NCBI GenBank assembly: GCA_937143345.1
Contig: CAKZRD010000004.1
Location: 1 to 52,132, forward strand
DNA length: 52,132 nucleotides
From: an uncultured archaeon
Lineage (GTDB): Archaea > Nanobdellota > Nanobdellia > Pacearchaeales > GW2011-AR1
Direction of reading: 5' to 3'
The notes under the pieces were generated by a model. The model was not told where the DNA came from and searched no databases. It saw nothing but the letters and a program-made list of their open reading frames with translations. This document shows positions 1 through 52,132 of the stretch, one piece after another. Every line of letters begins with the position of its first letter. Within the stretch, counting starts at the first letter, position 1. The translations under genes and the position numbers were made by a program.

Positions 1-152
1 TTCCAATATTCTTTTTTACCTCTTGAAGGAGTTCCACCTGCTTTTAATTTTTCTGAAACCTCTTTAACTTTGACAACCTCCCAATCCTTCGGCAGTTCTC
101 CTAATTCTGTTTGTTTGTATTCTTCTGTTTGGAGTGTTTGTTGTGTTGTCAT
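1..152 (-). CDS. hsdS: Type I restriction-modification specificity subunit HsdS, N-terminal part (runs off window edge)
   Basis: Hand translation of minus strand from ATG at 152: MTTQQTLQTEEYKQTELGELPKDWEVVKVKEVSEKLKAGGTPSRGKKEYW, typical HsdS N-terminus (LPxxWEVVK...GGTPSR); ATGA overlap with hsdM stop. Confidence 0.85.
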   Translation of the reverse strand, partial: MTTQQTLQTEEYKQTELGELPKDWEVVKVKEVSEKLKAGGTPSRGKKEYW

Positions 153-1672
153 TCTATCTCAAACCCTAACTGCTCCAAGACTTCTTTTAATTTGGTGTCT
201 GCTTTTTGCTGTTCTTCTTTTGCTTCTTTGAGCAATACAACAGCTTCATCTAAAGGCAGAGTTGTATCTTCGCCGTTTGTTGAAACATAACGAGAAGGGC
301 TTAAATTGTAATCATTTTTTACAAGCTCTTCTTTTGTTACAATCTTGCTTATTCCTTTTTTCTCAGTAAAATTTAAGTAAATATCAGAAATCTGTTTTAT
401 TGCTGCATCTGGCAAGAAATTTTTAGGTCTGCCTTTTTCAAAGAGTTTAGAAGCATTAATCATTAAAACTTTATCCTTGTGTTTCTTATCTTTATTGATA
501 ACAAGGATTATTCCTGCTGAAGTTGTGTTATAAAAAAGATTTTCAGGCATTAAAAGAACAGCTTCAACTAAATCATTTTCAACAAATGCTTTTCTTATAT
601 CTCTCTCACGGCTTGAGCCTTCATTTCCAGATCCACGAGAAACTGCTCCAGTATCTAAAACAACTGCCATTCTTCCTTTATCTTTCAAAGAAGCGAACAT
701 ATGCTGAACCCAGCCCCAGTCAGCAGAGCTGTTTGGTGGGAAGCCATAAACAAACCTGTTGAAAGTGTCTGTTTCATAAGTAGATTGCTTGAAAATATTC
801 TGATTCCACATTGGATTTGCAACAACAATGTCAAACTTCATCAAGGAGCCGTCTTTATTTTTGAAAGCAGGCTTATTCATTGTATCGCCAAGGGCAATCT
901 CTGATTCCATCTTATGAATAAATGAGTTCATTCTTGCCATAGCATAAGTTCCATGCAAGACTTCCTGCCCGAAAAACTGCAAAGGCTTTATTTTTTCATC
1001 TTCCCCATATTTTTCTTTAAACTTTAAGAATATCTTAATGAGTAAACCGCCTGAGCCAAGGCAGGGATCGTAAACAAGTTCTCCTTCTTTTGGGTCAAGC
1101 ATATTTGCCATTAGAATTGCAACTTCTTTTGGTGTGTAGAATTCTCCTGCGCTTTGTCCTGAGCCTTCTGCGAATTTTCTGAGCAAATATTCATAAGCTC
1201 TTCCAAGAATGTCTGGCTCTGCATCTTTAAGTCCTATCTTATGTCTATTGAGAACATCAATTAAAGATTTCAATAGTTCATCACTGATTATTCTTTGTCC
1301 TGCGGCAGTTTCATTAAAATCTCTTATGTCTATTACTCCCTGAAGTTTTGGGTTTTCTCTTGCGATTGCTCTAACTGCATCAGTCAAGAATTCTCCAAGC
1401 CTTGTGCTTTGCTTGAAAACTTCCGACCAGCGAGAATTTTTAGGAATGTAAAACCATACAAGAGAATGATCTTCTTCAATTAATTCTTCAGCAGTTTTTT
1501 TATCTCCATACTCTTGTGCAAGTTTTTCAATCTCTTCATCAAAAACATCTGAAAGTCTTTTTAAGAATACTAAAGGTAAAATATAATCTTTGTATTTAGG
1601 AGCATCAACAGGACCCCTGATTTTACAAGCAGCTTCCCAAAGCCAGTTTTCTAAAGTTTTTATATCTAACAT
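149..1672 (-). CDS. hsdM: Type I restriction-modification N-6 DNA methyltransferase
   Basis: GEFYTPKEVAILMANMLDP, DPCLGSGGLLI, VVANPMWN (NPPY-like) motifs; strong SD AGGAGAT upstream. Confidence 0.95.
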   Translation of the reverse strand: MLDIKTLENWLWEAACKIRGPVDAPKYKDYILPLVFLKRLSDVFDEEIEKLAQEYGDKKTAEELIEEDHSLVWFYIPKNSRWSEVFKQSTRLGEFLTDAVRAIARENPKLQGVIDIRDFNETAAGQRIISDELLKSLIDVLNRHKIGLKDAEPDILGRAYEYLLRKFAEGSGQSAGEFYTPKEVAILMANMLDPKEGELVYDPCLGSGGLLIKIFLKFKEKYGEDEKIKPLQFFGQEVLHGTYAMARMNSFIHKMESEIALGDTMNKPAFKNKDGSLMKFDIVVANPMWNQNIFKQSTYETDTFNRFVYGFPPNSSADWGWVQHMFASLKDKGRMAVVLDTGAVSRGSGNEGSSRERDIRKAFVENDLVEAVLLMPENLFYNTTSAGIILVINKDKKHKDKVLMINASKLFEKGRPKNFLPDAAIKQISDIYLNFTEKKGISKIVTKEELVKNDYNLSPSRYVSTNGEDTTLPLDEAVVLLKEAKEEQQKADTKLKEVLEQLGFEIE

Positions 1673-1730
1673 TTTATTTATCTCCTTTCTTCTTTAATTC
1701 TTTCAGTTTTTATTTATATAAAAAGCTTTT

Positions 1731-2456
1731 TTATTTCACTTCATAAACAGCCCTAACTCTAGAAGAAATTTTTCTTTTTGAAGGAGAAATATTTGCTTTT
1801 ACAAAAGAAGAAACATCTTCGGAAGAATCTCCTCGCGCTTCGTAAAATCTCCAAGGAGAATATTCAAAACTCTCTTCTATTGAGATTAATCTTCCTAATT
1901 TTTTTCCTTGCCCAGAAACTAATGCCTCTGCTTTTGTTCTTGCATCATGGGAAGCAAGTTTTATCGCTTCTGCTTTTGTTTTCGTTTCAATTCCTTTACT
2001 CAACTCAAAATTTATCCAACCAATGTTAGCCCCAGCTTTCAAAGATTCATCGATAATTTTTCCTATTTCTTTGTTTGAAGAATCAATTTTTATCTCTAAA
2101 GAATGAACAACTTTCCAGCCGTTTGATTTTTTTCCATATCGCGTCCATTCTATATCTTCAAAAATATTAAAAGAATTTGTTTTTATCTCTTCTATTGCGA
2201 GTTTTTTTAAATTTTCAGACAAACTATCATAAATTTCAGAATTTTTTTGATTTGCTTCTTTAGAACTATTCGCAAGCGTTTCAATATTTAAATACAAGGC
2301 AATAATATCAGGTGTAACAGAAATTTCCGCTTCCCCAACAGAAGAAATTGTCGAGGAATTTTTTCCTTTTAATTGAAGAACAGCGAAAACAATTATTCCA
2401 ACTATAATAATAACACTTAAAGAAATTATCAAACTTATCTTGACACTCTTTTCCAT
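1731..2456 (-). CDS. SIMPL (DUF541) domain protein with N-terminal membrane anchor
   Basis: VGEAEISVTPDIIALYLNIETLANSSKEANQKNSEIYDSL and SHDARTKAEALVSGQGKKLGRLISIEE typical of DUF541. Confidence 0.85.
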   Translation of the reverse strand: MEKSVKISLIISLSVIIIVGIIVFAVLQLKGKNSSTISSVGEAEISVTPDIIALYLNIETLANSSKEANQKNSEIYDSLSENLKKLAIEEIKTNSFNIFEDIEWTRYGKKSNGWKVVHSLEIKIDSSNKEIGKIIDESLKAGANIGWINFELSKGIETKTKAEAIKLASHDARTKAEALVSGQGKKLGRLISIEESFEYSPWRFYEARGDSSEDVSSFVKANISPSKRKISSRVRAVYEVK

Positions 2457-2486
2457 TAATATTCAAATAAAAATTTCTTTAAAAAC

Positions 2487-3551
2487 TTATTGATTTTTAT
2501 ATTCCTCAACTTTGTCCTCAAAATAAACCAATTCAATTCCAGCCCTTTCAAACATTTCTTCGCTTTCTTTTGCTGCGTGATATTTTTTTTCACAAACAAC
2601 CCTCTTGATTCCCGAATTTATTATCATCATAGCACAAGTTCTACAAGGAGTCATTTTACAATAAAGAGTAGCACCTTCTATAGAAATTCCAAGTTTTGCT
2701 GCTTGGCAGATAGCATTTTGTTCTGCATGAATAGTTCTTACACAATGTGTTGTAACCTTTCCGTCTTCGTGAATAATTTTTTTAAACAAATGTCCAACTT
2801 CGTCGCAATGTGGAAAACCTTTCGGAGAACCAACATAACCAGCAACTAAAAGATGATTGTTTTTTGCTATAACACAACCGCTTCTTCCCCTATCACATGT
2901 AGCTCTTTTTGCAATCGTCTTACAAACTTCCATAAAATATTCATCCCACGAAGGTCTTTTATAGTTAGTAATTCCCTCTCCACGATTAATCGATTCTTCT
3001 TTTGTCGTTTCTTTTAATAAGATATATTCTACTTTTGTTTTTAATGTCTCAATAGAAGAATCATTTAAAATTAAATAATCCGAATTCTCAAGACAAAGTT
3101 TAACCTGTTGTCCTTCCTCTTTTTCTCCTATTCCAAAATCTCTTTCTTCCATCTTTTTAAATTCTTCAAGTGTTTTCGGGTCACTCTCTCTTTTTCTCGC
3201 CAAAATTCTTTCAAATCTTTTTTCTACAGGAGCATCAACACCGATAATAATCCCATTTTGTTTTTTAATTTCTTGAATTTCTCCCAAATTTCTTATTCCG
3301 TCGATAACAATATCTTTTTTTTCTCTTGCTTCTTTTAAGCATCTTTTAACTAATTCGCCTTTTCCAAATTTTTCTCTTATCTTGTTTCCTATATCTTGCA
3401 AATCTTTAATAGTATAATTGTTAATTCCCATTTCTATCGCTTCTTTTCTAACCTCGTCCGAAGTAGAAAGATAAAAAAAACCTTTTTCTCTTAAAATTTC
3501 CGCCACAATTCCTTTTCCAGCTCCTTTTGTTCCAGTTATTCCGATTATCAT
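2487..3551 (-). CDS. P-loop (dephospho-CoA-kinase-like) domain fused to dCMP deaminase
   Basis: N-term MIIGITGTKGAGKG Walker A; C-term HAEQNAICQAA...TPCRTCAMMIINSGIKRVV Zn-deaminase signature; start placed at 3551 (ATGA overlap with nrdG) rather than 3575. Confidence 0.88.
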   Translation of the reverse strand: MIIGITGTKGAGKGIVAEILREKGFFYLSTSDEVRKEAIEMGINNYTIKDLQDIGNKIREKFGKGELVKRCLKEAREKKDIVIDGIRNLGEIQEIKKQNGIIIGVDAPVEKRFERILARKRESDPKTLEEFKKMEERDFGIGEKEEGQQVKLCLENSDYLILNDSSIETLKTKVEYILLKETTKEESINRGEGITNYKRPSWDEYFMEVCKTIAKRATCDRGRSGCVIAKNNHLLVAGYVGSPKGFPHCDEVGHLFKKIIHEDGKVTTHCVRTIHAEQNAICQAAKLGISIEGATLYCKMTPCRTCAMMIINSGIKRVVCEKKYHAAKESEEMFERAGIELVYFEDKVEEYKNQ

Positions 3552-4255
3552 ACTCTTATTAAAATTTCCTCGCAAAGATTTTCTTTTTCTAATTCTTTCC
3601 TTATATTCTTTAAATAATTTTCTTCTGTGTTTTTTTCTTCTTTAAATTTTTTATCGATATATTTTCCTTCGTTTCTAAAACCTTGCAAACAAAATCTTTT
3701 TATTTTTTTTCCTACAACAGAGTTAATCCATTTGATTTCCTCAATAACGCTTTTCTCTTCGTGAAATTTTTTTAAAATTGTTGTTCTAAATTCATAATCA
3801 TTTAAAGAAGAAATAATCTTCATACTTTCTTCAATTTTATTTAAATCTGCATTAACATTTGTTATTTTTCTATAATCTTCTTTCTTTCCTTTAACATCCA
3901 TTGAAACATAATCAACAAGAGAATTATTAATGAAAAATTTTAGTTTTTCAGGAAAACTTCCATTTGTATCAATTTTTATTTTATAACCAAAAGATTTTAT
4001 TTTTTTTAAAAAATTTTCTTCTAAACTAACTAACGGTTCTCCGCCAGTTATACAAACACCTTCCAATTGACCCTTTCTCTTTTCTAAAAAATTAAATATT
4101 TCATTTAAATCGATGTCAGGAGTTTTTTCTTCTAAGACAAGTTCCGGATTATAACAAAAACTACAACGAAAATTACAGCCGAATAAAAAAATAGTACAAG
4201 CTATTTGTCCCGGATAATCAACCAAAGTTGTTCTCTGTAGATATTTTATTTTCAT
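3548..4255 (-). CDS. nrdG: Anaerobic ribonucleoside-triphosphate reductase activating protein (radical SAM)
   Basis: FGCNFRCSFCYNPEL (CxxxCxxC), GGEPL; adjacent to nrdD. Confidence 0.93.
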   Translation of the reverse strand: MKIKYLQRTTLVDYPGQIACTIFLFGCNFRCSFCYNPELVLEEKTPDIDLNEIFNFLEKRKGQLEGVCITGGEPLVSLEENFLKKIKSFGYKIKIDTNGSFPEKLKFFINNSLVDYVSMDVKGKKEDYRKITNVNADLNKIEESMKIISSLNDYEFRTTILKKFHEEKSVIEEIKWINSVVGKKIKRFCLQGFRNEGKYIDKKFKEEKNTEENYLKNIRKELEKENLCEEILIRV

Positions 4256-4374
4256 TCTATTTTGAATTTTGATCTATCAAAAAATTCGGCTCTTTTTCCT
4301 TCATTCCATTGCTCTACTGGGCGAATGTAGCCGCAAATTCTTGAATAGACCTCACATTTTGTCCTCTTTTTCAT
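4252..4374 (-). CDS. nrdD: Glycyl-radical C-terminal domain of anaerobic RNR, encoded as a separate 40-aa ORF
   Basis: Hand translation MKKRTKCEVYSRICGYIRPVEQWNEGKRAEFFDRSKFKIE; matches the NrdD C-terminus pattern (CEVYSRxxGYxRPVxxWNxGKxxEF). ATGA overlaps with both the upstream nrdD ORF and downstream nrdG; not in the supplied ORF track. Confidence 0.85.
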   Translation of the reverse strand: MKKRTKCEVYSRICGYIRPVEQWNEGKRAEFFDRSKFKIE

Positions 4375-6419
4375 TTTACCTCCTCATTTAATTCGAAAGG
4401 TTCACCTTCGTGATAATCATTTTCCAAGTCACATTTAGGGCAATATTCGTGTTCTCCTTCCAAATAACCATGTATTGGGCAGATAGAAAAACTAGGTGTT
4501 AAAGTAAAATACGGAAGCTTGTAATTTTGGCAAACTTTTTTAACAATATTTCTCGCGGCTTCCCAAGAAATTTTTTCTCCTAAAAAAGCATGAAAAACAG
4601 TTCCGCCAGTGTATTTTGTCTGAAGTTCGTCTTGTAAATCAAGTGCTTCAAACAAATCATCCGTGTAATTAACAGGTAAATGTGTTGAGTTTGTATAGTA
4701 AGGATGCGCATTTTTTTCGCGAATATCTTTTTCATTGGCAACAATTATTTTTCCTCCAAATCTTTTTTTATCTAATCTTGCAAACCTATAAGTTGTTCCT
4801 TCACCAGGTGTCGCTTCTAAATTATAGATATTTCCAGTTTCTTTTTGATATTCTTCTAATTTTAATCTCATAAAATCTAAAACTTTTAAAGCAAATTTTC
4901 TTCCTTTTTCTGTTGCAATGTTTTCTCCAGGCATAAAATTAATTATCGCCTCATTAATTCCAAGCAAACCTATTGTAGAAAAATGATTTTTCCAATATTG
5001 ACCAAAACGCTGTTTAACTTGTCTTAAATAAAACTTGCAATAAGGATAAAGCCCTTGCTCTGTTAGTTTTTCTATAGTTTTTCTTTTTATCTCTAAACTT
5101 TCCTTTGCCAATTCCATTAATTCTTTAACTCTTTTTAGGAAATCTTCTTCATTCGAAGATAAAAAACCTATTCTTGCCATATTTATTGTAACTACGCCGA
5201 TGCTTCCGGTTTGTGGATTAGCTCCAAATAAACCCCCACCCCTCTTTCTTAATTCTGTTTGATCTAACCTTAATCTACAACACATACTTCTCGCATCTTC
5301 TGGATTCATATCTGAGTTTATAAAATTAGAAAAATAAGGAATTCCATATTTCGCAGTCATTTCCCATATAGGTTTATATTCTTCATTTTCCCAATCAAAA
5401 TCTTTTGTGATGTTGTATGTTGGAATAGGAAAAGTAAAAACTCTACCAGCAGCATCTCCTTCAAGCATAGTTTCTGCAAAAGCCTTGTTTATCATTTTCA
5501 TTTCTTTTTCAAAATCCTTATAACATTCTTTTTTTGGAATTCCTCCGATAATTACTGGTTCGTCTTTTATGTAGTTAGGAACTTTTAAATCAAGAGTTAT
5601 ATTTGTAAAAGGTGTTTGAAAACCAACTCTCGTCGGCACAGCTAAATTAAAAATAAATTCTTGCATAATTTGTTTAATACCCTTATAGTCTAAATTATCA
5701 TATCTTGCGAAAGGTGCTAAAAGAGTGTCAAAATTTGAAAATGCTTGTGCACCAGCAGTTTCTCCTTGTAATGTGTAAAAGAAGTTAACAATTTGTCCGA
5801 GAGCTGTTCTTAAATGTTTTGCAGGAGCAGATTGAACTTTTCCCTTAACTCCTTTAAAACCAACACTCAGCAAATCTTTCAAATCCCATCCGACGCAATA
5901 AGCCCCAAGAGTTCCTAAATCATGTATGTGAAAATCCCCATCTTCATGAGCTTTTCTTATACTTTCAGGATAAATTCTCCTCAACCAATAATTTTGAATT
6001 ATTTTCGTTGCGATGTAATTGTTTAAACCTTGTAATGAATAACCCATATTTGAATTTTCTTTAACCATCCAATCATTCATTCCGATGTAATCTTCAACAG
6101 CTTCAATTGTGTCAAAAAGCCCTTTAACATAACGAAGTTCTTCTCTAGATTTTCTATACAAAATGTATGCTTTTGCTGTTTGATCATGTCCCCTTTTAAT
6201 TAAAGTTTCTTCGACAATATTTTGGATATCTTCAACACCAGGAATTCCGTTTTCTCCGAATCTTTCATTAACTTTTTTTACAACTTCTTCTGAAATTTCC
6301 CTTGTTTTTTCTTTATTTTCTCCACCAACAGCACGGACAGCTGCCCAAACAGCATTGAAAATTTTATCTGGATTAAATAAAACAACACTTCCATCTCTTT
6401 TTCTTATTTTTGTTACCAT
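4371..6419 (-). CDS. nrdD: Anaerobic (class III) ribonucleoside-triphosphate reductase, large part: ATP-cone + catalytic barrel + Zn-binding Cys, lacking the glycyl-radical loop
   Basis: N-term ATP-cone (KIRKRDGSVVLFNPDKI), HIHDLG, FTNITLD, CPIHGYLEGEHEYCPKC. Confidence 0.95.
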   Translation of the reverse strand: MVTKIRKRDGSVVLFNPDKIFNAVWAAVRAVGGENKEKTREISEEVVKKVNERFGENGIPGVEDIQNIVEETLIKRGHDQTAKAYILYRKSREELRYVKGLFDTIEAVEDYIGMNDWMVKENSNMGYSLQGLNNYIATKIIQNYWLRRIYPESIRKAHEDGDFHIHDLGTLGAYCVGWDLKDLLSVGFKGVKGKVQSAPAKHLRTALGQIVNFFYTLQGETAGAQAFSNFDTLLAPFARYDNLDYKGIKQIMQEFIFNLAVPTRVGFQTPFTNITLDLKVPNYIKDEPVIIGGIPKKECYKDFEKEMKMINKAFAETMLEGDAAGRVFTFPIPTYNITKDFDWENEEYKPIWEMTAKYGIPYFSNFINSDMNPEDARSMCCRLRLDQTELRKRGGGLFGANPQTGSIGVVTINMARIGFLSSNEEDFLKRVKELMELAKESLEIKRKTIEKLTEQGLYPYCKFYLRQVKQRFGQYWKNHFSTIGLLGINEAIINFMPGENIATEKGRKFALKVLDFMRLKLEEYQKETGNIYNLEATPGEGTTYRFARLDKKRFGGKIIVANEKDIREKNAHPYYTNSTHLPVNYTDDLFEALDLQDELQTKYTGGTVFHAFLGEKISWEAARNIVKKVCQNYKLPYFTLTPSFSICPIHGYLEGEHEYCPKCDLENDYHEGEPFELNEEVK

Positions 6420-6420
6420 C

Positions 6421-6834
6421 TTATTGAACTATTTTTTCTAAGTTATTTAGTATTCCAGAATATCTTTTCTCTTCTTCTGTTAAAAAAGTTCTTCCTAACC
6501 ATTTAAAGATATAATCAACTATAGAGTTTGCTTTAGGGATTTCTTCATTGCCAGTATATCCGCTAGGTTCAAAGTAGGTATTTGAAAATTTTCTTACTAG
6601 CTCTTTAAGTGGAACACCATATTGCAAACAAAGAGAGATAGCGATTCCGAAAGAGTCCATTACACCCCCAAGAGTACTTCCTTCTTTTGCCATAGTTATA
6701 AAAATTTCTCCAGGTTTTCCATCTTCATAAAGACCAACATTTAGATAACCTTCATACCCACCGATAGAAAATTTATGGATTAGCGAATTTCTTGTTGTAG
6801 GCAATCTTCTTCTGTAAACCTCTTCCTCATCCAT
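6421..6834 (-). CDS. Stand-alone TSCPD domain, homologous to C-terminus of class II (B12-dependent) ribonucleotide reductase NrdJ
   Basis: RRRLPTTRNSLIHKFSIGGYEGYLNVGLYEDGKPGEIFITMAKEGSTLGGVMDSFGIAISLCLQYGVPLKELVRKFSNTYFEPSGYT...SIVDYIFKWLG. Confidence 0.85.
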   Translation of the reverse strand: MDEEEVYRRRLPTTRNSLIHKFSIGGYEGYLNVGLYEDGKPGEIFITMAKEGSTLGGVMDSFGIAISLCLQYGVPLKELVRKFSNTYFEPSGYTGNEEIPKANSIVDYIFKWLGRTFLTEEEKRYSGILNNLEKIVQ

Positions 6835-7282
6835 TTTTTAATCTGATTAAATTTTTTAATTCTTCTTTAAAATCTTCAATATCGGCGAATTCTCTATAAA
6901 CAGAAGCAAATCTTATATATGAAATTTTGTCTAATTTTTTTAGTTTTTTCATCACAATTTCTCCTATTTTTTTTGATTCTATTTCTTTACCCTTAGAGAT
7001 TTTATAAACTTCAGATTCTATTTCAGAAACAATTTTTTCTACTTGTTCAGAACTTATTTGCCTTTTTTCAATCGCTTTTTCTATTCCTTTTTTTACTTTT
7101 CCAATATCAAAATCCTGTCTAGAACCATCTTTTTTTATAACTTTTAATTCGACTTCTATTCTCTCGTATGTTGTGAACCTTTTTTTACATTTAAGACACT
7201 CCCGTCTTCTTCTTGTTATATTTTTTATGTCTCTTTTATCAACAACTCTTGTTTCTTCATGTTGGCAAAAAGGGCATTTCAT
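6827..7282 (-). CDS. nrdR: Transcriptional repressor NrdR (Zn ribbon + ATP-cone)
   Basis: MKCPFCQHEETRVVDKRD...RRRRECLKCKKRFTTYERIE. Confidence 0.96.
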   Translation of the reverse strand: MKCPFCQHEETRVVDKRDIKNITRRRRECLKCKKRFTTYERIEVELKVIKKDGSRQDFDIGKVKKGIEKAIEKRQISSEQVEKIVSEIESEVYKISKGKEIESKKIGEIVMKKLKKLDKISYIRFASVYREFADIEDFKEELKNLIRLKNG

Positions 7283-7294
7283 TTTTTTTAATAA

Positions 7295-7310
7295 CTACAA
7301 TATGTTATGT
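7295..7310. promoter_or_regulatory. Candidate NrdR box 1 (CTACAATATGTTATGT)
   Basis: 12/16 match to NrdR-box consensus ACACWATATATWGTGT as recalled; exactly 32 bp upstream (lower coordinate) of box 2. Confidence 0.65.
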
Positions 7311-7326
7311 TTATTTATCTTTTTAC

Positions 7327-7342
7327 ACACAATATATTGCGT
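7327..7342. promoter_or_regulatory. Candidate NrdR box 2 (ACACAATATATTGCGT)
   Basis: 15/16 match to the NrdR-box consensus; overlaps a TATA-like element for nrdR. Confidence 0.8.
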
Positions 7343-7442
7343 TTTGAAAAACTTCTTTATAAATCTTTGTTACTACTCTTTTTTAAAATTTAAATTTTTC
7401 ACTAATAAAAAACATTTTAAAAGACATTTTCTTTTATTTTTT

Positions 7443-8558
7443 ATGAATAAAAAAGAAATTTTAGCATATAATTTTGACGCTTCTCAAAAAGAAGGTAAAT
7501 TGAATAAAGTTTATTTGCCACAAACAATAGAAGAAGTTAAGAAAATTGTAAAAAAAGAAAAAAATTTAACTTTACGTGGCGGGGGAACAGGTTTAGTAGG
7601 TGGCAGTGTTCCGCAAGGGGATTCTATTCTGGATTTATCAAAACTAAACAAAATATTGGAATTAAACAAAGAAAAGAAAACAATTTTAGTTGAAGTAGGA
7701 GTTATTTTAGATGAATTACAAAAGTATTTAGATAAATATAGTTTAGAGTTCCCTTTAAATCCTTCTTCCCATTCAATTTGTACTATTGGTGGAATGATAG
7801 CAACAAATGCCGTCGGAACAAGAGCAATAAAATATGGTAAAACCGGAGATTGGGTAAGATGGATTGAAGTAGTTAATTTTAAAGGAGAGTTAATAAGAAT
7901 TCCAAAAACGGATTTAAAAGATTATGTTGGGATGGAAGGAATAACAGGAGTTATAGTAAGGGCGTGCCTTCAATTAATAGAGGGAAAAAAAAGATATGTC
8001 GAGATCTTTTATTTTGATAAATATGAAGATATTATTCAAAAAGTTAAGGAACTAAAGCAAAGGAGTAATATTTCAGCTATAGAGTTTTTTGATAAAAAAA
8101 TTTCTAATTTTTTAGGATTAGGAAAAGTTTATTCTTTAATAGTAGAGTTTGAAGAAGAAGCAAAAGACAAAGAAAAATTAAAGAAAAGCGAGGAAATTTA
8201 TTATGTAAGAGATTCTCTTTTTCCGAAACTAGCGTCCGAAGGATATTATTTAATTGAAGATCCGAAAATAATGCTTGAAAAATCTTTATTTTTAGTCGAA
8301 TGGCTAGAAAAAAAAGAAATTCCATTCTATGCTCATATTTCGGTTGGAATTTTTCATCCTTGTTTTTCTAAAGAAAAAGAACATTTAATTAGCGATATGA
8401 TGTCTCTTGTTAAAAAGAACTTCGGGCAAATAACCGGAGAACACGGAATCGGTTTATTAAAAAAATCTTTTTTAGATCCAAATGATAAAAAACTTTTTGA
8501 GTCGATAAAAAAACGCCTTGACCCATTAAATAAATTCAATAAAAATAAAATAGTATGA
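7443..8558 (+). CDS. FAD-binding oxidase, GlcD/D-lactate dehydrogenase family
   Basis: LRGGGTGLVGGSVPQG, NPSSHSICTIGGMIATNAVG, GEHGIGLLK; start set at ATG 7443, since the ORF-track start at 7173 runs antisense through nrdR. Confidence 0.88.
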   Translation: MNKKEILAYNFDASQKEGKLNKVYLPQTIEEVKKIVKKEKNLTLRGGGTGLVGGSVPQGDSILDLSKLNKILELNKEKKTILVEVGVILDELQKYLDKYSLEFPLNPSSHSICTIGGMIATNAVGTRAIKYGKTGDWVRWIEVVNFKGELIRIPKTDLKDYVGMEGITGVIVRACLQLIEGKKRYVEIFYFDKYEDIIQKVKELKQRSNISAIEFFDKKISNFLGLGKVYSLIVEFEEEAKDKEKLKKSEEIYYVRDSLFPKLASEGYYLIEDPKIMLEKSLFLVEWLEKKEIPFYAHISVGIFHPCFSKEKEHLISDMMSLVKKNFGQITGEHGIGLLKKSFLDPNDKKLFESIKKRLDPLNKFNKNKIV

Positions 8559-9580
8559 AGATTTCTTTTGAAGAAGAAAAAAATTTTCTTGAAAATATAA
8601 AAAAAACAGACAAAATAGCTATTTTTACGCACACAGATTTAGACAGAATAGTCTGTGGTGTCCTTTTCTATGATTTTTTTAAAAAAAAAGATTGTATAGA
8701 AATAGATGTTTTTTTTATTGACTATTGGAAAAATAAAATTTCTGATTTTAATATAAGTAATAAAATGATAGTTATTATTTCTGATTTTGCTCTAGAAAAT
8801 ATCTTGCAAGATTTAATGAAAATTCCAGAAAAAATAAAAGTTTTTTATACAGATCATCACCAATCAAAAGAAAATATTTGGAGAAAAAATATATATGAGT
8901 TTAGAACAACAGATCTTGGCTTTATTCCTTCTTCAAGAACAGTTTATGAACTTGTATGGGGAAAAAAATGGCTTTCTGTTTTAGGTGTTTTGGCAGATTT
9001 TGGAAATGAATATGAAGAAAATAAAGAGTTTTTAAACGAGTTTTTTGAAGAAAGTGGAAAATCTTTAAATTATTTTAAAGAAGAGGTTATGTATATGCTG
9101 GCGAGAGCAATAATTTACTTCGAGAAAAACAAAGAAAAAAGTTTTTTTTATATCCTTAAAGGTTTAAATTCTATAGAAGAACTTAAAATTTTCAAAAAAT
9201 ATAACGATGAAGTCCAAAAAGAATTTAATAAATTCGTAAGAGAATTTAAAGAGAAATCTGAGAAAAAAGGAAAAATAAAATTTTTTTATTTTGAGCCCGA
9301 ATATAATATAAAAAGCATTTTAATAAATTACATTTCTTCTTTTAAAAAGGACGAAATTTATGTTTTTTTAACTCCTTCTAATGAAAAAGTAAATATTTCT
9401 TTAAGAAACCAATCAAGAGAATTTAATCTTTATAATCTTATTAAATATGCTACTAAAAATTTGAAAGATTCTTCTAGTGGATGGCATTTAAATGCTGCAG
9501 GAGCAACAATAAGAAAAAAGGATTTTAAAAAATTTAAAAATAATCTTTTCTTATTAAATTTACAAAATTTTAGAGGATGA
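8555..9580 (+). CDS. DHH/DHHA1-family phosphoesterase
   Basis: HTDLDRIVCGV (DxD), YTDHHQ (DHH), C-term GWHLNAAGATI (variant GGHxxAAG). Confidence 0.75.
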   Translation: MKISFEEEKNFLENIKKTDKIAIFTHTDLDRIVCGVLFYDFFKKKDCIEIDVFFIDYWKNKISDFNISNKMIVIISDFALENILQDLMKIPEKIKVFYTDHHQSKENIWRKNIYEFRTTDLGFIPSSRTVYELVWGKKWLSVLGVLADFGNEYEENKEFLNEFFEESGKSLNYFKEEVMYMLARAIIYFEKNKEKSFFYILKGLNSIEELKIFKKYNDEVQKEFNKFVREFKEKSEKKGKIKFFYFEPEYNIKSILINYISSFKKDEIYVFLTPSNEKVNISLRNQSREFNLYNLIKYATKNLKDSSSGWHLNAAGATIRKKDFKKFKNNLFLLNLQNFRG

Positions 9581-9966
9581 AAGAGCAAAACAAAATTCAA
9601 AGTAAGAATGCTATAGAAGAAGCAAAAGAAATATTTTCTTCATGCATTAAATGTGGAATGTGTAAGTCCATATGCCCTGTTTTTTCTGTTTTAAGGGAAG
9701 AACATCTTTCTCCTAGAGGTCATTCTTCTTTAGCAATAAAAAATGTTTTTACAGATTCTTTTTTTCATTGTACTTTATGTAAGGCCTGTGAAGAAAAATG
9801 TCCAATAAAATTAAAAATTTGCGATGCAATTATCAAAATTAGAGAATCATTGTCATTAGAAGAAAAAAACATAAAAGAAAACAAAGAGATGATTAAGAAA
9901 GTAAGAGAAACGGGAAATCCTTTCGGAGGAGAAAAATCTAGCGGGGACAAATTATATTGTTGTTAG
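9577..9966 (+). CDS. Short 2x[4Fe-4S] protein, GlcF/HdrC-like N-terminal ferredoxin domain only
   Basis: CIKCGMCKSICP ... CTLCKACEEKCP; no CCG domains. Confidence 0.85.
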   Translation: MKEQNKIQSKNAIEEAKEIFSSCIKCGMCKSICPVFSVLREEHLSPRGHSSLAIKNVFTDSFFHCTLCKACEEKCPIKLKICDAIIKIRESLSLEEKNIKENKEMIKKVRETGNPFGGEKSSGDKLYCC

Positions 9967-10003
9967 AGATAATCTTTTTAAACCTTTTTTTTCTTTAAAT
10001 TAG

Positions 10004-11980
10004 ATGGGAAGAAAGATACTCTTTTTATTTTTATTTCTATTTGCTATTAACCATGTTTTTGCAACAATTTCTTTTTCAGATATTAAAGAGCTTTATAATT
10101 TAGGGGATGAGATAAGTGTTACAATAAAACTAAATCCTTCATCACAATCAGGAAATTTTGAGTATTCTTTGAATTGTGGAGAAGAAAAAGAAATAATAAT
10201 ATTTTATAAAGGAATTGAGAACTATTTCCAAGCCGGAAAAGAAGAAAAATTAAACACAAAAATTTTTTTAGAGAGAAGTTATATAAATAATCTTTCAGGA
10301 GAATGTTATCTAAAAGTAATATTGGGTAGCGAGAGTTCATCATCTCCAAAATTTAAAATTTCTAACAAAGTTAAAGTTGATTTAAGTTTAGATAAATATT
10401 CGTATGATCCTGGAGAAAACATTGTTTTAGAAATAAAAGCAATAAAAGAAAATGGAGAGAAGTTTAATGGTTTTGTTAAGATTGAAGGAGTTGTTTCTTT
10501 TGAAAAAGAAATTAAAGAAGGATATTTGAAAGAAATCTTATCTACTAAGCCAAACAAAGAAGCAGGAGATTATTCTTTAAATGTTTTCGTTTATGATTTA
10601 GGAAAAGACAAAAAAGTAAATAATTTCGAAAATAAAACGATAAATTTAAAGATAAACCAAATCCCTAAATCAGTTCCTTTAACTTTATCCTCTTTAGAAA
10701 TAAATCCGGGTGAAGAATTAAAATATCAGGCTAATATTTATGATCAATCCGGAAAACCAATGAAAGGTTTAATTAATATCGAATTTGTTTCTCCAGATAA
10801 AACAAAAATAATAAAGAGAAACATAGAATCAGGAAGTTCTGATTCCATAAAAATACAAGCAAACGAAACACCTGGAGTATGGACTTTAGTTTCTTCTTTT
10901 GGCAAAATTAGAGAAGAAAGAGATATTAAAATCCTAAAACTTGCAAAAATCGATTTTGAGTTTTTTGAGAATTCATCGATAATTGTTATAAAAAATATTG
11001 GAAATGATATTTATAACGGAGATGTTTTATTTAATATAGGGGGTGAAGCTAGAAATTTAACTTTATCAATAGCTCCCGGAGAAGAAAGAAAATTTGTTCT
11101 TTCTGGTCCTGGAAAACAGAATGTTAAACTAAGCGCAGGAAATGAAAGTGTTGAAAAAACATTATTATTGACCGGAAGAGTTGTTGATGTTAGGGAAGTT
11201 AAAAAATATTTTATATTTTCCGATTACCCTATTATTTGGACTTTCATTGGGGTTTTATTGATTTTTTTGGTTGTTGTATTGTTTTTCCGTTATAGAAATA
11301 AAACTTTTGATTTAACTAAAAAAATTAAAGAAAAGATTTCAAAAAAAGAAATAAAAAAACAAGGAGAATTTATCAATATCAAAAGTAACATCAGCAACGC
11401 AGAGTCTTCTTTAGTTTTAGAAGGTACGAAAGAGCCTGCAACTTTTATTGTTTTAAAGATAAAAAACAAAATATCAAAAGAAAGCAAAGAAAGACTTGAA
11501 AAAATAATAAGAGAATTAAATAAGTATAATGCTGTTTTTGAATTTAAAGAAAACGAAATTGTAACTATTTTTTCACCTAAAAAAACAAAATCTTTTAAAA
11601 ACGAATATTCTGCGATAAAATATTCTTATGAAATATCTAAAGCAGTCGAAGAATTAAACAAAAAATTTGAAGAAAAAATTAATTTAGGTATAGGGATTAG
11701 TTCTGGAGATTTAATCTCAAAAATTGAAAATGGTAAATTAAAATATACAAACATTGATAACTCAATTTTTATAAGTAGGAGAATATCACAAAACTTTTCA
11801 AATAATAATGTTGTAATCTCTGAAAGAGTTAAAAACAAACTTTTGAGAGAGGTTAGAACAGAAAAAATAGAAAAAGACGGCAACACATATTACATTGTTA
11901 AGAGAATCTCAGATAAAGAAGAAAACGAAGCAAAACTTAAAGAAATTCTTAAAAGAACTAGTATTTCATCATATGATTAA
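10004..11980 (+). CDS. Membrane protein: signal peptide, Ig-like extracellular region, one TM, cytoplasmic class III nucleotide cyclase-like homology domain
   Basis: Signal peptide FLFLFLFAINHVFA; TM FIGVLLIFLVVVLFFRY; C-term NLGIGISSGDLISKIENGKLKYTNIDNSIFISRRIS...NVVISERVKNKL resembles GIGIHTGEVVxGNIG...DYTVIGDxVNLAARL...ILIS. Confidence 0.65.
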   Translation: MGRKILFLFLFLFAINHVFATISFSDIKELYNLGDEISVTIKLNPSSQSGNFEYSLNCGEEKEIIIFYKGIENYFQAGKEEKLNTKIFLERSYINNLSGECYLKVILGSESSSSPKFKISNKVKVDLSLDKYSYDPGENIVLEIKAIKENGEKFNGFVKIEGVVSFEKEIKEGYLKEILSTKPNKEAGDYSLNVFVYDLGKDKKVNNFENKTINLKINQIPKSVPLTLSSLEINPGEELKYQANIYDQSGKPMKGLINIEFVSPDKTKIIKRNIESGSSDSIKIQANETPGVWTLVSSFGKIREERDIKILKLAKIDFEFFENSSIIVIKNIGNDIYNGDVLFNIGGEARNLTLSIAPGEERKFVLSGPGKQNVKLSAGNESVEKTLLLTGRVVDVREVKKYFIFSDYPIIWTFIGVLLIFLVVVLFFRYRNKTFDLTKKIKEKISKKEIKKQGEFINIKSNISNAESSLVLEGTKEPATFIVLKIKNKISKESKERLEKIIRELNKYNAVFEFKENEIVTIFSPKKTKSFKNEYSAIKYSYEISKAVEELNKKFEEKINLGIGISSGDLISKIENGKLKYTNIDNSIFISRRISQNFSNNNVVISERVKNKLLREVRTEKIEKDGNTYYIVKRISDKEENEAKLKEILKRTSISSYD

Positions 11981-12632
11981 AGTAATTTTTTTTGATTTTG
12001 ATGGGACTATCTCCCAAACAAGAAATATTCTAGAAAAATTATTTTTTGAAGTTTTAGATAAGATCGATTTTAAATATAATAAGTCAAAAATAAAAAAACT
12101 TTTTGGTATGAAAATAGAAGAAATTCTTAAAAAATTAAATATGGATGAGAGATTAAGAGAGAAAATTAAAAATCTTTACTATAAATCTTTGATAGAAAGA
12201 GTTTATTTAAGTAGTTTATCTCTTTGTTCTTCTGTTAAGCCATTATTTGAATTAAGGAGAAGATATAAAATGGTAATTGTTTCCAATTCTGAGAATATTT
12301 TTTTAAAAATGGCAATTAAAAAATTAAAGTTGGGAAGGTTATTCGATGAGGTTTATGGAGCCGATGATTTTTCTACAAAAGACAAAATGTTGAAAAAATT
12401 GTTTAAAAAATACAATATAAATCAAAAAGAAGCGATTTATATAGGAGATAGATTTTCAGATGTAGTATTTGCTAAAAAAGCAGGATGTTACTCTGTTGCT
12501 ATTCATAACAATTGCTCTTGGTCGAGTTTAAAAGAAATAAAAAAATACTCCCCTGATTTTATAATAAAAAATTTCAAAGATTTGAAAAAAATAATAAAAA
12601 AAATAAATAAGGAAAAAGATTTATTTAGTTAA
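11973..12632 (+). CDS. HAD-superfamily hydrolase (phosphoglycolate phosphatase-like)
   Basis: FFDFDGTISQT, VSNSE, YIGDRFSDVVFAKKAG; start at 11973 overlapping previous stop. Confidence 0.88.
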   Translation: MIKVIFFDFDGTISQTRNILEKLFFEVLDKIDFKYNKSKIKKLFGMKIEEILKKLNMDERLREKIKNLYYKSLIERVYLSSLSLCSSVKPLFELRRRYKMVIVSNSENIFLKMAIKKLKLGRLFDEVYGADDFSTKDKMLKKLFKKYNINQKEAIYIGDRFSDVVFAKKAGCYSVAIHNNCSWSSLKEIKKYSPDFIIKNFKDLKKIIKKINKEKDLFS

Positions 12633-12939
12633 AGCTTCTTCTTCTAAATCCTTGTCTTCTACCAAAATTTCTTCTATTGAAATTTCTTTTTGGTCTTTCT
12701 GTCATAGGTTGAGCTTCTGCAACTTTTAAAGCTCTTCCTTCGACTTCTTTTCCGTTCATTTCTTCCATTGCCTTTTTAGCACTTTCTTCCGCTTCGATAA
12801 CAACAAAACCGAAGCCCTTCGATTTCCCAGAAAAATTGTTTTTTATCAAAACAACTTCTGTAGGTTCATAAGAAGAAAATAGTTCTTTCAAATTATCTTC
12901 TGTAATACTAAAAGGCAAATTTCCTACATACAATTTCAT
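12625..12939 (-). CDS. RRM-domain RNA-binding protein
   Basis: KLYVGNLPF (RNP2), KSKGFGFVVIE (RNP1), Arg/Asn-rich tail. Confidence 0.93.
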   Translation of the reverse strand: MKLYVGNLPFSITEDNLKELFSSYEPTEVVLIKNNFSGKSKGFGFVVIEAEESAKKAMEEMNGKEVEGRALKVAEAQPMTERPKRNFNRRNFGRRQGFRRRSFN

Positions 12940-12972
12940 CTATTCCTCCGAACAATTTAGTTAAAGTAGAAA

Positions 12973-13242
12973 TCATCTTTTCTTGAATAAGTCCTTTGTC
13001 ATTGATTTAATCCATTTCCAATGTAAAACTATATGTATTAAAACAAATAAAATCATTAAAAGACCGGCATAGTTATGTATTTGGGACCAAACTTGCTTTT
13101 GAACACCTAAAAATTCTATATATCTCCCTTGTCTGATTCCTGGAGGTATAAAGAAAAATATCACTAGTCCTGTTATGGCAGTTACGAAAAAAGATAAAAA
13201 TGCTAAAAAATCAATAAGAAAATTTAATTTTGCCTTATTCAT
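12973..13242 (-). CDS. DUF4405-like small membrane protein (cytochrome b-like, His in TMs)
   Basis: Two to three hydrophobic segments, WSQIHNYAGLLMILFVLIHIVLHWKWI. Confidence 0.65.
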   Translation of the reverse strand: MNKAKLNFLIDFLAFLSFFVTAITGLVIFFFIPPGIRQGRYIEFLGVQKQVWSQIHNYAGLLMILFVLIHIVLHWKWIKSMTKDLFKKR

Positions 13243-13246
13243 AACT

Positions 13247-13783
13247 TTATTCCTCTAACTTATCAACACTATAAGTTTCTATTTTTAAAGTTTTCTCTTT
13301 CCAAAAGTTTGCAGGAAGTCCTGCCTTTAAGCACAAAGAAGACAAAAATTCTTCTTCATTTTCAATTTCTTCCCAAACCTGTGGAAGATAAGTAGCAGAG
13401 TGAAGAGTATAAGAAAGAATAACTCCTTTGCCTTTTATCTTTCTTTTTAATTCATCTAAACCCCTGTAAGAAATTTCTTTTGGTAAAGATAAAATAGATA
13501 TCTCTATTTTTATTTTCCTAATTTCTTCTTTTGAAACAGAATAAAATCTCGGATCTTTAAAAGCAGCATTTTTAGCATTTTCAATAACATCCTTCCAAAG
13601 TTCCTGTCGAGGAATTAGGCTCCCAATACAACCTCTTAATTCACCATCTTTTTTTAAAGTCACAAAACAAGCCCTCTTTTCAGAAAATTCTCTTTTTATT
13701 TTTTCCTCAACAACTAAATTTTTCCCCGCTAATTCAGAGATTATGGCTTCTCTTGCTATCTTTAAAAGAACTTTTTTATCCAT
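13247..13783 (-). CDS. AMMECR1-domain protein (AmmeMemoRadiSam system protein A)
   Basis: RACFVTLKKDGELRGCIGSL, NAKNAAFKDPRFYSVSKEEIRKIKIEISILS. Confidence 0.93.
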   Translation of the reverse strand: MDKKVLLKIAREAIISELAGKNLVVEEKIKREFSEKRACFVTLKKDGELRGCIGSLIPRQELWKDVIENAKNAAFKDPRFYSVSKEEIRKIKIEISILSLPKEISYRGLDELKRKIKGKGVILSYTLHSATYLPQVWEEIENEEEFLSSLCLKAGLPANFWKEKTLKIETYSVDKLEE

Positions 13784-14032
13784 CTAACTTACTTTGAAAA
13801 CCCTATAATCTTTGTGTATATCTTCTGGCACAATTATCCCAACTTCTTCGCCAGCTTTTGCTTCTTTTATCGGTTGGCGATTTATTTGCATGCTTTCAAC
13901 AATAAAAACAACATCTTTTTTCCCACCTTTTATTTCTATTTTATCTCCTATCTTTAGAGGAGAAGATAATTTTATAGCTGCCGCTTTCACTTGTTTAAAA
14001 TAATTTGTTACTACCCCTATTTGTTTTCCCAT
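13784..14032 (-). CDS. Translation elongation factor-like (EF-Tu domain 2-like) small protein
   Basis: IGVVTNYFKQVKAAAIKLSSPLKIGDKIEIKG...SMQINRQPIKEAKAGEEVGI. Confidence 0.75.
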   Translation of the reverse strand: MGKQIGVVTNYFKQVKAAAIKLSSPLKIGDKIEIKGGKKDVVFIVESMQINRQPIKEAKAGEEVGIIVPEDIHKDYRVFKVS

Positions 14033-14069
14033 AAAAAAATAAAGAATTAAGATTATTTAAGTTTTTTGT

Positions 14070-14468
14070 TTAATTTTCTAAAACACTTACTAAAATTTTT
14101 CTTTTTCTTGGTCCATCAAACTCACATAGAAAGAGGTTTTGCCAAGTTCCAAGTATTAGTTTTCCTTTTTCAAAAGGGATTGTTAAAGAATTGCCTATTA
14201 AAGAGGTCTTTATGTGTGCGTCACTATTAGAATCAATTTTATCATGTAGCCAAATGCCTTTTCTAACTAAGGAGTTCAAAAAATTTGAAATATCCTCCCG
14301 GAGGTTTTCATCAGCATTTTCATTTATTGTTAAGCCGCAAGTGGTATGTGGGCAAAAAAGATGAACAATTCCTTCTTTTATTTCTACTTTTTCGAGAACT
14401 TTCTCAATGAGTATAGTAATATCAATTAATTCTTCTTTTCTCTTTGTTTCTACTAAGATTTCTTTCAT
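14070..14468 (-). CDS. YjbQ/UPF0047 family protein
   Basis: IVHLFCPHTTCGLTINENADENLREDI...GTWQNLFLCEFDGPRKRKI. Confidence 0.92.
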   Translation of the reverse strand: MKEILVETKRKEELIDITILIEKVLEKVEIKEGIVHLFCPHTTCGLTINENADENLREDISNFLNSLVRKGIWLHDKIDSNSDAHIKTSLIGNSLTIPFEKGKLILGTWQNLFLCEFDGPRKRKILVSVLEN

Positions 14469-14668
14469 ATTTTCTTCTTTGAAATAATCTCTGCAAATTT
14501 TTCAAAACTTCTGTCAAATGTTTTTTCAATTTCAATTGGAAAACAGCATGCAGGAAGCTGCCTTTTTTCTAAGTGGTGTTTTAAACATTCACAGCAAATT
14601 CCTTTTCTCGGACAACCAGGGTAACTACAATTACACTTTTTCAAATTTTGTTTTTGTTTACATTCCAT
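14465..14668 (-). CDS. Small Cys-rich protein (DUF6485-like)
   Basis: CNCSYPGCPRKGICCECLKHHLEKRQLPACCFP...TFDRSFEKF. Confidence 0.7.
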   Translation of the reverse strand: MECKQKQNLKKCNCSYPGCPRKGICCECLKHHLEKRQLPACCFPIEIEKTFDRSFEKFAEIISKKKI

Positions 14669-14762
14669 AAAAGAATAAAAAATAACAGTTATTTTAAGCT
14701 TTTTGTTTAATTTTCTTTATTCAATACAAATTAAAAAAAGAATTCATTCATTTCAGTTTTTT

Positions 14763-15083
14763 CTAATTTAAAATCTTCTCGATTATTTTTTTATTTTTAT
14801 CGTTTAATTGAACCTCAACAAGCCTTTTTGCATTGGCAGGTTTTTTTATTAAAAAACGAAAAGGTTTAACTAAATCAACTTTTACAACTTCGTTTTTTTC
14901 ATCTAACCAAACAGCTAAAAAATTATGAAAAACAAAAAGAGAGTGGATATTGGAAGCTTTTATAAAATAAAGATTTTTGTAATTTCTTTTTTTAAACATT
15001 AATCCAATAAAACCTTTCCAAAAACCAACTTTTTCACAATTAATAAAAATATTTTCCTTTTTATTTTTTATTTTTAGTAACAT
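14763..15083 (-). CDS. DUF192 family protein
   Basis: SLFVFHNFLAVWLDEKNEVVKVDLVKPF...NAKRLVEV pattern. Confidence 0.65.
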   Translation of the reverse strand: MLLKIKNKKENIFINCEKVGFWKGFIGLMFKKRNYKNLYFIKASNIHSLFVFHNFLAVWLDEKNEVVKVDLVKPFRFLIKKPANAKRLVEVQLNDKNKKIIEKILN

Positions 15084-15084
15084 T

Positions 15085-15294
15085 TTATTGTTTTTTTACA
15101 AATTCAGTATAATGGCATTTTCCACAATAGTTTCTGTCAGGAGATTTTGTTAAGAAAATCCCTGGACCGCACCTAGGACAATATTTTTCTCTCAATAATT
15201 TTTCTCCTTCTATTTTATAGAACTTCCATTTTTGAGAAGAAGGATAATTTTTGTGTTTTTTCTTTCCTTTAACTTTTGGTTTTTGTACACCCAT
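15085..15294 (-). CDS. rps27ae: 30S ribosomal protein eS31 (S27ae)
   Basis: WKFYKIEGEKLLREKYCPRCGPGIFLTKSPDRNYCGKCHYTEF. Confidence 0.92.
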   Translation of the reverse strand: MGVQKPKVKGKKKHKNYPSSQKWKFYKIEGEKLLREKYCPRCGPGIFLTKSPDRNYCGKCHYTEFVKKQ

Positions 15295-15590
15295 TATTTA
15301 TTCACCTCACTTTGTTTTTTAGATTCTTCGAGCATTTTTTTTCTTGTTTTTCTTGGAATCTTTTCTATTTTATTTTTATCTTCTTTTGTTTGGTAAACAA
15401 AAATCTCCGCTTTAAAATTTTTTTCTCCAAAAAATGAATATATTTTTTTTACAACAGAGCAATTTTCATTTAAATTAAGTTCTTTAATTAAATCATCTCT
15501 TTTTGGACAAACATTATTTTCTATTTTTATTTGCAATTCTTCTCTTTTAAGTAAAGGATTGTTTTTCTTTTCTAAAATTTCGCATTTCAT
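15294..15590 (-). CDS. rps24e: 30S ribosomal protein eS24
   Basis: NPLLKREELQIKIE...PKRDDLIKELN...context between Spt4 and S27ae. Confidence 0.9.
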   Translation of the reverse strand: MKCEILEKKNNPLLKREELQIKIENNVCPKRDDLIKELNLNENCSVVKKIYSFFGEKNFKAEIFVYQTKEDKNKIEKIPRKTRKKMLEESKKQSEVNK

Positions 15591-15772
15591 TTTGTTTTAA
15601 TAGCAAATTTTCCTTTTGAATTTATTTTCATCTTTTTTGCAATAATAGATTTTTCTATGTCGAATACATTTATTTCCCCTTTAAAATTTTCAATGTTTTG
15701 ACTTTCTCCACAATTTGGGCATTTCTCTTCTTCATAAATTCTTCTGCAATTTAAACATGCTCTTTCTTTCAT
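15587..15772 (-). CDS. spt4: Transcription elongation factor Spt4 (RpoE'')
   Basis: ACLNCRRIYEEEKCPNCG zinc finger; next to rpoE'. Confidence 0.9.
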   Translation of the reverse strand: MKERACLNCRRIYEEEKCPNCGESQNIENFKGEINVFDIEKSIIAKKMKINSKGKFAIKTK

Positions 15773-16362
15773 TTTTTCTTTGATTCTTTTTTAGTTTCTT
15801 TTTTTTCTTTATCCGCCGCTCTTTTTTCTTTTTCTTTATCTGCAATTACCCATTCAATTTTCCCAAGACCTTGTTGTCTCATTGTAAGACCTATTTTAAC
15901 ATCATCTGTTTTTTGAGAAATTGCGATAACTCTCGCCAAGCACCTATCTCCCACATTCAAGCTTCTTTTAGTTTCTTTTCCAGTTAATGAACCGCTTTTA
16001 GAAAACGAAACAAAATCTTCCATTGCCTGTGAAATATGAATCATTCCTTTTGCAACCCCTAAATCCATAAATGCACCAAAAGAAGTTATTTCCTGAACAT
16101 TGCAAAAAAGTAGTTCTTGAAGAACAGGTTTAAAAACGATTATTTTAAATAAAGATTTGTAATATACTGCCCCGTCTTCTGGAATAATGACTCCATCTCG
16201 AACATCTAAAACATCAAGAACATCTATAACAACTCCTATCTCTCTATCCTGAAAGTTTTCATAACTTTTTTTTAATTGATTTTCAACAGCTTCAAAACTA
16301 TCTAAATTAAAAAGAGAAGGTTCAACTCTTACATAGTCTTCAACAGTTAAAACATAAAACAT
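15769..16362 (-). CDS. rpoE: DNA-directed RNA polymerase subunit Rpo7 (RpoE')
   Basis: VLTVEDYVRVEPSLF, GVVIDVLDV, S1-like domain. Confidence 0.95.
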   Translation of the reverse strand: MFYVLTVEDYVRVEPSLFNLDSFEAVENQLKKSYENFQDREIGVVIDVLDVLDVRDGVIIPEDGAVYYKSLFKIIVFKPVLQELLFCNVQEITSFGAFMDLGVAKGMIHISQAMEDFVSFSKSGSLTGKETKRSLNVGDRCLARVIAISQKTDDVKIGLTMRQQGLGKIEWVIADKEKEKRAADKEKKETKKESKKK

Positions 16363-16393
16363 TTTTTTAATAGTTTTGATTGATTTTTAAACT

Positions 16394-16915
16394 TTATGTT
16401 TCAAATTCAAACTTTTTATTTTCAAATTTTTTAATGAGAAAAGATGAAAAGTCATAATCTTTGTTTATATTTTCAGTTGTTGATAAAAATATTTCAAGTT
16501 CGTCAACATTATCTTTCCAAAAAAATTTAAGCTTTCTAATAAATTTTTCATACTCTTTTAAAGTTTCGTGGATAGAAATAATTAAATCAGTTTTATTTCC
16601 ATTTCCTTCCCCTTTAATAAAAAGGATAATCTCGGGTTGGGTTTTTATAAAATTTGTTGTTTCTTCGAATTCTTTCTTTTTTGAATAATCTTTCCATCGA
16701 TACATAATAACTGCATGAACATTAAATCCTAATTTAGAGAAGTCAACTAATGAAAGATATTTTCTAATTATTCCAAGATTTTCAAGTTTTTTTCTTATTT
16801 TTAATATTGTTTGTCTACTAGTGTTTACCTTTCTTGCAATTTCTTGATCTGATTTTTTACAATTTTTTATTATTTCTAAAAGAACTTCAGTTTCTCTCCT
16901 AGTTAGATCTTTCAT
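16394..16915 (-). CDS. Lrp/AsnC-like HTH transcriptional regulator
   Basis: LTRRETEVLLEIIKNCKKSDQEIARKVNTSRQTILKIRKKLENLGIIRKY; internal ATG at 16915 preferred over 16993. Confidence 0.75.
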   Translation of the reverse strand: MKDLTRRETEVLLEIIKNCKKSDQEIARKVNTSRQTILKIRKKLENLGIIRKYLSLVDFSKLGFNVHAVIMYRWKDYSKKKEFEETTNFIKTQPEIILFIKGEGNGNKTDLIISIHETLKEYEKFIRKLKFFWKDNVDELEIFLSTTENINKDYDFSSFLIKKFENKKFEFET

Positions 16916-16996
16916 ATCAGTTATATTTACACTTTGTTTAAAAATTTTTCCTTTTTTTAACATTTTGTAAAGAAATAATAAGAAAAAAGACAAAAA

Positions 16997-17012
16997 AGTT
17001 TATAAATAAACT
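16997..17012. promoter_or_regulatory. Palindrome AGTTTA-TAAA-TAAACT overlapping a TATA box between the HTH gene and groES
   Basis: Perfect 6-bp inverted repeat with central TAAA; TTTATAAA TATA element about 45 bp before groES ATG. Confidence 0.5.
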
Positions 17013-17048
17013 ATATTTTTTCTAATTAATTAAAATTTTATTTAAAAA

Positions 17049-17324
17049 ATGAAAGTTATACCTTTTGGAGAGAGAGTTCTTTTAAGAATAGAAAAAGCGA
17101 AAGAAGAGAGAACAAAAGGAGGGATTTACCTTCCGAAATCTGATGAAGAAAAAAAACAAGGCGTTATTGTTTCTATTGGTAAAGATAAAGATGGTAAAGA
17201 TCTTCCATTAAAAATAGGTGAAACAGTTTTATATGCTGGTTATTCAAATGAAGATATTGAAATTGATGGGAAAAAACATGTTATCGTAGAATTTAAAGAT
17301 ATTATAGCAAGATTGGAGGAATAA
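17049..17324 (+). CDS. groES: Co-chaperonin GroES
   Basis: PFGERVLLRIEKAKEERTKGGIYLPKS...GETVLYAGYSNEDIEIDGKKHVIVEFKDIIARLE. Confidence 0.95.
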   Translation: MKVIPFGERVLLRIEKAKEERTKGGIYLPKSDEEKKQGVIVSIGKDKDGKDLPLKIGETVLYAGYSNEDIEIDGKKHVIVEFKDIIARLEE

Positions 17325-18947
17325 ATGGCAGATACAAAACAAATAATTTTTGGGGATAATGCAAGGCAAGCATTAGTTAGAGGAATTGATAAAGTAGCGA
17401 ATACAGTTAAAGTTACACTTGGACCTTCTGGAAGAACAGTTATTTTAGACAGAAATAGTCCTCTTGTTTCGAATGACGGAGTTACAATAGCAAAAGAGAT
17501 TGAGCTTAAAGACAAGTTTGAAAATATAGGCGCAAAATTAATTAAAGAAATTTCTTCTAAAACACAAGACGCTGCCGGAGACGGAACCACTACAGCTATT
17601 ATTTTAGGTCAGTCAATAATCAAAGAAGGAATGAAAAATATTGCTGCTGGAGCAAACCCTATAGAAATTAAGAGAGGTTTAGAAAAAGCTTCAAAAAAAA
17701 TAATTGATTATTTAAGAAAAAAAAGTGTTGAAGTCAAAGATAAAAAAACAATTTCTCAGGTAGCAAGCATTTCTGCAAACAACGACGAAGAAATAGGAAA
17801 TTTAATTGCAGAAGCAATGGAAAAGGTTGGAAATGAAGGAATTATTACTGTTGAAGATGGGAAAAGTACTGAAACAACGTTGGAGGTAGTTGAAGGTATG
17901 CAGTTTGATAAGGGTTTTATTTCTCCGTATATGGTTACGGATAGTGAAAAAATGATTGCAGAATTAGAAGATTCCTATATTTTAATTACAAATAAAAAAA
18001 TAAGTTCTATAAAACAAATTGTTCATGTTCTTGAAAGTGTTGCTCAAGAAGGCAAATCTCTTTTAATAATTTGTGAGGATTTAGAAGGAGAGGCATTAGC
18101 AGCGATAATAATTAATTTATTAAAAGGAACAGTAAAATGTTGTGCTGTCAAAGCCCCAGGTTTCGGTGACGAACAAAAAGAAATTTTAGAAGATCTTGCC
18201 ATAATAACAGGGGGAAAAGTTATAACAGAAGAAAAAGGATTAAAACTTGAAGAAGTTGGAGAAGATGTTCTAGGGAGTGCAAGAAGAGTCGTTGTTCATG
18301 AAGATAAAACGACAATTATTGAGGGGAGAGGTGATAAAAAAGATATAGAAAAAAGAATTAAAACAATTGAGAATCAAATAAAAAATACAGATTCAAATTA
18401 CAAAAAAGAAGATTTAAAGAAGAGATTAGCTAAATTAGGAAAAGGGGTTGCTGTAATTAAAGTCGGTGCTTCGACAGAGACAGAACTTGAAGAGAAAAAG
18501 TTAAGAATCGATGATGCTTTGAATGCTACGAGGGCCGCTGTAGAAGAAGGTGTTATTGTAGGTGGTGGTGTTTCATTATTAAGAGCAAAAAAAATTTTAG
18601 AAGATAGTTATATAGAAAAAGAGTTTGAAAAAGATGAAAAAGTAGGATTAAACATTTTAAGAAAAGTTTTAGAAGAACCAATAAAACAAATTGTGAAAAA
18701 TTCAGGAAAAGATGAATCAGAGGTTTTAGTCAAGGTTAAAGAAGATAAAAAAGAAAATTTCGGTTATAACGCTAAAACAGGAATGTTTGAAGATTTATTT
18801 CAAGCAGGAGTTATTGATCCAACGAAAGTTGTAAGATCCGCTCTACAAAATTCTGTTTCTGTTTCTAGCTTAGTTTTAACAACAGAAGCGCTTGTTGCCG
18901 ATTTTGAAGAGAAAAAAGACAAAGTTAGTGAAACGATAATAATTTAA
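17325..18947 (+). CDS. groEL: Chaperonin GroEL (group I Hsp60), without the GGM-rich C-terminal tail
   Basis: [54 protein letters not shown]. Confidence 0.97.
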
Positions 18948-18969
18948 AAAACTTTTTTCTTATTTTTTT

Positions 18970-19494
18970 ATGAGGATAAATAAAGAAAATTTAAGTGAAA
19001 CAAAAGAAGCTGCAAAATTTCTCCTTGGAAAAATTATTTGTAGAAAAATAAGGAGCAAAATTTTAAGAGCGAAGATTGTTGAAACAGAAGCTTATTTTGA
19101 TGAGAAAGACCCAGCATCTCGTGCTTGTCAAAACGGAGATTTAAAAAAAACAATGCAAATGAAAAAAGGAACAATTTTAGTTTATGGTGTTCATAACAAT
19201 TGGCTTTTAAACATCGTTTGTGGAGATGAGGGAAAAGCAGAAGCTGTTCTTATTAGGGCGATTGAGCCATTAAACTTCGATGGAAAAACAAAAGGTCCCG
19301 GTTTATTAACCAAAGCATTAAAAATAGATAAAAAATTACATAAAAAAAACATTTTCTCTTCGGAAGAATTTTGGATTGAAGAAAATAAAGAAGAGTTTAA
19401 AATTATTGAGAGTTTTAGAATAGGTGTAAAAAAAGATTTAAATGAAAAATTAAGATTTTATATAAAAGATAATAAATTCGTTAGTAAAAAATGA
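18970..19494 (+). CDS. DNA-3-methyladenine glycosylase (AAG/MPG family)
   Basis: AKFLLGKIICRKI, IVETEAYFDEKDPAS, NIVCGDEGKAEAVLIRAIEPL, GPGLLTKAL. Confidence 0.92.
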   Translation: MRINKENLSETKEAAKFLLGKIICRKIRSKILRAKIVETEAYFDEKDPASRACQNGDLKKTMQMKKGTILVYGVHNNWLLNIVCGDEGKAEAVLIRAIEPLNFDGKTKGPGLLTKALKIDKKLHKKNIFSSEEFWIEENKEEFKIIESFRIGVKKDLNEKLRFYIKDNKFVSKK

Positions 19495-20072
19495 AGTTTG
19501 TTATAGAACATTTGGAAAAAAGAGTTTGGCCATGGTGTTTAATTGAGTATGAAAGTATTAAAGATATCGTAGGAAAAGAAAAACTTATTTTTACGAATAT
19601 AAAAAGAAGAAACAAAAATTTAGAAAAACTTGGGAAATGTTTTAAAGAAAGATTTTTTAAGATTGTTCTTGAAAAAAATATAAATCCAAAAAAAGTTTGT
19701 GTTTTTGATCCGCAAGCAAAAAAAACTATTTCTCCAAATGAAGCTAAAGAGTTTGATTATTTTGTTTTCGGAGGAATTTTAGGAGATCATCCACCAAAAA
19801 AGAGAACAAAAAAAGAATTATCGCCAACATTAAAAGGTTGTATTTTTAGAAATCTCGGTAAGAAACAATTTCCTACAGATAATGCCGTTCTTGTTGTAAA
19901 AAAAATAATTGAAGGAAAAAAGTTCAAAGATTTAAATTTTAAAGACAAACTAGAAATAAAAATTAATGAAATTGAAAGTGTTGAACTTCCTTTTAGATAC
20001 ATGATCGAAGAAGAAAAACCATTTATAAGAGAAAAACTTTTAAATTACATAAAGAGAAAAAGGAAATTTTAA
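19491..20072 (+). CDS. SPOUT-superfamily methyltransferase (DUF431 / Sfm1-like)
   Basis: FVIEHLEKRVWPWCLIEYESI, FGGILGDHPPKKRT, knot-like C-term. Confidence 0.8.
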   Translation: MKFVIEHLEKRVWPWCLIEYESIKDIVGKEKLIFTNIKRRNKNLEKLGKCFKERFFKIVLEKNINPKKVCVFDPQAKKTISPNEAKEFDYFVFGGILGDHPPKKRTKKELSPTLKGCIFRNLGKKQFPTDNAVLVVKKIIEGKKFKDLNFKDKLEIKINEIESVELPFRYMIEEEKPFIREKLLNYIKRKRKF

Positions 20073-20776
20073 AAAATAAAAGAAGCATAACCAACGACAG
20101 AACTTTTATCTCCAGTGACATCTCCAGAATTTTTGTATTGAATTAATTTCGGTTTCCAATTATTTATTTTACAAAGATTAATTAAAATTAACAAAGGAAA
20201 AACTCCGCATGCAGAATTTTCTTCATTTAAGAAAAATTTTTCTTCTAAGTTTTCTATAGCCATTATTGTTTTTTTGTCTTTTTTTATTGCTTCTTCATAA
20301 GGTAAAAAATGAGACAAATCCGTCGAAAAAACAAAATCACCTTCGAGTTTTGAAATCTTTTCTGCTATATTTTTTGATTCTTCCGGGGAAATATAACTAA
20401 CTATTAGTGGAAGAATTTCTTTATATTTGAGAAATTGTAAAAAAGGAATTTGATTAAAAATTGAATGCTCTCTAGAAAAATCAATTTGTGGAAAATCAGA
20501 AGAAGAAACCTTAATTTTTCCGAGCGGAGTTTCAATGAATTCTTTTAAATAAGAAAAAACGCCTTTAATATTGTAATAATGGTTTGGACCGAGGACAATT
20601 GCTTTTTTATTTTTTGAATTTTTTAAAAAAGAAAACCCTTTTCCTGCAATTTCTCCAGAATATTGATATCCTGCATGAGGAACAATTATACCATTAAATT
20701 TCTCTTTTCTTTTGTCTTTTAAAAATAAGGAAAGAGCTTTTTTTAGTTTTTCTTTGTTTTGTAGATACCAATTCAT
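20069..20776 (-). CDS. MEMO1-family protein (AmmeMemoRadiSam system protein B)
   Basis: FNGIIVPHAGYQYSGEIAGKGF, LGPNHYYN, FSTDLSHFLPYEEA, CG. Confidence 0.92.
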   Translation of the reverse strand: MNWYLQNKEKLKKALSLFLKDKRKEKFNGIIVPHAGYQYSGEIAGKGFSFLKNSKNKKAIVLGPNHYYNIKGVFSYLKEFIETPLGKIKVSSSDFPQIDFSREHSIFNQIPFLQFLKYKEILPLIVSYISPEESKNIAEKISKLEGDFVFSTDLSHFLPYEEAIKKDKKTIMAIENLEEKFFLNEENSACGVFPLLILINLCKINNWKPKLIQYKNSGDVTGDKSSVVGYASFIF

Positions 20777-20809
20777 AAGAAATATAAATATTTAAAGTTT
20801 AAAATAATT

Positions 20810-21685
20810 ATGGAAAAAGCAATTTTTTATAAAAAGGAAGAAAATTTTGTAAAGTGTTTTGCTTGTAACCACAAATGTTCAATTTCTGAAGGAAAAAAAG
20901 GATTTTGTGGTGTAAGAAAGAATATAGACGGAGATTTGTTTCTTTTGACATATGGAAAAGTTTCAGCAGAACATATTGATCCAATAGAAAAGAAGCCACT
21001 TTATCATTTTTTGCCAGGGAGTTTTAGTTATTCTATCGGAGGATTTGGGTGTAATTTTCTTTGTCCATGGTGTCAAAATTTTGAAATTTCTCAATGTAAA
21101 AAAAGTTTTTGTGTAAAAAAAAGAAAACCAGAAGAAATAGTGAAATCTGCTTTAGAATATTCTTGTCCTTCAATTTCTTATACTTACAATGAACCTTCAA
21201 TATGGGCAGAGTTTGTTTACGATATTTCAAAATTAGCAAAGAAAAACAATTTAAAAAATGTTTGGGTTACGAATGGTTATTTTTCCGAGGAAGTTCTTAA
21301 CTTTTTCATGAAAGAAAAATTAATAGATGCTATGAATATCGATTTAAAAGCATTTAAAAAAGAAACCTACGAAAAATATTGTGGGGCAAATCTTAAAAAA
21401 ATTTTAAATTCAATAAAAAAAGCACACAAGAAAAAAATTCATATTGAAATAACTAGTTTAATAATACCAAATTTAAATGATTCTGAAAAAGAATTAAAAG
21501 AAATGGCAAAGTTTATTTTTTCTTTAGATAAAAGAGGTGAAGTTCCTTGGCATATTTCAAGATTTTTTCCGATGTATAAATTTTGTGACGAAAAATATTT
21601 TATTACTCCTTTAGAAAAATTGAAAAAAGCCGAAGATATAGGAAAAAATGAAGGACTTAAATATATTTATTTAGGGAATGTTTAG
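20810..21685 (+). CDS. AmmeMemoRadiSam system radical SAM enzyme
   Basis: CFACNHKCSISEGKKGFCGVR; GGFGCNFLCPWCQNFEIS (CxxxCxxC); divergent from MEMO gene. Confidence 0.92.
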   Translation: MEKAIFYKKEENFVKCFACNHKCSISEGKKGFCGVRKNIDGDLFLLTYGKVSAEHIDPIEKKPLYHFLPGSFSYSIGGFGCNFLCPWCQNFEISQCKKSFCVKKRKPEEIVKSALEYSCPSISYTYNEPSIWAEFVYDISKLAKKNNLKNVWVTNGYFSEEVLNFFMKEKLIDAMNIDLKAFKKETYEKYCGANLKKILNSIKKAHKKKIHIEITSLIIPNLNDSEKELKEMAKFIFSLDKRGEVPWHISRFFPMYKFCDEKYFITPLEKLKKAEDIGKNEGLKYIYLGNV

Positions 21686-21722
21686 TAAAATTAAAAAATT
21701 TATTTTTTGCAGAATGTAAAAG

Positions 21723-21795
21723 TAGCCCCACCAGGATTCGAACCTGGGCCACAGCCTCCAAAGGGCTGTATCCTTGACCGCTAGACGATGGGGCT
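21723..21795 (-). tRNA. tRNA-Gln (anticodon UUG), no encoded CCA
   Basis: AGCCCCATCGTCTAGCGGTCAAGGATACAGCCCTTTGGAGGCTGTGGCCCAGGTTCGAATCCTGGTGGGGCTA folds as full cloverleaf; loop CUUUGGA. Confidence 0.95.
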
Positions 21796-21838
21796 ATAAA
21801 TTACACAATATAAAAACAAAAACTATTTTTAAGTTTTC

Positions 21839-22840
21839 TTATTTCCATTCAACTTTGACAATATCTGTTCTTTCCCGAGGATTGAAATCAGCTTTATTTA
21901 ATTCTTCTGGCTTGAAGAAAATCTTTTTTTCAAACATCTTTAAACCAAGATAAGCAATCATCGCGGCATTATCTAAAAGAAATTGTTTTTCAGGAATAAA
22001 AAGTTTACATCCCCTTTCTTTACACATTATCTTACACATTTCTTGAAGACGAGAATTACAAGCAACACCCCCACCTAATAAAAGTTCTTTTTTTCCTAAA
22101 TGAGCCAATGCTCTTTCAGCTGCTTCTACAAGCATAGCAAAAGATGTTTCTTGCATAGAAAAAGCTAAATCTTCTTTTTTTTCTCCTTTATTTTTTAAAT
22201 GAATAAGTTTCGCGAGTATTCCAGAAAAAGAAACATCCATTCCCTTTATAGGGTAAGAAATTTCGAGATATTTTTTTCCTTTTTTTGCCATTTCTTCTAT
22301 TTTCGGACCTCCTGGAAATCCAATTCCTAATTCTCTTGCAAAACAATCTATAAAGTTTCCTATTCCTAAATCAAGAGTTTCTCCAAAGATACGATATTTT
22401 TTTCCTTCGTAAGCGATTATTTGAGTATTCGCTCCAGATACATAAAGTAAAACAGGGTCTTTTGCACCAGTTAGTTCACCTATTTCTAAATGAGCTATAC
22501 AATGGTTAACGCAAACAAGGGGAATTTTAAAGGAAGAAGATATTTTTTTTGCGAAAATCATTCCTTCTTTTAAGCACGGAGCCAAACCTGGAGAAGAAGA
22601 AACAGCAACGGCAATAATTTCTTTTTCATTTATTTTTGTTTTTTCAAGAGCCTTTTTAAAAAGAAATTCAGCAATCTTCATATGATGTTTTCCTAATTCT
22701 GTAGGAATTAAACCACCTTTTTCCGTAGTAAAAACATCTTTTATGTTACAAAGAATTTTTTTTGTTTTTTTTTCAATAAAAGAAATACCAAAAGTATGTG
22801 CCGTGCATTCTATTCCAAGAAGATAATTTTTTTTTACCAT
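21839..22840 (-). CDS. kae1: tRNA N6-threonylcarbamoyladenosine synthase Kae1 (KEOPS)
   Basis: LGIECTAHTFGIS, NHCIAHLE, YVSGANTQIIAY, GGVACNSRLQ. Confidence 0.96.
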   Translation of the reverse strand: MVKKNYLLGIECTAHTFGISFIEKKTKKILCNIKDVFTTEKGGLIPTELGKHHMKIAEFLFKKALEKTKINEKEIIAVAVSSSPGLAPCLKEGMIFAKKISSSFKIPLVCVNHCIAHLEIGELTGAKDPVLLYVSGANTQIIAYEGKKYRIFGETLDLGIGNFIDCFARELGIGFPGGPKIEEMAKKGKKYLEISYPIKGMDVSFSGILAKLIHLKNKGEKKEDLAFSMQETSFAMLVEAAERALAHLGKKELLLGGGVACNSRLQEMCKIMCKERGCKLFIPEKQFLLDNAAMIAYLGLKMFEKKIFFKPEELNKADFNPRERTDIVKVEWK

Positions 22841-22855
22841 AAGAAGTTTTTTATT

Positions 22856-23584
22856 TTATGAGTCTAAAATTTTGTAAATATTTAAAGCATCTTTTAAATT
22901 TATTAAAGGTTTTTCCGTCGATAAAATATCATCAAGTCCAATTCTTGGACAGGCAGTGTTAATCCAACAATCAATAAAGGAAAAATTTTCAAGTTCTTTT
23001 AAATCTACGAAGTCACAAACGAAAACAAAAACCTCTTTGCCTTTTTTTTCAATTTCTTTTTTAAGACTAAAGCAACTTTCCAAATAGTTCTGCCCATATT
23101 TTGTTGAAGAAATTATTCCTATTTTTTTTGCGTTTAAAAAAATTCTTAAATTTCTTTTTAATTTAGAGATTATATTTTGAATATCTTTTATTGTTAAGAT
23201 AGTTAGGCTCTTCTTTAAAGGATTAAAAACAAAAATATTTTTTCTAAAATTTTCTTTCTGAGCCAACAACAAAGAAAAAGGGTGGAAAAGGCCATCACCG
23301 ATGTATAGAATATCTGAAGAAGAATTAAAAATATCTTCTGAAAAACTATCTGAATAACAGTCACAACCCAGAATTTGTCCCTTTTTTAATGTTCTTTTTG
23401 CCTTAGTTTTTTTTATTTTTATTCCAATATTTTCTAATTGTTTTTCTATATTTTTCGTGTTAAACTGAACAGAAGAAAAAATAAAAAGAGAATTAATTTT
23501 TTTTTCTTTTAAAGATTTAATTGAATTTTCATCTAAAAAAATTTCTTCATCAAATTCACACGGGACAAAAATTATTTTTACCAT
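22856..23584 (-). CDS. dph2: Diphthamide synthase Dph2, domains 2+3
   Basis: ILGCDC and WINTACPRIGLDD motifs carrying cluster Cys 2 and 3; overlaps the domain-1 ORF by 7 nt. Confidence 0.85.
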   Translation of the reverse strand: MVKIIFVPCEFDEEIFLDENSIKSLKEKKINSLFIFSSVQFNTKNIEKQLENIGIKIKKTKAKRTLKKGQILGCDCYSDSFSEDIFNSSSDILYIGDGLFHPFSLLLAQKENFRKNIFVFNPLKKSLTILTIKDIQNIISKLKRNLRIFLNAKKIGIISSTKYGQNYLESCFSLKKEIEKKGKEVFVFVCDFVDLKELENFSFIDCWINTACPRIGLDDILSTEKPLINLKDALNIYKILDS

Positions 23585-23841
23585 TCTTTTTCTTTTATAT
23601 ATTTATTATGTCCAAATTGAACAATTAAGTCAACTCCAATATTTTTAACTTGGAAAGGGATATCACAACCACCAAAGCAATTTCCAAGCCAAATAAGGAT
23701 TTTTGCTTTTGTTTTTTTCTCTAAGAATTTTGTTATATTTTCTGCTTTTTGTTTTAATCCATCGGGAAGTTGAATTAAAATTTTCTTAAATTTCCCCTTA
23801 ATTATTCTTTTAGATAAACTTTCTAAATTAAGATTATACAT
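23578..23841 (-). CDS. dph2: Diphthamide synthase Dph2, domain 1
   Basis: ILIQLPDGLKQKA...IWLGNCFGGCDIPF...VQFGHN carrying cluster Cys 1. Confidence 0.85.
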   Translation of the reverse strand: MYNLNLESLSKRIIKGKFKKILIQLPDGLKQKAENITKFLEKKTKAKILIWLGNCFGGCDIPFQVKNIGVDLIVQFGHNKYIKEKEW

Positions 23842-23847
23842 AAAACC

Positions 23848-24429
23848 TCAAAAAATATTTTCTTCTATTAAATTTTTGTCTTTTATCGCTTTTATAGCTC
23901 TTTTTATGTTGTCGTCTAATTGCTTCATAGAATATTCTAATTGCTCCTTGTTTTTTGTTCCTGTGCAAACAAGTTTTCCATTACTAAACAAAAGGAATGT
24001 TGCAGGGGGTTCGATAAGTTTATAAACAAGGCCTGGAAATTGTTCAGGTTCATATTCTGTATTTTCAAGTTCTAAAGAAAGAAGGTTTAGATTTAAGTTT
24101 AATTTGATTTCTCCAGAAGCAACAATATTCTGAACAGTTATTTTTGGTATTATTGTTACTTTAACCCCTATTTTTTTTAATTGTTTTATTACTTGGTTAA
24201 CGACATCTCTCACTTGAGCAACAGATTTAACTCCTGTACAAACAAGTTTTCCAGAAGAAAAAACAAGGACAGCAGACTTAGGTTCTTTAATCCTTAAAAC
24301 AAGACCGGGGAATGTTTCTGGATTGTATTCAGTATTTGGTTGTGTTTTTGCTAGTTTGGAAAGAGAGATATTTGTTTCTAAAGAAGTTGTAGCAACAATA
24401 TTCTGCACTTTCAAATTTTTTTCCCTCAT
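23848..24429 (-). CDS. tbp: TATA-box-binding protein
   Basis: Two TBP repeats: NIVATTSL...YNPETFPGLVLRI...SGKLVCTGVKS and NIVASGEI...YEPEQFPGLVYKL...NGKLVCTGTK. Confidence 0.97.
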   Translation of the reverse strand: MREKNLKVQNIVATTSLETNISLSKLAKTQPNTEYNPETFPGLVLRIKEPKSAVLVFSSGKLVCTGVKSVAQVRDVVNQVIKQLKKIGVKVTIIPKITVQNIVASGEIKLNLNLNLLSLELENTEYEPEQFPGLVYKLIEPPATFLLFSNGKLVCTGTKNKEQLEYSMKQLDDNIKRAIKAIKDKNLIEENIF

Positions 24430-24431
24430 AA

Positions 24432-25211
24432 TTATGTTAAAAGATAATCTCCTTTTAAGACTTTCTTCGGATAAACAACAAAAATTTGTTTATTTTTTAT
24501 TTCAAAAGAGACTATTCTTCTTTTTATGTTTATTCCTCTAAGTTTTAAAATTTCTAAAGCCCTTTCTCTAATTCCATTCTTTCTTAAAACATTATATAAA
24601 ATAATTATTCCATCAGATAAAAAAGAAACAGCTTCCCCCTGTTCAACAAAATTCGTTCCTATATGCGTGGGGTTTGCTACCTCTCTTATTAAAAAAGAAG
24701 TTATCTTATGCGCTTCTAAATATCTAAAAAGCTGTTCCATATAAATTCTAAAACGAGAACTCTCCCCAGAAAAAGCACTAGAAATACTTGAAAGAGAGTC
24801 GATAAGAACAATATCCGGATTAAAATTTTTGGGAATTAAAACCGGCTGGATATCGATTAAAAGTTCTTTTTTTGCTTCAGAAAGCAAGGCCTCTACACTT
24901 CTAGCTATGTCTAAAGCATTAAATCTCTTTAAATAAATTAATCCTTTTTTTTCTAAATCTAAATAGTTTATACCAATATTTTCTAAATGTTCTCTTAATC
25001 TTCCCTCTGGTTCTTCAAAGCTCATAAATAAAACTTTTTTTCCTCTATTGCAAAAGTTTTTTAATAAATTTAAACAAAAAATTGTTTTTCCGTTACCAGG
25101 ACCACCTTCTATTAAAACAGAACTTCCAATCGGTATTCCTTCTCCTAAAAGTTCATCAAATCCTTCAATTCCTGTTTTAAGAAATTTTTCTTCTTTTACC
25201 TCTTTTTTCAT
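24432..25211 (-). CDS. KaiC/RadA-like RecA-superfamily ATPase
   Basis: TGIEGFDELLGEGIPIGSSVLIEGGPGNGKTIFCLNLL; VLIDSLSSI. Confidence 0.88.
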   Translation of the reverse strand: MKKEVKEEKFLKTGIEGFDELLGEGIPIGSSVLIEGGPGNGKTIFCLNLLKNFCNRGKKVLFMSFEEPEGRLREHLENIGINYLDLEKKGLIYLKRFNALDIARSVEALLSEAKKELLIDIQPVLIPKNFNPDIVLIDSLSSISSAFSGESSRFRIYMEQLFRYLEAHKITSFLIREVANPTHIGTNFVEQGEAVSFLSDGIIILYNVLRKNGIRERALEILKLRGINIKRRIVSFEIKNKQIFVVYPKKVLKGDYLLT

Positions 25212-25233
25212 AATAATTTTTCCATTCTTTTAT

Positions 25234-25689
25234 TTAAAAACTTTTCTTTTTTATTTTTTCCAAAGGATTAAATAGTGGTTCAAACCTTTTTCTTCTTCTT
25301 AAATTTAAAAGATATTTTAAAAGAATAAAACCAAAAAACCCAAATAAAAAACCGAGTAGAAAAATCTGGATAAAACTAAAAAAACTATCTCCGGTTTTCT
25401 CAGCAATTACATTCCCAGTGATGTTATTTGATAAAAAAAATAAACCAAAAAGAGGGAGAAGAAATATAGAACCAAAAACTAATTTTTTCCTTCTTTTTTT
25501 ATTTAAATATTTTTTGTATCTTTCTCTATTTTTCGGCGTTAAATTTTTGTAGAAAAAAGTATCTTCGTAATTAATAAACTTACCAAATTTTGCAGATATT
25601 TTTTGTTCTATTTTTATAATTCTATCAATCAAATCATTCTCTAAAAACTCTTCTTTATCTTTTTTTGTTTTTAATATCTCTATTTGCAT
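25234..25689 (-). CDS. Small membrane protein, unknown
   Basis: Two predicted TM segments; coding-like; overlaps upstream membrane-protein gene. Confidence 0.55.
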   Translation of the reverse strand: MQIEILKTKKDKEEFLENDLIDRIIKIEQKISAKFGKFINYEDTFFYKNLTPKNRERYKKYLNKKRRKKLVFGSIFLLPLFGLFFLSNNITGNVIAEKTGDSFFSFIQIFLLGFLFGFFGFILLKYLLNLRRRKRFEPLFNPLEKIKKKSF

Positions 25690-26536
25690 TTTTCTTTTTT
25701 CTTTCATTTATTTCTTCTAATTGTTCTTTTAACAAAGAAATTTGTCTGTCTATATCTCTTACTAATTCAGAGAGCTTTTTATTCTTTATTGTGAACTCAA
25801 CTTCAGAAATTTTTCCTTTGTTGAAATAAATATTCTGGTTTTTTGCTATTAAATCTTTAATAGATTTTTTTCTCATCTCTAAATATAACATTTTTCTTTT
25901 AAGAAAAAATAGTTTGATAGGTGTTTTAAAAAAATGAATTAAAATTAAAAAAACTAAAATAGAAATAAAAAGAGGTTGCCATTTTTCTCTTAAAAATCTT
26001 TTCATATTTTTTGTAGTCGAATCATAAAAAGTTCTTGTGAAAGATAATTTTGATTGTTCTTCTGTTATTTTTATATAGGTTTTTTCAATTAAATCATCGA
26101 TAATTTCATATCTTTCGTTTTTCATCTCTCTGTTTATTTGGGAAAAAAGATAATCTATATCCGAAGAATTAATATTTTTACCATAATTTTCATAAAATCT
26201 TTCTAATGCTTTTATTTTATCTCGCATACTCAAAGCAGCGAATTTTATTGTTTCAATTTCAGAGCATTTTTTTAAAATTTTTGAATAATCTGTTTCTAGG
26301 TTTTTCGATTTAAGAATTTGCTGAGCTTCAAAAAGTGTTTTTGCTTCTTTTATAGTATCATTAACACGAATAACGGAAAAACCTTCTTTTGCTAAATCTT
26401 CCATTATGATATATGAATTATTTATACACAAAGCAGATCTTTCTTCTTCTGTTATTTTTAAATCTTGGGCAGAAATAAAACTAAACAAAAAAAACATACA
26501 AAAGAAAACCAACACTTCTTTTTCTTTATAATTCAT
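25655..26536 (-). CDS. Secreted/membrane-anchored coiled-coil protein, unknown
   Basis: Signal peptide VLVFFCMFFLFSFISAQ, TM LFISILVFLILIHFF, C-terminal coiled coil. Confidence 0.65.
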   Translation of the reverse strand: MNYKEKEVLVFFCMFFLFSFISAQDLKITEEERSALCINNSYIIMEDLAKEGFSVIRVNDTIKEAKTLFEAQQILKSKNLETDYSKILKKCSEIETIKFAALSMRDKIKALERFYENYGKNINSSDIDYLFSQINREMKNERYEIIDDLIEKTYIKITEEQSKLSFTRTFYDSTTKNMKRFLREKWQPLFISILVFLILIHFFKTPIKLFFLKRKMLYLEMRKKSIKDLIAKNQNIYFNKGKISEVEFTIKNKKLSELVRDIDRQISLLKEQLEEINERKKKNANRDIKNKKR

Positions 26537-26604
26537 CTATATTAAAATTAAATCTTATTTAAAAAGCTTTTTGTTTAAACGCTCCTGCCGAGTAAATCGC
26601 CAGT

Positions 26605-27132
26605 GTGGAATTCGCAGGGACGCATTTTGATAAATCTATGGAGAATGGTAAACTTCCGCCAGAATTATGCGATAACTCTGAATGTAAGAACCTTAAACTA
26701 TTTGATGATAAAAACTTGCTTAAAGAATGGAGAAACTCAAGAAAAGGTTTATGGTTTGAAGATAAGGCAGGCAATATTCTTCATGGGGAAATAGATAACT
26801 TAATGGTGAATAAAACAAATAATAAACTTATCGTTTTGGATTATAAAACCCGTGGCTTTCCTTTGAAAGAAGATACGTATGAGCATTATCAAGACCAACT
26901 TAACATTTATGCTTGGCTTCTTGAAAAATTAGGGCATAAAGTAGAAGACTTTGCTTATTTGTTATTCTATCATCCAAAAGAAGTTCTTGAAACAGGAGAA
27001 GTTGTTTTTAATACGGATTTAAAGAAAATGAAAATCTCTCCAGAAGATGCCGAGAAGCTTTTCAGCAAAGCAATAAAAATGCTTAATGAAGATTGCCCTA
27101 AAGAGAGTTGTGTTTGGTGTGAGAAGGTTTGA
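26605..27132 (+). pseudogene. PD-(D/E)XK nuclease-family protein, apparently 5'-truncated
   Basis: KLPPEL...WRNSRKGLWFEDKAGNILHGEIDNLMV...LIVLDYKTRG...HYQDQLNIYAWLLEK...CPKESCVWCEKV; only a GTG start with an in-frame stop just upstream, and no N-terminal Cys-containing segment. Confidence 0.6.
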
Positions 27133-27160
27133 GATACTAGTGGCGTGTAGCTCTCAAACC
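27126..27160 (+). other. Stem-loop GGTTTGAGA-...-TCTCAAACC spanning the nuclease stop codon
   Basis: 9-bp perfect inverted repeat with an inner CTA/TAG extension. Confidence 0.6.
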
Positions 27161-27244
27161 CTCATCGAATTCGATACTTTAATAATCCCTAACAAGTTTA
27201 AATTACTAATTGAATGAAATGAAAATTAAAAATTCATTACAACT

Positions 27245-28057
27245 ATGGATGAGATAATTACTACGGGACTTTTGAAAGAGGGCAGTTTATCTGCTCGAAT
27301 TTACTTTTCATTATTAGCAGAACCTAAAACACAATCTCAATTATCTAGGGAGATTTATGATGGTAAAGTTCAATTAGATAATATAAACAAAAACATCAAA
27401 GATCTTATTAATGAAGGATATGTTGAGAAATTGGATAAGCTTTTTGGCAAGGGACAAAATTATAATCAGAATTATTACCAATCTACGCTAAAACCTCTTT
27501 TAGAGTATATCACTAATAAAGTTAAATGGAGAAAGAAAACTAGCAAATCCACAAAAAAGGAAGAAATAACTTCTGCAGACTTGGCTTATTTGAAAATTCT
27601 ATTTAATTCAAACTGGTTTAAGAGATTTTATTCTCAAGGATACCTAAACCTAGATTTAGAAGCTAGTGGTAAATCTAATAAAAGATATTGCTCTTGCCCT
27701 ATTAGATTATTGGCTAGATTAATTGAGGAGATATTTGTAATAGCTGAAATGTTTGGAAATTATGACTTTATCCTATTAAATAAAAACGATAAAATTGATA
27801 ATTTTGATACTTTCATTCTTTCTAATCAAAACAGAATCGATAATACAAAAAGAAAAATTATTAAGAAAGTAATTAATGATGCTAAAGATAACTTGGGATC
27901 TTATCCTAGGACTGATAGCACTATTGATTATTACTTTAAAGATTATGGAGTATTATTCTTACCTTTTGATTTATCAAAGAAATTATCCTCTATTGGAAGA
28001 GTTCCTTTGACAGTTGCTCTTGCTTTTGATAATGCTTTGAAATACCAAGGTCTTTAG
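27245..28057 (+). CDS. Winged-helix regulator-like protein, unknown
   Basis: N-term SARIYFSLLAEPKTQSQLSREIY...NINKNIKDLINEGYVEKL wHTH pattern; large C-term of unknown function. Confidence 0.55.
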   Translation: MDEIITTGLLKEGSLSARIYFSLLAEPKTQSQLSREIYDGKVQLDNINKNIKDLINEGYVEKLDKLFGKGQNYNQNYYQSTLKPLLEYITNKVKWRKKTSKSTKKEEITSADLAYLKILFNSNWFKRFYSQGYLNLDLEASGKSNKRYCSCPIRLLARLIEEIFVIAEMFGNYDFILLNKNDKIDNFDTFILSNQNRIDNTKRKIIKKVINDAKDNLGSYPRTDSTIDYYFKDYGVLFLPFDLSKKLSSIGRVPLTVALAFDNALKYQGL

Positions 28058-28072
28058 AAAACGTCCGTTTTC
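28057..28072 (+). terminator. Hairpin GAAAACG-TC-CGTTTTC at gene end, T-run about 10 nt later
   Basis: Perfect 7-bp inverted repeat, then CCAATCCCCTATTTTTT. Confidence 0.45.
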
Positions 28073-28134
28073 CAATCCCCTATTTTTTACATCCTGGCTC
28101 GTCTATTAAAATCTGGCATTTACATGGGGGGATT

Positions 28135-29073
28135 TTATAAGAACTCTAAACTTACAAGATTACCATTGCAACTAAATTTACCTTTTCCGCCAATAGGTAT
28201 GATTATGTTTTCTACGCAATGCCCTATTTCTTCGATTCTAGCTATTGGAATATTTGAATCTATAAATACTTCTTTAGCAAGCTCTTCAATCGTAACATCG
28301 TTTTCCTTTTGTTTTTGTTCACAAAATGCAAAACTTCCCAAGATAATTCCTCGGCATAAGTGAAATTTTTTATGTTGTTTTATTTGAGTTAATTTGGATT
28401 TAATAACTGATTTTTCTTCCCCTATATCTTCTAATATCAATATATATGGAGAATCTAATATCTCTAATGGATCATATTTAGTTCCAAGTAATAAAGAAAA
28501 AGAAGCTAAACATCCTCCTAAAAATATTCCTTCACCTTGTCCAGGAATTATAGTTCGCCATTTATTTGTATTGGGGTTTTTAATTATATCTAGTTTACCT
28601 TTCTTCAGAAATGAATTTAAGATGTTTTCAGTATATTCAGTTGCATTTTTACCAAGACCCCATAAGAAATCTAGGCCATGATAAGTAATTATTTTAGATT
28701 TTAAAGAGATTACATTAAGCAAAACAGTAATATCACTAAGACCAAAAAAAGGTTTTTTATTATGACTTATAAGATTATAATCTAATAAATCTAATAAATC
28801 ATTAGAGTTATCTCCTCCTTGAGAAGATATGATTGCCCTAATTTTTTTATCTTTAAATGCTTCCATAATATCTTCAGCTCTTTCTTCAGCAGTTCCTGAT
28901 AGGAAGCTTCTTTTTCCATTAAAATGTTTTGAATAATCAAACAAGATAGAATTATTTTTTAGTACTTTTTCCGCTTTTTCAATTAACTCTTTTGCCTCAG
29001 ATTCATCCAGAACATTTGCCGATGGCGAAACAATTCTTACTTTAATTTCTTCTTCTAGTTTCTTCTTTTGCAT
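28135..29073 (-). CDS. S66-family peptidase (LD-carboxypeptidase / MccF-like)
   Basis: VRIVSPSANV, ISSQGGDNSNDLLDLLDY (nucleophile Ser), GLSDITVLLN, TYHG, GIFLGGCLASFSLLLGT. Confidence 0.9.
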   Translation of the reverse strand: MQKKKLEEEIKVRIVSPSANVLDESEAKELIEKAEKVLKNNSILFDYSKHFNGKRSFLSGTAEERAEDIMEAFKDKKIRAIISSQGGDNSNDLLDLLDYNLISHNKKPFFGLSDITVLLNVISLKSKIITYHGLDFLWGLGKNATEYTENILNSFLKKGKLDIIKNPNTNKWRTIIPGQGEGIFLGGCLASFSLLLGTKYDPLEILDSPYILILEDIGEEKSVIKSKLTQIKQHKKFHLCRGIILGSFAFCEQKQKENDVTIEELAKEVFIDSNIPIARIEEIGHCVENIIIPIGGKGKFSCNGNLVSLEFL

Positions 29074-29638
29074 TTTGTACTATCCACTCTGATTTATCCC
29101 TCAGAAAATTAGGATCATTTCCCAAAATTCTGAACATCTCTTTTAGTGAGTCTATCCTCTCAGAACAATAAGGAACTGGACTTTTTATATCTTTAGAAGG
29201 ACTATTATAAATTGAATAAACCTGATTTACATTCTTTTGAATCATTGCCAATTCTAAATAAATTTGAGAGGATTCTGACAGAAAAGCGTTATCTTTTAAA
29301 TCGAACCATTTGAGAGTTATAGGGCAGGTATCCGTTGTATAATTTATTGCTTCTCTTCCATAAACAGCTCCTGGTGAGGAAATCATTCTAGTGGTTAATG
29401 GCAGGGTTGTAAAAAGTGCTCCAAGATTATCAAAATATTCATTTACAGACAAATTAATTCTATGATTTATCTGAGCTATATGTCCCCACATTTCATTTTC
29501 TGAAAAATCCTTTACTCTATTTTCAACTTCCTCTAGCGAGGGGATTATCTTAGATATATCCTTAATTTCCTTAAATATTTTATTACCCATATAGGAAATA
29601 GTTCCATCATGATTAGCTCTATAGGGTCCTAGCATCAT
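29042..29638 (-). CDS. Class II aaRS-like protein (Asp/Asn/Lys-type core, asparagine-synthetase-like), short, lacks motif 3
   Basis: HRINLSVNEYFDNLGALFTTLPLTTRMIS...NAFLSESSQIYLELAMIQKNVNQVYSIYNSPSKD resembles motifs 1-2 of class IIb enzymes; ends before a GxGxGxxR motif. Confidence 0.5.
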   Translation of the reverse strand: MMLGPYRANHDGTISYMGNKIFKEIKDISKIIPSLEEVENRVKDFSENEMWGHIAQINHRINLSVNEYFDNLGALFTTLPLTTRMISSPGAVYGREAINYTTDTCPITLKWFDLKDNAFLSESSQIYLELAMIQKNVNQVYSIYNSPSKDIKSPVPYCSERIDSLKEMFRILGNDPNFLRDKSEWIVQNAKEETRRRN

Positions 29639-29713
29639 ACAATTATAAAAATTTTCAATTTAAAAACCTATTTAACTAAAAAAGTTTAAAAAGAGGTAAT
29701 CTTTAAATAAATA

Positions 29714-30670
29714 ATGGATAAAAGTAAACTTAATATAAAGGATATGAAACTTTTAGATTTATTGGATTTAGATTCTAGGGCAAATTTATCAGTACTTTCT
29801 AAACAACTAAGTATTTCTAATCAAGCAACCTCTAAGAAAATAAAGCAACTATTAAATCAAGATTTTTTAAAGTTTGTAACTTTCGTTGACTTATTTTCGA
29901 TAGGATATAATAATGCACACATATACCTTAAATTACAGGGCTATGAAAAGAAAGATTACGAAAATTTTATTATAGAAATTTCAAAAATAAAGGGTATTGC
30001 ATGGATTGCAGAGTTATTTGGAGATTTTGATTTAGGCATTTCATTTTTTTATAAAAATAGTTTAGAGCTCGCAAAATTCATGGAAAAAATAAATATTATC
30101 TGCAAAGAGAATATAAAAGAAAGAGAGACATTTTTTATAAAAGAGCATATAATTTCAAATATATGCTTTGATATAGATTCTAAACGAGTTCTTGATAAAA
30201 TTCAGCTCTCTAATAAAATTTATTCATTAAACAAACAAGAAATGGCAATTCTAGGCAAAATAAAGTCAAACCCCAGATATTCTATTTATTCTTTGTCAGA
30301 AGAACTTAAACTTAATCCAAAAACAATAAAGAACATTATCAAAAGATTAGAGTCTCTTAAGATTATTAGATGGTATAAAATAATCTCAAACTATCGAAAA
30401 CTGAATAAAATGTATAATGTTTGCCTTTTAGAGATAAAGCCTGGCGAGAAGATAGAAAGTATAATGAACTTCTTTGAACAAGAAAGAAACATACCATTTA
30501 TCTCAAGAACTTTTGAAAATAATCTGCTTTTTGATTACATTAGCCAAGATTATCAAGAGATTAAAGATTGTGTAAATCTTTTGAAAAAGAAATTTGAGGA
30601 CAAGATCTTGAATTATAAAATTTTTAGTATAGAGAAAGTGATAAAGAATGTAGAAACCTACGATGAATAA
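29714..30670 (+). CDS. Duplicated Lrp/AsnC-type regulator (two HTH+RAM-like modules in one chain)
   Basis: HTH 1 LLDLDSRANLSVLSKQLSISNQATSKKIKQL and HTH 2 ILGKIKSNPRYSIYSLSEELKLNPKTIKNIIKRLESLKII. Confidence 0.75.
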   Translation: MDKSKLNIKDMKLLDLLDLDSRANLSVLSKQLSISNQATSKKIKQLLNQDFLKFVTFVDLFSIGYNNAHIYLKLQGYEKKDYENFIIEISKIKGIAWIAELFGDFDLGISFFYKNSLELAKFMEKINIICKENIKERETFFIKEHIISNICFDIDSKRVLDKIQLSNKIYSLNKQEMAILGKIKSNPRYSIYSLSEELKLNPKTIKNIIKRLESLKIIRWYKIISNYRKLNKMYNVCLLEIKPGEKIESIMNFFEQERNIPFISRTFENNLLFDYISQDYQEIKDCVNLLKKKFEDKILNYKIFSIEKVIKNVETYDE

Positions 30671-30736
30671 TTTCTTTTTATCCTAAGAGTGCCAAAAGTG
30701 TAACAAAAAGGCGAACGTGGGCGGAGAGTATGTATA

Positions 30737-30762
30737 TATTATTATTGATCATTATAATAATA
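30737..30762. repeat. AT-rich inverted repeat TATTATTAT-N8-ATAATAATA between convergent regulator and integrase genes
   Basis: 9-bp perfect arms around TGATCATT. Confidence 0.55.
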
Positions 30763-30803
30763 GTAATACACCTAAAATGAAAGAATTTTTGGCTATGTTT
30801 TCT

Positions 30804-32027
30804 TTATTTTGTTTTATTTTGCTTAGCTTCTTGCAACTCTATTATCTTTCTTTGAAGGTCTGCCAACAATAAGGCTCCTTTGTTTGATTGTTGTTGGATT
30901 GTATCCATTTTTTCCATTAAAATTTGGTTTTGCTTTTCAGATTCCAATAAACGCTTTTCCATGTCGGTCTTTGTTAAGTCCAAAAGCAAATCCTCTTCTG
31001 TTATTGTATCCTTCATGCCTAAAAGTTCGCTGTAGTAATGGATTTTATCGCTTTTCTTCCAGCCAAACCTATACTTTAGGGCATTTTCATTCTTATATCT
31101 CGGAAGCCAATAGTAACATGAACAATGCCTAAAGTCATACATCGTAAGATTGCTATATTTTTCTCCAGCTGGGCTTAATTCTTCCCCGAAAATTCTCTGC
31201 CCTAATCTTTTCAAATACTTATTAGTTGAAGCAGGATCAATATCAAAAATATAATCCTCTGATTTTAATCCGTTATTCCTAATAAACTCTTTAAGCAACT
31301 TTGAAGAAAGCATTAACTTTATTCTTCTTCCGAAAGTTTTAGAAATTTCATCTCTAATGTTTAGCTCTTTGCAATCTTTGTTTAAGTCTGAAACTTTAAT
31401 ATTGATTAATTCAGAAGGAGCTCGCATTCCTGTATCCAAAAGAAACATAATAAGAACTTTGTATTCGTATTTGCAATTATCACAAAGTTTCTTTATTTGC
31501 TCTTCAGTCAAATAAACCCATTCTGGCTTTTCTCTTGAATTATCTAATTCGGAAGTTATGTCTATGATTTCTCGTCCTTCTTTTCTACTCGATTTAATAT
31601 ACCAATGCCAGAATGCTTTGAATGTTTTAATAAAATCAACAAAAGACTTATAGTTTCCGCCATCTTCTCGCTTTATTACTCCGTTTCTCATATCAGCAAA
31701 GAAATAATGCAGTTGCTCTTCCTGTATCTTAGTAATATCATCGATGTTGTAAATCTCTTTAAACTTTCTCATTAGATAAACGAGTCTTGTTCTAACAGAA
31801 ATAAGCCTGTTGAAACCTCTCGGACCTTTCTTAGTTCCAAGAGTTATGTTTCTGCCAACTTCCATATCTCTAATGTAAGCAAGAATTAAATCAGAGTTCA
31901 CCTTGCTAATTTCAGAAATTCCTTTTTCTTCAACTTTCTTTTTCCAAGAAATATACCTTTCTTGGTTTTTGTAGGGGTCTCGCTTCATATTTGTTTTAAG
32001 GCAGAAGTTTTTAAATTCCTCTACCAC
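30804..32027 (-). CDS. Tyrosine recombinase/integrase with C-terminal coiled coil
   Basis: MFLLDTGMRAPSELINIKVSDL, TMYDFRHCSCYYW, HYYSELLGM; 40 bp from tRNA-Glu 3' end. Confidence 0.9.
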   Translation of the reverse strand: MVEEFKNFCLKTNMKRDPYKNQERYISWKKKVEEKGISEISKVNSDLILAYIRDMEVGRNITLGTKKGPRGFNRLISVRTRLVYLMRKFKEIYNIDDITKIQEEQLHYFFADMRNGVIKREDGGNYKSFVDFIKTFKAFWHWYIKSSRKEGREIIDITSELDNSREKPEWVYLTEEQIKKLCDNCKYEYKVLIMFLLDTGMRAPSELINIKVSDLNKDCKELNIRDEISKTFGRRIKLMLSSKLLKEFIRNNGLKSEDYIFDIDPASTNKYLKRLGQRIFGEELSPAGEKYSNLTMYDFRHCSCYYWLPRYKNENALKYRFGWKKSDKIHYYSELLGMKDTITEEDLLLDLTKTDMEKRLLESEKQNQILMEKMDTIQQQSNKGALLLADLQRKIIELQEAKQNKTK

Positions 32028-32066
32028 TGATTTGGTGCGTCCCCTACAAATTCCAATTTAGGTTTA

Positions 32067-32234
32067 TGCTCCCACCGGGATTCGAACCCGGGTTATCACC
32101 GATCTCCGTATCACCTCGAGAAGGAAAATTTCTTCCAGAGATGTAGTTTCCATAAAGGAAGAAAGCTTCTGTCTCATCGACGCTGCCTTCACTACTTGAG
32201 AGGGTGATGTCCTTGGCCTCTAGACTATGGGAGC
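32067..32234 (-). tRNA. tRNA-Glu (anticodon CUC) with 95-nt intron (32102..32196) at canonical position 37/38
   Basis: Exons GCTCCCATAGTCTAGAGGCCAAGGACATCACCCTCTCA + CGGTGATAACCCGGGTTCGAATCCCGGTGGGAGCA; BHB: CACC-CUCU-CA^A-GUA...UAC-GGAG-AU^C-GGUG. Confidence 0.9.
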
Positions 32235-32273
32235 TTTATTTAAGAAGAAAATTTATTTTTTAAAACTTATGAA

Positions 32274-32600
32274 TTAACTTAATTCAAGAATTGCTTCTGC
32301 AATGTCTCCTTTTGTTTTTTTCAATATTTTTAAAACTTCTTTTTTTGATTTACCTGTTTTTTCCATCACAATTTTTATGTCTTCTTCATTAAAAGAGGAC
32401 GATTCTTCTTCGGAGATTTCTCCAGAAATCTGAAAACTTGTGTTTCCGCTCATTTTTATTTTCATAACAGAAGGATTATTAATTTTTATCTTTTTATCTT
32501 CACATTCAATAATAACTCGTGAAGCATTGATTTCCTCTTGAGCAATGCCCATCTTTTTCATAAGCCCTTCTATCTGTTTTGGATTAAGATTTCCGAACAT
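32274..32600 (-). CDS. nac: Nascent polypeptide-associated complex protein (NAC)
   Basis: NLNPKQIEGLMKKMGI...VIIECEDKKIKINNPSVMKIKMSGNTSFQISGE, C-terminal UBA. Confidence 0.93.
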   Translation of the reverse strand: MFGNLNPKQIEGLMKKMGIAQEEINASRVIIECEDKKIKINNPSVMKIKMSGNTSFQISGEISEEESSSFNEEDIKIVMEKTGKSKKEVLKILKKTKGDIAEAILELS

Positions 32601-32601
32601 T

Positions 32602-32751
32602 TTAAATTAAAAAGTTTAATAAAAGATAAAAAATTATTAGAACGATAATAAACCCGACGACAAGACCAGGACTTAGCTGGATTTTCGAATCATATTCTTC
32701 CTTATATCTTGTTATTCCACCATACGCAGGTAAAAAAATATTATCAGCCAT
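32602..32751 (-). CDS. Preprotein translocase Sec61beta (SecG-type) subunit, 49 aa
   Basis: Hand translation MADNIFLPAYGGITRYKEEYDSKIQLSPGLVVGFIIVLIIFYLLLNFLI; absent from ORF track. Confidence 0.9.
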   Translation of the reverse strand: MADNIFLPAYGGITRYKEEYDSKIQLSPGLVVGFIIVLIIFYLLLNFLI

Positions 32752-33037
32752 AAAAATTAGTATAATTCTCTGTTTTTAAATTTTCCTGATGAACCCACTT
32801 TTGTATTTTTTCTTATTTTTTCGCTTTATTAATTAATTTTAAAATTCCAATATCCCAACCATACATCTAACTAATCCTAATAATCGCCAAATTGCTAGTC
32901 TAATCTTATAATTTTCATAATTTTTTCGATATTCCTGAAATTTCTGAGTTTTTTCATTTTCTGCAATTCGTTTTTTATTAAAATTAAAGTATGTTTCTTT
33001 TCATTTGATATTTACCTAAAATTGTATTGAACACCAA

Positions 33038-33111
33038 GCTTAAACAATCCGAATGGTTTGAGCAAAACAAAGTTACCTCGGGTGTTTTGCAGATTAAAAT
33101 CTAATTTTTTT
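33038..33111 (+). ncRNA. Candidate structured RNA: serial hairpins followed by T-run
   Basis: GCTTAAAC/GTTTGAGC and GCAAAAC/GTTTTGC stems sharing GC, then AGATT/AATCT and T7. Confidence 0.3.
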
Positions 33112-33297
33112 GTGAATTTTTTTATTTCTTCCGATTTATCAAAATAATCAGCTTATTTGAATTTATTTTTTTTATCTTTTTGAGATACTCAGATTTACTA
33201 TAAATTTATTTTTTAGGTAATATCTAAGCTATCTTCTATTTCTACAAAATTTACTGTTTTTAAAAAGATTTAAATATTTAGTTTTTTTAATATTAGT

Positions 33298-35727
33298 ATG
33301 AAAAAAAAGTTAATGATAATTTTCTCGTTGACCATTCTTTTTGTGTTACTATTAGGTTTTCTTTTTCGAACAAATTTTTTTATAGAGCAAATAAAATCGC
33401 CAATAATTACAGGAAAGGTTGTTGGAGAAGAAATAGTTCAGTTTCCTATTGCGGCAGTTGCAGATTCTGGAGATCCTTCTGCTGTTATTGGGAATAAAAA
33501 TATGGTTTTTTGCAGTCGTTATTGGCAAAAGAATTCTAACAAAGCGTCAGGGAAAATAAGTGTAGAATTTGAAAAAGAAGTTTACCCTACAAAAATAATT
33601 GTTTTTGGTTCTGATGCATGGTTTAGTAAGGCTGAAGCATGGAATGGTACGGATTGGTTAATTATTTGGATGGGAGAATCATCTAATAAAATTACAGAGA
33701 TGAATGTTCGACAGATATATTTTAAGACTAAGAAGATAAGAATAACATCTCCTATAGGAAAATGGGGGAGGATTTGTTCTATTAAACTTGTTGGTAAGGA
33801 GAAATTTGAAGAATTCCCTCTGTGTAAAGATACGGGAATAGTTTGTAAGGTTGGTGAGGTATGTACTAAAGGTTGGAAAAACTCAAAGGATACGAGTATG
33901 TGTTGTTCTTCTAACTGCGAACAAAGAATCTTTGCCTATAGTCTTGGGTATTTTACTGGGGGAAGTTCATTGGACTCAATTCGAATGGCAAAACTTCTTC
34001 ATATGAACTATTATCAAATGGGTGGGCAAGAGTGGTATATTAGGGAAAAGAACGACGAAATTCACGAGTATCAAGAGAGAATTGATTTCTATGAAAAAAC
34101 AAAAAATTCAAATGTTAATATCTTTCATCCTTTTTTTCGCAATGACCCAAGAGTTAATTATCTTGCTGGAGAAGATAAACTAATGGAAAAATATCCTCAT
34201 TATAATGGAGTTTATATAGATGACGCATCGAATATTGGATATGATGCAATTTATAAAGCAATAACTGATTTAAATAATTTAAAAAATGGTTTGAAATACA
34301 TTTTGGTAGGATACAATCATCATCTTCTTAATTGGGGAAATCATCTTTCTACTAAGTTTGGTTCTAACTCGCCAATTGGGTCAAATGTGGTTTGGTTTAT
34401 CTTTGGAAGAACTATACCTTGCGGGGTGTCAAATACAAACTTTAAAGAAATAGCTACTATAAATTCTAATAAACCTGCTAATAAGATTGGAATGGGAGTG
34501 TATGCAGGTTCATATAGTAACTATTACTGCATTAAGTTTAGAGGATACAAAGGTGGTGGATGGGAACCACATAATGTAAATTTACAAAGAGATTTTTGGA
34601 CAGAAGGTATCAGCTCAGGTTTTGGAGGTTTTTTCTTTTGGAATCCTTGGATGTTTAGTTTGAACGGCAGAAATACGGATTTTTATGGTTATATCCAAAG
34701 TAAGAATTTTCCTACATTAAGGGAACGTACATGGACACCTAGTGGAGTAAGAGTAACTGACCAAATAAATTTGATTTATGAAGTAATACCTGACTTATGT
34801 CCTTACTGTTCTCTTTGTGGGGAGAATAAGATTTATGTCGAAGACGGATTTTTTGGAGCTAGTTGTTGTAATCATGATGAAAAAGCGATAGGTAATGATT
34901 GTATTAAAAAATCTTCCATAAGTGTTTGGGCAAATGATTCAGATAAAGGAATAAAACTAGTTGGTCCTCCAAAAAGCTCTTTTAGATGTTATTCTGGTTT
35001 GGGTCAAGAAGAAATGTGGAAAAAGCCAATTAAAACTCAAACAGATTTAGTTACATTAGATTTTCCTACAGCAATTTCTCCAACACACCTCACATTTTAC
35101 GGAAACAACATTATAATAAACAAAGTGGAGATTTTGAATCCTCATGGAGAATGGATAGTAGTTTCTACTAACGAAAGTAATGGTCTTTGTATAGGCACAA
35201 TTAAACTAGAAAGAAAGAATTTCCAAACTAACAAAGTTAGGTTAACCTTACCTCCATCAAATTATGACAATAGTGCATTGGACGCAGTTATGATTAGTGA
35301 GGAGCATCCCCAAAACATTTGTGCACCATCTGATTGGAACTATACTCTTTTCCCGGAGATTTGTCCTTCGGAGACAGCTATTCAAATTAAATCGTGGTCA
35401 AAAATAAGACAATGTACTGGTGGATTTCAACCATCCTCTTTAGTAGAAAATATAACATGTTCTTATCGATCTTCTCCTAACAATCAATTTTTTAAAGATT
35501 CCGACGAAGATGGTGTTCCAGACGAAGTAGATTTTTGCCCTGAAACTTATTTTGGTTTTAAGGTAAACTCTTACGGCTGCCCACTTCCAATAAATTTTAC
35601 ATTTTATTCAAATTATCTTGAAAATACAACATCAAACATGATACAAAATTTAGTTTCAGGGAATGAAAACATTCTTTTTATAGAAGAGCCAAATTTTAAC
35701 ATAAATTATTTCTTTAGTAGATTTTGA
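33298..35727 (+). CDS. Large secreted surface protein with glycoside-hydrolase-like (TIM-barrel-type) middle region and TSP3-like Asp-rich C-terminal motif
   Basis: Signal anchor, HYNGVYIDDASNIGYDAI, Cys-rich CDxTGIVCKVGEVCTKG-like module, DSDEDGVPDEVDFCPET. Confidence 0.6.
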   Translation: MKKKLMIIFSLTILFVLLLGFLFRTNFFIEQIKSPIITGKVVGEEIVQFPIAAVADSGDPSAVIGNKNMVFCSRYWQKNSNKASGKISVEFEKEVYPTKIIVFGSDAWFSKAEAWNGTDWLIIWMGESSNKITEMNVRQIYFKTKKIRITSPIGKWGRICSIKLVGKEKFEEFPLCKDTGIVCKVGEVCTKGWKNSKDTSMCCSSNCEQRIFAYSLGYFTGGSSLDSIRMAKLLHMNYYQMGGQEWYIREKNDEIHEYQERIDFYEKTKNSNVNIFHPFFRNDPRVNYLAGEDKLMEKYPHYNGVYIDDASNIGYDAIYKAITDLNNLKNGLKYILVGYNHHLLNWGNHLSTKFGSNSPIGSNVVWFIFGRTIPCGVSNTNFKEIATINSNKPANKIGMGVYAGSYSNYYCIKFRGYKGGGWEPHNVNLQRDFWTEGISSGFGGFFFWNPWMFSLNGRNTDFYGYIQSKNFPTLRERTWTPSGVRVTDQINLIYEVIPDLCPYCSLCGENKIYVEDGFFGASCCNHDEKAIGNDCIKKSSISVWANDSDKGIKLVGPPKSSFRCYSGLGQEEMWKKPIKTQTDLVTLDFPTAISPTHLTFYGNNIIINKVEILNPHGEWIVVSTNESNGLCIGTIKLERKNFQTNKVRLTLPPSNYDNSALDAVMISEEHPQNICAPSDWNYTLFPEICPSETAIQIKSWSKIRQCTGGFQPSSLVENITCSYRSSPNNQFFKDSDEDGVPDEVDFCPETYFGFKVNSYGCPLPINFTFYSNYLENTTSNMIQNLVSGNENILFIEEPNFNINYFFSRF

Positions 35728-35758
35728 TTCTAGCAAGACTATAAGGGCAACTTCTAAA

Positions 35759-36010
35759 ATGATAGATATCTCTTCTATAAGAGAGAACCCGGTAAGATTA
35801 ACTTTTTATAATGTTACAATACCAAAATCCAAGATTGCTATGAATGGAAGAAAATGCGAGATTTGTACTATCGTTAGTTTTCAGAACGAAATTCTATTAG
35901 TAGATGTTCCAAACTCCAACTCTTCATACTCTATCGTAATATTAGAAGAATATGAGAAATTTCCAGTTTATAAAACAAACATAGAAAATTCTTCCTGTAT
36001 ACCTAATTGA
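35759..36010 (+). pseudogene. Out-of-frame C-terminal continuation of the preceding surface protein
   Basis: Frame open upstream of ATG (..SLVDFDSSKTIRATSKMIDISSIRENPVRLTFYNVTIP) overlapping the end of the 809-aa ORF in another frame. Confidence 0.55.
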
Positions 36011-36109
36011 ACTATTTTTATTTTTGAGCTTTGAACAAAACATAAAAACCAAAAGATTTTTAAATGAATTTTTTTTCTCTTTTTTATAAAAAGTTTATTA
36101 TTCTTGATT

Positions 36110-36316
36110 ATGCATGTCCTTCAACCAAAACACACAAAATTAAAGAAAGAAGAAGCAGAGGAATTATTAAAGAAATATAATATCTCTAAAATTCAACTTC
36201 CTAAAATTTTAGAAGACGATCCAGCATTACCTGAGGGAGTTTCTAGAGGAGATATAATCAAAATAGAAAGAAAAATTGAAGATAAAATTGAAGTTTACTA
36301 CAGGGTTGTTGTTTAA
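36110..36316 (+). CDS. rpoH: DNA-directed RNA polymerase subunit Rpo5 (RpoH)
   Basis: LKKYNISKIQLPKILEDDPALPEGVSRGDIIKIERK...YYRVVV. Confidence 0.95.
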   Translation: MHVLQPKHTKLKKEEAEELLKKYNISKIQLPKILEDDPALPEGVSRGDIIKIERKIEDKIEVYYRVVV

Positions 36317-39300
36317 ATGGTGAATAAAAATAAAAAAAATTTTTTTGATAAGGAGCATGTTTTAGTTAAAACCTTTTTTAGAGATTATTCTGTTGCAGAA
36401 TCTAATTTAGCTTCTTTTAATGATTTTATAGAAAACAAAATACAAAAAATTGCAACAGAGATTAATGAAATGAATGAAGATGGAGAAGTAGAAATAAAAA
36501 TAAATAAAATAAAAATAGGAAAACCTTGCATAACTGAAGCAGACGGTTCTTTAAAATATATTACTCCGGCAGAAGCAAGATTAAGAGAGCTTACTTATTC
36601 TGCTCCGATTGATGCAGAGATAACAGTTAAATTTTCCGGGCATGTCGAAAATAGTAAAGTCGAAATAGGAAAAATACCTATATTAGTTAAGAGTAAAGCT
36701 TGCAATCTTTATGGGCTATCAAAAGAAGAATTAATTTTAAAATACGAAGATCCAAATGATAAAGGAGGTTATTTTATAATAAACGGCCATGAAAGGATAA
36801 TCAGAATGGGAGAGGATCTCGCTTCTAATCTTCCATTTATCGAAGAAATTTCAAATAAAAATTTAATATTAAGGTTATTCTCTCAAAGAGGTTCTTATAA
36901 GATACCTATATCAATAACAGAAAATAAAGAAGGGATTTTAGAGATATCTTTTTCAAGATTTAAAAAGATACCATTAATTGTTCTAATCAAAGCTTTAGGA
37001 ATTATATCTGAAAAAGAAATAACTGAATTGATTGGAAAAGAAAATGATAGTTTAATAGTTAATTTAAATGAATTTGTTACAATATCAAACCAAAAAAGTG
37101 CAATGTTAAAGCTTGCCGAAATAACTTCTTTAATTGGTACTGAAAAAGAAGTTTTAGAAAGAATAAAACAAAGAATTGATTCCTATCTTCTTCCCCATAT
37201 CGGAATAAACGAGAATTCAAGGATAGAAAAAGTTAAAACTCTTTGTAAATTAGTTAAAATTTTTTATTCAGCTAAAGAAAACCCTAAAGACAGTATAACA
37301 GATAAAGACAATTATTACAATAAAAGAGTAAGGCTTGCTGGAGATTTGATCGCAGATCTTTTTAGAGTGAACTTGAATATATTTTTAAAAGAAATAAAAA
37401 GCGCTTTACAAAAATCAGTTAAAAGAAGAAGTTTTTATTCTATAAAAACAATTGCGAAGTCAACTTTATTTTCTAACAGAGTAGAGTCTGCTATTGCTAC
37501 CGGTTCTTGGGTAGGTGAAAAAACAGGCGTAACTCATAATATGAAAAAAGATAATGGTTTTGCAATACTTTCTCAATTGCAGAAAGTTGTTTCTTCTTTG
37601 GCAGGAGAACAAGAGAATTTTGACGCAAGAACAGTTCACCCGACGCATTATGGTAGATTTTGCCCTATAGAAACACCCGAAGGAACAGAAATTGGTTTAA
37701 GAAAAAATTTAGCTATGCTCGCAAGAGTGTCAACAAAAACAGATTTTTCAGAAGAAAAATTGATTAAAATTATGAAAGAAAACGGATTAACAGAAGAAAA
37801 TAAAAAAGGAGATGTTTTTTTAAATGGAAAATTTGTTGGTTGTTGTGATTCTGTTAAAGAATTATTCTTTAATTTAAGAGATAAAAGAAGAAGAAATGTT
37901 ATTCCTTACGAGGTTGGGTTTAAGTTAGATGAAAAAATGAATACTCTTTTTATTTCAAGCGAGAGTGGTAGAGTTTTAAGACCTTTGATTGTTGTAGAAA
38001 AAGGAAAACCTAAATTGACTGAAAATCACTTAAACCTTCTTAAAGAAAATATTATCAAATGGGATGATTTAATAAGAGAAGGAGTTATTGATTATATAGA
38101 CGCAGGAGAAGAAGAAAACTCTTTATCAGCTCTTTATATAGAAGACTTAACAGAAAAACATGATTATCTTGAGATTGATGCCGTTGCTCAATTGGGAATT
38201 ATAACTTCTTTAGTTCCTTACGCAAATCACGACCAGTCAGCTCGTCTATTAAGAGGTAGTAAAACACAAACACAATCTGTAGGAATTTATAGTGCAAATT
38301 ATCCTTTAAGACTTGATACAACTGTTTCTATTTTAACTTACCCTCAGAAACCACTAGCAAGAAGCTTTATTTATGACAATATAAATGTTTATCCTGCCGG
38401 TCAAAATGTTGTTGTTGCAGTTCTTCCTTATGAAGGATATAACGTCGATGACGCAATAGTGATGAATAAAGGATCTATAGACAGGGGTCTTGCTAGAAGC
38501 ACATATTTCAAACCATACTTTTCAGCAGAATTGAATTATGCAGGAAGATTGAAAGATGAATTTTGTATTCCTGATAAAGATGTTTCTGGTTATAGAACAG
38601 AAGAGGATTACCGTTATTTAGAAGAAGACGGTTTAATTTATCCTGAAGCTAATGTTAAGGAGGGAGATGTTTTGATTGGAAAATTAAGTCCTCCAAAATT
38701 TTTATCTGATATGAAGGATTTGTCTATAAGAACAAAAAAAGAAAATAGCACGGTAGTGAAGCAAGAAGAAGAAGGAATAGTTGATGCTGTTTTTTTTACT
38801 CAGGACGAAGAAGGAAACAGAATTGCTGCTGTAAGATTAAGAGATTTAAGAATTCCTGAGTTAGGAGATAAATTTGCAACACCACATGGACAGAAAGGAG
38901 TTATAGGTTTGATCGCAGAAGAGGAAAATGTCCCTTTTTCTGTTAATGGAATAAAACCAGACATTATTTTTAATCCGCATGGTATTCCTTCTCGTATGAC
39001 CGCAGGTTATCTTTTAGAAGTTTTAGCTAGCAAAGTTGCTTCTTTAAGTGGTAAAATAGTAGATACAACACCTTTTTATGGGACAGAATTAGGAACATTA
39101 GAAGAGAGTCTTAAAAAATTAGGATTTAGATATGACGGAAAAGAAATAATGTACAATGCAATTAGTGGGGAAAGAATGGAAGTAAAAATTTTTATTGGAA
39201 CAGTGTATTATCTTAAACTTGGAAGAATGGTAAAAAATTTATTGCATGCCAGATCAACAGGAAAGATTGCTCTTTTAACAAGACAGCCGATAGAAGGAAG

Positions 39301-39598
39301 AGCAAAAGGTGGAGGATTGAGATTAGGAGAAATGGAACAGCAAGCACTAATCGGCCATGGTGCTTCTTTATTATTAAAAGAAAGATATAGCTCCGATAGG
39401 ACAATAATTTATGTTTGCACTAAATGTGGAAGTTTAGCTGTTAAAGACGAAATAAGAAAAAAGGATTATTGTCCTTCATGTGGATCTACACAGATTGAAC
39501 CAGTTGATGTATCTTATGCATTTAAACTTTTAGTAGAAGAATTACAAGCGATGCTTATACAAACTAAATTTGAATTAAAAAATAAATACGAAAGATAA
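36317..39598 (+). CDS. rpoB: DNA-directed RNA polymerase subunit Rpo2 (fused B''+B')
   Basis: GGYFIINGHERII, YGRFCPIETPEGTEIGLRKNLA, GDKFATPHGQKGVIG, RLGEMEQQALIGHGAS. Confidence 0.98.
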   Translation: MVNKNKKNFFDKEHVLVKTFFRDYSVAESNLASFNDFIENKIQKIATEINEMNEDGEVEIKINKIKIGKPCITEADGSLKYITPAEARLRELTYSAPIDAEITVKFSGHVENSKVEIGKIPILVKSKACNLYGLSKEELILKYEDPNDKGGYFIINGHERIIRMGEDLASNLPFIEEISNKNLILRLFSQRGSYKIPISITENKEGILEISFSRFKKIPLIVLIKALGIISEKEITELIGKENDSLIVNLNEFVTISNQKSAMLKLAEITSLIGTEKEVLERIKQRIDSYLLPHIGINENSRIEKVKTLCKLVKIFYSAKENPKDSITDKDNYYNKRVRLAGDLIADLFRVNLNIFLKEIKSALQKSVKRRSFYSIKTIAKSTLFSNRVESAIATGSWVGEKTGVTHNMKKDNGFAILSQLQKVVSSLAGEQENFDARTVHPTHYGRFCPIETPEGTEIGLRKNLAMLARVSTKTDFSEEKLIKIMKENGLTEENKKGDVFLNGKFVGCCDSVKELFFNLRDKRRRNVIPYEVGFKLDEKMNTLFISSESGRVLRPLIVVEKGKPKLTENHLNLLKENIIKWDDLIREGVIDYIDAGEEENSLSALYIEDLTEKHDYLEIDAVAQLGIITSLVPYANHDQSARLLRGSKTQTQSVGIYSANYPLRLDTTVSILTYPQKPLARSFIYDNINVYPAGQNVVVAVLPYEGYNVDDAIVMNKGSIDRGLARSTYFKPYFSAELNYAGRLKDEFCIPDKDVSGYRTEEDYRYLEEDGLIYPEANVKEGDVLIGKLSPPKFLSDMKDLSIRTKKENSTVVKQEEEGIVDAVFFTQDEEGNRIAAVRLRDLRIPELGDKFATPHGQKGVIGLIAEEENVPFSVNGIKPDIIFNPHGIPSRMTAGYLLEVLASKVASLSGKIVDTTPFYGTELGTLEESLKKLGFRYDGKEIMYNAISGERMEVKIFIGTVYYLKLGRMVKNLLHARSTGKIALLTRQPIEGRAKGGGLRLGEMEQQALIGHGASLLLKERYSSDRTIIYVCTKCGSLAVKDEIRKKDYCPSCGSTQIEPVDVSYAFKLLVEELQAMLIQTKFELKNKYER

Positions 39599-39599
39599 A

Positions 39600-39767
39600 A
39601 TGGATGTATTTGAATTTTACAATAATAAAATAGGAGAGTATAGAATAGTTTATCTGGATTTAAAAAGAAGAATACCTATCTTTTTTGAAGAAGGTTGTGA
39701 AGGACTAGAAGGAAGAATTGATGAAAATCATTTTAGAGGTAATCAGAGGGAACATGGAGATAATTAA
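39600..39767 (+). CDS. Small ORF (55 aa) bridging rpoB and rpoA, unknown
   Basis: MDVFEFYNNKIGEYRIVYLDLKRRIPIFFEEGCEGLEGRIDENHFRGNQREHGDN; starts 1 nt after rpoB stop and overlaps rpoA start. Confidence 0.35.
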   Translation: MDVFEFYNNKIGEYRIVYLDLKRRIPIFFEEGCEGLEGRIDENHFRGNQREHGDN

Positions 39768-42700
39768 AAAACAAATAAGAAGTTTGGGATTCAAATTAAT
39801 GAGTCCAGAAGAAATAAAGAAAATAGCAGTTGTTAAAGTTGTTACACCAGAACTTTATGATGTAGATGGTTATCCTGTAGACGGTGGTTTGATGGATTTA
39901 AAGATGGGTGCAATTGATCCAGGAGTTAGGTGTAGAACTTGTGGAGGAAAATTAAAAGAGTGTTTAGGGCATCCTGGAATGATAGAGTTGGCTAGACCAG
40001 TATTACACATAAAATACATTAATGTTATTGAAAGTTTGTTAAAAAGTTGTTGTGCTTCTTGTGGGAAAGTTCTTTTGACAGAAGAAGAAAGAAATAAAAT
40101 TAAAATTTTAAAAGATAGAATAAAAAAAGCAAAAAATGCAAAAAAATGTCCTTTTTGCGAGTTTATTAAAGAGGAAATAAAATTCGAAAAACCTTCTTTT
40201 TTCTTTTTGAATAAAAAAAGATTAAATCCTGAAGAAATAAGAGAAAGACTTCAAAAAATTGATGCAGAATCATTAAATATTTTAGGAATTAATCCAGAAA
40301 TTTTCAGGCCAGAGTGGGCTGTTTTAACATATCTTTTAGTCCCACCTGTTACAGTTAGACCATCCATTACTCTCGAAAGTGGCGAGAGAAGTGAAGACGA
40401 TATAACTCATAAATTATCTGATATAATAAGGGCAAATCAAAGATTATGGGAAAATTTAAATGCCGGAGCTCCAGAAGTTATCATTGAGGATTTATGGGAT
40501 TTGCTACAATATCATGTTACAACTTTTTTTGATAACTCAATTGCAAAAATACCTCCAGCAAGACATAGAAGTGGTCAGCCATTAAAAACAATAACTGAAA
40601 GAATTAAAGGAAAAGAAGGCAGAATAAGAAAAAATCTTGCTGGAAAAAGAGTTAATTTTTCTGCTAGAACAGCAATTTCTCCAGATCCAAAAATAAATAT
40701 AGACGAATTGGGTGTTCCTTTCGATGTAGCTAAAATTATTACTGTCAATGAAAAAGTAACAAAATACAATATAGATTTTATTAAAGAGATGATACTTAGT
40801 GATGGATATCCAAAAGTTTTAAACATTGTTAGGCCGGATGGAAAGAAAAAGAAAGTTATTGAAGAATTAAAAGAAGAATTGTCTAAAGAAATTGAAATCG
40901 GTTATTCTGTAGACAGGACTTTAATGGATGGAGATATTGTTTTATTTAATAGACATCCTTCCTTACATAGAGCTTCAATAATGGCTCATTATGTGAGGAT
41001 TTTATTTGGAAGAACTTTTAGATTACATCCTGCTGTTTGTCCTCCATACAATGCAGACTTCGATGGTGATGAGATGAATATTCACGGACCTCAAACAGAA
41101 GAAGCAAGATCAGAAGCAAAATATCTTTTGTCTGTTGAAAATTCTTTAATTTCTCCAAAGAACAATATGAATCTTTTAGGATGTAATGACGATGCAATAT
41201 TAGGAAATTATATTCTAACAAGAAAAAAATTTTCTCCAGAGGAAGCAAAACAACTTTATTATTCTTCTGTTAAATGTCCAGTAAAAATAAAAAAAGAAAT
41301 AGATGGAGAAAGTTTGTTTATGAAAGTCGTAGGTGATAATATAAAAATAAAAAGCGATATAAAAAATACAAAAAATATTACTTCTGAAGAGGGTGAAATA
41401 ATAAAAGAGATTGACAAATTTTTAGATGATAGAAAAGAAGTTTTAAGAATTATTGAAAGAATATATGATCTTGGAGCAACATTTTTGTCTAGGAATGGTT
41501 TTACTATTTCTCTTCATGATTTGTCCGTAGATGAAAAAATAAAAAAAGAGACGAAAGAAATTCTTGAGAAAGCTAATAAAAAAGTTTTAGAAATTATAGA
41601 ACAATACAATAATAAGACATTAGAAAGATTACCAAGTAAAACTCTTGAAGAAACAAGAGAAATAAAAATTTTGCAGGTTTTAAATTCTGTTAGAAGCGAT
41701 ATTGGTAAAATTGTTAAAGAAAAGTTTCCTAAGGAAAATCTTGCGAATCAAATGATAACATCTAAGGCTAGAGGGAATATTTTAAACATTACACAACTTT
41801 CTTGTTTAGTTGGGCAACAAGTTCTAAATGGAAGAAGAATAAACTTTGGTTATAAGGATAGATCATTAAGCTTCTTTGAAAAAGGAGATTTAAGTCCGAG
41901 GGCCAATGGATTTATAGAAAGTTCTTTTATCGAAGGTCTTGAGCCAGACGAGTTTTTTTTCGGAGCGATAACTGGAAGAGACGCTATGATGGATACAGCT
42001 TTAAGAACACCTAAATCAGGTTATCTTTACAGAAGATTAGTTTCAGCTTTGCAGGATTTAATTGTTGAATACGATGGAACAATAAGAGATGCTTCTGACA
42101 ACATAATTCAGTTTTCTTTCGGTGGAGACGGTTTAGATGTCCAGGGCTTACATAAAAAACAAAAGCTAATTCCAGGAGAGGCTATCGGTGTTGTCACTGC
42201 CCAATCATTCGGTGAAAGCTCCACACAAATGGTTTTAAATGTTTTTCACTCTGCCGGAGTTGCTGAAATGCAGGTTACACAAGGTTTGCCTCGTCTAATT
42301 GAAATTTTAGATGCAAGAAAAGAACCATCTACTCCTGTAATGGAAATTTATCTTGATTCAGAAAATAATAATGAAAAAGATGCTAAGAAAATTGCTGAAA
42401 GAATAAAAGAATTAAAAATTGAAGAGATAATTTCTGAGATAATTATTGATTTTTCTTCAAATAGTTTAGAAATATTTTTAGACAAGGACGCTATGAGAAG
42501 AGCAAATGTCTCAACAGAAAAAATTAAGGAAGCAATAAAGGAAAAATCAATTTCTTTAAAAGAAAAGGATAATTCAATTTTAGTAACTCTTAAAGAAAAT
42601 TTAGATTTTAAGAAGTTATACAAAATGAAAGAAAAAATAAAAAAGCTTCAAATTTCCGGAATAAAAGGAATAGATCAGGTTTTGTTAGTAAAAAAAGAAA

Positions 42701-43170
42701 AAGATTATGTTATTTTAACTTCCGGTTCTAATTTAAAAGAAGTTATTAAAGTTAAAGGCATAGATAAAAATAAAGTTTTCACAAATAATATACATGAAAT
42801 AAGAGAAGTTTTTGGGATAGAGGTAGCAAGACAAGTAATAATCAACGAAATACAAAAAGTTTTAATCTCACAAGGTCTCGACATCGATTATAGACATATT
42901 TCTCTTGTTGCTGATTCTATGACTTCTTTCGGAGTTGTAAAAGGTGTTACAAGAGTAGGAATTATTTCTAATAAAAGTTCTATTCTTGCTAGAGCTTGTT
43001 TTGAAACTCCAGACAAGCATTTTATTAATACTACTAAGACAGGGAAGAAAGACGATTTAACTTCTGTAGTAGAAAATGTTATGTTAAATCAAACAGTTCC
43101 TGTAGGAACTTGTCTCCCAGGTCTTTTAGTAAAAGTTAAAGGTAAATTATCAGTGAAGAGTGAAAAATGA
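39754..43170 (+). CDS. rpoA: DNA-directed RNA polymerase subunit Rpo1, A' and A'' in one polypeptide
   Basis: NADFDGDEMNIHGPQ catalytic loop through GEAIGVVTAQSFGESSTQMVLNVFHSAGV in one ORF; start at MEIIKKQIRSLGF. Confidence 0.97.
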   Translation: MEIIKKQIRSLGFKLMSPEEIKKIAVVKVVTPELYDVDGYPVDGGLMDLKMGAIDPGVRCRTCGGKLKECLGHPGMIELARPVLHIKYINVIESLLKSCCASCGKVLLTEEERNKIKILKDRIKKAKNAKKCPFCEFIKEEIKFEKPSFFFLNKKRLNPEEIRERLQKIDAESLNILGINPEIFRPEWAVLTYLLVPPVTVRPSITLESGERSEDDITHKLSDIIRANQRLWENLNAGAPEVIIEDLWDLLQYHVTTFFDNSIAKIPPARHRSGQPLKTITERIKGKEGRIRKNLAGKRVNFSARTAISPDPKINIDELGVPFDVAKIITVNEKVTKYNIDFIKEMILSDGYPKVLNIVRPDGKKKKVIEELKEELSKEIEIGYSVDRTLMDGDIVLFNRHPSLHRASIMAHYVRILFGRTFRLHPAVCPPYNADFDGDEMNIHGPQTEEARSEAKYLLSVENSLISPKNNMNLLGCNDDAILGNYILTRKKFSPEEAKQLYYSSVKCPVKIKKEIDGESLFMKVVGDNIKIKSDIKNTKNITSEEGEIIKEIDKFLDDRKEVLRIIERIYDLGATFLSRNGFTISLHDLSVDEKIKKETKEILEKANKKVLEIIEQYNNKTLERLPSKTLEETREIKILQVLNSVRSDIGKIVKEKFPKENLANQMITSKARGNILNITQLSCLVGQQVLNGRRINFGYKDRSLSFFEKGDLSPRANGFIESSFIEGLEPDEFFFGAITGRDAMMDTALRTPKSGYLYRRLVSALQDLIVEYDGTIRDASDNIIQFSFGGDGLDVQGLHKKQKLIPGEAIGVVTAQSFGESSTQMVLNVFHSAGVAEMQVTQGLPRLIEILDARKEPSTPVMEIYLDSENNNEKDAKKIAERIKELKIEEIISEIIIDFSSNSLEIFLDKDAMRRANVSTEKIKEAIKEKSISLKEKDNSILVTLKENLDFKKLYKMKEKIKKLQISGIKGIDQVLLVKKEKDYVILTSGSNLKEVIKVKGIDKNKVFTNNIHEIREVFGIEVARQVIINEIQKVLISQGLDIDYRHISLVADSMTSFGVVKGVTRVGIISNKSSILARACFETPDKHFINTTKTGKKDDLTSVVENVMLNQTVPVGTCLPGLLVKVKGKLSVKSEK

Positions 43171-43409
43171 GTTTTAAAGAATTAAAAGAAAATTATCTCA
43201 ACAAAAGATTAATCTTTGGTATTCGTGAAACTATAAAAAATGCGAAAAAAACAAAAAAATATAAAGTTTTTGTTTCTAAAGATGCAAGAGAGGAAACAAT
43301 AAAAAAATTAGAAGAAAATAAAATAAATTTTGAGTTTACAAAACCAAAAGAAGAAGTTGCCAAAGAGTTAAATCTAAAATTTTTATCAGAGGTTTATTTT
43401 ATAAAATAA
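43167..43409 (+). CDS. rpl30e: Ribosomal protein eL30
   Basis: L7Ae/L30e-like fold sequence; rpoA-L30e-nusA-S12-S7 context. Confidence 0.85.
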   Translation: MSFKELKENYLNKRLIFGIRETIKNAKKTKKYKVFVSKDAREETIKKLEENKINFEFTKPKEEVAKELNLKFLSEVYFIK

Positions 43410-43410
43410 T

Positions 43411-43833
43411 ATGAAGATAAATTTAAGTCTAAATTCTATCAGATATTTAAATCTTTTAGAAAAAATTTCTAGAGTTAAAGCCAAAAATTGCTTTTTTTAT
43501 AATAATTCTCTTATTTTTATAATTGAAAAAAAAGATTTTTCGAAAGCAATCGGAAAAAACGGAAAAAATATGAAAATATTAAGTTCAATATTAAAAAAAA
43601 GAGTTCGTCTGATATTTTTTCCAAAGAATAAAAAAGAAATAGAAAATTTTTTTGTGGAGCTTGTAAAACCAATAAAATTAGAAGAAATTAAATTAAAAAA
43701 TAATGAACTTTTTGTTAAAGGAGGATTAGAAGAGAGATCAATTATTATCGGAAGAAATAGAAAGGGAGAAAAAGAGATTTTAAGTATATTAAATGATTTT
43801 TTTGGTATAAAAAAAATAAATTTTATCAAATAG
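43411..43833 (+). CDS. nusA: NusA-like KH-domain transcription factor
   Basis: IIEKKDFSKAIGKNGKNMKILS; conserved context. Confidence 0.88.
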   Translation: MKINLSLNSIRYLNLLEKISRVKAKNCFFYNNSLIFIIEKKDFSKAIGKNGKNMKILSSILKKRVRLIFFPKNKKEIENFFVELVKPIKLEEIKLKNNELFVKGGLEERSIIIGRNRKGEKEILSILNDFFGIKKINFIK

Positions 43834-43867
43834 GAAAATTTTTAAATAAACAAAAAAACAAATTGTT

Positions 43868-44284
43868 ATGGGATTAGTAAACGCAAGAAAATTAACTAAC
43901 ATAAGAAAAAAGAATCTAAAAAACCAGAAAGCATTTAGGAGAAAGAAATTAAAAATTAAATCAGATCCATTAAAAGGAAGTTCACAAGCAAAAGGAATAG
44001 TTGTTTCTAAATTTCAGATTGAAGCTAAACAGCCGAATTCTGCTTTAAGAAAATGTTGTAGGGTTCAATTAAAAAAAACAGGTCAAATTGTCGGAGCTTT
44101 TATTCCTGGAAATCTTGCCCAAAAATTTATTGATGAACACGATGAAGTTATAATAGAAAAAATTGGTGGAAAACAAGGAAAAACGAAAGGCGATCTTTCT
44201 GGAATAAGATATCAAGTTATTAAAGTAAACGACCAACCATTAAGACTGCTATGGAAGGGTAGAATAGAAAAAGGTAGAAGATGA
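43868..44284 (+). CDS. rps12: 30S ribosomal protein uS12
   Basis: AKQPNSALRKCCRVQLKKTGQIVGAFIPGN...KGDLSGIRYQVIKVN. Confidence 0.97.
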   Translation: MGLVNARKLTNIRKKNLKNQKAFRRKKLKIKSDPLKGSSQAKGIVVSKFQIEAKQPNSALRKCCRVQLKKTGQIVGAFIPGNLAQKFIDEHDEVIIEKIGGKQGKTKGDLSGIRYQVIKVNDQPLRLLWKGRIEKGRR

Positions 44285-44874
44285 AATTTAAAATTTTCGG
44301 AAAATACGAAACAGAAAACATCCAAGTTAATGATTTTGGATTAAAAAAAGTTATTAATTTAAAACCGAAATTAGTTTTAAAATCACATGGAAGAATAAAG
44401 TTTGATCCATCAAAATCAAAAGTAAACGTTGTTGAAAGATTAATAAATCTTCTTCAGGTTCCAGGTTCTAGAAGTAAAAAACATAGAATAATAACAAGTT
44501 GGCAAACAGGTAAGTTTTCAAAAAGCACTAAAATAGTTCTTGATGCGTTTAAATTAATCGAAGAAAAAACAAAAAAAAACCCTATCGAAGTTTTTGTTAA
44601 AGCAATAGAAAATACTTCTCCAAGAGACGAAGTTACTTCTATAGAATACGGTGGAGCAAGATATCCTAAAGCAGTCGATATTTCTCCAAGGAGAAGAGTT
44701 AATCTTGCTTTAAGGTTTATTGTTAATGGAGCATATGATAAAGCATTTGGAAAAAAAGTGACTATTGCAGAAGCATTAGCAAAAGAAATAATGGATTCCG
44801 CCGAAAATTCCGGTGAAAGTTATGCTGTTCAAAAAAAGAACGATTTAGAAAAACAGGCAGATTCTGCTAGATAA
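44281..44874 (+). CDS. rps7: 30S ribosomal protein uS7
   Basis: NPIEVFVKAIENTSPRDEVTSIEYGGARYPKAVDISPRRRVNLALRFI. Confidence 0.97.
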   Translation: MKFKIFGKYETENIQVNDFGLKKVINLKPKLVLKSHGRIKFDPSKSKVNVVERLINLLQVPGSRSKKHRIITSWQTGKFSKSTKIVLDAFKLIEEKTKKNPIEVFVKAIENTSPRDEVTSIEYGGARYPKAVDISPRRRVNLALRFIVNGAYDKAFGKKVTIAEALAKEIMDSAENSGESYAVQKKNDLEKQADSAR

Positions 44875-44927
44875 AGTATATTTTTTTTAATAATCTTATT
44901 TAAAAACTGAAAAAGAGATTTTGTTTT

Positions 44928-45794
44928 ATGAAGGAATATTTAAGAATTTTAAGAAAAGTTGTTGAAGAAGGAAAAAGAAAAAAAACACGAACCGGTATTG
45001 ATAGTTTTTCTTTAGAAGGTTGTATTTTTGAACACGATATGTCAAGAGGTTTTCCTTTATTGACTACAAAAAAAATGTCTGCAAAATCAATCATGGTTGA
45101 ATTAGAAGGATTTATCAAAGGGATTACAGACAAAAGATGGTATCAGGAAAGAGGTTGTACAATTTGGGATGAATGGTGTAACCCTTTAATAGTCCCATAT
45201 GGTCAAGACGAAGAAACAAAAAGAAAAATGAAGGAAGAAAGAGATTTAGGTCCTATTTATGGTTTCCAATGGAGACATTTTGGAGCAAAATACGAAGGTT
45301 ATGACAAAGATTATACCCGACAAGGATTCGATCAATTAAAAAATCTTTTGGATATTTTAGAAAAAGAACCACATAGCAGAAGGATGATTGTGAGTAGTTG
45401 GAATCCATTAGATTTGGACAAAATGGCTTTACCGCCTTGTCATTATTGTTTTCAAGTTATTGTAGAAGGAAAAAAATTAAATCTTTTATGGAACCAGAGA
45501 TCAATAGATGTTCCGTTAGGTTTACCTTTCAATATAGCAAGTTATGGATTGCTTCTGCATTTATTAGCAAGACAGTTTTCTTTTGAAGAAGGAAAATTAA
45601 TTGGTTTTTTAGGAGATATTCATATTTATGAAAATCAATTAGAGATAGCAAAAGAACAATTAAAAAGAGAACCACTTGAATTACCAAGAGTTCAAACAGA
45701 AGGACCTCTTTCTGTTTTGGAATGGGAGCATAAAAATACAACTTTTTTAGATTACAAATCACACAATAAATTAAGTTATCCCATCGCGATATGA
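44928..45794 (+). CDS. thyA: Thymidylate synthase ThyA
   Basis: RGFPLLTTKK, LGPIYGFQWRHFGA, MALPPCHYCFQ, QRSIDVPLGLPFNIASY. Confidence 0.97.
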   Translation: MKEYLRILRKVVEEGKRKKTRTGIDSFSLEGCIFEHDMSRGFPLLTTKKMSAKSIMVELEGFIKGITDKRWYQERGCTIWDEWCNPLIVPYGQDEETKRKMKEERDLGPIYGFQWRHFGAKYEGYDKDYTRQGFDQLKNLLDILEKEPHSRRMIVSSWNPLDLDKMALPPCHYCFQVIVEGKKLNLLWNQRSIDVPLGLPFNIASYGLLLHLLARQFSFEEGKLIGFLGDIHIYENQLEIAKEQLKREPLELPRVQTEGPLSVLEWEHKNTTFLDYKSHNKLSYPIAI

Positions 45795-46258
45795 AAGAAC
45801 TTGTTTTAATAGTAGCAGTTTCAGAAAATAATGTTATTGGTTTTAATGGAAAAATTCCCTGGTTTATCCAAGAAGATCTCAAAAGATTTAGAAATTTAAC
45901 TCTTGGAAATAGCGTCGTTATGGGTAGAAAAACTTTTGAATCCATCGGAAAACCATTAGAAAAAAGACAAAATATTGTTTTAACAGAAAGAAATGACTTT
46001 TTTTACGAAGGCATTGAAATAGCACATTCTTTAGATGAAGCTTTAAGATTAGCCAACAGAGAAAAAGTTTTTTTTATAGGTGGGAGAAAAGTTTATGAAA
46101 ATGCATTAAATGTTGTAGACAGAATGGAGATAACTTTAGTAAGAGGAAGTTATGAAGGAGATATTTTTTTTCCGAGAATAAATTACGAAGATTGGTTGGA
46201 AAAAACAAGATTAGATAAAGAAGGTTATTCTTTTTTAACCTATATAAGAAAAAAATAA
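45791..46258 (+). CDS. folA: Dihydrofolate reductase
   Basis: VAVSENNVIGFNGKIPWFIQEDLKRFRNLT, VVMGRKTFESIGKPL, FFIGGRKVYENAL. Confidence 0.95.
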   Translation: MKELVLIVAVSENNVIGFNGKIPWFIQEDLKRFRNLTLGNSVVMGRKTFESIGKPLEKRQNIVLTERNDFFYEGIEIAHSLDEALRLANREKVFFIGGRKVYENALNVVDRMEITLVRGSYEGDIFFPRINYEDWLEKTRLDKEGYSFLTYIRKK

Positions 46259-46454
46259 CTCACAGGTTTATTGTTTTCGGAAGAATTAACGAGAATAGAA
46301 AATGCTTAAAAATAAAAAAAGGTATATTTTATTTAAAAAAATTCTTATTTAAGATTAGAAATTCTTTAAGAGATCTGTAAAGGAAGAAAAAATTTCGTTT
46401 AAAAACCAAAGATTTAAAAAGATAAAATTGTAAAAATAATTATTCTTGATTCTT

Positions 46455-47120
46455 ATGGAAGAGGAATTAAAAAATTCAATATTAAAAACAGGCACTAGTA
46501 TAGTTGGTATAGTTTGTAAAGAAGGAGTTGTTTTAGCTGGAGATAGAAAAGTTACTGCCGGGGGTCATATTATTATGAATAAAAACACAAAAAAAGTTGT
46601 TCAGATAAATAATTATCTTGTTTTGGCAGCTACAGGTTCTGCTTCAGATATTGAGATGCTAAGAAAAATTGTTTCTGCTGAGCTTAAATTAAAAGAATTA
46701 AGAGACAGAAAAAGGCCTTCTGTTAAAGAAGCTGTTAATTTAATTGCTATGATTTCGTATAGAAATATCAGACAACCTTCTATGATTCCTTTTATTGCTG
46801 GAACTCTTGTTGCAGGATATAACGAAAATGGAAGTGTAGAACTTTATACTATCGAACCGGCAGGAAGTGCAATAAAAGTTGAAGATTACGATGCAAATTT
46901 TTCTTCAGGAATGCCTTATATTTTAGGTTTGCTGGAAAGACAATATAAAAAGAATATATCAATAGAAGAGGGAATTAAATTAGCTATAGAATCAATTAAA
47001 GCATCTTCTGAAAGAGACACTGGTTCTGGTTATGGTATCGATGTTTTTGTAATAACAAAAGAAGGAATAAAACAAGTATCAAAACAAAAAGCTTCTTTTG
47101 AATACAGAGAAGAAAACTGA
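46455..47120 (+). CDS. psmB: Proteasome beta subunit
   Basis: Propeptide then TGTSIVGIVCKEGVVLAGDRKVTAGGHIIMNKNTKKVVQI; ATG at 46455. Confidence 0.92.
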   Translation: MEEELKNSILKTGTSIVGIVCKEGVVLAGDRKVTAGGHIIMNKNTKKVVQINNYLVLAATGSASDIEMLRKIVSAELKLKELRDRKRPSVKEAVNLIAMISYRNIRQPSMIPFIAGTLVAGYNENGSVELYTIEPAGSAIKVEDYDANFSSGMPYILGLLERQYKKNISIEEGIKLAIESIKASSERDTGSGYGIDVFVITKEGIKQVSKQKASFEYREEN

Positions 47121-47126
47121 TTTTTA

Positions 47127-49019
47127 ATGGGAGACATTCTTAAAAACATAGAGGAAGAATTGCCAAAAGGAGTAATCGAAAACTCTTTTTTTGAAGGCGC
47201 TAATATAGTTATTTATACAAAAAATAAAAATTTCTTTTTAGAAGGAGAAGCAAATATTCGTGAAGCAGTAAATAAGTTTAAAAAAAGAATAGAATTAAGA
47301 GCATCAGAAGAAATTCTTTTAGAAAAAGAAAAAGCAGAACAAACGATTCGTTCTTTAATTCCTTCAGAAGCAGAGCTAACACAAATAATCTTCGATATTC
47401 AAAGAAGTATCGTTATTATCGAGGCAAAAAAACCTGGAAATGTCATAGGAAAAAATGGGGAATTATTGAAAGAGATAAGGAATAATACATTTTGGTTTCC
47501 AGTAGTTCAAAGAAGCCCAATAATAAATTCAAAAATAACCGAAAGTATTCGTTCTGTTCTTTATTTAAATAATAATCAACGAAAGAAATTTCTTAACGAC
47601 ATAGGTAAAAAAATTTATAAGGAATGGGATCCTTCAAAATTAGACGAATGGGTAAGATTAACTTTTTTGGGAAGTGGAAGACAGGTTGGTAGGAGTTCTC
47701 TTTTATTACAAACGCCACAAACAAGCATTTTAATAGATTGCGGAATAGATGTTTCTGCTCAGAATAGTGATAGATTTCCTATATTTAACGCTCCAGAATT
47801 CGATATAAATAAAATTGACGCGATAGTACTTTCTCATGCGCATTTAGATCATTCAGGTTTAATTCCTTATTTATACCGAATGGGTTACAAGGGGCCTGTG
47901 TATATGACAACCCCAACAAGAGATTTAGCTGCTCTTTTAGCATTAGATTTAATTGGTGTTTCTTATAAACAAGCTTCGACACCCCTCTTTTCTTCTTCAG
48001 ATGTTTCTGAGATGATTAAACATTCTATCTGTTTAAATTTTAATGAAGTTACAGATATAGCTCCTGATGTAAGAATAACATTTTACAATTCAGGACATAC
48101 TCTTGGAAGTGCTATGATTCATTTTAATATAGGAAATGGTTTACATAATTTTGTTTATACAGGAGATTTAAAATTTGGAAAATCACTTCTTTTAGATCCA
48201 GCAGTTTCTCATTTTCCGAGAGTTGAAACCTTACTTATAGAGTCAACTTATGGAGCGAAAAATAATGTTTTTCCATCGAGAAAAGAAACAGAAGAAGATT
48301 TAATTGAATTTATAAAAAAAGTTAGTTCGAGAGGGGGAAAAGTCTTAATTCCGGAACTTGGTTTAGGAAGAGCACAAGAGACGATGCTTGTTTTAGAAAA
48401 TGCAATTAAAGAAGGAAAATTAGAAAAAATTCCTATTTATATAGATGGAATGATATGGGATATAAATGCCATTCACACAGTTTATCCAGAGTTTTTATCT
48501 AGGAATGTAATGAGCTCAATTTTTCAAGATAACAATCCATTTACATCAGAAATCTTCAAACAAGTTGGTTCTGCTCAGGAAAGAAAAAAAGTTATTGAAG
48601 AACCTAATCCGTCTGTTATTTTAGCAACATCCGGAATGCTTGTTGGAGGCGCTTCCGTCGAATATTTCAGAGAAATTGCAGACAATGAAAAAAACGGAGT
48701 ATGCTTTGTTTGTTATCAGGGAGCTGGTTCTTTAGGAAGGCAGGTTCAAGAAGGTTTAAAAGAAACAAATTTTATTGTCGATGGAAAAGAAGAAACAGTT
48801 CCTATAAAATTAGAGGTTAAAACAATAGAAGGTTTTTCTGCACATAGTTCAAGAAGTGAATTAATGGCTTTTATTTCAAGGATAAATCCAAAACCTAAAA
48901 GAATATTAATAAATCATGGTGAACAATCAAGAAGTTTGGATCTTGCTTCCTCTATTTATAAATCTTTTAAAATAGAAACTGTTGTTCCGAGAAATCTAGA
49001 TGCTATAAGGTTAAGATGA
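47127..49019 (+). CDS. KH + metallo-beta-lactamase/beta-CASP ribonuclease aCPSF1 (FttA)
   Basis: KH region, LSHAHLDHSGLIPYL, FTYNSGHTLGSAM-like, SGMLVGGASVEYF, GFSAHSSRSEL. Confidence 0.95.
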   Translation: MGDILKNIEEELPKGVIENSFFEGANIVIYTKNKNFFLEGEANIREAVNKFKKRIELRASEEILLEKEKAEQTIRSLIPSEAELTQIIFDIQRSIVIIEAKKPGNVIGKNGELLKEIRNNTFWFPVVQRSPIINSKITESIRSVLYLNNNQRKKFLNDIGKKIYKEWDPSKLDEWVRLTFLGSGRQVGRSSLLLQTPQTSILIDCGIDVSAQNSDRFPIFNAPEFDINKIDAIVLSHAHLDHSGLIPYLYRMGYKGPVYMTTPTRDLAALLALDLIGVSYKQASTPLFSSSDVSEMIKHSICLNFNEVTDIAPDVRITFYNSGHTLGSAMIHFNIGNGLHNFVYTGDLKFGKSLLLDPAVSHFPRVETLLIESTYGAKNNVFPSRKETEEDLIEFIKKVSSRGGKVLIPELGLGRAQETMLVLENAIKEGKLEKIPIYIDGMIWDINAIHTVYPEFLSRNVMSSIFQDNNPFTSEIFKQVGSAQERKKVIEEPNPSVILATSGMLVGGASVEYFREIADNEKNGVCFVCYQGAGSLGRQVQEGLKETNFIVDGKEETVPIKLEVKTIEGFSAHSSRSELMAFISRINPKPKRILINHGEQSRSLDLASSIYKSFKIETVVPRNLDAIRLR

Positions 49020-49900
49020 AACACAAACTCTCTATAACTCTGATAATGCTTGGGCTTTTTTTAGTGACCCAAATTTTGGGAATTTTTATAATATCTAAAG
49101 GAGAAGCCCCGGAATTTATAAATGGAGAAGGACAAAAAAATATTGCTGGTTTTTTTAGTATTCTTATTTCTTTTATTATAGCAATATCTTTCTTCTTCTT
49201 TTTGATAAAATACAAATGGAAGTTTTTTATAAAAATATGGTTTAGTTTAGTTATTTTTTTAGCTTTAACAATAACAATTTATGCTATTTTAACAATATTC
49301 TTTAATGAAAAGACTTTAATTTTATTTTACTCTCTTTTAATTTCCTTATTTTTAACTTTTTTAAGAGTTCTAAGACCTTCAATAATAATCCATAATTTTA
49401 CAGAAGTTCTTATTTATTCTGGGGTTTCTTTAATTTTTATTCCATTTTTATCTCCTTTTTTTGTTATAATACTTCTCGTTTTAATCTCTTTTTATGATAT
49501 ATGGGCTGTTTGGCATGTTGGTTTTATGCAAAAGATAGCAAAATTTCAAATAGATGAAGTAAAAATTTTTAATGGTTTTTTCGTCCCTTATCTAAATAAA
49601 GATATAATGGAAAAAATAAAAAAAGTAAAAAAAAGTAAAAAATTAAATGCAAAGTTAAAAGTCCCGATAGCTCTTCTCGGTGGAGGGGATGTTGCTTTTA
49701 CTTTAATTCCAGCAGGAGTTTTTTTGAAGAGTTTTGGTTTGATGGCGGCTATCTTTGTCGTTCTTGGAGGATTTTTTGGGCTTTGTTATCTTATGTTTTT
49801 TTCAGAAAAAAAGAAGTTTTATCCAGCAATGCCTTTTATTACTCTTGGAATCTTCATCTCTTTGTTTTTTTACTTTTTTATATTTAAGATTTTTTATTAA
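49016..49900 (+). CDS. Presenilin/SPP-family intramembrane aspartyl protease (A22, PSH-like)
   Basis: LISFYDIWAVWHVGFM (YD), PIALLGGGDVAFTLIPA (GxGD), YPAMP (PAL-like); multi-TM. Confidence 0.88.
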   Translation: MKHKLSITLIMLGLFLVTQILGIFIISKGEAPEFINGEGQKNIAGFFSILISFIIAISFFFFLIKYKWKFFIKIWFSLVIFLALTITIYAILTIFFNEKTLILFYSLLISLFLTFLRVLRPSIIIHNFTEVLIYSGVSLIFIPFLSPFFVIILLVLISFYDIWAVWHVGFMQKIAKFQIDEVKIFNGFFVPYLNKDIMEKIKKVKKSKKLNAKLKVPIALLGGGDVAFTLIPAGVFLKSFGLMAAIFVVLGGFFGLCYLMFFSEKKKFYPAMPFITLGIFISLFFYFFIFKIFY

Positions 49901-49997
49901 CTTTTCAGTTATAACAAAATCGAAAGATTTAAAAATATATTTTATCTTTTCATAATGGTAACAAAATGACAAATAAAAAACAATTAGGAAGACTTTA

Positions 49998-50780
49998 ATG
50001 ACATTTAACAACGAACTTATAAAAAAAGTAAAAGATTATTTTGATTTAAATATTTATGAAACCAGGGTTTGGCTTGCACTTTTGGCAAAGGGAATTTCTT
50101 CAGCTGGAGAAATAACAGAGTTTTCAGAGGTACCTCGTTCAAGAACATATGACGTTTTAGAAAGTTTAGAGAAGAAAGGCTTTGTTCTTCAAAAAATCGG
50201 TAAACCAGTTAAGTATCTTGCAATAAAACCAGAAATAGTTATAGAAAAATTAAAAAATAACATTATAAAGGAAGCTCAAGAAAAAGTTATGACTCTCGAT
50301 AATCTAAAAAACACAAAAGAATATGATGAAATAAAAGAACTTCACGAAAAAGGCCTCGAAACACTGAAAACAGAAAATATAACAAGCGCAATAAAAGGAA
50401 AATCAAATCTTTATAGTCAAATGAGGGACTTATTGGAGAATGCTGAAAATAGTGTTTATTTCGCAACTTCTGCTTTTGAATTAAGTACTAAACTAAAGAT
50501 GTTTCAAGAAATTTTTTCAAAATTGAAAAAAAGAAAAGTAATTATAAAAGTGATTATTCCTGAAAAAGAAGAAGTAAAAAAACTCTCAAAAAAACTAGGT
50601 GTTGAAATAAAATCAAAAAAAATAAGCGGAAAGTTTTTAATTATAGATAGGGAAGAGATTTTATTCATTGTAAAACCACTTAATGAAAAAAATGACGATA
50701 AAGAAAATGCTTTTTGGGTAAATTCAGTTTATTTTGCTAATTCTCTCGCTTATCTTTTTGATTTAGCTTGGAAGGATTAA
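49998..50780 (+). CDS. TrmB-family transcriptional regulator
   Basis: NIYETRVWLALLAKGISSAGEITEFSEVPRSRTYDVLESLEKKGFV; PLD-like C-term; CGAAAGATTTAAAAATA BRE/TATA upstream. Confidence 0.9.
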   Translation: MTFNNELIKKVKDYFDLNIYETRVWLALLAKGISSAGEITEFSEVPRSRTYDVLESLEKKGFVLQKIGKPVKYLAIKPEIVIEKLKNNIIKEAQEKVMTLDNLKNTKEYDEIKELHEKGLETLKTENITSAIKGKSNLYSQMRDLLENAENSVYFATSAFELSTKLKMFQEIFSKLKKRKVIIKVIIPEKEEVKKLSKKLGVEIKSKKISGKFLIIDREEILFIVKPLNEKNDDKENAFWVNSVYFANSLAYLFDLAWKD

Positions 50781-50914
50781 ATATAAGGAAAATAGATCTC
50801 TTCCAACAAAAGAATTTTTAAACCGAAAAAATCATTTAAAAAAATTTAATATAGAATCTTACTTCTAATTTCTGGTTTAGTGATGGAAGAAATTTTTTAA
50901 AAGGTTTGAAAAAA

Positions 50915-51679
50915 TTATAAAATTTTCATCTTAATTAGCCATCTCCATTTTTTAGGTGCGATGTCACCTGCTTTTCTTATATAAATGATTTTTAATCTTT
51001 TATTTCGAACCTCTTTTAAAACTTTTTCTTTAACTCCAAAACCGTGATAATAGATTAGAGTTCCCCTTTTTCCATATTTTAAAATAGAATCGATAAACGT
51101 TTCTTTTAAGTTTGGTCTTGGCATTAAAATAATGTCAAATTTTTCTTTTGTTTTTATTTTTCTTGAATCTCCTTGTAAAATCTCTACATAATTTTGAACT
51201 TTGTTTAATAAAACATTTTTTTTTCCATATACACAAGCTTTCTTGTTTAATTCAGAGGAAATTATTTTTGCTTTAATTCCTTTATTTTTTAAAAATTTCG
51301 CAAGAACGATAGGATAAGGAGAAACTCCTGCGAACATAACTAAAATTTTTGAATTTTGTTTTATTTCTTTTGAAATTTCTTCTGCTGTTAAAAATCTTTC
51401 ATGTGCTAATCTCGGTGAAAAATAAGTTTCTTCTACATTTAGATAAAAAGAGCAATAATTTTCTTTGTGGATTGTCTCTCTTTTATTTTCACCTGCAAGA
51501 AATTTTGTTTTAAATCTTCTTAATCTCCCTTTTATGTCAGTAGTTTTCTCTAAGATTGTTTTTATTTCTTTATGTTTTTTTAAGAAAAAATATGCATAAA
51601 TTTTTTTAAAAAGAAAGGGATAAAAATTATGAAACTTGATTATTGCAATATCTCCAATAAGATCTATCGATTTTCTCAT
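50915..51679 (-). CDS. trm5: tRNA (guanine37-N1)-methyltransferase Trm5
   Basis: ETYFSPRLAHER, VMFAGVSPYPIVLAK, IILMPRPNLKETF. Confidence 0.92.
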   Translation of the reverse strand: MRKSIDLIGDIAIIKFHNFYPFLFKKIYAYFFLKKHKEIKTILEKTTDIKGRLRRFKTKFLAGENKRETIHKENYCSFYLNVEETYFSPRLAHERFLTAEEISKEIKQNSKILVMFAGVSPYPIVLAKFLKNKGIKAKIISSELNKKACVYGKKNVLLNKVQNYVEILQGDSRKIKTKEKFDIILMPRPNLKETFIDSILKYGKRGTLIYYHGFGVKEKVLKEVRNKRLKIIYIRKAGDIAPKKWRWLIKMKIL

Positions 51680-51715
51680 AACTAAAAAATAAAAAATGAT
51701 TTTTTAAATTTGTCT

Positions 51716-52072
51716 TTAATAAATTTTTGTTCCGTTCTCCACTTCTTTCTCTGGAGAAATCAGAACTACTTTATTATGATCTTGACTTGTAGCTGCCAAT
51801 AACATTCCTCTGCTTTCTATTCCTTTCAATTTTCTAGGCATTAAATTTTCAAAGAGCACTATTTTTTTCCCAAAAAGTTCTTCTTTAGAATAATGCTTTT
51901 TTATTCCTGCACAAATTATTCTTTCCCCATAAATTCCCGTATCGAGAGTTAATTTATATAGTTTATCAGCTCCTTCAATATCTTCAACCTTTCTTATTTC
52001 TGCTACAATAAGGTTTATTTTTTCCCAAACAGAAAAATCAACTTTTTCCATCTGCCTTTTTTGCTTGTTCAT
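51716..52072 (-). CDS. Stand-alone tRNA-binding (EMAP/MetRS-beta-type OB-fold) domain
   Basis: INLIVAEIRKVEDIEGADKLYKLTLDTG...RIICAGIKKHYSKEELFGKKIVLFENLMPRKLKGIESRGMLLAA. Confidence 0.9.
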   Translation of the reverse strand: MNKQKRQMEKVDFSVWEKINLIVAEIRKVEDIEGADKLYKLTLDTGIYGERIICAGIKKHYSKEELFGKKIVLFENLMPRKLKGIESRGMLLAATSQDHNKVVLISPEKEVENGTKIY

Positions 52073-52132
52073 AAAATAATAGGCACTGAAAGACAAGACA
52101 GATAATTATTAGTATTGGTACAAGAAAAATAC

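What the first reader, a model, noticed from the sequence alone, without database searches (positions are those of the whole stretch)
28135..29638. MccF-like S66 peptidase overlapping a half-size class II aaRS-like gene
MccF-type S66 peptidases hydrolyse aminoacyl-nucleotide antibiotics such as microcin C, whose toxic product targets AspRS. Here the peptidase is translationally overlapped (32 nt) by a gene resembling motifs 1-2 of Asp/Asn-type class II synthetases but without motif 3. The pair is divergent from a double-Lrp regulator, on a mobile island. It could be an immunity/detoxification or aminoacyl-adenylate biosynthesis module not previously described in archaea.
Basis: partly seen in the sequence, partly recalled or inferred. 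Interest (0 to 1): 0.6.

Follow-up and report, generated by a model that had tools for sequence, protein, structure and literature searches.

The report
Broken remnant of a tRNA-synthetase-like cluster
The odd "half synthetase" is an in-frame fusion left by a deletion. The undamaged version of this gene cluster, found in many other archaea and some bacteria, joins a stripped-down asparaginyl-tRNA synthetase, often other synthetase copies, a methyltransferase and a microcin-immunity-type peptidase, and probably makes an undescribed asparagine-containing small molecule.

Summary
The coordinates, S66 identity, 32-nt overlap and divergent double-Lrp gene are confirmed. The 198-aa protein is not a half-size synthetase. 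Residues 1-145 are the N-terminus of a ~380-aa AsnRS-like enzyme ("AsnX"); the last ~52 residues are the C-terminus of a radical SAM/SPASM protein. The fusion breaks exactly at motif 2, so the product cannot be an active class II enzyme. The rest of AsnX and of the radical SAM gene is not found in this genome. A second genome (L075) shows a different in-frame collapse of the same operon, again sparing the S66 gene.

Full-length AsnX occurs in 33 other loci: DPANN and haloarchaea, Actinomadura and other bacteria. It lacks the OB-fold, keeps the catalytic motifs, forms one clade, and sits near an S66 peptidase (19/33), a methyltransferase (22/33) and often other synthetase copies (Pro, Ala, Lys, Leu, Asn). 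Most of these S66 proteins resemble MccF more than LD-carboxypeptidases. I found no published description. Best reading: a natural-product cluster joining Asn to a small-molecule acceptor, with S66 as the hydrolase or immunity enzyme; the window keeps only its regulator and hydrolase. The chemistry is inferred.

The parts
29204..29638 (-). N-terminal 145 codons of an AsnRS-like class II enzyme (AsnX), truncated just before motif 2
   Evidence: 76-78% identity to the first part of the 384-aa G089 protein and all 36 family-invariant residues of this stretch kept
29042..29206 (-). last ~52 codons of a radical SAM/SPASM protein fused in frame to AsnX (junction at 29203-29206)
   Evidence: 79% identity to the end of the G089 SPASM ORF that directly precedes S66
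   Evidence: chimeric origin
28135..29073 (-). S66 serine peptidase, MccF-like but with a short catalytic loop; Ser113, Glu215, His285 present
   Evidence: Pfam PF02016/PF17676; triad invariant in A4 and A7; model pLDDT 89, best folds BA_5613 and B. anthracis MccF
29042..29073 (-). 32-nt gene overlap, inherited from the radical SAM-S66 overlap (38 nt in G089, up to 35 nt in L075)
29714..30670 (+). double Lrp/AsnC-type regulator, divergent from the cluster; cluster-associated in relatives
   Evidence: 68% identical to the gene divergent from AsnX in G089 (L052), also present at L077, L056, L057
29639..29713 (.). divergent intergenic region, presumed shared promoter region of regulator and operon
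   Evidence: sequence; inference

Best explanation
The window carries the wreck of a biosynthetic operon. The ancestral order, read from the relative G089 across a contig gap, was: double-Lrp regulator (divergent), AsnX, SAM methyltransferase, LysRS-like enzyme, [gap], radical SAM/SPASM enzyme, S66 peptidase. In the window a deletion joined codon 145 of AsnX in frame to the last ~52 codons of the radical SAM gene, removing everything between; regulator and S66 gene stay intact and plausibly still expressed. In intact clusters elsewhere AsnX is an AsnRS without its anticodon-binding domain that most likely still binds ATP and Asn (or Asp) and hands the activated amino acid to a small-molecule amine rather than to tRNA. 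Varying partner synthetase copies (Pro, Ala, Lys, Leu, Asn) supply a second aminoacyl group, a methyltransferase and sometimes radical SAM or other enzymes tailor the product, and the MccF-like S66 peptidase hydrolyses the acyl-amide bond as self-immunity or turnover. In the window only this hydrolase and its regulator would remain, as orphan resistance or detoxification. Shown: fusion, clustering, family membership, kept and lost motifs. Inferred: ATP-dependent Asn transfer, nature of the product, immunity role of S66.
For: Fusion. No intact AsnX, no in-family methyltransferase and no further part of the radical SAM gene in G000. A second, different in-frame collapse with a 75%-identical S66 in L075. 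Recurrence: 33 loci; S66 within 7 kb in 19, methyltransferase in 22, both in 16, another aaRS-like gene in 24, a few of them housekeeping; typical order AsnX-MTase-ProRS-like-S66, co-directional. Genome co-occurrence of AsnX and S66: 8/10 against 17/176, Fisher p=1.3e-6. AsnX: best solved relatives AsnRS (130 bits, against 80 for AspRS 1b8a); model pLDDT 91.7, top folds AsnRS with Asn-adenylate; OB-fold absent, motif 2 Arg/Glu, the Glu pair and motif 3 Arg invariant, flipping-loop region rebuilt; one clade, 100/100. Cluster synthetases occur as near-canonical plus divergent pairs (Pro: 557/226 bits; Ala: 462/163 bits); divergent ProRS-like lost the motif-2 acidic residue. S66 of intact clusters: 299 bits to B. 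anthracis MccF, 142 to the best LD-carboxypeptidase; loop Trp equivalent to MccF Trp180 invariant. MccF cleaves aminoacyl-nucleotide amides and is effective only on Asp and Glu adenylates (PMC3817062, PMC9239234), which fits an Asn/Asp-activating partner. aaRS-like aminoacyl transfer to small molecules is established for AcmF and SbzA (PMC12945691).
Against: No product, acceptor or enzymatic activity is known. No complete radical SAM-type cluster was found; the G089 operon is split over two contigs, so the ancestral order is partly inferred, and the N-terminal match of its radical SAM gene is weak (E=0.06). The window S66 lacks the Trp loop that contacts the nucleotide in MccF, so its substrate may differ. 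AsnX keeps ATP-site residues, unlike AcmF, so the AcmF parallel holds for the logic, not the mechanism. 14 of 33 loci have no S66 nearby, in part because contigs end.
Confidence: 0.58

Rival explanations
1. The fusion is an assembly or binning artefact: the organism has the intact operon and the assembler joined two separated stretches.
For: The genome is a fragmented draft (31 contigs, 90% complete); no reads can be inspected; the two halves show no sign of decay.
Against: No long shared word at the junction, only a few bases of possible microhomology. The displaced parts of AsnX and of the radical SAM gene are absent from the rest of the assembly. A second genome from another project has a different in-frame collapse of the same operon. 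Frame is kept in both.
Confidence: 0.2
2. AsnX is an ordinary ammonia-dependent asparagine synthetase (AS-A or archaeal AS-AR type) and S66 a general peptide hydrolase; their proximity is just shared amino-acid metabolism under an Lrp regulator.
For: AsnX lacks the OB-fold, as AS-A and AS-AR do, and matches the NCBIfam asparagine synthetase A models (95 bits). Lrp regulators often control amino-acid genes (general knowledge).
Against: It scores higher against AsnRS (133 bits) and far below the asparagine synthetase cut-off (389). It is not explained why the partners are Pro-, Ala-, Lys- or Leu-type synthetase copies, a methyltransferase, and in places ABC exporters, radical SAM or PhyH enzymes. 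The S66 proteins are MccF-type.
Confidence: 0.12
3. The extra synthetases are spare or inhibitor-resistant copies for translation, and the S66 enzyme detoxifies an aaRS inhibitor from competitors: a resistance island rather than a producer cluster.
For: Near-canonical ProRS, AlaRS and AsnRS copies occur in some clusters. MccF is a resistance enzyme. Resistant aaRS copies are known for other inhibitors (PMC9437257).
Against: AsnX lacks the anticodon-binding domain and has a rebuilt flipping-loop region. The divergent ProRS-like proteins have lost a motif-2 catalytic residue. A conserved methyltransferase and tailoring enzymes point to synthesis.
Confidence: 0.15
4. The 198-aa chimera itself is a functional protein with a new role next to S66 (the first reader's module).
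For: Open frame, no violated family-invariant residues, low non-synonymous divergence in both halves.
Against: It lacks motif 2, motif 3 and the whole ATP site. The second half is the tail of an unrelated enzyme family. No second genome has this fusion. Divergence mostly predates the deletion, so the constraint says little.
Confidence: 0.04

Closest known systems
Asparaginyl-tRNA synthetase (AsnRS; e.g. P. horikoshii 1x54, T. thermophilus 9sh8)
   Same: Catalytic core, motif 2 Arg/Glu, motif 3 Arg, and the positions aligned to 1x54 Glu228 and Arg364
   Different: AsnX has no OB-fold anticodon-binding domain, a shortened motif-2 loop without its Arg, a replaced flipping-loop region, and forms a separate long-stem clade
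MccF, microcin C self-immunity peptidase (S66; 3gjz, 3tlb)
   Same: Cluster S66 proteins: whole-length match, Ser-Glu-His triad and loop Trp180 equivalent
   Different: No mccA/mccB operon seen; ThiF genes are absent from 3 of 9 cluster genomes and appear on other contigs in the rest. The window's own S66 lacks the Trp loop
Ascamycin cluster (AcmD AlaRS, AcmF AlaRS-like transferase, AcmE hydrolase; PMC12945691)
   Same: Near-canonical plus divergent synthetase pairs and a cleaving hydrolase in one cluster
   Different: Different synthetase (Asn core), S66 instead of an alpha/beta hydrolase, mostly archaea; AsnX keeps ATP-site residues that AcmF lost; no sulfamate genes identified
Archaeal asparagine synthetase AS-AR / AsnA
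   Same: OB-less class IIb enzyme related to AspRS/AsnRS
   Different: AsnX scores lower to these models than to AsnRS and sits in a multi-synthetase cluster
Haloarchaeal LeuRS-B/LeuRS2
   Same: Natrinema gari and N. altunense carry a LeuRS gene directly beside AsnX; the function of haloarchaeal duplicate LeuRS is described as unknown (PMC9437257)
   Different: Whether this LeuRS is the published LeuRS-B was not tested

Membership tests
Class II aaRS core (198-aa window protein) | Motif 2 (fRxE) and motif 3 (GxGxER) | tested here: not met
   Motif 2 replaced by SPSKDIKS; sequence ends before motif 3
AsnRS (AsnX of relatives) | Class IIb catalytic motifs with Asn-type residues | tested here: met
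   Invariant R147, E149, E163, R307, E351-R352 in 29 sequences; alignment to 1x54; that Glu228/Arg364 bind Asn is from memory
AsnRS (AsnX of relatives) | N-terminal OB-fold anticodon-binding domain | tested here: not met
   Only ~45 residues precede the core
AsnRS (AsnX of relatives) | Falls inside the AsnRS clade and above family cut-offs | tested here: not met
   Separate clade 100/100 (few outgroups); 133 bits against cut-off 414
Asparagine synthetase A / AS-AR | Score above the NCBIfam family cut-off | tested here: not met
   95 bits against 389
Peptidase family S66 | Both Pfam domains over cut-off and Ser-Glu-His triad | tested here: met
   107.5 and 87.4 bits; Ser113, Glu215, His285 invariant
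MccF subfamily (window S66) | Closer to MccF than to LD-carboxypeptidases | tested here: met
   121 bits to BA_5613 MccF-like, 80 to B. anthracis MccF, 66 to best LD-carboxypeptidase; by fold the two groups are close
MccF subfamily (window S66) | Catalytic loop with Trp180 | tested here: not met
   Loop shortened in window, G089 and L075; present and invariant in intact-cluster S66
MccF subfamily | Hydrolysis of microcin C or aminoacyl-sulfamoyl adenosine | not testable with these tools
   Needs enzyme assay
Microcin C type operon | MccB-type ThiF adenylyltransferase in the cluster | tested here: inconclusive
   None in 3 of 9 genomes; in the other 6 the hits carry contig numbers other than the one suggested by the cluster contig's accession
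Ascamycin-type aaRS-derived cluster | Canonical plus divergent synthetase pair and a cleaving hydrolase | tested here: met
   Pro pairs in L056 and L058, Ala pair in L083 (AlaRS tandem also in L081), S66 adjacent; met in a subset only
Ascamycin-type aaRS-derived cluster | Nucleoside sulfamate acceptor genes | not tested
   No sulfamate pathway models were run

The most novel reading that the evidence does not exclude
A previously undescribed class of natural-product clusters, shared by DPANN archaea, haloarchaea and some bacteria, builds Asn-containing conjugates from a tRNA-independent AsnRS-derived ligase plus interchangeable second synthetase-derived enzymes, with an MccF-type peptidase as self-immunity. 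Degenerate loci such as this window keep only the regulated immunity gene.
Probability: 0.42. Interest if true: 0.82.

Novelty: new variant of a known kind. Interest (0 to 1): 0.6.

Why it matters
DPANN archaea have tiny genomes and are not known as natural-product makers. A conserved multi-synthetase cluster with an MccF-type enzyme would point to aminoacyl-conjugate chemistry (possibly aaRS inhibitors) in archaea, and may give a role to some duplicated synthetases such as the LeuRS copy next to AsnX in Natrinema. Natrinema gari is a cultured haloarchaeon, and genome editing has been published for strain J7-2 of that species (PMC10433800), so the idea can be tested directly. The window also warns that an apparent new small protein family can be a deletion fusion.

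Tried and rejected
Half-size class II synthetase: rejected, it is a fusion. Viral or plasmid origin: no AsnX in IMG/VR, no Natrinema AsnX in PLSDB, radical SAM fragment not in IMG/VR. Integration island with att repeats: no second copy of the tRNA 3' end in the window. Search of genome contigs with the chimera alone: nothing; the full-length family alignment worked. Intact radical SAM-type cluster: not found among 186 relatives or by S66 over 371 genomes of the phylum. The G027 radical SAM protein (464 aa, 31-35% identical) is not in an AsnX cluster. dN/dS was mostly saturated at synonymous sites, so no claim of selection is made. Nine literature searches found no description of the cluster; subscription journals are largely not covered.

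Full report
What is in the window. Two overlapping genes lie on the minus strand: an S66 serine peptidase (28135-29073, 312 aa) and a 198-aa ORF (29042-29638) overlapping it by 32 nt. A double Lrp/AsnC-type regulator (29714-30670) is divergent. The S66 assignment is secure (107.5 and 87.4 bits to the two Pfam domains; Ser113, Glu215 and His285 conserved; AlphaFold2 model pLDDT 89 with BA_5613 and B. anthracis MccF as nearest solved folds). The class II similarity of the 198-aa ORF is weak and below the Pfam cut-off (16.5 bits against 25).

The 198-aa ORF is a fusion. Searching 186 related genomes gave nine places where residues 1-150 match the start of an open frame of 371-432 aa (38-76% identity), and a tenth where residues 145-198 match the end of a different, 151-aa frame. 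In the relative G089 the first is a 384-aa AsnRS-like gene next to a 68%-identical double-Lrp regulator. The second is the C-terminal part of a SPASM-domain radical SAM protein directly upstream of, and overlapping, a 69%-identical S66 gene. DNA alignment puts the junction at about 29203-29206, in frame, with only a few bases of possible microhomology. The family motif 2 (SFRKEKADATHLSEF) is cut away exactly there. The fragment violates none of the 36 family-invariant residues in its stretch, so the deletion is recent, or the join is artificial.

Real deletion or assembly error. A profile of full-length AsnX finds only the fragment in the window's own genome; its other hits there are distant canonical synthetases. 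The only family-methyltransferase hits are weak and partial, the best with two stop codons. The only part of that radical SAM gene is the tail in the window. The genome is 90% complete. An independent metagenome contig, L075, shows another collapse: an AsnX with a frameshift, then 19 codons of the methyltransferase fused in frame to the C-terminal half of the same radical SAM protein, then an S66 gene 75% identical to the window's. Two different in-frame deletions that spare a translationally overlapped S66 gene are what one would expect if S66 expression is kept while biosynthesis is lost, but two cases are few and reads could not be checked.

The intact cluster. A search of 84,980 species genomes with the full-length alignment gave 33 family loci: Woese-, Pace-, Nano-, Parv-, Micr- and Aenigmarchaeota, the haloarchaea Natrinema gari, N. 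altunense and Halomicroarcula, and bacteria including Actinomadura, Patescibacteria and Zixiibacteriota. Taxon labels of metagenome bins may err. Within 7 kb of AsnX there is an S66 gene in 19 of 33, a methyltransferase in 22 (16 above 200 bits to a model built from 8 of them), both in 16, and another synthetase-like gene in 24, a few of which are housekeeping genes. A common order is AsnX, methyltransferase, ProRS-like (one or two), S66, all co-directional (L076, L060, L058, L056). In the relatives' genomes AsnX and S66 co-occur in 8 of 10 against 17 of 176 (Fisher p=1.3e-6; genomes are not independent). In Natrinema gari the cluster is methyltransferase, LeuRS (full-length model match), AsnX, ABC ATPase, ABC-2 permease, S66. 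In Actinomadura it is AsnX, methyltransferases, S66, then a PhyH dioxygenase and a radical SAM/SPASM protein.

AsnX. Its closest solved relatives are AsnRS (1x54, 130 bits, against 80 for the archaeal AspRS 1b8a). The model (pLDDT 91.7) is closest to AsnRS bound to asparaginyl-adenylate or its analogue. The N-terminal OB-fold is missing. Across 29 sequences motif 2 Arg147/Glu149, the Glu251/Glu252 pair, Arg307 and motif 3 Glu351-Arg352 are invariant. The positions aligned with P. horikoshii Glu228 and Arg364 (Asn-recognition residues, from memory) are kept as Glu163 and Arg307, and Leu127 stands where AspRS has a Lys. The motif-2 loop has lost its Arg, and the flipping-loop region is replaced by an insertion of low model confidence. 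AsnX forms one clade on a long stem (100/100), separate from the AsnRS/AspRS included and mixing archaea with bacteria. This looks like an enzyme that still makes Asn-AMP but no longer serves tRNA; that step is inferred.

Partner synthetases. Several clusters hold a near-canonical synthetase without its editing domain beside a divergent one: ProRS 557 bits plus ProRS-like 226 bits in L056 (the same tandem in L058), AlaRS half 462 bits plus AlaRS-like 163 bits in L083 (the same tandem in L081), canonical AsnRS next to AsnX in L066 and L072, LysRS-like in L053 and G089. The divergent ProRS-like proteins have lost the acidic residue of motif 2 (FRDE to FRNI, FRDI and similar), and the divergent AlaRS-like proteins show VDAGAGLDR to FEFAVGIER. 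This resembles the ascamycin cluster, where AcmD charges tRNA-Ala, the truncated AlaRS-like AcmF transfers Ala to a nucleoside sulfamate and AcmE cleaves it (PMC12945691).

S66. In the intact clusters the S66 proteins match B. anthracis MccF with 299 bits and E. coli MccF with 283, against 142 for the best LD-carboxypeptidase. The loop Trp equivalent to MccF Trp180 (a residue mutated in entry 3sr3) is invariant. MccF hydrolyses the amide between aminoacyl and nucleotide and is effective only on Asp and Glu adenylates (PMC9239234 and PMC3817062), which suits a cluster built on an Asn/Asp-activating enzyme. The window, G089 and L075 S66 proteins form a sub-group that has lost this loop and may cleave a different, radical-SAM-modified product.

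Conclusion. The reported pair is a degenerate locus: a fusion remnant plus a surviving MccF-related hydrolase and its regulator. The interesting object is the intact cluster, for which I found no published description. It belongs to the known kind 'synthetase-derived natural-product clusters' but combines features not seen together in the literature searched. Shown: fusion, clustering, families, motifs. Not shown: substrate, product, direction of the S66 reaction, and whether S66 is immunity or turnover.

Noticed in passing
window 32067-32234 (-): Intron-containing tRNA gene (about 97 nt between the anticodon arms) directly upstream of the integrase gene; missed by ARAGORN, found by Rfam. No duplicated 3' end in the window.
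   Followed up: partly
window 26605-27132 (+): PD-(D/E)XK nuclease ORF (36 bits to PF12705, matching only profile positions 100-237) that looks 5'-truncated, next to a 270-aa ORF (27245-28057) without family match: further decayed or foreign DNA near the remnant.
   Followed up: no
L071 and L073, 5000-13050: Natrinema gari and N. altunense carry a LeuRS gene within an AsnX/methyltransferase/ABC exporter/S66 cluster, a possible context for a haloarchaeal LeuRS duplicate of unknown function.
   Followed up: partly
L068 8923-19078: Actinomadura sp. NBRC 104425 has an apparent natural-product cluster with AsnX, methyltransferases, S66, PhyH dioxygenase, a long ORF that looks like an aminotransferase fusion by eye, and radical SAM/SPASM.
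   Followed up: partly
L070 1065-4712 and 6664-9657: The AsnX locus of a Nanoarchaeia bin is flanked by genes that look like PP-loop enzymes and XTP-pyrophosphatases (by eye), a diaminopimelate-decarboxylase-like enzyme and a ParA-like gene; L057 also has the decarboxylase next to AsnX.
   Followed up: no
L056 10245-11153 and L080 2151-3038: DUF34/NIF3 proteins of unknown function sit inside the AsnX cluster.
   Followed up: no
L067 16605-17432: A ThiF/MoeB-like ORF (by eye) about 6.5 kb from AsnX in a Zixiibacteriota bin, which has no S66 nearby.
   Followed up: no
L055 13104-14107: The S66 gene of this Pacearchaeota cluster is split in two frames, while AsnX, ProRS-like and methyltransferase are intact: the opposite decay pattern to the window.
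   Followed up: no
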